Below, in pieces: positions 1-64,000 of a DNA stretch of 64,000 bases. Under the pieces are notes generated by a model. That model had not been told where the DNA came from. It made no database searches and saw only the letters and a program-made list of their open reading frames with translations. The stretch is taken from the NCBI RefSeq assembly GCF_008831285.2, contig NC_045143.1, positions 11,605,503 to 11,669,502 of the forward strand, given 5' to 3'. The translations under genes and the position numbers were made by a program. The first letter of the stretch is position 1, and the number at the start of each line of letters is the position of its first letter. The stretch is from Nymphaea colorata. Taxonomy: Eukaryota; Streptophyta; Magnoliopsida; Nymphaeales; Nymphaeaceae.

Positions 1-230
1 TAAAATGAATCGAGTTCGACTTACAATTATACATGAAATGATAAATGAGTTGAGTTCAAGTTGCATGAACTTGACTCGTTTAAACTCGATCGGCTCGCTA
101 CCTAAAAGGTAAAAACCGGTTGAATCACAAAAAAGCGGTTCACAAAATTTTCCAAACCGATTCATCATTTAGGGTAAACACAAAATTTGTTCTTTCTTCA
201 CCACACCTAGTCTGTCCCTTTTGAGTTTTG

Positions 231-232
<2 letters not shown>

Positions 233-287
<55 letters not shown>
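233..287. repeat. (CT)n microsatellite
   Basis: An uninterrupted CT run of about 55 bp inside the left part of the hAT element. Pyrimidine tracts like this are common in plant 5' leaders and introns, but no gene model attaches to this one. Confidence 0.95.
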
Positions 288-289
<2 letters not shown>

Positions 290-430
290 CAGTTGACTAG
301 ACCACACTCACGACAGCATCACCACCAGGCCACCGCTACAATGCTGCTTGCTTAGTTCCAAGTCTGACAAACTGCTCCTGGCTCACTGTTTCTAGGCCTC
401 CGCTAGACCACTGACGTCCTCTCACCACAC

Positions 431-432
<2 letters not shown>

Positions 433-469
<37 letters not shown>
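433..469. repeat. (TA)n microsatellite
   Basis: A pure TA run of about 37 bp inside the hAT element, 150 bp after the CT tract. Confidence 0.95.
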
Positions 470-470
<1 letters not shown>

Positions 471-2016
471 CTCAAATCTCACCTCAACCATCCATCGCCC
501 ATCAGCCATTGCATTTGCCCTCTCTAACTCTTCCTCACATTCACATAGTGGCCAGCACCCTTCGCCGGCTTCAGAAGGACCCAGCTAGCACCCTCCGCCT
601 ATTTCAGAAGGACCAAGCCAGTACTCGACATCCTCCGACTTTGTGTTTCTACATGGCAACACCACTGTTCAACCAGCAGCATTTTGACCAACATCTGCTA
701 TTGACCCATTCTTTTTTCTTTACTGATTTAGCTTCTTATTTCTTTCCCAATCGATGGGAATGATGTGCCATTCTTCCACCTTTTTTTCTCTCTTCTATGT
801 TTGGTATCCTACAATGAATTCTGCCATATTTGCATCATCTTAACATTCATCTCTACGAGGGTTGAGCTGGGTGGCTACCAACAGCAAGCCGCATTTGCAC
901 AACCTTGTACAGGTTCTGAGAAACTCTTTTGTACTTCCTACGGTTGTTCTAAAAGTTTGTGAAAGGAAAGTGATAAAACTATTTTTCATGCTTATTATGT
1001 GTGCATGTGTTTTCCTGCTTTCAATAATCCTTTGAGTCTGCCATATCTCCAAAATTTTTTTGGGCATGAGTTTCTTTCTTATAGTTCTCGTTTTTGAAAC
1101 ACAATTTTCTTATATTCATCGTGATTTCCTATTTTTTTTGTCTTTCAATTTATACATTTGCTTCCACAATTAAATTTTAAGGGATTTTTTCTTGTTGAAT
1201 TTGTTCATTTCTTATGTGGTATTACATTCAAGTCATATTATTTTGACCGTCAATAGCAGATTTTGTCATATCTGTTCTATGACTGAATTTGTTTGAACCT
1301 TTTCCTTTTATAAAGAAAGGTTTTTAATATTCTAAACCTTACAAGCAGATTTTCCCAAATTTATGAAGTTGCTCTTATTGGTCTAGCATGTTCTACTAAT
1401 TGTGTTTTTACTCTTTGCAACTATTCAATACCTGTTAAATTTGATTTTGACAAGCATTTGGGGGAAGTTTTTATCCAAGCTTCTACTAAATGTTCTACCT
1501 TTCTTTTAAAATCAGGAACATGGTGACCCAATTGCCATGGAACTCTTTATGTGCTTCTAAACTTCTAAGTATTTCAGTATTGTTCTTAATCATGTAGAGG
1601 CAAAAGGTGGTCTTAATTTTAGAGCTTATCTATTGAATTCAGCAAATAGTTTATTTATATATTTAATGGTTGCACTATTAATGTAGTACCTCTAGATTTC
1701 ATTGTGAGCCCATATTCTAAAAAAGATGTACAAGATAAGATGATTGAGTTTGTGAGATCATGTGGAAGAAGGTCTACTTATTAAGGGTGGAATATTATTA
1801 TTGCTATCCACAACAATTTCTCTTCATTTGTTTGATTATTATAGTGGACTAGTGGCCTTAATTATTGTTTTAGGTATCTTCATGCTGATCTATATGGCAT
1901 TATTGTGTTATGTATCTTTTATTTGGATATTAGTTAAGATTCTTGTACATTTTTGGGTATAGAAGAAAAATGTCATCACCAAGATAAAATACTACAAGCA
2001 AAGACAAACAACTTAT

Positions 2017-4057
2017 ATGTTCAAGAGTAAGTTCAACAGAACCACCTGCCAAGGAATCTCTACACAAAATTTTATAGTTGATGACAGTTTAGATCATACT
2101 TATTTTAAGTTTGATCAAAATGAGGATATAAGCATAGATAAATTTGATGAACCAATGCCTAATAGTGGTACCAGAAGGCAAAGGGCAAAGACTTCTTTAG
2201 TTTGGAACGATTTTGAAGCAGTAACTGTGGGTGGTGTGAAAAAGGCATAAGCTAATATTGCGAATCAATGTTTGTTATAAGTATAAGGAAAAGTACATCA
2301 TCGATGAGAAGATACAAGTGTTTTGCATGTCCTGATAGTATGAGGTAAAATACTTTGAGTTTTGGTTTTAGTGAAGTTTCAGATCTTACAAAGAATCAAT
2401 GAGTAAAGGTGTCAAACTTGATGCAGAAAAAATAAGAGATATTGGCAAATATGGTTGTTTGTCATAAGTACACATTCAATATGATTGAAATTGCTAGTTT
2501 AATTTTTTATTGAAGCTTGTTTTTCTAAATTGGCCGTTCATTTTAAAGACAACGGTAAAAAGAGACGTGACAAACTTATATGATGTAGAAAAGAAGTAGC
2601 TGAATAAATATTTTAAAGGTATTACATTTATTGGTTTTTTGGCAGATATATGGATGTCAAACCAACAAATTGAGTATCTATCTATTAGAACTCATTTCAT
2701 AAATCATGAATGGTTGTTTCGAAAGCATATAATTAATTTTAGACAAGTCAAAGTGCCTCATACTAGGAAAATTTTAGCAAACATAATTGCTAAAAATCTT
2801 CAAGAATGAAAAATAAAAAGGAAGATCATCTTCATTACAGTTGACAATGTTTCTTCTAATGATGTTCTTGTAAAAACATTGAAGGAAATTTTATAAAAAA
2901 GTGGTGTAAATATATACCAATAAGTAAAAAATAGAAAGGTAGTAAAAAATAGAGAGGTAGTAAAAACTATAAGACGATCTTCATTTCTTATGTGAACTTG
3001 ACACGATTAGAAAGGTAGTCAAAAATATAAAATGCTCCTCAGCAAGGTTTTACAACTTTCAAACTATAGTAGATGAACTTGAAATTTGTGATAAAAAAAA
3101 GTTGATGCTAAATATTGTAACCCAATAGAATTCTACTTATTTGATGTTAAAGGTTGCAGTTATGAACATGATGTTTTTGCTAGACATGATATGGTAGACG
3201 CTAGGTTTACATGGTTGCTTGAAGTACATAAATGAAAAAAAATATAGAAAATATACACTTTTCTTGAAGCATTTTGTAATATTTATGTATTTTTTAGGGG
3301 CCAAGTATCCTACAATAAACTTATTTTTCCTAAAAGTTTGTGGGGTTCAAGAACTATTACAAGAACAAGTTGTGAATGAATATAACATTATGAAGAGAAT
3401 GACAACTAAAATGAAAGAAAATTTTGACAAGTATTGGAACTCCTGCAATATATTGATGGCTATTGCTTCTATACTACATCCAAAGATAAAGTTAAGTTTA
3501 GCAAAAATTTGTTTTTTCAAAGACTTTTAGACAAATAAAGAAAAAGAAGATCAAATGATATTAGAAAGAAATATATTACAAGAGCTTTATAATAGTTATG
3601 TTGCAAAAATTAAATGTTTGATTAGAAATCTTGAATGTGATGCTAGTACTTTTATGAGAGGGATTGACTCAGATAGTAACTACAATAGAAGTAGTGTGAG
3701 AGACTTTTTATCTTTTTAAGTAAAATAGACAATGTTCTTTTCCAAGCTCCCAAGTCAAAACTTGATTTGTATTTAGAAGATGCGTTGCTCAAATGCGATG
3801 CAATTATTTATGATTCATTTGATATATTAATTTGGTGGAAAGATAAAAAATTGAAATACCTTATTTTATCACATATGGCATGTGATATATTGTATATTCC
3901 TATTACTACATTTGTCTCTAAATCTACTTTTAGTACTAGAAGTCGAATTGTGGATGCATGTGGGAGTTCATTGAGTCCAAAGACAATGGAAGAATTAGTT
4001 TGTACAAGTGATTGGATAAGACAATACAACGACCCAATGAATATTGTACTAGAATAG
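2017..4057 (+). pseudogene. hAT transposase pseudogene (BED finger / dimerisation type, RICESLEEPER-like)
   Basis: Reading through stops and frameshifts, the plus strand gives successive hAT transposase pieces. A BED-finger entry motif (RRQRAKTSLVWNDFE) lies near 2170-2215. Part of the catalytic domain is at 2640-2880, with DIWMSNQQIEYLSIRTHF and TVDNVSSNDVLVK. A DUF4413-like block at 3270-3510 includes KYPTINLFF and MKENFDKYWN. The C-terminal dimerisation domain at 3767-4057 includes FDILIWWK, YLILSHMACDILYIPIT and SSLSPKTMEELVCTSDW. An intact family member would be one frame of about 650-700 codons; here stops occur throughout, so it is dead. Domain order and direction are consistent with one decayed gene. 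Any introns cannot be judged. Confidence 0.82.
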
Positions 4058-6129
4058 CTAAAGGTAAGCAATAAAGAGTATTTTTAACAAAATTTATATT
4101 GTTTGTTTGTCTTTATATATTATAATAGTTGTTTATTGATTAATTATTGTTAGTTTTCTTGTAGGTCATTGTTGGAGATGAATGATATATGATTGACGAT
4201 CATTTTAAACATATTATAGAAAAAGCTTTAGACTTTTACTATTGTTAGTGATTGTTTTTGAATAATTTTATGATTTTTATTGTTATTGTGGCTTATATTG
4301 TTGGTGATATGTCTTGGATGTGATGGTAAGTTGTTAAAAACATGTGATATTGCTGCTCAAGATTATTTTATTTCACATTGCAGGTTCACTATAAGGTATG
4401 AGTAGCTCTATTTCACATTGACCCAATGCATTGGACATGTGTTTTAGGATGGTATCTAATACTTGTATTACCTTATAAAACTTTTTATTTTCAAATTTAA
4501 ACAAAATGAATAGTTTTAGCTCCAAGAATAATATACCGAGCTTTATTGCTTGTATAAGTAGTGTAGTTTCAAACTTCTTGTATTATGTTTGTCAATATAA
4601 GCAGTGTAGTTTTATTGCTCTTGTTTTGTACTGCTTGTGCATATTTATTTCCCTTTGTCTATCCACAAGGCTAAAAAAATATTGGTTTAATCTATATATT
4701 AATCCAAAATGCCTCTAAAAAAAATTTAAATATTAAATATCCATCTAGATGAGAACCTCAATCACTTGCTTTTTGCTACCACCTAGTAAGTCCATTGTGC
4801 TGCATTGTAGAGAATGAGATATGCCATGTGCTTGTGTGCATGTATCTCCTCTGTTTACAGAGGTTGCTTGATTCCCATCCTCATAATTTTTGGTATTGTA
4901 ACAACTAATAATATGGAAAGTATTGTTCCAAGTCTTAAGTGGTTCAGTTATTTGATGCTTGATTTTACCTTGATGACAAGATTATAAATGAAATTTCTTT
5001 TGATTCCTCATCTTCAAGAGGTTTTTTATATGTCCCTTACTAAACGTGGCTTTTGGAGATTTACAAGTTTGAATGGAGGGGACCATTATATATCACAAAT
5101 TTTAGAGCAATTTTTTCAAAATAATGAATATGTATTAATTCTTTGGTAAAATGACTAATTTATGACAACTGACAGCTAGTCTTGTTTCTCATTCTTTTGT
5201 GAATGGTTAATGTTACATTTTTTTTCTAGGAGAAGATGCTGCTTGACCACTTTTGTTATCACTCCAACATTAGTGAACATTCATCCGTTCTTACTTGAGG
5301 TAATTGCTTGGCAACTAGGATAACGGGTCTTGTTTTCCATTCTTAATTATTTTTATGTTTTACATAATTTTTCTAGGGGAGAGAATACTGCTAATTAACC
5401 CACATCTTTAGTTCTTTCTAATTATTTTTTCCATCCCTTTAGTTTAATTTGCATTTGTTCTTTATGCTTAACATAAAGCTTAAACCAACAACTTATGAAT
5501 GATTCATTCCATGTATTTTGTAGCACTTGAACTCTATTTTAAACCTCATCAGTAATATTATTATATTAAAATATGTCCTCCTATGCACATTTGTGTAAGA
5601 ACATTGAATCACAACTTTTTTTAATGCTAACATTTTAATTGTTGTGCTGATTGTCAACTGGGTTAGGTTTTATTGTTGGAAGAAGATTGATAGGAGTTTA
5701 GCATGTCTAACTGCTTCTATTTCATAAGAATGTATTGGCAGGCATCCATCTTACCTATCAATGTGAAAGGACTGCTTTGCCTTTTTTATTTCTCCTACCA
5801 ATTTTCTATACACAACTATTAAAGGTTCAGTTATTGACTTATTTCTATGAAACAGTGAGTAGTGATATATTTGGACAGAAATTCTTTAATCTTTTTGAAG
5901 CTTGGAGTAGAACAACTAATTGCTATATTTTAAAGCCACTTAAACGAGTTGAATTGAATTAGTCAAGTTAAACGAGTTAAATAGCATGAGTCGCCAAACG
6001 AGTCAAATGAGTTAAGCTCGATGTTGTCTAGTTGAGTCGAGCTCAAGTGCTCGACTCGACTCGTGTGCAGCCCTACCGATGCATCATTTGAAGAGCACAT
6101 TAAATGGCTCATTTACAGAATTTTCTGAA

Positions 6130-6620
6130 TAGAGCAGGATTTTAAATCATTGAACAATAAAATATCTTTGAACTTTTGGATTAGTTTGTTTAGAACTTTT
6201 CAAACTTCAGAAATCTTGGATTTTTCTTGAACTATTTAAGCTTGAAATCTTATGGAACATGGAACTTTTAGAGCCTTACTCTTAATCCCCTATTAACTCT
6301 TGGAATGACTGAAGGAAATTTTAGAACTCTTAAAGCTTTTCAAATTTTGGAATTTTTGAACTCTAAAGCTTTGAACTCTTTGAACTGTAGAACTTTAGAA
6401 ATCCATGAACAATGGAACTTTACATCTTCTAAGAACTCTTGAAACTTTATGACTTTTTGGAACTTTTAGCACTTGGAATTTTAGAACTCCCGCTTTGTCA
6501 GCAGAACTTTTGGAGCTTTTAAACTTCAAGAACTTTGAGAACTGGCAAAACTTTCACTTGTGGCTTTTAAAGTATTTTGAATTTCTGGAACTCCTGTTTG
6601 GGTGGAAAAGACTTCAAACC
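6130..6620. repeat. Degenerate GAACTTT-rich interspersed motif tract
   Basis: About 490 bp in which GAACTTTT, GGAACTTTTAG, GAACTCTTG and close variants recur dozens of times at irregular spacing and mostly in the same orientation. It is not a clean tandem array and has no long open frame. It begins just outside the right end of the hAT element. The tract could be an eroded minisatellite or part of an unidentified element. Confidence 0.55.
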
Positions 6621-7194
6621 TATGACTTTGGATCCTGATTCAAGAGTCTGTCTCCATAACTTTAATATTTCTTTAAGATATGAACTCTTTATCTCTAAAA
6701 ATCAATGAACAAAGGAGAAAATCCAATCATCAAAAAGGGCCACGAAGTCAGCACCAAGCATGTTCCAAAATACCTTGAACACGTCCACATGATTGAATGA
6801 TAGAAAGGAAGTTGGGATGCATGGAGAAAGTTGGAATGCTCATAAGCCTTATAGTGAATAATGTGTTCAATTATTTGTACCTTTCCATCTGTCTAGCTCT
6901 CTATCTACTATACCTATGCTATTCAATTACTTGACAATGTATTAAATTAAGACAAAATTTACTTGGCTCAAACAGTATTTTATATGGTGTTGTAACCAGG
7001 ACCACATGTCTAACTTGGATAATTAGTTCACATGCATTCAACCTAGTATCCCTCTCCTTTTTTCTTTAGGTGACAAAAATTTACTTGGCTCAAACATTAT
7101 TTTATATGGTGTTGTGTGATAATGTGAGCGCACAAGAGAGACAAAGAGAAAGAGAAACTGGGATATTTTTCATTTTTCCTACTGTCTTCTAACT

Positions 7195-7345
7195 TTCCCT
7201 TCTTTTCATTCTTCATTCCCCCTCCCTCGCCCCCCTCTCTCTATCTCTCTCTCATTCTACTTTCTCTTCTTCTTCTTCTTCTTCCCACCTCTTCTTTCTA
7301 TCGGACTGCAACCGCAAGTAGCAAACCAGGTAATAGTTTCTTTAT
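7195..7345 (+). other. Pyrimidine-rich leader-like stretch with splice-donor-like end
   Basis: A CT/CTT-rich stretch (CTTCTTCTTCTTCTT near 7265) is followed by non-repetitive sequence and CAG|GTAATAG at about 7338. It looks like a plant non-coding first exon with a 5' splice site, but no matching coding exon follows on the plus strand before the next repeats. It may be chance or the leader of a lost gene. Confidence 0.18.
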
Positions 7346-9091
7346 TTCAACACTAGGTTTTATGAATAAGTGTATAATTGACTTTTGATATAAGCAATGA
7401 AATATAGGTTGAAACTCTTCAACCCTATTTTCTAGTGAACAATTTATGTTTTAGAGAAAAGCAGTGGAATAATATTGCAGTTGAAAAAGATGAGAATCAT
7501 TATTTACTAACAAGCTTAAACGAGTTGAGCTCAAGTTCACACTCAGTTAACCCAAGTTGAGCTCGAGCTTGCCTCATAAAGCTCGGCCCGAGCCAAGCAA
7601 TATGTGAGTTGAGCCGAGTTCGAGCTGGCTCAGCTCAGGCTCGACTCGCTCGTTGAACATTCCTAGTAATTGGGTGGACGTTGCCATCTAAGGTGTCACA
7701 AACCCTGTCCCATTAGAAGCTGATAACTTATTGATTTCTTTTTATTCAACGGAGTTGTTTAAAGAATTATTTTTTATTCTACAGCCATGGTCCACCTTAC
7801 ACTGCCAACACTCTCGAAAGAGAGACTCATGCAGGAAAGGTGCAGGAAGCTCCAAAATCATTTTTAAAGTGGATTCTCAATGACGAGAAAAAGACACCCT
7901 TGCAAGAAAAAAATAAAAATAAAAAAGTTTTCCTTCTTGCGAAGATGGAACCACTCTTGAGAAAATAAATTAAAAATACTATGAAATGAAAAAGAAAATG
8001 CCCATCAAGGATGACTTTAATTTAAATAATTGTTGGAACGCAGTATCCACTTTGCACTAACCGAAGTTGAGTTTGGTATTAATTAGGATGTCCAAGCACA
8101 AGCAGCCATGAAAAAGACTACACAAAGGTTCGAGCCAACTCGGGCTTGAGATCGACTCGCTTGTAAAAACTCAATTTCAGCTTGACTCACTTATCAATGA
8201 GTCGAGCCCAGTCCAAGATTAAATTTATGCTCAAAATGTTAAATGTGTATGAGTTTGAGTTTTAAGAACTCTACTCGTTTAAACTTAGCTGGGCTCGATT
8301 ACATAAATGTCATTGATGAGAAACTGTTTGTTGCTAAAATTTTCTTTTAAAGTATATTTGGATGTAGGATATGTGCATTCTTTATTGTGGAATTTCTGTT
8401 GGCCATCCATTGTTGAATTAATTAAAAGAAACTAGTTAAAACGAGTTAAAAGAAACAAGACAAGTTAAATTGACAGAAACAAAAGGGTCGAGCTCAAGCT
8501 TGACATTGTATCGTTGAGTCGAAGTCAAGCATGTTCTGTGAAGCTCGACTCGAGTTGGAGCTGAGCTCGAAGTCAAGTTTTCTGAGTCGAGGCCCCAGCT
8601 TGAGTTTGGTGCGTGACTTTACTTTTGCCGGTCCGAAGACTTCCAAGCCGATCATCTAATCCGTCGATTGGTATCCATTTGCGTCTGAGAGGATAAGCTT
8701 GTCCTGGACTCCCTGATTGGAGCAGCGGTAAAACTCTGTGGGTCCTCAGTGTCTTGTGGTTTGGCTTATGCAACAAGTAATGCCGATCAAAGCCAAACCA
8801 TGGCTACCCATTTCACGGTCACGGTTGGTCTAAATGGCTGGCTGCAGTTTCTTCGAGAGGATGGCAAGCCCCGACACAAGTCGTACAAGTAGAAGATAAT
8901 GGAAAATCCCTAACAATAGAATACCAGAGTATAGATGTCATTCAATGTCTTCACATGTAACTTATACAATAGTCATGTTTTTACGTCTTAAATGGTAAGG
9001 TTTTTCTCCAATATAATATAGCGAGTTTGAAAAAAAACAAAAAAATGTTAGCAGTGTCTCTTAATTTTATTTCCTCCAGTCGGCTTAATAA

Positions 9092-9116
9092 TCTCTCTCT
9101 CTCTCTCTCTCTCTCT
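9092..9116. repeat. (CT)n microsatellite
   Basis: A short CT run in intergenic DNA. Confidence 0.9.
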
Positions 9117-10338
9117 AAAATGCCTAAGAACCAAATTCAAATTTTAGTTTGCAAAAGCTTCTTGGTTTATGACTTTCGAAGCAAGGGGGAAAAATAGCTA
9201 CATCAGTAACTCATGTTTTATATTTCATTCGTGGGATCACTCCTTTGGGGTTTTCATGAAAATCACAGTAACAAATTAAAAGCCTTTTTTTTTGAAAGAC
9301 GTGAAAAGATGAAACAAATAAGTGAGTCATTCAAAACTTAAAAACAAAAGCCAAACGAAAAAAAAAGAACGCCATCTTTGACACTTTTTTAATGCCGAGC
9401 AGCTTGTTTTTCATCTTCTAATTTTTATTGGTTACAAATTTATTTGTCTATTTATATTTGTATTATAGGTGTTTCACTTTTTTTTTTTATTTCAATTGTA
9501 TGTCATTAATACTCATTAGTATTCACTGTGCAAATCTCAGGTGCGTTGAGCCGAGCAGCAACGAACCTCTTTCCTCCTCCCTTTTTTGCACACTCGTACT
9601 CCACCTTGCATGCGGCCTTCACACATGCACAAAGACGGGATCCTGAACCAAGCACAGTCTTGATCTAAGACCTAATTCAGCTCCACGGATGGCCCGTTTG
9701 GCATTTTCGCACCCCCAAGGGCGGGGCCACCCACGCCGGGGCTGCTTTCCAGCCTATGAAAGGAAGGATGGTCCCAGACCTGTCTGACCGGAATACAAGC
9801 CAAGCCTTGGGTGTAGTTCCTTTTAAAAAAACTGTACTTTTCTCATATTTTTTCAGTTTTTTCAAGTTGGTCATATTATACCTAAGAAAAACCTCAATGT
9901 TTAAGAAGTGAAAAGCTTATGTGACTACGACAAAAATACACGTTAAATGTCAAGGCAAACCCAAAGAAAGGATGATTCCAGCTCTGAATCTTTTATTGCA
10001 ATTTCAAAGATTTCAGGTTCAACGTGTCCACGGAAGGTGTATCAACATCACAGCTCACAGTTTGATGTGGTGTGAATGGCTTTAAGGATTCGTACGTAAT
10101 ATTAATGCACAGATATATGTCTGCATGCCAACCCGGTTGTTCCCCGCATCAGAAAATATTTCTTGAAAGGTATAGGACCAGGGCTCATGCAAGTCCTACC
10201 TTGGCTCCACCCTTAACTCAATTTGGTTAGGAAATACATTGCCACTGGAACAATTTTTATTACAAATATCCAAATCTTTTCACTTTAAATTTATTCAAGA
10301 TGAATTAAATCTATCAGTCAGAACTCTAAATGAATGAT

Positions 10339-10751
10339 TAGGGCTGCACAAATACTCGAGCCAACTTGAGCTCGACTCGAACTTGGCCGTTTACAAAGGA
10401 GTCAAGCTCGACTTCAAATATATGCTCATAATATTAAAGGAGTCGAGTTCGATTTATAAGAACTCAGCTTGTTTAAATTTGATTCGGCTCGACTAATAAT
10501 GAGTGTTGAATGATAATGAGAAAATAGTTAAACGAGTTTATTAGGTAAACAAATTAAAAGAAACGATACATGCTTAACATAAACGAGTGTTTAACATAAA
10601 CGAGTTAAACGAGTCGAGTTCGAGCTCAACATATATCATTGAGTCAAGTTTGAGCTTGTTCTATCAAGCCTTACACGAGTTCAGGCTCGAGTTTTCTGAG
10701 TGGAGTCGAGCTAGAGTTGGGCCAGCTCTACTCCACTTGTGTGCAGCCCTA
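10339..10751. mobile_element. Non-autonomous hAT MITE, CTCG-rich, 413 bp
   Basis: The element begins TAGGGCTGCACA and ends TGTGCAGCCCTA, a perfect 12-bp terminal inverted repeat. It is flanked by the 8-bp direct repeat TGAATGAT (10331-10338 and 10752-10759), the target-site length expected for hAT transposition. The interior is made of GAGTCGAGCTCGAGTT-type subterminal motifs and has no coding capacity. Its terminus matches the right end of the large hAT at 6063-6075, so that element or a relative is a plausible source of transposase. Related CTCG-rich fragments without clear ends occur near 7500-7670, 8120-8600, 24190-24540, 26390-26590 and 57780-57960. Confidence 0.9.
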
Positions 10752-11215
10752 TGAATGATTCTATGCATGACATATCAAATACTACCTACTAAAGTGGGTA
10801 TTTCTGTCGATCTCTAGCTATTAAAGTCTTGCAAATTGAAATTAAAATTGATCCAATTTGCAGATTCTAAGTCATTCTGCAATTACTTTGCCAATCTAGA
10901 GAGAGAAAGAGAGAGAGAACTAGACCACCAGCCCAAAATAAATAAAGAAACAAACATCATCAAAGTGCAAGATGCCAAAAAAACATGTCTGACAAGCCAT
11001 ATAAAATGTGTTATAGATTGTACTGCACATGCTCAACCAGCGCATCGATCCATGTAAACATGCTAGGGCCTACTTGACCTCCTTTGGAAAAAAAAATAAA
11101 AACAAAAAGAGAAAGCTCAAGAAAATGCCAAACAATTAAATCATCATATTTTTCCAACAAGAGCTAACCTGAACACTCTTGGAAGCACCTCCAGCAAATG
11201 CACTCTACTTTAGAT

Positions 11216-11807
11216 CATAGTCAGCAAACTCGGGAATCGAGTCAGCAGGTTGACTCGGTGACTCGGCCAAGTCAAATACTAAGAATCGGACCATCAACAT
11301 GCAACCAACTTACCAGACTCTAGCTGTCTCTTCCTTTTTAATTTTCTCCAAATCGTATAATTAACAACTCAATGCTTAAAGATATGGTGAAATCATCAAA
11401 ATGTAAAGAAAAAAGGTACACTCTCCCCAATGTTGAGAGGTCACCAATGGACTGATCAACCACCTTCGGGTCATCTAAAAGAGAGAAAAGAGAGAGAGAT
11501 CAACGACGATGATGCTATTTAAGGTTTTGGGCTCGAGGGTTACCGAAAATGCAAAATCCCCTAACAAATTGTTCACCTTCCATCATAAAGGTATATATAT
11601 ATAAGAGCCTCCTCTTCCATTTTTTAGTCTTTCCATATTGATTCATTTTAAAAAAATCAAAATAAATTTTATCGCCAAAACCGAGTCTTGCGTAGATCAC
11701 AGGGTTTGTGAACTATGCTTTACCGGGTTTGCCAACTATGCTTTACAGCGACCCAATAAGTAAACCATTCAGATTCCCGAGTTGCATCACTGGGTTTGCC
11801 AACTATG
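11216..11807. mobile_element. MITE with 8-bp target duplication next to the 3' end of AAA-ATPase gene A
   Basis: The left end reads CATAGTCAGCAAACTCGG, and the reverse complement of the right end reads CATAGTTGGCAAACCC, an imperfect terminal inverted repeat. Direct repeats CTTTAGAT flank it at 11208-11215 and 11808-11815, so hAT-like insertion is likely. Near the right end the phrase GGGTTTGCCAACTATGCTTT is repeated (about 11722 and 11792), so the terminus was partly duplicated. The element has no coding capacity. It ends about 195 bp beyond the stop codon of gene A and may lie in or close to that gene's 3' UTR or terminator. Confidence 0.72.
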
Positions 11808-12002
11808 CTTTAGATTATACCAAGGTTCGAACCGTGGTTGCCATACTTACAGCAGTCTAAGGTTTTGTTGCATCATCTCCTTCAACTTTTAATCCTTTAT
11901 TTAAGGGGGAAAAAGGTTTATTTGCAAAATACGCCATTTTGGGTCTTCATCAGATCTCTTCCAGAATTATCAAAATACATACAAGAGCATAAAACTGAAA
12001 GA

Positions 12003-13621
12003 CTAATCACCCCCTTCACTGCTAGCAGTGAGGCCATCATCATCTACTGTGGATTCTTGTGGATCACCATCTTTCTCTTTCTTCATCTTTTCCTCTTTTG
12101 CCTTCTTCATGAATTCGATCGCCTTCTCTAGACAGGGAGTCCTGCTGTCTTTCTCATGTCTGGTCCTTGGCATCAATCTCTCTGCAACATCTGCTGGGGT
12201 CACCTCCACCCTCTCATTCTCAATGAGCTTCTTTACTTCATCTAACAGAGAGTGGTCCTCCAAATTCAAGAAGTTCTTGGCCAGAACAGTGAACCCCTCA
12301 TAGGTGCAGTAAGACATCTCAATGTGCTTGTCCATCCTGCCTGTCCTGATGAGGGCAGGATCCAGCTTCTCAATGTGGTTCGTGGTGAAGATTATGAGTC
12401 TTTCCTCCCCGCATGAAGACCACAATCCATCGATGAAGTTGAGCAGCCCCGATAGTGTCACCTTGCTCTCATCCCTCTCTGAGTAATCCATTCTGGGAAT
12501 CTTCTGCTTTTCACCGCCATCAGGCGCATCCTCTTCCCTCTTCTTGTTCTTCCGTTCAGCCGTCAGATCCAAAGAGCAATCTATGTCTTCAATTACAATG
12601 ATTGATTTGCTGCTCGTGTCGATCAAGAGCTTCCTCAATTCAGTGTTGCTCTTCACAGCAGTGAGCTCGAGGTCATAGACATCATAATCCATATGCTTGG
12701 CTATGGCCGCAATGAGTGTGGATTTACCAGTTCCAGGGGGACCATAGAGCAAGTAACCGCGCTTCCATGTTTTCCCAATCTTTGCGTAGTAATCCTTTCC
12801 GTTCTTGAAGAAATCAAGATCTTCCAAGATCTCAGCTTTCTTGTCATGATCCATTGCTAGTGTGTCAAATGAAGCAGGGTGCTCAAACACCACAGAGCTC
12901 CATGCACGTTTCCTGGATGAAAAGGAATCATGATCTCTGGTTGGCATGTTGGTGAAGAGCTTCCTGCGCCTGTTCTTAACTTCAATGGCTTTGGCCGCAT
13001 TGAAAACATGCTTGAGATAGGAGTTTATTATTAGTTCCCTGTGTCGCTTATTGTAGGCGAGGATATAGTACCTGCCACGGCCATCAGAGTGTAAAGCAGA
13101 AGAAGGAAACAATGTGGAAAGCCAAAAACATGGTGTCTAGGCAATAACAGAAAGCCTGGAGTTTAAAAGAATGACATAAAGCAAGGGAACAAGAAACAAC
13201 AACAGAGCAGGGGGGCTACCATAAGGGAAGCAAATAAGAAACAACAACAGAGGCAAAGTAATAACTCGTGAAGAACAGAATAAGAGCATATTTCATCCTC
13301 TTGTGAAGACAAACTTAAAGGACTCCTTGACAAAGGGTTTTCATTATGCATGTGATTTTGTAGCATAATTAGTTTAGAACAAACAAAAATTCTTAATAGG
13401 CCTGTCCTGCCCTTCAAGTGGTAAACCCGGAGTGAGCTCCAATATCTTACAGAGAAAACACAGTCATAAGAAAGTCTCAGAGCGCAGAATGGCAGAATTG
13501 AAGCTTAATCCAAGGCCTTCACCTTAACATCCTTCATGACTCCCCTTCACAGTCTGCCCTTCACTTGTCAATTGTTGTCTAAAGTTTTATACATAAATAA
13601 AACCTTTCGCCTCAAATTCTT

Positions 13622-13661
<40 letters not shown>

Positions 13662-14170
13662 CCGAGGTAAAAGGGTTCTTGAAGATTTTACACCAAGGAA
13701 ACTCTCTCGTTGCTAGCAGAAATAACAGAAGAAAGACTCTAGTACCTGCGCTCCTCTGTCTCAGAGTAGAAGGGGAAGGGCGAGGGCCGAGAAGAGCTGG
13801 TGTGAGACGACCACCACACGGTGACGCCACTGTACTCATCCGTGATCTCTTGGTACACATCCATACTCAAATTGAGGTTCTCACTGTCTTTGTCCAAATT
13901 GGCCCTGAGTTTCCTTGCGGACTTGGAGGAATTGGCGGCGAGGTAGACGGAGACGAGGTCGAAGACCTTGCTGCTGCTTCTTAACCAGTCGCGGCTCTGC
14001 TCGTCGATTCGAATCTCCGCGTAAGGGTAGAGGAAATCAAACAGCTTGTGGGAGATCCTTTTAATTAGGCTGCGGGGGGAGAAGGGAAGGAAGTCTTTGG
14101 CGAAGGCGGCAATGAACATGAAGGAGGCAAGAACAGAGCCCCAATTCGCCCATGATTGGGGAGGCTCCAT
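12003..14170 (-). CDS. BCS1-like AAA-ATPase paralogue A (AATP1/OM66/HSR4 family)
   Basis: Two exons: 14170..13746 (ATG to CGCAG|GT) and 13071..12003 (GGCAG| to TAG), joined in phase 2 at codon 142. The spliced length is 1494 nt, 497 aa. Residues about 10-24 form a membrane anchor (WGSVLASFMFIAAFA). An AAA-associated N-terminal domain follows, then the AAA+ core with Walker A GPPGTGKST (252-260), Walker B IIVIEDID (299-306), and the second region of homology IFTTNHIEKLDPALIRTGRMD's two arginines at 384 and 387. The tail is charged and lysine-rich. Plant relatives are ATP-driven membrane-anchored oligomers of the mitochondrial outer membrane or ER, often stress- or ABA-induced; which applies here is not visible. 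A (GA)n tract lies in the intron. The linker after Walker B differs from B and C (KREEDAPDGG), making A the most diverged copy. No frame damage is seen. Confidence 0.95.
13625..13658. repeat. (GA)n microsatellite in the intron of gene A
   Basis: A pure GA run (CT on the sense strand of gene A) about 90 nt downstream of the 5' splice site. Introns B and C lack it. Confidence 0.95.
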
Positions 14171-14260
14171 GGCTTTTTCGCTTCACACAGACTCTCTATC
14201 TTCTTCCTCACTCCACCCTTTGATTTCTTGCTATTGCTGTTTCGGCCCTCACTCCTCCTC

Positions 14261-14268
14261 CTTATAAA
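14261..14268 (-). promoter_or_regulatory. TATA box candidate for AAA-ATPase gene A
   Basis: TTTATAAG on the minus strand, about 91 bp upstream of the ATG. A CT microsatellite lies immediately beyond it (14276-14297). Genes B and C have stronger TATA boxes about 61-63 bp from their ATGs. Confidence 0.5.
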
Positions 14269-16660
14269 GAAAAACCTCTCTCTCTCTCTCTCTCTCTGGC
14301 TTTGCTTGCACGATAATAAAAAGGACGGCCTTCACTCGACATGCTCGTCGTCGACTAGCGTCATCACCAACGTCCCCGACCGAGCTCCGCCAGTCAAAGC
14401 TGACAGGCGCCGCTCGTACGGGTGGCGAGTGGGTTTTTCACCGTGTAGTAAGTGCGATTTTTCATTGTATTATTTTTTATTTATTTATTTTAGGTTTCAC
14501 CAATCTTTAATACTTTGAGTGCAATATGCTACCACTCTTTCAAAGCAAAAGCTATAAATTCATTTTGTTGTATTCTTATAAAACATAAATACAATGTTTA
14601 TTTTTAATGTTTCAAGGTGTCACATACACACATAGAGTGATGCTTCTTTAACAATGCAAAGAGTTAATGTCTTGAAAATTTAAAAGAAAATTAGTGTTTC
14701 CCTTTATATTAGGTAGGCTTTCATTAAATTTTATCTCAGGTGGCTGTTTATACTAGCTAAGCTTTTTCAGCTTATAGAATTTTGTGTGATTCGGTTTGTT
14801 TGTATAGTTTAAATATTTTAAATTCATAATTTTACAGTTCAATTTTAATATCAAATCGTGTGAAGGTGCAGTAATCTTACAATCTTACATATAAATGTCC
14901 TGGATATCCAATGGCACACGGATGACATATTTAAATCTAAGAACGCTAGTTAGCATGAGGTAGAGCTAAAAATGGTCCGAAAAACATTAGAATGAAATGA
15001 AATGAAAAATGAGAACTAAAATTCCTTTATTTTACCCCATACATAAATTCATCGAAGCCGCAAACATTAAACCGATTCTTTCTTTCTTAACACTAGCGAA
15101 ATATTGAATTAAGGAAAAAAGAGCCACTAAAGTTAAATTGTTTTAACAAAGCAGTCCTTTATACAGTAGAAAAAATGGTTTAAAGAATTGCAATTCATTC
15201 TTAAAACCACATTGTTTTTTGCTCTTACCCGTAAGTGTATTCCAACATCAGGAGGTCAAGAAGAAGTATAATGAGCGATCCTTCACAAATCGAAGCTCCT
15301 TCCTAAGGGCAGGGGCAAGGGGTTCGGCAAGCGCCAAGTATATGAAGATGTTGGCTTATGCAAAAACAGAGGGGCATACATCTCTCCCTTGTAAATTGGA
15401 AAGTATAAAAATAGGTGGCAGAAGTTATGGAATGTATTTAAGTAGGGTCCCAGCAGGGCTTTGCACTGAAAAATAGGTTGACAGAAGCCCATGATATGAT
15501 CATGGATAACCACATCTAAGTAACCAACTGAAATTGAACAAAAACATTCATGTTTTTGTAAAGGCAGAAGATAATCAGATTTATTTGATCTGAATACCAA
15601 ATGATGTTTAATAGGACGTTAGTAATTCACATAAATAATGTCATACAAAATAATATTTGAACTCGTAAGACCACATTGGATCCTGTCAAACACCAAAGGA
15701 AAAGTAAAAGTTACGACTGTCCATTCTCTTCTCATTCGCAATAGCAGCTTGCTGGGGGATGCGGCTCCCTACATTTATTAAACAAAATGATCTATACAAA
15801 AAAAGAAAATGATAGCAACAGAAAAACTGCTATCCTTCAGAGGCAGAGTAACCAAAAGCTAACTCAGCTCCTCAAGAATACAACAGTCATAGCACAAAAT
15901 ATAGGAAAAAAACTAAAAACCAGCGTAAGTTAGCCAGCAAACAAAAAAACATCCATCCACTCCTTGACGTAGGAGGTAATGAAGGAGCCAAAATCAGACG
16001 TAGGATGATCCATTTCAACCTTGACATTGTAATGAAAATCTTTGACAAGCCCATGGAGCTCCGACCATATTCTATTGCCGTCATAATGTTGCCTTTATCC
16101 TCCGAACGAGGGCTTCTATCATGGTGCAAATGGTAACATAAACCGCCATACTCCTACATCTTTTCTAGCACCTCCAACTCGCCTGCGAGTACCCTGCCCC
16201 TTGGACTCAAGCGTGTGTATTCTCTTCTCATTCAATTTTCTTCAGTCTAGCTAACGTGTCACCTTTTCAAATGTTCTGCCATGTTCATTCTTTTGAAACT
16301 TGTGTGTGGCCATTTGTTTTGGACGAATCAAGTTGACCACACACAACATGCTTGTGGATCCTAGCAGTGACTACCTACACACGTATCTCTCCTGGTAAGA
16401 TGGGGACAATAAGGTCTTCATCAAAACGAGACACAGTCTCTCTCTTTCTCTATCTCTTACTGGTCTTGGGATTAGTGGTATCAAAAGTGAGATGCTCGCT
16501 AGAACATGGCCTACAATATAAATATGTGGAGGTTCTCAACTTGCCTTGTTTCCGGTTGATTATTTCTTTACTACTGAGTTTTATTTGGCACAACCTAAGT
16601 GAGAAATAGTTTGCTACTAATGTTGAGGTTGTTGCTGTTTAGTAGGCAGTTCTGTCGGCT

Positions 16661-16870
16661 CTATTTCATATCCTCTAGAAGTGCAAGAGTCAGCATGTAA
16701 TTCTGCCATTGGTAATGATATATTTGTACGCTCCCACTAATGCAATATCTTGTCTCGCCTTGTGGAAAATATGGTACATTTTCAACAAATCTTACATCTT
16801 TAGAAGTATAGAATTTTTGAACTTCTGAGTAAAAGTATATGTAGCCTTTCTTTGCTGCTGACTGTCCCAA
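16661..16870 (-). pseudogene. Copia integrase C-terminal fragment
   Basis: On the minus strand a short open stretch reads SAAKKGYIYFYSEVQKFYTS followed by KDVRFVENVPYFP. This is the conserved GYS-KKGYKCY-P--KKFYVS-DV-F-E--PYFP stretch at the end of Copia integrase. Neither the upstream integrase core nor downstream reverse transcriptase is evident. About 170 bp away on the plus strand, TGGTATCAAAAGTGAG (about 16480) resembles a Copia primer-binding site, but in the opposite orientation, so these may be remnants of different insertions. Confidence 0.65.
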
Positions 16871-17295
16871 GAAGATTCACTTTAAGGCTCATTTCTCAAT
16901 TATGCATGAAACAAGTTTATCCAAACACTCTTAGGCCATGTCTAAAACCTTGCCAAGTCAACCAGGTGACTCTGGCTTGGCTCACCACCCTAACGAGCCA
17001 ACCCAGTAGGCTGACTCATTTTACTTCATGCTCCAATAATTTATCGTTGTTTATGGTCGATACATGTTAATACCTAAGTTTTGTTTATTACTTTATTAAA
17101 GATACAAGTTCAGTTTGTTAATGTTGAGCAGTATCAACGAAATTGATTGAATTTTCTTAATGTCCTTTCATTCGACATGCTAAATTGCAACAATTCATGG
17201 AGGATGAACTTAGTTGTGGCTTTAGTTTATGTTTGTTTGACTTTTTTATAAGTGAAACGAAGACATTTACAAACTTTTATTGTCTAAAAGACAAG

Positions 17296-17296
<1 letters not shown>

Positions 17297-17367
<71 letters not shown>
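17297..17367. repeat. (TA)n microsatellite
   Basis: A pure TA run of about 71 bp, the longest in the window. It creates an artificial Tyr-Ile repeat frame, which I do not annotate as coding. Confidence 0.97.
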
Positions 17368-17369
<2 letters not shown>

Positions 17370-18523
17370 ATACTTTTGCAGTTGAATGGTTTTTCTCCCA
17401 TATTTAATGTGCATTTATTTCCCTAGTGAAACAGATGAAAGAGTTTTAATTTTTATAAATTCCTTCATTATTTTAATTAGTGTTATAATAATCGGGCTGA
17501 ATCAGCTGATCCAAATCGATTTTGTATGCTCTTTGATTTAATGCAGGATGTGAAAGCATCAAAGAATGAGCCGATTTTTAATAGAATGGGCTGAATCAGC
17601 CACAAATCGGCTGATTCAAACTGAATGGGCGTTACTTTTTTACACTTGGCTTCCTCTAACACGGTTTCCTATCTATAGCTGTTTATGACATTGTTAAAGC
17701 ACCAGGCACTTTCCCATCTGTATTTATGACATTATTATAGTAGTTGCATCTATTAAATATATCGTCTCTTTCTTGAATACTTGGAATTCTCCAACGATAC
17801 ATATTCTGTGACACATTTAATAATATTATTTTTTTCATTTGATGGAGAAAAAAAATGTTTTTCCAATAAGATCGATAGTATTTTTTTCTATAATAATAAT
17901 ATTATTAGGTCATTATATTATTATTATTATCATTGTCATCATCGTCTAAGGTGTGTATTCCTATTATTTAAAAAAAGTTTAAATTAAAAGTATATGTTTT
18001 AATTAATCCGATTTGCAAATGATTCCCTTTCCTATTTGATTCAGCCGAGTCGCTGAATCATAACCACTCTGGTTCAATTAAGTAACCGATTTTGATAACA
18101 TTGATTCTAACGTTTTATATAATTTGAGTAGATTTTCCTTAATTTGTTAAAAAACTTTTTTTAATCATTTTCTGCAATAAAACTATTTCTTGCTCTGGAT
18201 TTTCCTTCATATACATCAAAATGATGTGTTTTAGAATTTGTTGGCACTAAAATAAGTAATTTAGGGCACAATGATAGTTGTTTAAGTGTTCAGCGCTTGT
18301 TTTTTGTAAATCATTGCCGCGATCACATTTATCCGATGGCTTTGGTCATATGCATTGTTAGCTAGACGATAAACAAGGTGAGGGTGAATCAGAAATTTCT
18401 AGCTAAGGGCACTATTAATAAATTCCAAAACACTTTTAGAGGGTGCTAGTAATAAATTTCAAACTTTTTATGAGCATCAATATGTAAATGAAAAAGTTGG
18501 CTTAAAGTGTATATATATAAAAA

Positions 18524-19735
18524 GAGGACAAAATCTTTCTTCCTTTTATATCCACTTGAGGTTATTTGGGATTCGAGGACAAAACCTTTCTCCCTTTTAT
18601 ATACATTTAAGGTTATTTGGGATTCAAGGCTGCTTCGAAACCTTGGTGAAAAGTGGTATACTCGTTACAAAGAGTTTTGCATATACAATTTGTAGTCTTG
18701 TAAAATAACACACATAAAATGGAGTTGACCCCTATATTGCACTCCTCTAAGGAGAGCAATAAGATAAAAGATAGATCAAATCTCAGATAATTTTTTAAGA
18801 AACACTTTTAAAGGAGTCCAAGACCAAAACCTTTATAGATATGCCTTTCTGATATGCATATCGCTTGCACAAGAAGCAACTTCTATCGATCATGTCTGAA
18901 GACCACGACCGACCGCCATCACATCATCCGCAGCAGCCGCATCAGTAGTCAAGATTCTCGTCGACATGGAACGGTTCACTGTCAACTTGGTGTTGGGTCC
19001 CACCATATAGAGCTTAGGGACCAAGCAACCAATCGAAGACACAGGCTTTCACTTTGTTGATTCTTATAACTGGTTGCCATCTTTGCAAGAAAAACATTGT
19101 ATAGAGAGATTTTGGTGAGGAGAACAATACATTTTTATTTAGGGAACGTGTTGTTAAAATACATAAATCAAGAATCGTATGTGCTCTTTTCAGAAATCAT
19201 GATGCGATCGTCCTTGTAGTTTGTAAACATTGAAATGTTAGACATAAATCCCATCATCTTTTTTTATAAAGGAATGGTAACGTTATTGAAGTAGCGTTGT
19301 AAAATCTCATGTGTTCTAAGAAAAGTTGTCTGCGTTCTAAACTTCATGCAAGTGGGAAAGATGATCCTTTCAATATCCTACGGGCCACATATTTGCTCTT
19401 TAAAAAATAAAATGAAATTATTTGTTTAATGAACAAGTAACTTGTATAGATGTTGACTTCCACGTGATGTCTCTCAGACTTGAACATCGCTGCTGGCGTC
19501 ACCTCCAAGGACCCGCAACCACGTCATTGGGTTTGGTTGGTGTCCACGTGCCGCATCATTTCTTATTCTCTAGAGGCAACACATTTATGGAAAAACGGGC
19601 CCGGTGCCTTAAAGTTCAAGGACCTATCCTCTCCCCCACAGTCTTCTAGTTCTACTACTTTTCATATTTGTTACCTTCTGAAGTCAAATTATTTTTTCTC
19701 CAAATTTTATTTTGTTTAATTAATAAACATAATGA
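18524..19735. repeat. Segmental-duplication module R1, copy a
   Basis: Shares many colinear phrases with 21500-22600 and 30060-31359, such as a GCACAAGAAGCAACTT-like phrase, AATACATAAATCAAGAAT, AACAAGTAACTTGTAT and a region ending near AAATTTTATTTTGTTT. A local duplication of about 51 bp (GAGGAC at 18524 and 18575) occurs only in this copy. I recognise no gene in it. Module order R1 then R2 matches the order at 21.5-24.1 kb, and the order around the nested transposon block. Confidence 0.75.
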
Positions 19736-20016
19736 ATAATATAGCAAAACATCACCCCAATCCAAAACCATCCAATTCTATCCCTTGTACTTAATCTAAT
19801 GGGATCAAGTGAACTACCTTTCACATAGACTAACTAGCCATATGGATGGGGCCTTGTAAGTAGTAGGGGTGGAGATTGGGTTGGGTGGGGCCAGCTTGAT
19901 TTGGAGTTGGCTTGAGCTCGAATTATTTTAAAAAATAAATATATATATTTATTAAGAAAAATATATAAATTATAATTAAAATTTATTTTTTTTTAAAAAA
20001 AATGGGCTCTTGCCGG

Positions 20017-20150
20017 CTATGTCACCGCGGTACGGGTACGGGGGCTGGTACGGGTACGAGAAAATGGGTACGGGTACGACGTTTTTGAAAATGATGGTAT
20101 GGGTACGGTTTATTTATTTTATGATAATATTAATTTTTAATTAAAATTAT
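20017..20150 (+). mobile_element. Terminal fragment of a GTACGG-repeat hAT element
   Basis: Starts CTATGTCACCGCGGTACGGG and continues with repeated GGTACGGGTACG motifs, matching the left terminus and subterminal repeats of the hAT at 40097-42305. No matching right end is found nearby, so this is a solo or truncated end inside module R2a. Confidence 0.6.
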
Positions 20151-20914
20151 AAATTAAAAAAATAAAACAAATGATATCACCATTAAGACAAACAACCTGA
20201 AAAAATTCCGTTTTTGAAGGGAAGTCGCATTAAGAAGATGGGGAATGAAATGGGAGGTATAGTCATTCTTTAGTCCTGTATCAAAAAGTTTGAAACACGA
20301 AAGACAAAATATAATAACTTTCTCTATTTGCTATGTAAGTTGGGTGAAACGGGTGGGAAACCTCGACAGGTTAAGAGCTCGGTTAAGCGGAATACCAAGG
20401 ATAGACACCGATAACTGTATCCACCTCTGATTGGATATATGTATATGAAGGTTCTTAAATCTGAATCCCATTAAAAGTTTTTCTTTATCCTATTTTTTCA
20501 AAATGATTCCATCCAACATCCAACCCAAATCAGATATATTGATATCTCCAAAATTGGCCCCCAAAACCCTTGTATAATGTTTTGGGTAGAACATTACATA
20601 AGCATAAAACCCAAAAACCATTTTGGATTTATGTTTCAACTACTTCCAGAATTTGGAGATGACCAAGCACTAAAACTTTTTGGTTAAAGATAGTTTAAGA
20701 TGTATTGAGCTTAATTTGGAGCCGAGCAATATGTAAAACCTGCCAGCTAGTGGAAAAATAATGGGAGAATCCAAGATGAGTTTAACATAAGTAAGTTGAG
20801 GATTACGCTGAAAATGATGTCTCACCTGTCCCACCAAATTCCAATTGGTGGGACACAAAATGCCATAGACATCCAAAAGATACTGGGACGGATGTATGAA
20901 CACACAAAACTTTA

Positions 20915-21123
20915 GGGGGTCTTTGATGATTTCTGAATTTTGATTCAAGATTGAAAATTCCAGAATAACAATTCCTCCTCAAACTTGAATGAAATCAAAT
21001 TTCAAGTTTCAGTTTCTTAATTCTGAAAAAGAAAATACCACATTTATTTAATAATTTTAATTTCATAAAAATTCAGCATTTTCGTTCTAAATTTTCATGA
21101 TTCTCGGTATATCAAACACCCCC
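20915..21123. mobile_element. Tourist-type (PIF/Harbinger) MITE, copy 1
   Basis: The 209-bp element begins GGGGGTCTTTGATG and ends ATATCAAACACCCCC, near-perfect inverted termini. TTTA flanks it on both sides (20911-20914, 21124-21127), compatible with the TTA/TAA preference of PIF/Harbinger elements. It interrupts the phrase CAAAACTTTATAGAAAA that is continuous in R2 copies b and c, so its site differs from that of copies 2 and 3 and it inserted independently. It is non-coding. Confidence 0.85.
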
Positions 21124-21499
21124 TTTATACAAAAAATAATATACGAAGACAGACTAGCTAGGAGACCCTTGTATACCAGATCACTTTGGTCATGTCTTCT
21201 TGCACTGACCGTTCACATGTGATTGGAGCATCAAAAGATGTATACATGCAAATATTTGTATATTTGATTTTTCAAATGAATAATCGTTTTTTTTTTATTT
21301 CAAAATGCATAAAGACAAAAAAAATGATTTTAGTTTTAATTTTTTTTTAGGTTTGCATATTCTACTAAAAGGGCACTTATGGGCGCCAGTATTTATTGAT
21401 GTTATGTGATGAATCCATCAAGGATGTTCGGTTTGGTGAGAAAAAAAAATGGGCACTCATGGGGTCCATAAGAAAAATTTAAGAAAACAAGATACTTTG

Positions 21500-22600
21500 A
21501 AAAAGCCCAAGCCTATTTTTCTCAAGATTTATGGCTGCTTTGAAACCTAAATGAAAAGTGGTACACCTATCCATCTAATAAAGTGCTGCATATGCACCAT
21601 TTGCTGTCCACGGGAATAGTAGTACTCATAAAATCCAGTTGATTGACGGCCAAGATGGAAACCATTTAGATATGTCTTTCTACTATGCCCATCACTTGCA
21701 CAACAAGCAACTTATAGACAATTGCGATATGATGTATCCATGACTGCCGGCCGTGATCACATCCATAGCAGCCACATCTTTAGTCAAACAAGCCTGCTAT
21801 TTCTTCACCATAATTTTAAATATTTACTTACAAATGCCCAAGGCTTAAAACCCCCAAGGCCATTTTCTTCACCTCTAAGGTTCTTGCTTCCTTTATACTG
21901 AAGTCTACTTGGTGCCGGGCCCCAACTTATAAGGCGTAGGGAAATAGTAGCATCGACAGCAATCGAAGCGAAAACATGGACTTTCGCGTTATTTATTCAT
22001 GTGGAGGGAGTTTGGTGAGAGGAACAGTTCATTTCTTAAGGAACATGTTGGTAAAATACATAAATCAAGAATAGTATGTTCTCCTTTCAGAATTCCATCA
22101 TCTATGGTGTTTATTTGTAGGTAAATCTAACAATCAAATGTTGGATATATATAGTTCTACGATAACTTTTGAAATAAAATACTAACTTTATTGAATGTGG
22201 CCTTATATGATCTCATGTGTTCTATGAAAATTTCTTTATACGGAATGAAGCCGGTTCTAATCCTCTCAATATCCCACTTCTTATAGGGCCACATATTTTA
22301 TACTTTTTTAAGTAAAATAAAATAATTTGTTTAATTAGCAAGTAACTTGTATGGATGTTGACATCACTTCTTCGTAAGCATGGATTCGCAATCACGTCAT
22401 TGAATTTGGCGTACTGTCAGCATGCCATTTCTTATTATTCCGTAAAGGCAAATCATTTTTACGGAAAAGACGGCCGGGTGCCCCAAAGTCCATCCAATTG
22501 GGAGGACCTATCGTCTCACCCACGGTCTTCAAATAGTTTGATGTTTGTAGCCAGAAATTGTTCTTGATCCAATGTTGATCTAGTGATTGAGTTCAAGATC
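21500..22600. repeat. Segmental-duplication module R1, copy b
   Basis: Colinear with 18524-19735. Shared phrases include CTGCTTTGAAACCT, a GCACAACAAGCAACTT-like phrase, AATACATAAATCAAGAAT and AACAAGTAACTTGTATGGAT. It has drifted by small indels. No gene is recognised. Confidence 0.75.
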
Positions 22601-24120
22601 TAACGGAATGGTAGAATAAGAAGGAAAAAAAAAAAACTAGTAGAATCATGTCAATTGCTCAATTTTGGTGACATTCATCAAATTGGTTAAGGATGTCAAT
22701 GGTTTGGATTTGAATTTGTTATACCATTAACTGTATTTGCATTTTTGGATATTCACAGATTTTAATTCAGACTCAGGTCCAAACATAAACAAAGAAAAGT
22801 CTTGTTAGAATCTAAATTTGAAACCCGATTTCACAATCCAAATATGATTTAAATTTGACATTTACATTCATATCTGAATCTGAATACGAATTTGGAGTCG
22901 GACGTGGCTGATTTTCAACTAGTAAAAGTATTGGATATAGGATATTTACATAAAATTCAATCTAAATCCGAATCCAATAGATATTTATGTATATCCAAAT
23001 TTGAATCCAACCAGATGTTAATTCTTAAATCTAATTCTCATCTGATTTCTTAATAAGATATTAAATGTTTTTGAATATCTAATTTCTTTAGAACAGTTCA
23101 ATCGAATATCAAATCCAAATCAAATATATTGACATTCCCAAAATTGTCCAGAAGAACCCATGTGGGTAGTTTTGGTAATGGTATAACATTATGTAAGCAT
23201 AGACCCAAAATATTTGGTTCTTGTTTCAACTACTTCCGGAATTTGGAGAACAGCCAAGCGCTAAAGCTCTTCTGGATAAATACATTCTAAGATGTATTGA
23301 GCTTGATAATTAGCAAGCGACCAAGAGGTAAAACCGGCCACCAAATACATGCCCTTGTTAGGCGGTGTTTGATGATTTGAAATTTTGATTCAAAAATGAA
23401 AATTTCAAAATCATAATTCGTCTTCAAACTGGAATGAAATCAAAATTCTAAGTTTCGGTTTCCTGAAAACAAGATATCTTACTTGTTTAATAATTTTAAT
23501 TTCTTAAAAATTAAACATTTTGTTTCTAAAATTCTATGATTCTAAGTATATCAAATACAAAAAGTAAAGGGAGAATCAAAGATGAGTGGAACGGAACTAA
23601 GTGGGGATGCAACCACTTTCACATGAAGAAGGAAAAGCTGAAAATGACGCCTCACCTGTCCGTTCTCCAATTTCAATTGGTGGCGGCACAAAATGCCAAG
23701 GACGAGGTGGATGCATGAATGCGCAAAACTTTATAGAAAAGGTTATAAAGAAACACTTGACGTTTGCGTAAAGAATAAGACATCGTTCAACCCTGAAAGG
23801 TTATAAATAAAAAGACTCTCAACAAGAAAAATTAATTTCCGATGTAAATAAAATAACAAAAGTGTCTCATAACAAATAACTCCTCCTTTAGCCTACTAAC
23901 GATAAAAATGTCTGTCTTCTGTTATTTTATAAAAAAATTAATGGTTTTTTATTACTTTTGAAAATTTCTCTCGAACACTGCTTTAAATAAGTTGATCGCT
24001 TAGGTAACCTGCTGTAATTTTTATAAATCCAACATGGTCTTTTGTCAAAAGAGCCACGAAATATCATCAATTATTGGTTTGGTAGTTTCTTGATGAGATA
24101 ATAACGCTGTTTTCATAGTA
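22601..24120. repeat. Segmental-duplication module R2, copy b
   Basis: Has a region rich in AATCCGAATCCAAAT-like motifs (22690-23060), then the R2 core GAACAGCCAAGCGCTAAAGC (about 23249), the MITE at 23361-23558, and GGGAGAATCAAAGATGAG. From about 23170 to 24180 it is very similar to 25380-26400 (copy c), so b and c are close relatives. No intact frame is conserved between the copies. No AAA-ATPase gene follows. Confidence 0.72.
23361..23558. mobile_element. Tourist-type MITE, copy 2, right end eroded
   Basis: Begins GGCGGTGTTTGATG directly after TTA (23358-23360), at the same position in R2 as copy 3. The right end stops at about TATATCAAATA, missing the CCCC terminus and the second TTA. 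It was probably inherited with the duplication rather than inserted separately. Confidence 0.78.
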
Positions 24121-24545
24121 AAAAATTGAACCCGAACCAAGTTCGTATCTGCTGTGGAAAAACCACTTCAGTTCCTCGTGATCAAAGTTGGGATGAACTG
24201 GAGCCTAGTTCGAGCTTAGTTCGAACCTATTCAAAATCAGCTCGACTTAAAGCTCAACTCGAGCTCGAGTTTGTTAGCTCGAACTCAACCCATCTCAAGC
24301 CTAGGATAGCTCAAACCCAACTTGGGTAGGCTCGAGCTGAGATCTGGCTTGGCTTGAGTTAACAAGGTTTGAAGGATGAACCTCTCACTAGCTTGGGTTT
24401 GGCTTGTTTTTTAAACAAGTTCATCTTTAAGTTGGAACTCGACTTGTTTATAAACACATTGAGTTTGAGTTCGAGTTAAGGCTGCGCATCAGGCCAAGTT
24501 TGAGTTCGAGTTAAGGCTGCGCATCGGGCCAAGTACCTGCTGAAA
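24121..24545. repeat. Module R3, copy a, with CTCG-rich hAT fragment
   Basis: Contains GAACCCGAACCAAGTTCGTA shared with 26350-26375 and, less closely, 57690-57715. This is followed by a GAGCTCGAGTTCGAACTC-rich segment of the hAT subterminal type. A local repeat of GTTTGAGTTCGAGTTAAGGC occurs at about 24465-24520. Confidence 0.65.
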
Positions 24546-25150
24546 AAAAATCCATATAGTTATCGAGCCGCGTGTTCACCAAGGTCTACATTGGATTTTT
24601 TTTTTTACAACTGGAAGAATAACAAGTTTTGTTTGGAGCATTGGGATTTTTCTCACCCAGTCACCACGTCGTAGCAATTTTTCTCAAAAGCAAAATATGG
24701 AGGAAGGTGCTTTTAAATTTGTAGCGCCCCATGAAAAGAAAAGTTGTTTTCTTCTCTTCCTTTCCCTCCATATGATATGGAAGGTTAAGTAATACATCAC
24801 CTGATGTGACTTGACCTGAAATAGATATTAATTTGGATCGTCCAGCGAATATAAAACACAGAATAATATAAGGTTAGCTCTATGTCTCCCACCTTTCGTT
24901 TTAGGGCTCTTTTTTCCTTTTGTTCTCATATGTCACGGCATATTGAATTCGATATGAATAAAAAAAAAAGAAGAAAAGTGATGGTGTGCCTGGCTTTTCA
25001 TTCGCTCAAAAAGAAGTAGGGAACAAAGAAGATGAATTGTTGGTCTAAAGAACGCGTGACTTACGTTCTAGAACATTATTTTCCATGAAAAAGACAAGGA
25101 AAACTGGAAGATTGATTATGAGAGCCAGAAATAAGAGGGTGTTGCCTAAC
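24546..25150. other. AT-rich spacer, nothing recognised
   Basis: A stretch unique within this window, between the R3a and R2c modules. It has homopolymer runs and no open frame of note. In the duplication scheme this is where an AAA-ATPase gene would be expected if unit b were complete, but I see no trace of the Walker motifs in either strand. Confidence 0.45.
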
Positions 25151-26340
25151 GTGTTCCAAAATAAAATGGATTGGGAAAAATCAATTACAGTTCGAATTTG
25201 AATCCGTTTAGTTGGATTTCGTAAAAGAAAGTGGATACGATTTCAAGTCTAGTTCAGGCATGTGCTGCAGTCTTATAAGTATTGGACATAGGATATTTAT
25301 ACAAAATCCAGCCTGAATCCAAATCCGTTCAGATATTTATCTATATCAGAATTTGAATCCAATCGAATGTCATTTCTTAAACAATTCTCATGTTCCAATT
25401 ACTTTCGGAGTTTGGAGAACGGCCAAGCGCTGAAGCTCTTCTGGTAAAATATATTCTAAGATGTATTGAGCTTGATAATTAGCAAGCGACCAAGAGGTAA
25501 AACCCGCCACCAAATACATGCCTTTGTTAAGTGGTGTTTGATGATTTGGAATTTTGATTCAAGAATGAAATTTTCAAAATCATAATTCGTCTTCAAACTG
25601 GAATGGAATCAAAATTCTAAGTTTGGGTTTCCTAATTCTGAAGACAAGATATCTTACTGGTTTAACAATTTTAATTTCTTAAAAATTGAACAATTGAATC
25701 TAAAATTCTATGATTCTATGTATATCAAATGCCCCTTAGTGAAAAGTAAAGGGAGAATCAAAGATGAGTAGAATGGAACTCAGTGGGGATGCAACCACTT
25801 TCACAACAAGAAGGTAAAGCAGAAAATGACATCTCACCTGTCCATTCTCCAATTTGGTGGCGGCACAAAATGCCAAAGACCACCAAAGGATACTTGGGGT
25901 TGATGTATGAATGCCCAAAACTTTATAGAAAAAAGTTATAAAGAAACACTTGAAATTTGCGAAAAGATTAAGACATCGTTCAACCTTGAAAGGTTACAAA
26001 TAAAAAGACGCTCAACTTTAGAAATTCTCAGGAAACCATTTGTCGACAAGAAAAATTTATTTCCAACGTAAAATAACAAAATTGTGTCATACAAATCTCC
26101 TCCTCCTCTAGCCTTTTAACGATAAAAATGTCTATCTTCTGTTATTTTATAAAAAAATTAATGGTTTCTTATTACTTTTGAAAATTTCTCTCGAACAACG
26201 TGTGGCTATTTGCTAACTTTGGTCGCTTAGATACCATCTTGTAATTTTTATAAATCCAACATGCTCTCTTGTCGAAAGAGCCACGAAATATCATTCATTA
26301 TTCGTTTGGTAGTTTCTTGATGAGACAATAATGCTGTTGT
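25151..26340. repeat. Segmental-duplication module R2, copy c (upstream of gene B 3' side)
   Basis: Includes GAACGGCCAAGCGCTGAAGC (about 25415), the MITE at 25530-25735, GGGAGAATCAAAGATGAG, and the downstream stretch also found at 23740-24060. It directly precedes R3b and then the 3' end of AAA-ATPase gene B, the same order as R2d-R3c-gene C at 56.4-58.5 kb. Confidence 0.78.
25530..25735. mobile_element. Tourist-type (PIF/Harbinger) MITE, copy 3, with TTA target duplication
   Basis: A 206-bp element between two TTA trinucleotides (25527-25529 and 25736-25738). Its termini GTGGTGTTTGATG and ATATCAAATGCCCC are inverted relatives. The homologous position next to gene C (57121-57150) reads ATGCCTTTGTTAGTGAATG with a single TTA and no element, a clean empty site that confirms both ends and the 3-bp duplication. 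Confidence 0.92.
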
Positions 26341-26600
26341 TCTAGTAAAAAATTGAACCCGAACCAAGTTCGTATCTGCTGTGGACAAGCCACATCAGTT
26401 CCACGTGATCAAAGTAGGGATGAACTCGAGCTTTGTTCGAGCTTAGTTCGAACCTAGCTCGGCTAGCTCAAAATCAGCTCTGAGTGCTTAAAGTTCAGCT
26501 GGAGCTCGAGTTAATTACCTTGAACTCAAGCCGCAGATAAGGGTAGGCTACTAGGCTCTAGCTGAGATCTGGCCTGGCTTGAGTTTAACAAGTTATTCTC
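26341..26600. repeat. Module R3, copy b, with CTCG-rich hAT fragment
   Basis: Shares GAACCCGAACCAAGTTCGTA with R3a and has a TAGGGATGAACTCGAGC-type start (26413) followed by GAGCTCGAG repeats. It is followed by TAAATCCTACATTCAAACAG (26606), which is shared with 58270 beside gene C. Confidence 0.65.
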
Positions 26601-26818
26601 TCCATAAATCCTACATTCAAACAGTTTACATCCCCAAAGATAGCAGAAGAAAGATTATCTATATAATTAAAGCAAGGAAAGAAAGGTTACAAGTATAGAA
26701 CAGACGTCAACTAAAATGATGCCCAGAACGTAACTTCTGGTAGGACTCGTGTGTTATGGTGCCTGCTGAAGCCAGCAAAATTCAAAACGAAAGAAACTAG
26801 ATAGTTTAGACTGAAGGG

Positions 26819-29347
26819 CTAACCACTGCCATCACTAGGAGTGAGGCCACCTCCTTCTTGATCTGTGTTGTTTTGGGGCTCCCCATCGTTCTGTTTCTTC
26901 ATCTTCTCTTCCTTTGCCTTCGTCATGAACTCAATCACCTTCTCGACGCAAGGAGTCTTGCTCTGTTTTTCAAGCATCGTTCTCGGCATCAGCTTCTCCG
27001 CAACATCTGCCGGAGTCACTTCCACCTTTTCAATCTCGATCAGCTTCCGGACGTCAGCAAACAGAGAGTGGGATTCCAAATCCAAGAAGTTGTTGGCAAG
27101 AACAGTGAAGCCCTCGTAGGTGCAGTAAGACATCTCGATGTGCTTGTCCATCCTGCCCGTCCTGATCAGTGCAGGATCCAGCTTTTCAATATGGTTGGTG
27201 GTGAAGATTATGAGCCTCTCCTCCCCACATGAAGACCACAACCCATCGATGAAGTTGAGCAGCCCTGATAGGGTCACCTTGCTCTCTTCCTTCTCCGGGG
27301 GTTCCATTCCCGGATGTTTCGGCCCCTCGGCCTCTGATGAGCCTTCTTCGGACGTCTTCTTCGTCTTCTTCTTCCGGTCGGCCGTCAGATCCACGCTGCA
27401 ATCTATATCTTCAATGACGATGATCGACTTGCTGCTTGTTTCAATCAAGAGCTTCCTGAGATCCGTGTTGTTCTTTACTGCGGTGAGCTCCAGATCGTAG
27501 ACGTCATAGTCCATGTACTTGGCTATGGCCGCAATCAAAGTGGACTTGCCTGTCCCTGGCGGCCCGTAGAGCAAGTAACCACGCTTCCACGTCTTCCCGA
27601 TCTTCCGGTAGTAATCCTTCCCGTTCTTGAAGAAGTCGAGGTCTTCCAAGATGTCGGCTTTCTTCGCGTGGTCCATGGCCATTGTGTGGAAGGAGGAAGG
27701 GTGATCGAAGGTGACGGGACTCCATGCCTGTTTCTTGGATGAGAACGAGTATTCATGGTCTCTGCTTGGCGTGTTGGTGAACAGCTTCCTGCGTCTGTTC
27801 TTCACCTCAATGGCCTTCGCCTCTTGGAAGACGTGCTTAAGGTAAGAGTTTGTGATCAGATCCCTGTAGCGCTTGTTGTAAGCGAGGACATAGTACCTGT
27901 CGCGGCAACCAGAGCATCCGAAGAAGATGAGACAGCAGCCATTGAATCAACCACGAACCAAGTGCATGTCCAAAAAATTTTCGACAGTCTGAACCGTTTC
28001 GAACCCGAATCGATTTGGACTGTTAGCCGATACGGTATGCCACGTGCTTACTGTTAGTGTTTCGTTCTTTTCCCATTTTATTTTCTAAATAATATACTAA
28101 TATTATTATTTTTTTACCTTGTAACCGATTCAGAAAAATACTGAACCAGTAGCGGCTGATCCGATTCAATTTCTGATTTTCAAGAAACTCGCCGGCGCCG
28201 GTAGAATCTAGAATTGGGGATCATCGGCATATCAAACGTATGCTTGCAATGACTTTAATCACAAACGCCACATAGAAGAAGCGTGCATTAAGAAACAACA
28301 AATCCAAGCGTAAAGCAGACACCAAACTAAAACGAGTAATTTAAAGCATGCAGCAAAGGCCGTTTGCTTGAGACAAATCTTCTGAATACTGAAAGAAGAA
28401 AGCTTACTGTTTTTAATAAAAAACGAAAACGTCACGTGTTTGGACAGGAAAAATAAATTCCTCGCTCCCATGGGGCATACCTTAAATGATGGCCTGGTGT
28501 AGTTTGACCCGCAAGGGATGGTAAGTCCTATATAAGCATGTGCAGTGAACCTTGTTATATGTGTTATATTGATGCACGATTTTTCAGTTAGTGGCTAAAA
28601 TATTCTTAGTTTATCTTAAAAAGATTGTAAAAATGAAATTGAAAATGAAAAAAGATAAAAAAGGTTATAGAGAACATTTTTATTTTATAAAAAATCCAAA
28701 ATGGTTTTGTCTCCTTTACTACTTAAAGGTGGGCAAGTAACTTTCTCTAATTACCAACTCATGATTAACCTTTTCTTGCTGAAAAATTGATTTCTTAGAG
28801 AGTTCTAAGCATAGCCTTTTCACTTGAAAATCGATTCCTGGAGAGTTCTATGCATAAAAAAGACACGCATACAGTTTTATGTACTTTTGAGACAGAAGTG
28901 ACCCGCCGATAATCAGTTCTACCTGCGTTCCTCAGGCTGGCGGTAGAAGAAGGGGGAGGAGGGAGAAGAAGTGGTGTTGGATGACCACCAGACGGTGACC
29001 CCCTGGAACTGGTCTGTGATCTGTTGGTGCTCGTCCATGCTCAATTTCAAGTTCTCCGTGTCCTTGTCCAGATAGGCTCTCATCTTGCGGGCGGACTTGG
29101 AGGTGTTGGCGGCCAGGTAGACGGTGACGAGCTCGAAGATCTTGCTGGTGCTCCGGTACCAGTGCTCCTGTCCCATCTCGTCGATCCGGACCTCCGCGTA
29201 CGGGTACAGCAGATCGAACAACCTGTGCGACACCTTCATCAACAGACTTCGGGGCGAGAAGGGGAGATAGTCAATGGCGAAGGCAGCCACGAACATGAAG
29301 GACGCGAGGACGGAGCCCCAGCTGGTCCATGTCAGAGCACCCTCCAT
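26819..29347 (-). CDS. BCS1-like AAA-ATPase paralogue B (AATP1/OM66/HSR4 family)
   Basis: Exon 1 is 29347..28923 (ends CGCAG|GT) and exon 2 is 27896..26819 (after GACAG|), with a phase-2 junction at codon 142 as in A and C. Spliced length is 1503 nt, 500 aa. I start at the ATG at 29347 (MEGALTWTSWGS); the two codons upstream (TTG, TCA) do not provide an AUG. It has an N-terminal anchor (WGSVLASFMFVAAFA), an AAA-associated domain, Walker A GPPGTGKST (253-261), Walker B IIVIEDID (300-307) and intact FTTNHIEKLDPALIRTGRMD (373-392). The insert after Walker B is lysine/serine rich (RKKKTKKTSEEGSSEAEG). The intron (28922..27897, 1026 bp) shares GCATTAAGAAACAACAAATC with intron C. B and C are near twins, including 5' and 3' flanks. 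It presumably forms an ATP-driven membrane-anchored ring; substrate and compartment are unknown. Confidence 0.95.
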
Positions 29348-29407
29348 TGACAAACGAAGATTTTCTCTTCTCGATCCCCTGCTTCAAGAAACAGCTAGCT
29401 CGGACTT

Positions 29408-29415
29408 TTTTTATA
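29408..29415 (-). promoter_or_regulatory. TATA box for AAA-ATPase gene B
   Basis: TATAAAAA on the minus strand, 61 bp upstream of the ATG. The spacing matches gene C (63 bp), and the intervening leader is similar, so this is probably the core promoter. Confidence 0.65.
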
Positions 29416-29479
29416 CAAGCGAAAGAAAGATCGTAGACGACCCCCATGGCTTTCCGGAGGTTGATTTTCTGCATATTTA

Positions 29480-30059
29480 GAAGAGATCAGGAAAATTCCA
29501 CGCATTTCCGAAGAAGGAACGTTTGGGCATGTCGAGGCGAGCTTTCTTTGCCAAGCGGTTGTGTCATTCACTTAATCTAACAGCTAGTAAATGACACTTA
29601 TCTGACGCATTGTTAATTGCTATTAGCTAATTATCATTGCATCCGAATCTATGTTACCCCACCATGCGACTGTGCAACTAACATCACTTTTTGTATCTTT
29701 CAGATCTTAATTTGTCTAGACAAATAGAATAGAATATATGTGGTGGTGTTGATAATGTGACTATGATGTCGGGGTCCGACCACTTGTTATAATAATTCTA
29801 AAAACGAGGAAGATTGAGTGAACTTACCGTTACTTAATTAGAGATGCAAAGAGATGCAAGGGGCCAAGCCTCCCCTTAGATTTTAAAAAATAAAAAAATG
29901 TGCATATAAATTTCAAAAATTTTAGTTTGCGTAAATAAAACATTTTAAAAATTTTATTTTAGGGTTCCTACAACAAAAAAGTCTATGCCGATAGTTGTGA
30001 CAATGGAACTTAAATTAACTCACATGTCTTTAGTTGTTTGAGAAAAGTGAAGGGAGACT
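29480..30059. other. Upstream flank of gene B, shared in part with gene C
   Basis: No gene seen. A phrase around 29740-29790 (GTGGTGTTGATAATG, ACTATGATGTC) resembles 61305-61350 upstream of gene C, so the B/C duplication extends at least about 450 bp 5' of the genes. Confidence 0.5.
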
Positions 30060-31359
30060 TTTCAAGTGCCCAAAGTTTAGGTGCCTAACGAAACGATGAA
30101 CCGAGTCTTCAATCTAGTGAACCTTTTAGAGTGCTGCATATTAACCATTTGCAATTTAGAAGAGTAGTACCTACAAAAATGAAATTAACAGTTGAATTTT
30201 TACCAGCCCGCCAATTCAACAAACTATATTGCACCCCTCTAGAAAGAGCAATAAAGATAAGAGATAGACCAAACGTTAGATAGTTTTTATGAAATATTTT
30301 TGAAAGAGTCCAAGATGGAAACCTTTTTAGATATGACTTTTTAATATGCCTATCATTTGCCCAATAAGCAACTTCTATGATTAAGTCTAAAGACATTGAG
30401 ATAACAAGCGGGCTATTTCTTCATCACATTTTTTTATATTTACTTACAAATGGCCCAAGGCTTAAAAACCCGGAAGGCCGTTTTCATCACCTATTAGGTC
30501 CTCGTTTGTGTTATCCAGGATATGGAACAGTGTGCAGTCATCTTGGTACCAACTTGGTGCTGCACGCCTTCGCTATATGGTTTAGAGACATAACACCTAC
30601 AGCAATCGAAGCCAAGATACAGGATTTCACTTTATTTATTCTTTATAACTGGTTGCCCTCGTTGTAAGAAAAACATTGTCTGGAGGGAGTTTTGCGAAAA
30701 GAATAATGCATTTTTTAGGGAACATGTCCTTAAAATACATAATCACTTGTCCCACTGCGCTGCTGATTCTGTCATTTAGAAGAAGGATATGGCCAACATG
30801 TTCTTTTAGGCCCACTGGCCACGTATTTGCTCTTTTTTAAAATAATAAAATTATTTGTTTAATTAACAAGTAACTTGTATGGATTGTTGACATGATGTCT
30901 ATTCATGAGTAGGGGATGGGTCTTTAGGGATATGTTCCATATTGCCCAATCTAAAACCTTAAATTCACAAGTTGAACATAGGTGGACCCAACTGAAGTTA
31001 TATGAGGCAGTGCCGCGACGATCGAGCTACTACCCCAAAACCAATTGAAAGTTTGTTAACTATATATTTAATGCTTCATGAAAAATCATTTTCTAGCTTG
31101 GCCTATCTCTATGAGAATTCAGCATGTCAACTGGTGTCACTTCCAAAGCAAGGACCCACAACCACATCATTGAATTGGTGAACAGTTAACGCGATAAATA
31201 ATTTCTTATTCCCTAAGGCAAAACATTTATGGAATTGGAGCGCCTAGCCTCTCACCCAAAGTCTTCTACTAGTTTCATATTTTCTACCTTTTTCAAATCA
31301 AATTCTTTTTCTCTATAAATTTTACTTTGTTTAAATAATAAATCTATGTTTTTGAAATA
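30060..31359. repeat. Segmental-duplication module R1, copy c (left half of the unit split by the transposon block)
   Basis: Colinear with R1a and R1b: GCCCAATAAGCAACTTCTATGA-like sequence at about 30360, ACTGGTTGCC (30649), AACATTGTCTGGAGGGAGTT (30671) and AACAAGTAACTTGTATGGAT (30867). It stops at TTGAAATA (31352-31359), and the R2 sequence that should follow resumes at 56353. No gene is recognised. Confidence 0.75.
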
Positions 31360-31802
31360 ATTGCTCTTTAAACGTTAGGGCCTGAGTGAGGAGAGCAGGA
31401 GAGAGGAGCTCTATTAGGATTCATCCGCCCTTTGCAGGAGTCAAAATAGTGAGAGTACTCGCCCCTTCTCCACCTGGCCAAGCCGGCAAGGGATTATGCA
31501 CCCATGGAGCTGGGTGATCCTTAGCAAACCCCATTGGCAGCATAGCCTGCGGAAGACGTCTAGCGCTCCTGACGTATTGGGGGAAAAACACGAAGACATC
31601 GCACTGATGAGGGCGGGTCTAGAGATGTCCCCAATCCAGACATGGTGGACATGACATTTCGAATGGAAGGCAACCTTGCAGAAGAGATATACATCAGCAA
31701 GGTGGTAGGCTGGTAGATCAGCATACCTTGGTGGTGAACCTATTTCCTATGAAAAACAAGACCCTCTCTAGTAGTATTAATACCACTATGCGAGCACCTA
31801 AG

Positions 31803-32217
31803 TGTAAAGCAAGTAGTTCGGTGGCAGTGGACTCCATGGATAAGGCAACTACAAATGAGGAAGCAGTTGCTATACCTAGAAAGTGTTTATCAAATAAGGA
31901 AGAAGGGATTGTAGACTTACCTAATCTAAATCAAGATCGTGAGAATCTGTACATAATCATAAAAGATACAACTGAAGGTGAGCCATTTAGGAATTCTTGT
32001 AATGCTGTCAAATGTCATCGCACTAAACATGGAGAGAATATCTCCCACCAAAATTGTAAGCGTCCTCCTTAAAAGGCATAGTGTGTGAGGCTCAAAGTGA
32101 CAAAACTCTTTTGAAGCCTCCTACTGTGGATGTAGGTCTAAAAACCAAACCACGTTAATACTCTTCTCTTGTTGTGATTATGTGGTTTGCCTTCTTTGAA
32201 TCTTGATTTTTTTCTTA
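31803..32217 (+). repeat. Copia-1 5' LTR
   Basis: 415 bp, aligned throughout with 47853-48269. It is preceded by the target duplication CTAAG and followed directly by the primer-binding site. The 3' edge (CTTA) has lost the canonical CA seen in the other copy. An open frame covers much of it (to 32072), with the same stop position as in the 3' LTR. Confidence 0.9.
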
Positions 32218-32230
32218 TTGTATCAGAGCC
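32218..32230 (+). other. Copia-1 primer-binding site (initiator tRNA-Met type)
   Basis: TTGTATCAGAGCC lies immediately after the 5' LTR and differs by one base from the usual plant Copia TGGTATCAGAGCC complementary to the 3' half of initiator tRNA-Met. Confidence 0.8.
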
Positions 32231-32339
32231 CTCCATGACCAGCGCCGAGAACTCTTTTAGCAGTAGCAACATCTAGATAAGTTCATCTATCTCCTCTTTA
32301 CCATCATTGCCTGCACCAAATTCTTTCCAGCAATTTTTT

Positions 32340-33125
32340 TGTTATTTAAATTGAATGGTGACACCTATGTGTTATGGGTTGCTCAATTCCTTTTCCATGA
32401 TCTTGAAGGATATACTGATGGAACTAAATCTACCCTGAAAATTTTGTAACCATTGATGAGAAGCAAATTGATAATCCTGCCCATACTATATGACGGCGAC
32501 ATGATCAGTTATTCAGTTGGCTCATAACATCATTATCTGAACCAATCTTGACTCAAGTCATTGCATTGGAGGCACCATTTGAAGTATGGGTAGCTCTAAA
32601 AAGACTCCTATGTCACTCTGTCGAAAGCTTGTGTAATTCAGCTAAAGGAGCGGCTTCAACGTTGAAGCAAGTCCCTAGTGAAGACCTTATTCTCTATATT
32701 TTGAGTGAGTTGCCTTCAGAGTATGATAGTTTGCGTCTCTCTCTACTGGAGGTCATGACGTCTCCATTTCAGAACTGCATAGTCTCTTGTTATCACATGA
32801 AGTCTTTATTGGTGAGGTTGATAATGAGATTAAGGGCGTCCAAGCTCAGCTCGCGAATACCCACATTAACAACAACAATAATAATCGAGGCCGTGGAAAT
32901 TTTAGAGGAGGACGTGGAGGTCATTTTAGAGGCAGAGGGCAAGGCCGGTTTAACCAGCAGACTGATGGAATAAGCCAAACCATTGTGTGTCAGTATTGTG
33001 ATAAACCAGGGCACTCCATAGAGAATTGTTTCACAATCCACCCAAAAAAATAGGGTAATATTCATCATGTCTATTATGTGACCTCATTTAATTCTGTTAT
33101 AGATGACGAATCTTGGCATCGGGTG
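32340..33125 (+). pseudogene. Copia-1 gag with CCHC zinc knuckle and start of protease, broken
   Basis: Degenerate UBN2-type gag (LNGDTYVLWVAQFLFHDLEG near 32350, LYILSELPSEYDSLRLSL near 32690) is followed by an asparagine/Arg-Gly-rich stretch (RGRGNFRGGRGGHFRGRG, about 32885-32940). A nucleocapsid knuckle follows at 32988-33029 with the spacing C-x2-C-x4-H-x4-C. Stops and frameshifts interrupt it. The frame then runs into the protease region and is cut by hAT-1 at 33126. Confidence 0.8.
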
Positions 33126-33186
33126 CAGGGGCGGAGCCAGGATTTTTTCTCAGGGCGGGCCGAACGGTCCAACTAACTGTAATACA

Positions 33187-33218
<32 letters not shown>

Positions 33219-33691
33219 TCGCACACTTTAAAACATTTGCAAACCATAGTGTATTAAAAGTGAACATATGTCGTATAAAATTACCCACGTCATAAACGTG
33301 AAGCGCGACCTGTCCTACGACACATTTTAATAATTGTTTGTGTCATTAGCACAAAACGCGATCTGTCCTAAACAGATAAAGTGCTCTATTTCTATTACAG
33401 TGACATAGGTGTGAACATAAAGTTGACATACAAACATCACAATAAAAATATAACAAACAAAGACATCTACAAACTAGAAAACCAAAATAAATATTACTTA
33501 CCTATAACAAGCAATTTTGCACTCTTTCTATACAATACAATCTGTTTTTGCCTTTATTTTTATTGAAAATAGTTCCATATCATCATTCATTCACCTGCAC
33601 AATAAAATGTAAATAAAAATTATATCATTTATTATTACAACTAAATAATAACTCAAATAAACATTAACATAAAAAAGATGCAACAAAATAC

Positions 33692-36155
33692 CTATTGTAA
33701 TTGTGCTTTACGGCTTTTCATCTTATGAAAGACATCAATGATATCATTCGAATCAAACATTTGAGCAATTTCTTTTTCAATATACAAAAGTAGACAATCT
33801 GGAAAGAATTCATCCTTCATTTTGTTACGCAACCTTGTTTTAATAAGTTTCATAGCAGAGAATGCCCTTTCTGTGGTTGCAGTGGAGACATGAAGTGTTA
33901 GAATGAGACTAAGCAACCTGTATACATAAGGATATTCTTCACTTTTTCTACTTCGTATCAATACTTCACATACATCTGATAGTGTACTCAAATTTTGAAA
34001 ACTTGGATGATAACAAATATCATTCTTGTAATGTCTCAACTGATAATTTAAACTCATAAAATCTGAGTCTAGAAAATCTTTAGGATAGAACTTCTGTGCA
34101 AGAGTGTATGCATCTTGTGCATTAAACGACTCATATTAATCTCTAGGGTTGAATGTCGACATCAAACGAAGTATTTCCATAGAATTCTCATTAAATCTAT
34201 TATTCAACTCTACCAACTGAGAATCAATGAAAGCAATAAAAATATCAACATGATAATGATGTCTCACTGTAATGAAATTACGTTCACGATGAGAACGTGA
34301 TCATCTTACAAAATATTGAGCATCCATATCTGAAATAGGGATATCATGTGTCATACAAAATGCTCCCACAATATCTATAAATGAATCCCAACCAGTCTCT
34401 CTAAGTTCTTGTAGAAAGTTTTTTGAATTACAAACCAAAACCATTGCATTTAGAATGTCTTGTCTTTCCCTTTGTAATGTCTGACAAAGAATATCACTCT
34501 GTCCCAAAATTTCTTGTACCAGATGCAAAATAAATACAAAGTCAAATGATGTTATCATTTTTGTAAGCTGAATTACCTTCACCCCGTATTTGATATGTTA
34601 ATCCATTATCTCTTAAATTTTTCAATACTACACATGCTGCATAGAACATTTTTATCAAACTACACACAAACAAAAAATGAGATTCCCATTTAGTATCACC
34701 AGACCGCTGTAGTGATCCAATTTGATTAAGTCATCCTCCTGTCTGAAGTTCATCTATAGCAATTTTAAATGCAATTTCGTTTGTTTGAGCTTCGTGCAAT
34801 TCATCATTGCGTTTACTGCTTGCACTAACAACATTAATTATATATGTCAACTGTTCAAAAAAACTATGAACATGAACAACTTCTCTTGAAGCTGCAACAA
34901 GTGCAAGTTGTAATTTATGAGCAAAACAATGAACATAATATGCATAAGGACATTCATTCAAAATTAATGCTTACAATCCATTTCATTCACCTCGCATATT
35001 ACTGGCACCATCATATCCTTGACCCCGTATATCTTGAATACTGAGATTATGTTGAGACAACAAAGTGAAAACTACATTCTTCAATGTAATTGCTATAGTA
35101 TCCCTCACATGCACAACATCTAAAAATCGCTCTTGAACTTGACCTTGCTTATTAACAAATCTAAGAACAACAGCCATTTGCTCTCTCTTGAACTCATCTC
35201 GAGCTTCATCAATAATAATACAATATTTAGCATCACCAATTTCTTCTATAATTTTATCTCTCACTTTACTTGCAAAAACATGTAAAATTTCTTTCTGAAC
35301 TGTTGGTGATGTATATTTAGCATTTTTGAGGGCATTATCCAAAACAACTTGTGCAACTTTGTCATTATAATTAGCCAAAATTTTAATAAACTCAATAAAA
35401 TTACCTTGATTTAATGAACTTGAACTTTCATCATGACCTCTAAAAGCACAAGCTTGGAATGCCAACCAACGAACTGTGTCCACAGATGCCTTCAATCTCA
35501 AATGATTGTTGTAAACAAGCTCTAAACTTTGCTTTTCAATCATTTTATCTATGTGTACGCTTTGACAACTTAAGTCATTAAATGCTCGCACATTCATATT
35601 ATGAGGCGAATTTTGACTTGTCCGTTTATGACTATGAAAAGCACATGTTTTCTCACTACCACCCACCCTCTTCCAAGCTCAGAATCCTTCAATAATAAAT
35701 GGACTGTCATTTGAATGTGGAGTACTGAAAAGATAACACGGTAAACAATATGCACTATCTGTCTTTGGAGAATATTCTAACCATGGAAATCTTTGAAACC
35801 AAGAACTTTGAAATTTACGAGGATGACTTGAAGAACCTGACACTGGATATCTATGAAGCTTATGCTGATATGACCCATAGTTGATATATGCTCGCCTAAC
35901 TTCATCTCTCTTATTTATTGGTATCTCCCATATAGGACGTCGCAACCCTAGATCACACACGATGCTTTCTACAGTTTCAATTTTTGAATACTTAAAAGGT
36001 GGAGAATCTGAGTAAAAAAGAACCACATCAAGAGCTTTTGGACTAGAACAACCAGCATTTTGGTCTTCTCCCTCTTGGTTTTCTCCCTCTTGGTTTTCTC
36101 TCACTTGATCAATAACTTGTTTCTTTTTGAAATAATCTTGTATACTTTTCTTCAT
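33692..36155 (-). pseudogene. hAT-1 transposase pseudogene (TTF-type finger, DUF4371, hAT dimerisation)
   Basis: Reading leftward from ATG 36155: an MKKSIQDYFKKK start; a TTF-type zinc-finger region with KFQSSWFQRFPWLEYS and AYCLPCYLFS; a stop at EGF*AWK (35679-35681); a DUF4371/catalytic region with RWLAFQACAFRGHDES, DAKYCIIIDEARDE and RGQGYDGASNMRGE; another stop (34983-34985, probably a former Trp); YYVHCFAHKLQLALVAASRE; then further broken blocks (34301-34582). It ends with the dimerisation domain at 33692-34057 (LLSLILTLHVSTATTERAFS, LRNKMKDEF). The family is usually annotated as zinc finger MYM-type/TTF-type HAT dimerisation protein. Few lesions separate it from an intact frame, so it is a fairly young loss. 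Confidence 0.9.
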
Positions 36156-36365
36156 TTTCTCAATAAGCTAGCACAAAAAATCTGAAACCTAAAATAGACA
36201 ATAAGATTTATACACATCGAAGAAAGTACTAAATTTTTAACTTGTGAAAAACAGGAATTTATAACCAACCACCTTATAAACAATAGATAAAGAAGACAAT
36301 TTACCTGTTGAACCTCTTGCACTATGTAGAACAATGAAGAGTTGTTTTCTCCCCTGGCTAACTTG

Positions 36366-36563
36366 CTTTTCGAATTACCACAAGTGGAGTACAGTCTGAA
36401 AAATGAAACAAAAAATGATTTTAGGCCTTTATGAAGCTACTTTTATAAATTCCTACAGATGTTGCTTTTTGAATTACCACAAGTGGAGTAAAGTCTGAAA
36501 AATGAAACAAAGAATGATTTTAGGGCTTTATGAAGCTACTTTTATAAATTCCTACAGATGCCA
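36366..36563. repeat. 99-bp direct tandem duplication inside hAT-1
   Basis: GAATTACCACAAGTGGAGTA begins at 36372 and again at 36471, and the following CTTTATGAAGCTACTTTT is repeated with the same 99-bp spacing; a few substitutions separate the copies. It lies upstream of the transposase start, in the likely 5' non-coding region. Confidence 0.85.
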
Positions 36564-38526
36564 TTTAACTTTTTTCACTTCTCATCAAATCACCATTTAA
36601 CTTAAAACATTTAAGTGAAATGACGGATGCCAATCAACAACTTCTTTCGCTGCTACTCTCTTATTTCACCAAGTTCTCCTACTCTACTAAGTTCATCTTG
36701 ATGTGTTGATCATATTGCTGGTACTGCTGGTGCAACATTCTCATCTTTAAGACTACTAATGTCAGATAGTGTGCCTAGTGTATCATTAAAGCCAATGACA
36801 AAATCTTGATGATGTGGATCTGGGTTGTCCTGCAACCTTGTGCTTCTTTGAGTAATACTATGGACTCCTCTATGATTCATCCACACACATCATTAATCAA
36901 GTTGCAGTGTCATGTAAATGCATTATGTCACCAACAGGGCAGATTCCCTGACTTTATTGTTGGTTTCTGACATGAAATTGCTGTATCACTACTCCATGAG
37001 AACTGAGAACAACACCAACAGGGCATACTGTGAAAAGAGTCATAAAGATCAAATTGTCGTTCTAATAATATAGCAAAAAGTCTTTACAGCATTTACATGT
37101 GAAATCTGCCAATTTGGAGTTTTCCCTTTTCGTTAAAACAAGAGACAAGGAAAATCGAACAGTATTTTTGATGCCATTGATTTGGCTTATCTTTCTTTCT
37201 TCATTGTGGTCCAGACTCCAGAGAGATTAGATACAAGATTTTTACATTCAACACACCCACCAACTCTTCTAACTGCATGTATTCCCTTTTAGAGAATTGA
37301 AATCAATTGGTTGCCTCTGCAGTGAATGATTTTTTTTTTTAAATTTTGTGTTGCAAAAATCCGTTGTGAAAGGTTCAATAGTGATGACAATTGCTTGCCT
37401 ATGATTTTTTTAGTGACAGTCTGACAGAATACATATTTTATAACAAATTTTAGAAACACAAACTAAAAAGAAAAAAAAATCATGTTCGACTACAGAGGCA
37501 GCCTGCTGATTTGTCTTCCTCCTGAAATTTCTAGAAACTTTTCTTCCTCCTCAATTCACAGAAGTGGAAAATGCAACGTTTCTTTTTCCTTTGACTTAAA
37601 ACAAATTGCTGCAAGTCCCCTTTATAAGGAAGTTCCAATGTTAATTTTATCTATTTATGTGATTGTATGGGGTATTCTCAAATCCCACTGAAAGTAAAAA
37701 GAATGCCGTGGATACTGGGTACTGAAAACATGACTGCAAAGTAAAAAACATGTGAGAACGGCAGCCATCAATGAAATGAAGCATTGAAGCCCATAAACAG
37801 TTCATGGATGCAGGGAAAAATCTGCCAAGCCACGTTAAGATTGTGTTCACAAAACATCAAAATCCTAGAAATTAAGACTAGGAAAAATAAATGACGGCTG
37901 AAAAAGTAATGGAAAACTATGAAACTGTGAACGATTAAGGTTCAAGGTTAAAAAATAAATAATGTGCATAATAGAAATTAGAAATCCACGATCCACCATA
38001 GACAAAAGAAAAATGACAGACAAGGTTAACAAAAAAGAAACACAAAAACTAAAGTATGAAAAAACGGCCCCACCATATTTCACTAAGCAACAAAAATGAA
38101 CAGAAGAAAGTCAGGAAATGGCCCCACCTCTTCTTGAAGCCAGCAGGCAGCAGGGACCAGCGTGCTCGTGCTCAGTGCCTCTTGTCTCTTCCTTTTTGTC
38201 TCTCCTGCACGCTGCAGTGGGTGCTCCCTTTTTTCCTCACTGGTTTTCTGTATCACTCTCAGACCCTCTTCTTCTCTCTTTATCTCTCGTTTTCTCTCCG
38301 TCATGCATTTTCCCTTTTTTGAAAACCTAGGGCAAACAAAAGTGGGGTGGGCCACGGAGTTGGAGTTGGATCCAGGTAGGGGTAGGGCCAATTTGAACCC
38401 GGATCTGAATACTACATAGAATTAATAAAATTTTGAAATTTTTATAATTAATTTTTTTTTTCCTCCGCCTGGGGTAGGGCCATGGCCCAGGCGCCCCCCC
38501 CCCCTCCATCCGCCACTGATCGGGTG

Positions 38527-39397
38527 CCACGCATCACATGACTCATAATATCAAGGTGGAGAATCTATTAAAGTCTGCGATGGGAAAGGTTTGCCTCTCA
38601 TGTGGGCACTGGTGTTGTAAATTCTCATGGCTCTAAGTTTTCACTTCATGAGATTTTACATGTGCCTCTTATTACTAAGAAATTGCTTTTCGATCAAAGA
38701 TTCTCGAAGGACAATGGAGTAGTCTTCGAATTTGAAGACAAGGAGTGCAAGTTAAAGACAAAATGACTTGACAGCAATACGTTAGTGAATCAGTTGAGAT
38801 GGTTTTTACAAACTTTATTTTGAAACTTTAAACAAGAATATTAAGACTTTTATTGGAAAAAAGTCTAATTTTGTTTTATGCCATTTTAGTCGTAGGCACC
38901 CTAGTTTAAAGATTATTGCAAGAATTGTTAAGCAGTTTGGAGTGATTTATAATAGCCATGATAGTTTTGTTTTCTCTTCAAGTTAGTAAGAAAAGATGCA
39001 TAAATTTCCCTTCAATCGCATAGACTACTCCCAATTTAAACCTCTTGCGATTGTTTTCAGTGATGTATGGGGGCTTGTGCCTGTCTTTAGTTCGATCAGT
39101 GAACGGTTCTATGTTATATTTGTGACACCTTTTCTAGATTTACTTGGACTTAAATGATTAAAAAGAAATCTGATGTCTTAGAAGCAATAAAAAAATTCAA
39201 GCTTCTTGTTGAAAATACAACCAGTCATAAGATCAGATTCCTTCACATTGATGGTGGTGGTGAGTGCCGTGCACTTGATCCTTTCCTTGAAAGTGTTGGG
39301 ATTGACCATGCATAGATACTCATGCCCACACACGTAGGAGCAGAATGAGATTTCTGAAAGGAAGCACAGACCCATAGTCGACACCAGCCAAACTCGT
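38527..39397 (+). pseudogene. Copia-1 pol: protease remainder, GAG-pre-integrase and integrase core, broken
   Basis: After hAT-1 the frame resumes with the protease phrase GATHHMT in one frame. The pre-integrase motif RRHPSLKIIARIVKQFGVIY follows near 38893-38950. Integrase-core pieces include FSDVWGLVPV (about 39056), FYVIFV, IRFLHIDGGGE (about 39230-39262) and ERKHRPIVDT (about 39356-39385). The first two catalytic aspartates are visible in DVWG and HIDGG. Stops and frameshifts interrupt it. Confidence 0.8.
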
Positions 39398-40096
39398 ATG
39401 TCCCACAGTCAAGTTCCTACTCGTTTTTGAAACTTTGCCTTCTCTACAACAGCCTACTTGGTTAACCGACTACCTTCTAATAAACTAAGAAATAAGAGAC
39501 CTATTGAAAATCCTTTTGAAAAGAAGATTGACTACACTTTTCTGAAGACTTTTGGATGTTTGTGTTACAAATTTTTGTCCTTAATGCAGATGCAAGCTTG
39601 ACTTCAGAGCTAAGAGGCAAATGTTTTGGGGGTAGTAGTCACCATGGCTATATTTGCATGGATTTGGATACTTTCAAGATGGTGATTTCAAAAGATGTTA
39701 TGTTTGGTGAAAAAAAAATCTCATTTGCCAGAGTGAAAAATGAAGCTGGTGTACCCAATCACAAAATTCTGAACCCATTGTTATCTCTACCTGGACCTCT
39801 ACTTGTATTCAAGAAAGTGAAAACCTTGGCCAAAATCAAAATCATGAAACCTGAACTACCAAGTCCAGAACCTCTCAGTCATCTCCTCTTCTCTAGCACT
39901 CCACACCAGCCTAATGAACCTATCCATGAACCTCATTCACCATATGAATGTATTGAACCTAAACGCCAACCTTCAAACCAAAGTCTTAGAACTCACCCTA
40001 TGATCACTAGGAATAAGGATGGAACTAGGAAACCATTGACTTCCTATTGAAGTATGTCTTGTTCTTTGATTCTTCACCCAATCTTAGTCTAGAAAC

Positions 40097-42305
40097 CTAT
40101 GTCACCGCGGTATGCCTGGAGGACCCGTGTACCGGTACCGGTATGCCGGTACGGCAGTACCGGTACGGCGGTATGTGGTGGTACGTTTGGATCTGGTTTC
40201 GGATCGAAACCAGATCCAAACCATATTTCAATCCGAAAAACATAAACCTAAGGCATTTTTTTGCCCGACGCTTTCTTCTTCTCGGGTTCTCCTTCTCCGC
40301 CTCCGTTACTGTTTCTTCTGAAAAGCTTCGACGACCGGTGGCAGTGGCGGTGACAGACAACCGGTGGATGGCAACCAGCAACGGAGGCGATAGCGGTGAA
40401 CGGCGAGGGCACCAGAGGAGACAGACGGTGAGTGGGCCGGCCTCTGTTTCTTCCTCTTTGATTTCTTTTTTTGTTTCACACGAATCTTCTAATTTCTATT
40501 TCATTAAGCATGATATGAAGGTTTGTATTACGTATATTGGGCATATCTGATATCTGACTCTTTGCTTTCCACCAACTATTTTGATTTCTACCAACTTAAG
40601 AAAAAGGGGTTTCGGTGCACTGAAAACCCTTCCCCTTTGAGCCTCTCTACTCTCGATGAGTAGCCTCCACTGAAAAAGGGCCTTCCACTTTCCTATTTAC
40701 TTCTTGCCATTGAGAAAATGCTCCCAAACTGATAAAGACGCCTTTTTATGATTAATTGATTATGCATTGTCTAGCATGGACTTTTTTAATGATGTCCCCA
40801 TGTGACAGATTCTATGTCTGTGAAGAAATTTGCCTTAACTTTCCTTTCAACCAGGATGAGGCAACACTGATTTGGTATTCACATGGAGAGGAGAGGAATT
40901 TGAAGCTATCATCTGTCTCTAAGATTATCCCCGGACAAAGAACTGTAAGTTTACTTGTCATCATGGAATTGGTTTCTAGTACTTGTTCTTAGTTCCCATA
41001 CTATTTTCAGTGCTTTTCCTGTAGAAGCTATTTTGATTTATTTTAGTTTCCTTATTTCCTTCAGGCTGTTTTTAGAAAATATCTATGTCCAGAAAAAGAC
41101 TATCTTTCTTTCTCCTTGATATATAATAATGTTGAACGATCATGGATCTGATTAGTGGACGTTTGAGTATGTTACTTTTAGGCTACTGCAAAGGATCTTT
41201 AGGTACACTATTTTTATAGTTGGTTGTTACTGTTTGCACATTATTACTGGTCTGGTTCTGATCCCTAATCTTCTCATATGCTATTACATATGAGAAAAGA
41301 GAAAAAAAAATGGCAGCACGGCAATGGCAGTCAGTCACACACCCTTCATCTGGGATTTAATCATTTGAACAATGAACACAGAATGCAACAGAATTACTCC
41401 TGATTGAGCACAAATATCAACATACTTTTATGTCATTGATATGATTATATAATATTTTATTTATATCCATATTCTAATTATGTTTTTCTAAATAATAATT
41501 GCTCTTTTCATTATCTTTGTTATACGGCTGCCTCAAGTAAAGGGAAGGGAACTACTTCTACACCTACAAGTTGAAGTTGTGCATCGAAAGCTTCATCTCA
41601 GTTACAAGAGGGCCAGCCATTATGGGGTTATATGGAAAATAAAGGAAAAGCTCCTAGAGGTGGTCGAAATGTAATCTTTGAATGTTTTTTTTGTATGAAG
41701 GAGTTCAGTGGAACATATACAAGAGTGAAAGCACATCTACTGCGCATGAAAGGTAATGATATTCAATTGTGCAAGAATATCAAACCTGATAGTGTCAATG
41801 AGTTGAAGAAGGAGCAAGAACAATATGATATGAAGAGAAGTGGTAAACAATCTGGTTTTCTTCCTATTCCTTCGGTACTCTTATACGAAGATGCAGTCCA
41901 TGAGCAGAAAAAAAGAAATTTGGACACATTTCAAAAATCAATTGAGCAAACATGTGCTTTACAAAAAAGGCAGGAATTAGATAGAAAAGTTGGAACATTC
42001 TTCTTTTCTAGTTGCATACCATTTAATGCAGCTAGAAATCCATATTGGAAGGATCTAGTTACATCTTTGGCAAATAGCAATATGTCTGGATATGTTGCAC
42101 CAGACTCTGAAAAGCTTCGAACAATCATCCTACAACAAGAGAAGAGTCGAATATTATCCTACAACAGATGTCATGATATCATTTTTTGTTTTTCTCAAAA
42201 TTTATAATTTTTAAATTAAAAAACTAATATTGTCGCATAAAAAATATACCGTACCCGTTTTCTCGTACCCGTACCAACACTTGTACCCGTACCCAGGTGA
42301 CATAG
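40097..42305 (+). mobile_element. hAT-2, internally deleted hAT element in tandem unit 1
   Basis: Termini CTATGTCACCGCGGTA and, reverse-complemented, CTATGTCACCTGGGTA. Flanks CTAGAAAC (40089-40096) and CTAGAAAA (42306-42313) are an 8-bp target duplication with one mismatch; the same site in the other tandem units is uninterrupted. The left subterminal region is packed with GTACCGGTAC/GGTACGG motifs, and the right one with GTACCCGTACC. Only the BED-finger portion of the transposase remains (41548-42207). Short frames at 40047-40550 and 40756-40992 show no family similarity. A related solo end is at 20017. Confidence 0.9.
41548..42207 (+). pseudogene. BED zinc-finger remnant of hAT-2 transposase
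   Basis: A frame opening at the ATG at 41632 (191 aa) contains NVIFECFFCMKEFSGTYTRV followed by KAHLLRMKGNDIQLC. This is the C-x2-C ... H ... C BED-finger arrangement at the N-terminus of hAT transposases. It continues with the linker to NPYWKDLVTSLANSNMSGYV, then ends at a stop where the catalytic and dimerisation domains should begin. It is therefore an N-terminal DNA-binding fragment. Such a piece could in principle bind hAT ends without catalysis, but nothing here shows it is expressed. Confidence 0.75.
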
Positions 42306-45300
42306 CTAGAAAATGATTCATCAACTAACCAAAAAGCCTGTAAAATCTCCATTGGCAGTGAACTATGGAAGAAGAACTCCAAGCTCTTCAAAAAAATCAT
42401 ACATGGACATTGGTACCACCTCACAATGCCAACAGCCAAGTTCCTACTCGTTTTTGGAACTTTGCATACTCTACCGCAATTTACTTGGTCAAGCGGCTAC
42501 CTTCTACAACACTAAGAAATAAGAGCCCTACTGAAAATCCTTTTATAAAGAAGCTTGATTACACTTTTGTGAGGACTTTTGGATGTTTATGTTACAAATT
42601 TTCGTCCATAACACAGACACAAGCTTGACTTCAGATCTAAGAAGCAAATGATTTTGGGGTAGCCGTCTATATTTGCACAAACTTGGATACGATTTCAAAA
42701 GATGTGTTTGATGAAGAAAAAAATCTCATTTGCCGAGAGGAAGAAAGAAAGCTGGTCTACCCAACCACAAAATTCTGAACCTATTGTTATCTCTACCTGG
42801 ACCTCTATCTTTATTCAAGAAAGCAAAAACCTTGACCAAAATCAAAATCATGAACCAGAACTGTCAAGTCATGAACCTGTCAGTCCTCTTCTCTTCTGTA
42901 GCACTCCACACCAGCCTAATGAGCCAATCCATGAACCTGATCCACCAAATGAAAGTATTAAACCTCAATGTCAACCTTCAAATCAATGTCTTAGAACTCA
43001 CCCTATGATCACTAGAAATAAGGATGGAACTAGGAAACCAAAGACTTTTCTCTCCAAGTATATCTTGCTTTCTAATTCTTCACCAAATCTTAGACTAGAA
43101 ACTGAACCATCGAGCAACCAAAAAGTTTGTAAAAATCTCCATTGACAGTGAGCTATGGAAAAAGAACTCCAAGCTCTTCAAAAAAATCATACATGGACAT
43201 TGGTACCACCTCACAATTCCCACAGTCAAGTTCCTACTCATTTTTGGAACTTGCCTTCTCTACTGCAGTCTACTTGGTTAACCGGCTAGGGGGCTACCTT
43301 CTACTAAACTAAGAAATAAGAGCCCTATTGAAAATCCTTTTAAACAGAAGTTTGACTACACTTTTCTGAGGATTTTTGGATGTTTGTGTTACAAATTTTT
43401 GTCTTAATGCAGATGCAAGCTTGACTTCATAGCTAAGAAGCACATGTTTTGGGGGTAGTAATCACCATGGCTATAATTGCACGAACATGGATACTTTGAA
43501 GATGGTGATTTCAAAAGATGTTCTGTTTGATGAAAAAAAAAAAAACTCTCATTTGCTAAAAGTGAGAAAGAAAGCTGGCCTATCCAACCACAAAATTCTG
43601 AACCCACTGTTTTCTCTACATGGACCTCTACCTTTATTCAAGAAAGTGAAAACTTTGACCAATATCAAAATCATGAACCTGAAGTATCAAGTCAAGAACC
43701 TCTCAGTCTTGTTCTTTTCTCTAGCACTCCACACCGGCCTAATGAACCTGATCCACCAAATGAATATATTGAACCTCCTTGCCAACCTTCAAATCAAGGT
43801 CTTAGAACTCACCATATGATCACTAGGAATAAAAATGGAACTAGAAAACAAAAGACTTTCCTATTCAAGTATGCCTTCCTCTTTGATTCTTTGCCCACTA
43901 TTAATCTAGAAACTGAACCATCGACCAACCAAAAAGCCTACAAAAATATCTATTGTCAGTGAGCCATTGAAGAAGAATTCCAAGCTCTTCAAAAAAATCA
44001 AACATGGACATTGGTACCACCTCACAATGCCCACAGTGTAGTTACTACTCCTTTTTGGAACTTTGCATTCTCTATCACAGTTTAATTGGTTAATCGGCTA
44101 CTTTCTACTAAACAAAGAAATAAGAGCCCTATTAAAAATTCTTTTTTAAAAAAGTTTGACTACACTTTTCTAAGGACTTTTGGATGTTTGTGTTACAAAT
44201 TTTCGTCCTTAACACAAACTCAAGCTTGAATTAAGATCTAAGAACCACATGTTTTTGAGTTAGTAGTCATCATGGCTATAGTTGCATGGACTTTGATACT
44301 TTCAAGATGGGGATTTCAAAAGATGTTATGTTCGATGAAAAAAAAAAAATCTCGTTTGCCAAGAGTCTGAAAGAAAGCTGGTTTACCCAACCACAAAATT
44401 CTGAACCCATTGTTATCTCTACCTGGACCTCTAGCTTTATTCAAGAAAGTGAAACCTTGATCAAAATCAAAATCATGAACCTGAACTGTCAAGTCAAGAA
44501 CCTGTCAGTCATCTTCTCTTCTCGAGCACTCCACACCAGCCAAATGAACCTATCCATGCACCTGATCCACCAAATGAATGTATTGAACATCAGTGCCAAC
44601 CTTCAAATCAAGGTCTTAGAACTCACCCTATGATCACTAAGAATAAGGATGGAACTATGAAGCCAAAGAATTTCCTATCCAAGTATGCCTTGCTCTCTGA
44701 TTCTTCATCCAATCTTAGTCTAGAAATTGAACTATCAAACAACCAAAAAAAAGCCTGTAAAAATCTCCATTGGCAACGAGCTATGGAAGAAGAACTCCAA
44801 GCTCTTCAAAAAAATTATATATGGACGTTGGTACTACCTCACAATGCCCACAGTCAAGTTCCTACTCATTTTTGGAGCTTGCCTTCTCTGCCACAATCTA
44901 CTTCGTTAACCGGCTATCTTCTACTAAACTATGAAATAAGAGCCCTATTGAAAATCCTTTTAAAAAAAAAGCTTGACTACACTTTTCTGAGGACTTTTGG
45001 ATGTTTGTGTTACAAATTTCCATCCTTAACATAGACACAAGGTCGACCTCGAATCTAAGAGGCACATGTTTTTGGTGTAGTAGTCACCATGGCTATATTT
45101 GCATGGACTTGGATACTTTCAAGATGGTGGTTTCAAGAGATGTTATGTTTCATGAAAAAAAAAATCTCATTTGCCAAGAGTGAGAAAGAAAGTTGGTCTA
45201 CCCAACCACAAAACTCTAAACTCCTTGTTATCTCTACCTGCACCTTTACCTTTATTCAAGAAAATAAAAACCTTGACCAAATTCAAAATCGTCAACCAAA

Positions 45301-46435
45301 ACTATCAAGTCAAGAACCTCCCACTCCTCTTCTCTTCTTTTGCACTCCACACCAGTTTAATGAACCTGATCCACCAAATGAATGTATTGAACCTCCTGAC
45401 CAACCTTCAAATCAAGGTTTTAGAACTCACCTTATGACCACTAAGAATAAGAATGAAACTAGGAAACCAAAGAATTTCTTATCCAAGTATGCCTTTCTCT
45501 CTGATTCTTTACCCAATCTCAGTCTAGAAATTGAACCATCAACTGACCAAAAAACCTGTAAAAATATCTATTGTTAGCGAACTATGGAAGAATAATTCCA
45601 AGCTCTTCAAAAAAATCAGACATGAATATTGGTACCACCTCAAAATGCCCACATTCAAGTTACTACTCGTTTTCGGAACTGTGCCTTCTCTACCTCAGTC
45701 TATTTGGTTAACTAAGAAATAAGAGGCCTATTAAAAATCCTTTTAAAAGAAGCTTGACTACACTTTTTTAGGACTTTTGGATGTTTGTGTTACAATTTTT
45801 CGTCCTTAACACAAACTCAAGCTTGACTTCAGATCTAAGAGGCACATGTTTTTGAGGTAGTAGTCACCATGGCTATATTTTCATGGATCTGAATACTTTC
45901 AAGATGGTGATTCCAAAAGAAGTTATGTTTGATGAAAAAAAAATCTCATTTGCTAAGAGCAAGAAAGAAAACTAATCTACTCAACCACAAAATTTTGAAC
46001 CCATTGTTCTCTCTACCTGGACCTCTAGCTTTATTCCAGAAAGTAAAAACCTTGACCAAAATCAAAATCGTGAAGCTGAAGTATCAAGTCAAGAACATCC
46101 TAGTTCTCTTGTCTTCTCTAGCACTCCACACCAGCCTAATGAACCTTTCCCATGAATCCGATCCACCAAATGAATGTATTGAACCTCAAGGCCAACCTTC
46201 AAATCAAGGTCTTAGAAGTCACCCTATGATCATTATGAATAAGGATGGAACTAGGAAACCAAAGATTTTTCTATCCAAGTATGCCTTGCTCTCTGATTCT
46301 TCACCCAATCTTAGTCTAGAAACTGATTCATTGACGACCAAAAAGCCTGTAAAAATCTCCATTGGCAGTGAGTTATGAAAGAAGAATTCCAAGCTCTTTA
46401 AAAAAATCAGACATGGACATTGGTACCACCTTACA

Positions 46436-47852
46436 ATGTTTAGAATCTGGTCAAATGCAAGTGGGTTTATAAGATCAAAAGAAAATCTGATGAGACTCTT
46501 GAAAGGTATAAGGCCAGGCATGTCACTAAAGGTTTCCACCAAGAAGAAGGTATAGATTCTTTTGAAACATTCAGCTCAATTGTTAAATTTGTGGCAATTC
46601 GAACAATACTCTCTATTGTAGTTAGTCGCAGATGGGTCTTGAGGCAGCTTGACATGAATGGTGCCTTCCTAAGTGGAACACTTTGTGAGACTATCTACAT
46701 GACACAGCCCCTGGTTTTATTGATGAAAGGAAACCCTCCTTTGTTTACAAGTTAAATAAAGCGCTTTGTAGGTTGAAACAGCCCCCCGTGTTTGGTTTCA
46801 AGAATTGAAACTCACTTTGACTTATTTAGGATGTGGATGTTCAAAAACTGATCCATCTTTATTTGTTTATAAAAGGAATGATATTATTGCTTACATCTTG
46901 GTTTATGTCAATGACAGGAAGCAACACATAATTTATTGAAGATCTCATTATTTCCATCAGACAAGAATTTGCTCTTAAAGATATGGGGAAGTTACACTAA
47001 TTTTTTGGCCTTGAAGCAACTCAGTCCCATCAAGCTCTCTTCTTACCTCAGAAGAAACATATTCTAGATTTGCTAAACAAGGCCAACATGCTTGAAGCAA
47101 AATCGATGTGACACCTATGGCCACCTCAACAAGTCTTTATGGTGGAGACAATCAAGTAATGGACAATGCAACTCTTTATTGAAACACTGTTGGAGCTCTT
47201 TAATACCTCATTGTCATGCGCCCAAATATCTCTTTCAGTGTCAACTAGGTTTGCTAGTTCATGCACAAACCGACAATTCTTCAATGGACTATTATAAAAG
47301 GATCTTGTGGTACTTGAAATCCACCATTGATTATGGGCTCTTTTTTATAACATCATCTGATTGTAGTGTTCGTATCTACACGGATGCTGACTAGGCCGAA
47401 TGCCCAATGGATAAAAGATCTACATTTGGGTTTGTAGCTTATTTTGGACCAAATCTGATCTCATGGATCTCACGAAAGCAACGAGTTGTTTCTCGCGCAA
47501 GCATTGAAGCAGAGTACAAGGGTATTGCTAATGCAACTGCAGAGGTGGCATGGATCACTTCTCTTTAATCCAAAACGTGGAGTAAAGTCTTCCTCAATCC
47601 CAACTATTTGGTGCGATAATTAAGTGCAAACTTTCTTGTTGATCATCCTACCTTTCACAATCAAAGTAAGCACATGGAAATAGATATGCACTTTATTTGG
47701 GAGAAGATAGTAAATAAGGTTTTTCAAGTCCAACACTTAATTTCCAAGGCACATATAGCAGACATTCTTACTAAACTAGTGGGATGAGAACTTTTCATTC
47801 AATTCCGAAATAAGTTGAATGTTCAACCTCCACCGCACAGCTTGCAAATGTA
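46436..47852 (+). pseudogene. Copia-1 reverse transcriptase and RNase H, broken
   Basis: RT begins NLVKCKWVYKIKRKSDETLE and continues with HQEEGIDSFETFSSIVKFVA and RQLDMNGAFLSGTL. The catalytic motif at 46904-46915 reads Tyr-Val-Asn-Asp instead of Tyr-Val-Asp-Asp, so a metal-binding Asp is lost. RNase H is recognisable as [31 protein letters not shown] (near 47455-47520) and HMEIDMHFIWEKI-like sequence near 47675. A stop follows ADILTKLVG. A frame reopening before the PPT region continues into the LTR to 48126. Confidence 0.85.
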
Positions 47853-48269
47853 TGTAAAAGCAAGGAGTTCAATGTTAACGGTCTCCATGGATAAGGCAAC
47901 TATAAATGATGAAGCAGCTGCTATACCTAGAAAATGTTTATTAGACAAGGAAGAAGGGATTGCAGGCTTACCTAATCTAAATCAAGATCGTGAGAATCTA
48001 TACACAATCAGGAATGCTATAAAAACTAAGGGCGAGCCATTTGGGAATTTTTGTAATCCTCTCAAATGTAATCCCACTAAACATGGAGAGAATATCTCCA
48101 GCCAAAATTGTAATTGTCCTCCTTAAAAGGCATAGTGCGTGAGGCTCAAAGTGATAGAACTCTTTTGAAGCCTCCTATCATGGATGTAGGCCTAACAGCC
48201 GAACCATGTTAAAACTCTTCTCTTGCTATGATTTAGTGGTTTGCCTTCTTTAAATCTAGACTTTTGTCA
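47853..48269 (+). repeat. Copia-1 3' LTR
   Basis: 417 bp starting TGTAAAAGCAAGG and ending TTTTGTCA, followed by target duplication CTAAG (48270-48274). It is collinear with the 5' LTR, with scattered substitutions and small indels. Confidence 0.9.
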
Positions 48270-48561
48270 CTAAGATGATGAACCAAACCAGCCTCCCTCG
48301 AGTTTTTCCCACAAACAGATGGATCACTACAAAACTGATGCATACCAAACATCAGACTTTAAGGACATGACTGCAAGGACATGACTGCACCTCCTCTGGA
48401 GACAAGTATGACCTCTATCTCCTTCCTTATGCTGGTCCCATAGGTGGCCTTATTCCGAAAGATGGGAGGGCAAAGGCAGTCAGATCCTTAGTTTAAGAAA
48501 GCAAAAATGCCACAAGGAAACTTGTGAATTCAAGGAAGGAGGATGGTGTTGGGAATATGGC

Positions 48562-48605
48562 GGGGGGGGGGGGGGGGGGGGGGCGGGGGTGGGGGTGGAT
48601 GGGGG
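48562..48605 (+). repeat. Guanine tract with G-quadruplex potential
   Basis: Twenty-two consecutive G residues (48562-48583), then three further runs of five G with short interruptions. Polymerase or assembly slippage may affect the exact length. Confidence 0.85.
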
Positions 48606-49296
48606 CAAAGGCTGGGCTATGCACGTGTTCAAGGAGATGGGGTTTCAAATGATGAGGAAGAGGACCACCCAAAGAACATCACTGTTACAACCTAGAATCA
48701 GTGTTTAACGCAAAACACTTCTATTGATAAAGAAGATAACATTGTCTCTTACAAGGAGGAAGAAAGCAAAGCCATGTTGGCTTTGAATAACTGACCTCTT
48801 GTTGAGTTGACTACTCTTTTTTATTTTATTTAAGCATGGAAGATCAAAGGGTCGGCCAGAGAGGCAGCCCAAGAAGATTTACTGTTCACAGTTCATGAAC
48901 ATCAACCTACGATCTTGTTTATTTTGGACCTCATGGTTCATAGATGTAAGTTGGCCCACATGGAAGTGAATATCATTAATGTGAGAATTGAGGATGGTAA
49001 CCCCTATTGACTCAAAGTAGACTGTACCAAAAAAAGGAGTGCCTTCAAGTTCACTGTCTTTGAGGTTGACATGCACCTTAACTACTTAACCCACAAAAAC
49101 TCCTTTAGAGATCTCTCTAATGCCATCTCGGCAATGAGAGAGCCAATTGCAATCGTTGGCAACTTCAACGGCCTATGGGGTTCAAGATGAAATGATGGCT
49201 CCAAGTTTCACCTCTTGCCAAGATTTTAATGTGTTTGTCACTACAACAATAAGTATGATTGGCTAGGACTCTTGCCATGGCCAATAAGTTAGATTG

Positions 49297-49324
49297 CTAT
49301 TGCTAAAAATATTTTTAGCAATAG
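49297..49324. repeat. 28-bp perfect palindrome
   Basis: The half-site CTATTGCTAAAAAT is followed by its exact reverse complement, with the centre between 49310 and 49311. A second imperfect palindrome (GCCAAAAAATATTTTTGGC) lies at about 49393-49411. Both sit in a roughly 200-bp AT-rich segment that interrupts the LINE frames and may be a small foldback element, though I could not define its ends. Confidence 0.85.
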
Positions 49325-50373
49325 CCTATGCCCTAGCGATTGGTAAGGGTTACCTTGCTATCTATATTTTTTACAACAAGAGTGACCATTGCCAAAAAAT
49401 ATTTTTGGCACGGCTGCATATTTTGTTAGCAACAAACTTTGTTGTTGCCAAAAATAGGTACATATGAAATCAGCCAATAATGTGGCCCTATGCATTACTG
49501 TCTACATGAACTTTCCAGTTGTCAGGATAAGATTGCCACAATCAGTGAAGTCATTCTCACTTTACGAGATTTTGAAAAGGAAGCAGAGTTGCTTGTTAAC
49601 AACCAAAAGTCGGCCTTTATATTGTTCCATGTAGATGAACACCACATTCGATCTATAGCTTAGCTCCTCCACTAGGAAAGCACTAAGCTCCCTAACACTT
49701 ACCTTGGCCTTCCACTCTTCCTATGAAACATGAACTCGGAGTTCTATGCCAATTTTATAGGAAAGGTTGAGAAAAAGCTAGCTATTTGGAAGGTTAGGAT
49801 GCTTGCCTATTCAGGCCACCCTACTTAATCCACCTTGTGTTGAGCCAAATCATCAATTACTGGATGATGGCTTTTCGTATGCCAAATATTGTTATTGCAA
49901 ATTCTGAAAGGCTCTGTAATCATTTTCTTTGGGGAGATACGGAAAATTAGAAAAGGAAGCATCTCATTAGTTGGACATAGCTGGGTGCTTCAGGGTGATA
50001 TAAAGAGTATACTTTGTGGATCTATCAATTTCATACATCATAAAAAGGAAATATGTACTGGATGTGTGTGCCATGAAGGTGGACCCATGACCTTACTTTG
50101 GGGATTATACTTTGGTTGTTTAAATCGCAGTGTTAGCAAGGAGAATTGGAACTAAACTCTCCATTATAGTGAAGAGCAAAAGTGGTGAGATAACTCGAGT
50201 TGACAGGAGGTACATTCAGTCGGACCTTCTTTGTGAGGCAAAGCAATTGCTCGAATGGATCATTTTTATATGCCCAACTTGGAAGAAAAAATTGCCATTG
50301 CGGCCCACCTCCAACGTACTTTAAGAAGACATGGTCAAAATGGTTGGAAAAGCTCAGTTCTAAAATCTCATAG

Positions 50374-50813
50374 TGAAACTGTAACACATCTCACCACCAA
50401 GACTTACCAACAATCACACAAAGGAAGATTGCATCGGATACAGTCAAGGAAGACACTCCAAGGAAATCTGCTACGGTTACAGCCAAAGGCAATAATCAAG
50501 GAAGGAACCAATTTAACAAGAAATCAGAAGATGAACCGGCCAGGCTGCAGATTGCGTCCAAAGATGATAAGAGCAATCAAATTACAGTTACAAAGGAGGA
50601 TAATGACAAACACAAATAAAAAATGGTCAGCTACAGAATTAATGTAACCTCTCCTAAAATAAAGGAGAGACTTGAGGTTGTATTGCTATAAATTCTGAAA
50701 GGAACCTTCCCACCATAGTGTGGAAGAAACCCTCGTGGATGTAGGTTTTTCTCACCGAACCACGTAAAATCGTCTTTCTCTCTCTCACTCTCAATGATTT
50801 CTATTTTCTCTCA
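50374..50813 (+). repeat. Copia-2 5' LTR
   Basis: 440 bp starting TGAAACTGTAACAC and ending TTCTCTCA. It contains an open frame (to 50619) that is continuous with the pol frame in the 3' copy. A CT-rich segment near the end (50773-50791) probably lies in the R/U5 part. Confidence 0.95.
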
Positions 50814-50825
50814 TGGTATCAGAGC
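50814..50825 (+). other. Copia-2 primer-binding site (initiator tRNA-Met type)
   Basis: TGGTATCAGAGC immediately follows the 5' LTR and matches the usual plant Copia primer-binding site exactly. Confidence 0.92.
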
Positions 50826-51230
50826 ATTAATCGGTGGAGCTAGAGGTAATTCGCCACGATAGCAATTCTGTTGAAGGAGAGTTGAGACCGCTATTACAGC
50901 TCTTTGTTCAAAAAGAGTCTATGATCTCTTACCTCACCGCTGTGATCTTTTCTACTGCCGAGAGCAAGAGGTGTACACGCTGAGAGCGGGAGGCATACGC
51001 AATTGCTAGGTGGAAGACAGGCCCACACAGTACTTTCCCTGCATAGCCTGCCCTGCTCTTTGTTAAGGTGCTCTGCAACAATTCCTGGCTTGGAACATGG
51101 CAGTTTGTCAGGAGCAGCTTCAGGCAAGAATTCTACCACACACAAATCTTGTGTGTTTCTGCTACTGGTCATCATCTGAACACATCAGATTTTGAGCCGT
51201 AAAGTTTGTTTTAAGCTCAGTTTTTCACCT

Positions 51231-52160
51231 ATGGCTGCTTCCAATATTGCTTAACATTACCTGTATCCTTACAACTTTAATGTCACAAATTTTGTGACCA
51301 TCAAGTTGAACCAAACCAATTTTCTTGTTTGGAAAACTCAATTGCTTGGACTCATTGAGAGTCAAGACATGACTAAGTTCATCGAAGGAGAAACGGCTGC
51401 ACTTGAACCCACCATCCAGCATGTCAAGGAAGATGACATGGTGGAGGAACGCGTGAATCCAGCCTATCAAGCATGGCGAAAATCAGATCGTCTATTGCGT
51501 GGATGGATCACCGACACACTCGTAGAAGAGGTTATGGGCACAATAATTGGGCTTCAAACATCTAAAGAGGTATGGAACACCCTTATGACACACTTTTCTC
51601 ATAAATGTCAAGAGAGGGAACATTTGCTTATGCAAAAACTCCAAACATATAAGAAAAGAAACCTAGCTATTTCAAACTATATCTGTGGTTTCAAGAAAAT
51701 ATGTGATGAGTTTGCAGCTATAGGCAAACCAATCGAGGATCATTCCAAAGTTTTTTGGCCCCTTAGTGGATTGGGACAGGAATATGAATCGTTTACCACC
51801 ACTATGATGAAGCCTCCAACACCATCTTATATAGATGTTGTAGCCCAACTTCAAGTCATGAAACCATTTGAAGTATGTATCATGGAGATACTAGTGACCA
51901 TGCTGCATTTTACAGCAAGAGGTACACAAATCCCAGATTTAAACCAAACAAAAATCAATTCTTTAATTCCAAGGGCCGAGAGTTCACACAGGCGGCACAA
52001 ACTGGAGGACAAACTCCATCAAATCAAACCAAGAGTAGCGAACGAGGAGAACCCCCAAGCAAGAACAAAGGTGTTCGTTGTCAAATCTGCCACAAAATGA
52101 ATCACAATGCTGCAAATTGCTGGCATCGGTTCAATCATGCTTTTCAAGCCCAGGAGGTAC
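51231..52160 (+). pseudogene. Copia-2 gag, frameshifted
   Basis: The probable start at 51231 (MAASNIA) meets a stop at codon 8. The UBN2-type gag then runs FVTIKLNQTNFLVWKTQLLG, EVWNTLMTHFSHKCQEREHL and ICDEFAAIGKPI to about 51850, where a frameshift moves into the frame beginning at 51875. The nucleocapsid knuckle CQICHKMNHNAANC (about 52081-52122) has the C-x2-C-x4-H-x4-C spacing. The early stop and the shift make it a pseudogene. Confidence 0.88.
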
Positions 52161-55100
52161 CACATGCACTAGCAGCTATGAAGACAACCGACAGACACGA
52201 TGACAAGTGGTTTCCGGATACAGGGGCGTCCACACATATAACATCTGATCCATATAATCTTACAAACTTTACCAAATATCATGGTAGCGATCAAATTATG
52301 GTGGGAAATGGTGAAAAATTGAATGTTACTCATATTGGTAATACGGCCATTCAAAATGGGGAAAGACATCTTGATCTTAATAATGTTCTTGTTGTGCCTC
52401 CAAATTAAGAAGAATCTAGTTTCAGTCAGCCAGTTAACATCAGAATATCCATACATATTTCAATTCTCTGTTGATGGTTTTTCCGTTAAGGACAAGAGGA
52501 ACAATCGGCTAATAGCATCGGGCAGTAGAACCAGAGGTCTTTATGTGTTTCAAGAAACCAAGGACCAGCAGCATACAGCCTTCTTCTCCAACAAATTTCG
52601 ATCAGTCAATAAAGAGACATGGCATCAACGTTTGGGTCATCCTCATTATCAGATAGTTGATTTTCTTGTTAGCAAAAATAATAATGAGGTGAGTGGACCT
52701 CAATCAAGACTGTCAATTTGTTCTAGTTGTCAAGTTGCCAAGATGTGTCGACTTCTTTTCTTCCAATAGAAGATCATTCTCAAATTTTTCTTGAGCGAAT
52801 TCGTTGCAATTTATGGGGACCAGCCCCCATCACGTCTACACAACATTTTCAATTTTATGTTATATTTGTTGATGAGACTACAAGATTTGTTTGGCTATAT
52901 CCCCTTCAGCACAAATCTAAACTTTGTCAAGTGTTTATGGAATTTCATAAATTAGTTGAACAACAGTTTGAGACAAAGTTAAAATTTTTCCAAACCGATG
53001 AAGGCGGTGAATTTAACAGTCTTGTATTATAGCATTATTTGAAACAAAATGGAATTCAACACGTCAAGGCATGCCCCAAAACGCCGCCACAAAACGGTTT
53101 GGCTGAACGGCATCATCGGTCCATCGTTGAATTAGGCCTCGCCATGCTATTTCATGCTCATATACCTTGAAATATTGGGTCGATGCTTTTCTTACTACGG
53201 CATGGTTGATTAATCGGTCCCACTTTGCAAATGAAGTCACCATTTGAGTGTGTTTTTGGAAAGAAACCAGATTATGCATGCCTTCGTATTTTTGGCAGTC
53301 GATATTTTCCGTATTTGAGAGATTATGCCAAGAACAAATTTGAACCAAGATCATTACCATGTGTCTTTTTGGGGTATAGCTCTATTCATAAAGGCTACCA
53401 GTGTTTATATCCTCCTACTGGACGTATATATATTTCATGGCATGTGGTATTTGATGAAGCATAATTTCCGTTTCATAAACTTGGAATATTATTTTCAAGC
53501 GTTGCACACCAGCTGCAACCTGCAACCTTTAATGATTGGACCGAGCCTCCTCACACCACCAATGATCGAGCTGAGCCTCATGCTAATTATGAAACTTTAT
53601 CTACTCGTATGCATCATGAAGAGCTTCCAACGCAAGAAGCATCACCAGATACTTCATCTCCTCACTTGCATCATGAAGAGCTTTCAGCGCCAAAAGCATC
53701 ATCACCTACTATCACTACCTCAAATCCTCACGAATCGGCCATGCACACCGAGGACTTTCATCTTACTACAACAACCTCACGAAGTGCTACTCCTACAGTC
53801 TCAACTCATGCCATGGTCATCTAGCAAAGGCTGGTATTACCAAGCCCAATCCTCGCTACTTTCTCACTGCAAGTATTCCTTTGGAACCTAAAACAGTGAA
53901 GGAGACCTTAATGCATGATGGATGGGTGGCAGCGATGAAGGAAGAACTCCATGCCACACATGGACCCTAGTTGCTCGACAACCGAATATGAATGTGGTAA
54001 GCACTCATTGGGTTTTCAAAACCAAGTTGAAAAGTGATGGCACACTTGAACGTCTCAAGGCTAGACTTGTAGCCTGTGGTTTTAATCAAATACCTAACAT
54101 TGACTTTATGGAGACTTTCTCTCTGGTCATCAAACCGGCTACCATTCGAATTGTCCTCACCATTGCCTTGACCAACCGATGGAACATCAAGCAGATTGAC
54201 GTCAAAAATGTGTTTCTTCATGGTAACTTAGATCAAACTGTTTTCATTGAGCAGCCACCGGGCTTTCTTGACCCTTCTAAGCCAAATGCACGTATGTAAA
54301 CTTCACCGGGCTTTGTATGGTCTTCATCAGGCTCCTCGTACTTGGTACGATTGGTTTGGCTCCTTCTTGTTAACCAAGGGGTTCTATGCTAGTATTTCTG
54401 ATTCCTCCCTGTTTGTCTATCGAGAAGCTCGAGGTACTCTTTCTTCTTTATGTAGATGACATCATTCTCACCGGGAGCAATAGTACTATGCCTTAGCAGT
54501 TTGTTAAAGAATTGAGTATTGAATTCGTCATGAAAGACCTTGGCTATCTTCATCATTTTTTAGGCATGGAAGTTGTGCAACCAGATCTGGACTTTTCTTA
54601 AATCAAAGGCGTTATGATTTCAGTCTACTTGAACGTGCGAAACTACTTGGTTGTAAAAATGCCATTACACCATTAGTTCAATACTATCAAGCTTGTCCCG
54701 ACGACGCACCATTCGCTGATCCCACGTTATTTCGAAGTCTTGTTGGAGGGCTGCAATATTTGACGTTCACCAGGCTGGACATATGATTCAATGTTAATTA
54801 TGTCAGCCTGTACATGCAGACACCAACCAATAGTCACTTTCAGCTTGTAAAACGTATCCTTCACTACATTCATGGAACAATTTCTGATGGGTGTACACTA
54901 TCTCCACAACGTGATTTTAGGCTTCATGCCTTCTCTGATTCTGATTGGGTCGGTTGTCATGCTACTCGACGTTCTACTACTGTTATTGTACATTCATCGG
55001 AATAAATTGCATCTCTTGGGCTGCAAATAAGCAACCCACTGTAGCTCGATCTACGACAAAAGCAGAGTATCGATCTATGGCCTCTGCAGCAGCTGAGCTT

Positions 55101-55406
55101 ACATGGATTACATATATTTTGAAATATCTTGGTATATACTTGGCTCATGCTCCAATCCTATACTGTGATAATATGTCTTCTCTCCAGGTTTCTATTAAAC
55201 CGGTTTTCCATTCACGTATGAAACATGTCGAATTAGATTATCATTTTCTGCATGAGAAGATTGCACTCGGCCAACTTACAACACAATTTGTACCTTCCGC
55301 TCAACAACTTGCTGACATTTTCACTAAGGCACTCTCAATTCCTCACTTTTACTCTCTTCGCGACAAACTGGGCTTGACTAGAGCCCCGCCTAGTTTGAGG
55401 GGGGAT
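52161..55406 (+). pseudogene. Copia-2 pol: protease, integrase, RT, RNase H; multiply broken
   Basis: Protease WFPDTGASTHIT is near 52209-52244, with its catalytic Asp intact. Pre-integrase KETWHQRLGHPHYQIVDF is near 52613. In the integrase core the first catalytic residue is Asn in CNLWGPAP (about 52805) where Asp is expected; QTDEGGEF (about 52993) and NGLAERHH (about 53095) retain the other two acidic residues. Integrase C-terminal PDYACLRIFGSRYFPYLRDY and GYSSIHKGYQCL follow. RT has THWVFKTKLKSDGTLERLKA, QIDVKNVFLHGNL and an intact YVDD at 54449-54460. RNase H includes SDSDWVGCHATRRST, ARSTTKAEYRSMA and HFLHEKIALG. Frame changes occur near 52400, 52760, 53030, 53460, 53820, 54297 and 54480. 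The last frame (from 54945) reads through the PPT into the LTR, ending at 55658. Confidence 0.92.
55398..55406 (+). other. Copia-2 polypurine tract
   Basis: GAGGGGGGA directly abuts the TG that starts the 3' LTR, the position of the plus-strand priming site. Confidence 0.9.
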
Positions 55407-55849
55407 GAAACTATAACAGCTCACACAGCTCACCACCAAGACTTACCAACAATCACGCAGAGGAAGATTGCATCGGATACAATCAAGGAAGACACTCCAA
55501 GGAAATCTACTACGGTTACAGCTAAAGGCAATAATCAAGGAAGGAACCAATTTAACAAGAAATCAGAAGATGAACCGGCTAGGCTGCAGATTGCATCCAA
55601 AGATGATAAAAGCAATCAAATTAGTGTTACAAAGGAGGATAATGACAAACACAAATAAAAAACGGTCAGCTACAGAATTAATGTAACCTCTCCTAAAATA
55701 AAGGAGAGACTTGAGGCTGTACCGCTATAAATTCTGAAAGGAACCTTCCCACCACAGTGTGGAAGAAACCCTCGTGGACGTAGGTGTTTTTTCACTGAAC
55801 CACGTAAAATCGTCTCTCTCTCTCTCTCAATAATTTCTGTTTTGTCTCA
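55407..55849 (+). repeat. Copia-2 3' LTR
   Basis: 443 bp starting TGAAACTATAACAG and ending TTGTCTCA, then target duplication CATAG. Compared with the 5' copy it has a small insertion near the start (CAGCTCACA region) and scattered, mostly transition, differences. Confidence 0.95.
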
Positions 55850-55854
55850 CATAG

Positions 55855-56352
55855 TAGTCACTTTTTGTTTCTTGGGTGCAATTTGTCTATAGATGTGTTA
55901 TGGGCGGGTGCTGTAAGGAACATAGATCACTAGAACCTTCAGGCACGACCCTTGCAAGATTGTGCTCTTGCCCTTGTTGGTGTTCCATTTTGTTTGCTGG
56001 TTTTTGTGTGTTCTTGCCTTTTGTTCCTGCTATCCTCTACTTTTTGAGCAAATGGGTTTAGGGGCTCCTTTTTGCCAGCAGGCTTGCACTGGAATCAGTA
56101 GACCTTGATTTTTCTTTCGACATTTCTAGGCAAAAAAATGAAAAAAATGAGCAAAAATAAATCATCGATCAAGCACTTCACAGAAAGTTCTACTATTTAT
56201 GCATATAAAAACTTTAGCACATCCCTAAGGGGGTTGACACAATGGGGGGGTTGACACAATGGACGGGCAAGCACTAGTAGGAGGCTAGTCTCATTTCAAA
56301 TTCATGAAGTGTCAACCTCCTACACTGCAAAAAAGGAATACCAATATGCGAG
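55855..56352 (+). other. LINE 3' tail and adjoining sequence
   Basis: Non-coding; resembles an L1 3' UTR: T-rich text, then an A-rich stretch (GGCAAAAAAATGAAAAAAATG, near 56130). It is followed by about 200 bp with a short direct repeat GGGGGTTGACACAATGG at about 56229 and 56247. Whether these last 200 bp belong to the LINE or to the duplication unit is unclear. Confidence 0.4.
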
Positions 56353-57690
56353 TTGAAATATAGCAAGGGCATCACTCTGATCCAAAGACACCCAATTCCC
56401 TCACTTTTACTTAATCTAATGGATTCAACTGAACCACCTTATTGTTTGATATGCTGGCTAGCCATCTGGACGAGGCCTTATAAGGTTTAAGTCTGCTCAA
56501 AAAACAGAAAGAGTATGGTCTAGAAATGTATATTATACCAAAAATTTAAGTGAAAAGAAAAAAATTCATCCTATTCCAATTGAGAACTATCTAACAAACG
56601 ACCCATATATATCTAAGGTATTTGTAGATGGGAACACTCTGATGACCTTCCTAGTGTAAAAGACATCAGGTTGGAAATTGAATGATCTATATGAGCATCT
56701 AATGTGTGCAAGTATGAAAATGGCCAAAAAAACCTTCTTGATCTAATGTTGATTTAATAACTGTGTTCAAGGTCCAACCGCACAGTAGAACAAGAATGAA
56801 AAAAAAAAGAACATCACACCAATTGTTCAACTTGTATGACACTCATAAAATTGGTTAGGGATGTCAACAGATCGGATTTGAGATACCTGATCCAAATCAA
56901 ATATATTGACATCCATAAAAACGACCCTAAGAGCCCTTGTTGGCAGTTTTGTTAAGACATTATGAAAAGATAGAACTCAAAAAATATTTAGTTCTGTTTT
57001 CAACTACTTCCGGAATTTGGAGAAGGCCAAGCACTTAAACTCTTCTGGTTAAAGAAGGTCTAACATGTATTGAGGTTAATTAGGAGGCTAGAGCAATATG
57101 TGAAACCGGCCAGCAAATACATGCCTTTGTTAGTGAATGAAAAAATAAAGGGAGAATCCAAGATGAGTCGAATAGAACTAAGTGTGGGGATCCACCACTT
57201 TCACAAGAAGGTAAAGCTGAAAATGACGCCTTAGCTACCCTTTCTCCAATTCCAATTGGTTTCGTGGCGGTACAAAATGCCAAAGTCCTCCAAAAGATAA
57301 TGCGGCGAATGTATGAACGCACAAAACTATATGGAAAAAGTTATATCGAAAAAAAAAGTTATGAAGAAGCACTTGGCATTTGCGTGAAGAAAAACTAATT
57401 TCCGATGTAGAACAACAAAAGTGGTTTGAACAATTCCCCCTTTCCTTACCCTACTAAACATACATTTGTCTGTCTTTTGTTATTTTATATATAAAAAAAA
57501 CAATTAATGGCTTTCATCACCTTTGAAAATTTCTCTCCAAAACTGGGTGTATGTTCGCTAACTTTTTAATAAGTTGATCGTTTAATTCTCTAAATCCAAC
57601 GTGCTCTTTTGTCAATAGAGCCACAAAATATAATTAATTAATGGTTTGCTAGCTTCTTAATGAGACAAATGCGATTTTTCTGGTAAAAAT
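56353..57690. repeat. Segmental-duplication module R2, copy d (right half of the split unit)
   Basis: Starts TTGAAATATAGCAAGG, matching the start of R2a (19736 onward), with TTTACTTAATCTAATGG (56406) and ACTAGCCAT-like text in common. The core CTACTTCCGGAATTTGGAGA (57003) and GGGAGAATCCAAGATGAG (57149) follow. It lacks the Tourist MITE: a single TTA at 57130-57132 is the empty site. It precedes R3c and gene C. Confidence 0.78.
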
Positions 57691-57965
57691 TTGAACCAAA
57701 ACCAAGTCCGTATATTTGTGGACCATTCCACTTGAGCTGTATATGTACTGAAACGCCTTTTATAACTTCAGTGTCCATGAGTTTAACAGAGCTTAATCTA
57801 GCTTTGGGCCGGCTCATTTTCTTCAACGATTTCATTTTAAACTTGAACAAACTTGAACTTGACTTGTTTATAAGCGAGTCAAGCTTGAGTTGAGTTTAAC
57901 GGTCGAATGAGTTCGAGTTGAGACTAAATTGGCTAGACTCATTGAACATCCTTAGATCAAGTTAC
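57691..57965. repeat. Module R3, copy c, with CTCG-rich hAT fragment
   Basis: GAACCAAAACCAAGTCCGTA corresponds to R3a and R3b. A GACTTGTTTATAAGCGAGTC-type hAT subterminal segment follows and ends TTGAACATCCTTAG. Confidence 0.6.
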
Positions 57966-58484
57966 TGTTCACATGAGCAAATCCTGATTGTAAGAACATG
58001 TGGGATAGAGGTGTCAATGAGTTGCAGCTATTTGGATCAGCAGCCTGAATATGAAACAAAGAATTGGAATTGATGCAAAAGTATTCAAACGTTAATCAGA
58101 GATTCAGAGTCAGATTTGACACCAACCGAATTACGTCCATATTTGTCTAATGTCAAGATCCAAATAAATCTAAACATCTAATTCTACTCAAAACTCTGTT
58201 TTGGTTTTGATTACATAGACATGTGAGTCTGAACCGGACAAAGACTGAAAAGTCAAGTTATTCTCGCCATAAATCCTACATTCAAACAGTTTATATCTCC
58301 AAAGATAGCAAAAGAAAGTTTATCTAGATAATTAAAGCAAGGAAAGAAAAGTTACGGGTACAGAATAGACGTCAACTACAATGATACCCAGAATATAACT
58401 TCTAGTTGGACTTGTGTGTTATAGTGCCTAATGAAGCCAGAAAAATTTCAGAACGAAAGACAATAGACAGTCTAGACTGAAGGG

Positions 58485-60789
58485 CTAATCACTGCCTTCA
58501 CTAAGAGCGAGGCCACCGTCCTCTTGATCCGTGCTGTCTTGGGGCTCCCCATCGTTCTGTTTCTTCATCTTCTCTTCCTTTGCCTTCTTCATGAACTCAA
58601 TCACCTTCTCGACGCAAGGAGTCTTTCTCTGTTTTTCAAGCATCGTTCTCGGCATCAGCTTCTCCGCAACATCAGCCGGAGTCACTTCCACCTTTTCAAT
58701 CTCGATCAGCTCCTGGACGTCAGCAAACAGAGAGTGGGATTCCAAATCCAAGAAGTTGTTGGCAAGAACAGTAAAGCCCTCGTAGGTGCAGTAAGACATC
58801 TCGATGTGCTTGTCCATCCTGCCAGTCCTGATCAATGCACGATCCAACTTCTCAATGTGGTTGGTGGTGAAGATTATGAGCCTCTCCTCTCCACATGAAG
58901 ACCACAAACCATCGATGAAATTGAGCAGTCCTGATAGAGTCACCTTGCTCTCCTCCTTCTCCGGGGATTCCATTCCCGGACGTTTCGGCCCCTGGGCCTC
59001 TGATGAGCCTTCTTCTGACGTTTTCTTCTTCTTCTTCTTCCGGTCGGCCGTGAGATCCACGCTGCAATCTATATCTTCGATGACGATGATTGACTTGCTG
59101 CTTGTTTCAATCAAGAGCTTCCTCAGATCTGTGTTGTTCTTTACTGCGGTGAGCTCCAGATCGTAGACGTCATAGTCCATGTGCTTGGCTATGGCCGCAA
59201 TCAAGGTAGACTTGCCCGTCCCCGGCGGTCCATGGAGCAAGTAACCACGCTTCCACGTTTTCCCGATCTTCCGGTAATAATCCTTCCCGTTCTTGAAGAA
59301 ATCAAGGTCTTCCAAAATGTCAGCTTTCTTCGCATGGTCCATGGCCAGTGTGTCGAAGGAGGAAGGGTGATCGAAGGTGACGGGACTCCATGCCTTTTTC
59401 TTGGATGAAAATGAGTATTCATTGTCTCTGCTTGGCGTGTTAGTGAACAGCTTCCGCCGTCTGTTCTTCACCTCAATGGCCTTAGCCACTTCGAAGACGT
59501 GCTTTAGGTAGGAGTTTATGATCAGGTCCCTGTAACGCTTGTTGTAAGTGAGGACATAGTGCCTGTCACGGCGACCAAGCAAAGGAAGCAGATGAGAGAG
59601 CAGCCATTGATTCAACCACGAGCAAATGTCCAGAAAGTCTTGGCCCGTCGGAACCCTTTCGAACGGAATCAGTGCTGAATCGATTTTGACAACTAAAAAA
59701 CAATTGAAAAAGAAAGCTTTTTTCTGCAAAGACGTGAAAGTAAAAATGAAAGCTATGTAGGACATTTTTTTAATAAATTACTAAAATGCCGTTCCTTTCT
59801 TTATTTGTGATGGTTATTGTAGTGTTTTTTTTTTCATTTAAGTTTCCAAATGAATACAATACTATGTTTTTGGGGACCATTTGCATATCAAATGTACGCT
59901 TGCAAGTATTGTAATCACAACCTCTGCAAGTGTGCATTAAGAAACAACAAATCCAAGCGCGTAAAAAAACCACCAAAATAAAGCGAGCAATTTAAAAATG
60001 GTCGTTTGCTCAAGACAAATCTTCTAAATACTTTTAGACGAAAGCGTGCAGTTCTTAACTCAACTCAAAAGGAAGTAGCTTTTATATATGCTCCTATACC
60101 ATAAAAGGAGAATTTGATTTGGAGTATGTAGACATCTCATCACTACCGACACAACTGTGGATTAATGAGTTAATGAAAAAAAAAAGAAAAAAATGGCTTC
60201 GGTTCTCTTTCAAGGAGTGAGATTAAGTTATCAACCTTTCTATTCACCTGAAAATCGATTCCTTAAAAGCAAGTCATAAGAAGAAAAAGAAAAAGCATAT
60301 AATTTTGTGTTTTTTTTTCTTGAGATAGAAATGTCCGGCAGATCATTTTAGTGTGATAACATACCTGCGTTCCTCGGCCTCGCGGTCGTAGTAGGAGGAG
60401 GAGCGGTAAGAAGTGGTGTGGGATGACCACCAGACGGTGATCCCCTGGAACTTGTCCGTGATCTGTTGGTGCTCGTCCATGCTCAATTTCAAGTTCTCCG
60501 TGTCGTTGTCCAGATTGGCTCTCATCTTGCGGGCGGACTTGGAGGTGTTGGCGGCCAGGTAGACGGTGATAAGCTCGAATATCTTGGTGGTGGTAAGGTA
60601 CCAGCGCTCCTGTCCCATCTCGTCGATCCGGATCTCTGCGTACGGGTACAGCAGATCGAACAACCTGTGCGACACCTTCATCAACAGACTTTGGGGAGAG
60701 AAAGGGAGATAGTCTTTCGCGAAGGCAGCCATGAACATGAAGGACGCGAGGACGGAGCCCCAGCTGGTCCATGTCATTCCACTCTCCAT
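58485..60789 (-). CDS. BCS1-like AAA-ATPase paralogue C (AATP1/OM66/HSR4 family)
   Basis: Exon 1 is 60789..60365 (CGCAG|GT) and exon 2 is 59562..58485 (after GACAG|), phase 2 at codon 142; the 1503-nt CDS gives 500 aa. The ATG at 60789 gives MESGMTWTSWGS; the in-frame TTG upstream is not used. The N-terminal anchor WGSVLASFMFMAAFA, Walker A GPPGTGKST (253-261) and Walker B IIVIEDID (300-307) are present. The second region of homology reads EKLDRALIRTGRMD: the Pro after LD, conserved in A, B and most AAA+ relatives, is Arg (CGT), while both Arg-finger candidates remain. Exon 2 opens HYVLTYNK rather than YYVLAYNK. The intron is 802 bp. It is the closest paralogue of B, including flanks. The frame is intact, so function is plausible but the Pro change may matter. 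Confidence 0.94.
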
Positions 60790-60851
60790 TGGCAAACCAA
60801 GATATTCTCTTCCTTGCCTGCCTGCTTTCAGAGATAGCCAGTAGGCACCCC

Positions 60852-60859
60852 TTTTTATA
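60852..60859 (-). promoter_or_regulatory. TATA box for AAA-ATPase gene C
   Basis: TATAAAAA on the minus strand, 63 bp upstream of the ATG, at the same place as in gene B. Confidence 0.65.
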
Positions 60860-60869
60860 TGAGGGCAGG

Positions 60870-61400
60870 AGAGATCGTAGACGACACCAGGTGGCTTCCC
60901 CGAAGTTTGATCTTCTGCGTATCTGAAAGAACTTTTGGGTCACGTATATATCAATGTTTTCACCTAACAAAGTTATTTGGAATATTATATATTTCTATGT
61001 GAACGTACGAGCCCTACGGAGCCCTAAGGAAAAGTCGAATGTTTCTTGGGCTTGAAGTCATTGACACTAATATCTTAATATTTTCATATTGCAATATTAA
61101 TGAAAAATTGTGTTTAAAAAGCACGGAATTTTTTTTTTTAAAAAAAATAACAATAATTTCACGCATGTACCAAGAAAGAGCGTTGGTCGTATCCGAACGA
61201 ACCTTCCCTGGCTATTTATTTTTTAATAATAAGAGGCCGTGTGGAGGGTCCAAAACAACACAGCAAAAACACTCGGTTGGGTGATATATATATATATATA
61301 TGGGCGGTGTTGGTGTTGACGGCATAGTGTTGATGACGTAACTATGATGTCAATGTGTGACCAATTGATTGTTGTAACTTTCAATACTTGGAAGACGCAG
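60870..61400. other. Upstream flank of gene C, partly shared with gene B
   Basis: No gene. GGTGTTGGTGTTGAC and ACTATGATGTCAATG near 61305-61350 correspond to 29740-29790. An (AT)n run lies at 61284-61301 and is replaced by shorter AT text beside gene B. Confidence 0.5.
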
Positions 61401-64000
61401 TCATGGTGGTCTGTAATTTTATTATATTCTTTTGACGAAACACGACCGATTGGTGTTCTCGGACAAACTGGTCGGTCTCATATGTTGGAAAGTCTACACT
61501 TACGTGGAATCCAATGGATGTGCCCCACAATGCCTTAAGCCAAAAGTCCAATGTTACGTGGGGTTGAAGTCATTGTTACTGATATTGTAATCTTGCCAAA
61601 AATATTGCCATATTAAAGAAAAAAATGAGAATTAACTAAAAAAAAGTGATAAAATATGTGTTTTCTTAAAGAAGAAATCATTTATCACATTTTTCCTTTT
61701 CTCTGTATTGCAATTTTTCGGGGTTTTCATTTGTCTTCTATTCCTTTTCAATAAAATGGATGGAGCTTAATCTTCCTGCAAGGTTGCATCGGAAGTATTT
61801 TTTGGTGAAAAGTCCTGAAAAACTTGTATGTAGGTGTCTGTGTGTATGTGTGAGTTTGTGTGTAGAGGATCAAGCATTTTTCATTACAATCTTGAGGACT
61901 TATTTATATATATATATATAAAAGTTGGCACCAATAGGACTCCGACTTATAATAAACAAAATTGTTGTTGTTTTTTTTTTCAATTCAATAAACGACCAAT
62001 CACCTATCAATAGAAACAAAAGGTGCTGAAACCTGCAATATTCTGTCATTCCGCTATGAATGGATGACATTCATTTGGTCGAATGCTTTTCCGCCAGACT
62101 GTTTGGGGTCTTCGTTTTCCATGACGTCTTTCTTTTGTGTTCCTTAGGCTGTCGCCTTCTCTGTCTTTAAGGCCACTGTGTCCCTTCACCCTCAGTTTTT
62201 AGACTCGACATCTTCGAAAATCCAGTTTTGTAAAAGTTTAATTTTTGATGAGTTTTCAAAAAGCAGTTTTTGTATTTTGGTGACAGATCAAAAACACAGT
62301 TCTTTTTTTTTATAAAAATAATGGTAGGTAAGGTTATTCGCTGTTTTTTGAAAAAAAAAAGCTAAATTTTAGTCAAACCCAGACCTGATTTTCGGGTTAT
62401 TAAAAAATATCTTAAACCAAAGGCAAAAACAACCTTCTAAACCTTTGTGATGGGCTGTCATGCAAATACGCTGTTACTTTTAATGGAGCTTTCTTTTGAG
62501 TCCTTGTATGTCATACTTTGTGTGTGTTGTTGCTCATCAATTTAGGGATCTAAACAGATTTGGCATATCTGGTCCGACATGATTTTTAATTTTTTTTGTC
62601 GGATCGAGTAAGGAAGTGTAGATCTGTTTGCTTGTTGGATTCAGATTTTTTTTGCATGCAATTTCACAACTGAATCTGAAATTGAGCCTGATGTCTGATT
62701 GACTAGATCATGATTAAAATCCAGCCCAAACATCTAAAAATGTTGGATCTTGTAATAGTTGGACCAGAAATTCAGTTTTCCAAAACTTGGGTCTAATTTG
62801 ACTACAGACCTAAATCTTGATTAAGTCAAACTTGATAAACACAGGATCTGATCCAAATTTAAAGTGCAACCTAATTAATGTGAAGCCCCATCTGTTTTAG
62901 TCCGCTGTGTTGTGCCAATGGATTTTTGCAAACAAGCCAAGCCGAATTGGAGACGGAATTTATTAACCACATCGTACTTGGTCTAGAAGAATAGCACCCA
63001 CGGCAATCGAACTGATGACCAGCCTTTCACCACTTCACCAGTTGAACGAGCTATGTTGGAGAATTATAGTTAATTCATATTCAAAAGAGCGCTATATTTT
63101 TTGAAATGCACTTAGGAGTAGCATCCGTAACAAAACCATTTATGAACTCACCTTGCTTATGAGACATATTTGACAAGTATCTTTGACTTGATGCCTCATC
63201 TTAATCAAGTATTTCCCTAAATCATTTGAATGGTGGGGTCATGGTTTGGATCCCATAGGATTTTTAGTCTTCTAAGCAAGCCAAGGCGTGTATAGACTAA
63301 AGGCGAAGGTAGTACCTTGAACTTTTTCATTGGTAGACTCGTGCATAGATTTGATTTAATCAACAAAGCAGTAGAAAAAGTTGCTAAAGCTCAAATCCAT
63401 GAGCTACCACTATCTTCCACAGAAGTTTAAGCTAGAATAGTCCTTGAGTCAGAGGTATTAATCAGGAGACTTTCCACTGCTAGAACTAGAAGTGCGACTA
63501 CCTCAAACATCATGGTGCAGCTTTCTTGTACTAGAAATGAAGAAGAAAATCAAATCACCAAGACGGAGTGAAGCTCCTCCTCTGGAACACAGTTCCTGAT
63601 TTGCTCCTAAGTGAAGTATTTTCGGCTCCTCTCAAAAGTAATATTGTGCCTACAATGCAAGCTAATATTAATAGTCTTTGCTCCACTGTGCTGGTATTTG
63701 CCCAATAATTAGGCAGTCTAATTAAAATGTGTGCTCAACATAGAAGTGTGGCAACTCCGAAAAGCTGCACATTAAGGGATTGCTCATTGATCTGTCCCCC
63801 CTCACGAGATATCTCCACTACGAGTCTATAAAATCCAAAGCATGCTCCTTTATGAGAAATTAAATTCAACCTCAATTAGTAGGAGTTCTATATATAAGAG
63901 CTAAATGCGCATGTATGACTAGTATTTTGGGATTTTCTTTAATTAGGGATTATATTAATTAGAATTGGGAAGAATTAGGTGAATCATGAGAGGTCAATGA
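61401..64000. other. Intergenic DNA, no supported gene
   Basis: AT-rich. It holds a TA run (61905-61920) and a region rich in dispersed AAATCTGAATCC/GGATCTGATCCAAAT-like motifs (62540-62880), related in style to 22690-23060 and 58000-58230. One short plus-strand stretch at 63360-63540 has biased codons (LSTARTRSATTS) but is broken and unrecognised. Confidence 0.45.

Follow-up and report, generated by a model that had tools for sequence, protein, structure and literature searches.

A sixfold tandem array of a pol segment within a decayed Copia retrotransposon of Nymphaea colorata

A decayed Copia retrotransposon of Nymphaea colorata contains six units of ~0.8 kb arranged head to tail, each running from near the integrase end to the first codons of the reverse transcriptase (RT). 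Within error, the array already consisted of six near-identical units around the time the element inserted. Judged by divergence, copies and insertion seem to be of about the same age, an indication that the copies were made near copying or insertion and not slowly afterwards. The reading we prefer, to which we give a probability of about one half, is that of a single old Copia insertion in which one duplication was followed, near insertion, by rapid homologous amplification to six units, most likely in reverse transcription. The window, i.e., the whole stretch of DNA analysed, comprises 64,000 nucleotides (C6:11605503–11669502) of a genome of 408 Mb in 783 contigs, in which the searches were run; positions are those of the window unless a contig is named.

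The host element and its units

The outer ends of the element are flanked by the direct repeat CTAAG (31798–31802 and 48270–48274), and its two LTRs, both starting with TGTAAA, are 85.4% identical over 412 columns in self-BLAST (Table 1). The short flanking TSD and the paired LTRs characterize it as a Ty1/copia LTR retrotransposon, and the RVT_2 match, which lies above the cut-off, identifies the RT as Copia-type. Directly 3' of the 5' LTR there is a PBS-like stretch, TTGTATCAGAGCC, which we take to resemble an initiator-methionine tRNA site. The gag piece gave a weak Retrotran_gag_2 match (E 0.0019, below the Pfam cut-off), and a below-cut-off match of the RNase H piece to an unrelated Pfam family was taken as chance. 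For the region upstream of RT, we assume from its motifs and their order that it is integrase (IN). The original prediction had named it so, and the order of the motifs fits this label; the SH3_retrovirus matches in the units are weak (E 0.0016 and 0.029, both below the cut-off), and a Pfam search of the IN pieces returned no match, rve included. Translated similarity to the closest related element of the genome, L001 on C9, runs in the same gene order.

Table 1 Features of the array-bearing element (window positions; u1 to u6, units 1 to 6)
Feature	Position	Strand	Basis or remark
Array-bearing Ty1/copia-type LTR retrotransposon, decayed	31803..48269	+	LTR pair, ends, CTAAG, RVT_2
5' LTR	31803..32217	+	self-BLAST; right edge +/- about 2 bases
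hAT-like insertion 1	33126..38518	.	perfect 8-bp TSD ATCGGGTG at 33118-33125 and 38519-38526
Unit 1 (u1), first part	39402..40096	+	self-BLAST and unit alignment
hAT-like insertion 2, within unit 1	40097..42305	.	ends CTATGTCACC/GGTGACATAG, TSD
Unit 1 (u1), last part	42314..42428	+	self-BLAST and unit alignment
Unit 2 (u2)	42429..43216	+	end 43216 or 43217
Unit 3 (u3)	43217..44029	+	start 43217 or 43218
Unit 4 (u4)	44030..44846	+	self-BLAST and unit alignment
Unit 5 (u5)	44847..45647	+	self-BLAST and unit alignment
Unit 6 (u6)	45648..46438	+	sole unit running on into RT
Reverse transcriptase open piece	46444..46752	+	Pfam RVT_2 E 9.5e-21
3' LTR	47853..48269	+	self-BLAST, ends read in sequence

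The total length of the element is 16467 bp. Subtraction of two inserts (5401 and 2217 bp, each with one TSD copy) and of 4010 bp (42429–46438) leaves 4839 bp, the figure also given in the original prediction for the element without the extra units and two hATs. That prediction had located the array correctly, but the LTR-to-LTR insertion enclosing it has its ends outside the interval described. An unbroken frame spans none of the six units, and the RT frame is interrupted too. Just 3' of the element, at 48559–48605, there is a run of some 40 bases, nearly all of them G.

Both inserts are later than the Copia element, and both are putative hATs as judged from TSD length and ends and, for insertion 1, from the protein (DUF4371, E 3.8e-58, 34983–35666, minus strand); the traits used to name them are those we assume for the hAT family. 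The two hAT inserts predicted earlier thus hold as hAT-like insertions with 8-bp TSDs. Insertion 2, found in u1 only, has inverted ends of 10 bp and is flanked by an 8-bp TSD whose two copies differ by one mismatch (CTAGAAAC/CTAGAAAA, 40089–40096 and 42306–42313), and its 191-aa ORF has no Pfam match. Insertion 1 contains a 99-bp tandem duplication, 96% identical, at 36363–36560, and short GTACCGGTACGGCA-type repeats occur near the left end of insertion 2 (40129–40173).

Self-BLAST of 30–50 kb gave head-to-tail offsets of about 789, 1600, 2414, 3218 and 4010 bp, with unit-scale and longer self-matches of 717–3489 bits (E displayed as 0.0), and a separate repeat search recovered matching repeat families. 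These spacings, the shortest being 789, agree with the 790–817 bp head-to-tail units originally described, and it is indeed the last unit alone that continues into RT. The array escaped Tandem Repeats Finder, which handles periods up to 500 only. Across the 747 alignment columns in which none of the six units has a gap, the units differ at 11.5–15.1% of positions, and private indels are present among them. Misassembly is common in tandem arrays, but a simple assembly stutter, also dismissed in the original prediction, fails here because of this divergence, the private indels and the transposon insertion in u1 only; the probability of an assembly artefact is negligible.

The junctions u1-u2, u3-u4 and u4-u5 read CAATGCC(C/A)ACA, and those of u2-u3 (CAATTCCCACA) and u5-u6 (AAATGCCCACA) are one substitution off each. 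As the five junctions have one common breakpoint, the first duplication was a single event whose founding junction was then copied. The sequences that flank the array, GTATGTCCCACAG ahead of unit 1 and ACAATGTTTAG behind unit 6, have ATGT in common at the breakpoint; this is compatible with a microhomology of at most four bases and the loss of one base, although so short a match also arises by chance. The majority columns of the unit alignment number 813, a multiple of three, and open pieces at 42362–42625 and 44453–45031 cross junctions; therefore, the founding duplication was in frame, an outcome that chance alone gives in one case out of three. A dimer (higher-order) structure had been suggested by ungapped repeat families and was dropped, since gapped distances show mostly an indel effect; after this, weak u3/u5 and u1/u3 sharing remains.

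Divergence of the units and of the LTRs

The mean K2P distance between units is 0.149 (bootstrap 0.131–0.168) and that between the LTRs 0.157 (bootstrap 0.117–0.203), for a unit/LTR divergence ratio of 0.97; its bootstrap interval, 0.71–1.29, is wide, as the LTRs offer no more than 409 comparable sites. When CpG-type positions were dropped pair by pair, the units gave 0.1328 (range 0.116–0.157) and the LTRs 0.133. The standard deviation of the 15 pair distances, 0.0117, compares with a binomial value of 0.0124, roughly so given that the pairs are non-independent. With the units as old as the LTR split, the dating favours amplification at or near insertion and weighs against slow unequal exchange spread over the whole period since. 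At 1.3e-8 substitutions per site per year, a rate for grasses that is uncalibrated for Nymphaea colorata, the LTR distance would correspond to about 6 million years. The LTRs are old and 14% different, and we infer that they were identical at insertion; conversion can disturb LTR dating, as the accessible text of PMC7251063 warns. By codon phase, variable sites number 81/83/81 of 249/251/247, with singletons at 59/57/58 and shared sites at 19/19/19, and the evenness of the phases leaves no trace of protein-level selection after the units split.

The six-unit phylogeny is near-star, but it shows an excess of shared sites and groupings that depend on the data set. Shared (informative) sites number 57, whereas a star predicts 23–28, whether or not rate variation is allowed for, with an upper limit of 39. 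Removal of 50 CpG-type columns leaves 40, compared with 15–25 expected (upper limit 36), and transversion-type shared sites number 23, compared with 7–14 (p 0.021 in the most permissive setting). Sites with the same split cluster (10 adjacent pairs vs 3.9, p 0.0035), a PHI-like test gave p 0.068, and two indels are common to u3 and u5. In maximum likelihood (ML) trees from three data sets, internal branches make up 3.3–6.1% of tree length; the trees beat the star by 5.6 to 12.9 log units and conflict among data sets, with u1 grouped with u3, or u3 with u5. Conversion was rejected as the full cause of the shared sites: five of the nine u1/u3 sites are of CpG type, so that decay of methylated sites can mimic a conversion tract, and the excess survives removal of such sites. 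We read these departures as a limited stepwise history, or later conversion, overlying a near-simultaneous amplification.

Relatives in the genome and comparable arrays

A search of the genome for further copies returned distant relatives only, none with the array. At the DNA level, a single unit, the LTR, and the IN and RT parts each served as query, and none of them detected a second copy, though gaps may hide matches. The unit search yielded its own locus and one 43-bp match on C11, and no long or dispersed monomer arrays of the kind that mark a satellite, its counts being lower bounds. The closest LTR relative, on C8, is 71% identical, and the closest element, L001, is 67% identical in IN and matches in the order gag, IN, one unit, RT. 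Among the 150 of 7284 candidates scored in an RT protein search, the best relative is 63% identical. The IN search led to seven other places, all with an RT match nearby and all lacking the extra units. At six of them the IN-to-RT spacing is that of a single unit, 866–1123 bp, compared with 998–1052 in the present element when insertion 2 and the extra units are set aside; the 125 bp spacing of the seventh was read as an internal deletion. A PF25597 census (150 of 7571 candidates scored) revealed by eye no two matches within 2 kb on one contig, which is weak evidence, as the units of the array-bearing element itself lay outside the 150. From these searches, the array would be particular to the present copy, or to a family otherwise lost.

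Other repeats were encountered along the way. A second Copia element lies downstream in the window (50384–55722), with direct repeats of 300 bases at 50384 and 55423 that are 95% identical, and with Pfam matches to Retrotran_gag_2 (E 5.5e-18) and RVT_2 (E 5.8e-28); a repeat search found no internal array in it. At C6:12916214–12932310, three SH3_retrovirus matches on one strand, 5.7 and 10 kb apart, are possibly neighbouring or tandem Copia elements. Near the C8 LTR relative, L002 2108–2687 is made up of tandem repeats whose period is about 71 bp.

Template-switch complex LTR retrotransposons, which are TSD-flanked and have matching outer LTRs, have been ascribed to one faulty reverse-transcription cycle, and two of the four complex elements of Sabot and Schulman (2007) are Angela-like Copia (PMC1950507). 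The present element is likewise a complex insertion with TSDs (CTAAG) and a matching outer LTR pair. However, theirs are whole elements joined via an internal LTR, whereas here a pol segment is present sixfold and self-BLAST of 30–50 kb shows two LTRs only, with no third, internal one. Retand/Ogre elements also hold tandem arrays but, in the accessible text of PMC11963269 and PMC7004042, these are Gypsy elements, found in many copies, with the array between pol and the 3' LTR; the present array lies in pol, upstream of a Copia-type RT, and was found in one copy. For Ogre-type 3' arrays, the same portions of PMC7004042 only propose abnormal strand transfer between co-packaged copies and call the mechanism undetermined. 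Tandem LTR-retrotransposon structures of rice and other plants are, as here, apparent single insertions, for which the available part of PMC11899658 considers both insertion-time and later-recombination origins; unlike our pol-segment units, they repeat the whole internal region with shared LTRs. The maize repeats CRM1TR and CRM4TR are LTR-retrotransposon-derived too, but their units, as far as the accessible text of PMC3648361 describes them, span LTR and UTR and form separate arrays outside the pol of any one element. Titles and abstract openings, mostly from outside subscription journals, describe no tandem amplification of pol segments. A tandem array inside an LTR element is a known arrangement; what seems new here is that the repeated segment is coding pol sequence and that the element is a Copia.

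Origin of the array

The first step is shown by the junctions: a single in-frame duplication linked a site just within RT (..CAATG) to one near the integrase end (CCCACAG..). In the preferred reading, this join was non-homologous and microhomology-like and gave two units. A rapid homologous process would then have taken the two units to six, the units being near-identical, within error, while both LTRs were still identical. The growing strand could have slid back between the ~0.8 kb direct repeats during reverse transcription, on the same RNA or a co-packaged one, either in the cycle that founded this insertion or in a slightly earlier one. The array-bearing product would have integrated whole, with TSDs, and decayed neutrally thereafter; the modest sharing seen mainly for u3/u5 may be a residue of stepwise amplification or of later conversion. 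One integration with TSDs, the matching dates and the published precedents make reverse transcription the natural setting. The original prediction had named two routes, template switching in reverse transcription and post-insertion unequal exchange; the ratio of 0.97 speaks against exchange of the slow kind, and we infer that template switching is the better fit.

According to the available text of PMC3187697, intramolecular switches in retroviruses can yield duplications, and direct repeats, including those in retroviral vectors, change copy number by template switching in reverse transcription. That text, which describes no sixfold gain, also states that deletion is the fate of most large direct repeats, and that homologous switches outnumber non-homologous ones by a factor of at least 1000. 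Because deletion is usual and non-homologous switches are rare, six units in one cycle would be an unusual outcome. That the whole array arose in one retrotransposition cycle, through one non-homologous backward jump and repeated homologous back-slides that gave six in-frame units before integration, is therefore a tentative proposal that we consider possible but doubtful. With no source element or sibling found, an array made at insertion and one already present in an extinct parent are indistinguishable.

The dates fit nearly as well if the burst took place early and in chromosomal DNA, one or two units having been inserted and the array having expanded soon after by unequal exchange, replication-fork re-copying or rolling circle, with exchange then ceasing. 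The lower bound of the unit/LTR ratio, 0.71, allows such an event early in the life of the insertion, and the history common to some units suits stepwise exchange. However, all 15 pair distances agree, within sampling error, with one another and with the LTR distance, and exchange would have had to go through four or more early steps and then cease despite the persistence of tandem repeats; we consider this course of events less likely than the preferred reading. Unequal crossing-over and conversion acting slowly across the whole life of the insertion could account for the u1/u3 site cluster, the scattered u3/u5 sites and indels, which resemble tracts, and the adjacency of same-split sites. 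Such exchange predicts young unit pairs, yet the closest pair has a K2P of 0.126 (LTRs, 0.157), the CpG type of most u1/u3 sites and the PHI-like test also argue against it, and we regard it as very improbable.

The array might instead be older than the insertion, the parent in an active lineage being already multi-unit and the present copy a late lone survivor. After an in-frame founding duplication the RT could still have been translated, and the excess of shared sites suits some unit differences that predate insertion. These points are offset by several others: neither the DNA searches nor the RT protein search revealed an array-bearing sibling, the units are on average no older than the LTRs, shared sites lack codon-phase bias, chance suffices for the frame in one case of three, and large repeats tend toward deletion at each reverse transcription in the accessible part of PMC3187697. 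We consider an inherited array improbable, more so than an early chromosomal burst.

Taken alone, this is one dead element, and no function is claimed for it. Satellite DNA can be seeded by tandem arrays within retrotransposons, and the available text of PMC7004042 treats it as undetermined whether they arise while the element is reverse transcribed or afterwards, in chromosomal DNA. An array between two LTRs carries its own clock, in that the LTR split dates insertion and the unit splits date amplification; here the two clocks agree, and the main value of the element lies in this two-clock test. The same comparison could be applied to other LTR elements with internal arrays, which would make the question testable across genomes. 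If the one-cycle origin is true, reverse transcription can directly build gene-sized tandem arrays, and the LTR pair would be the clock that shows it.
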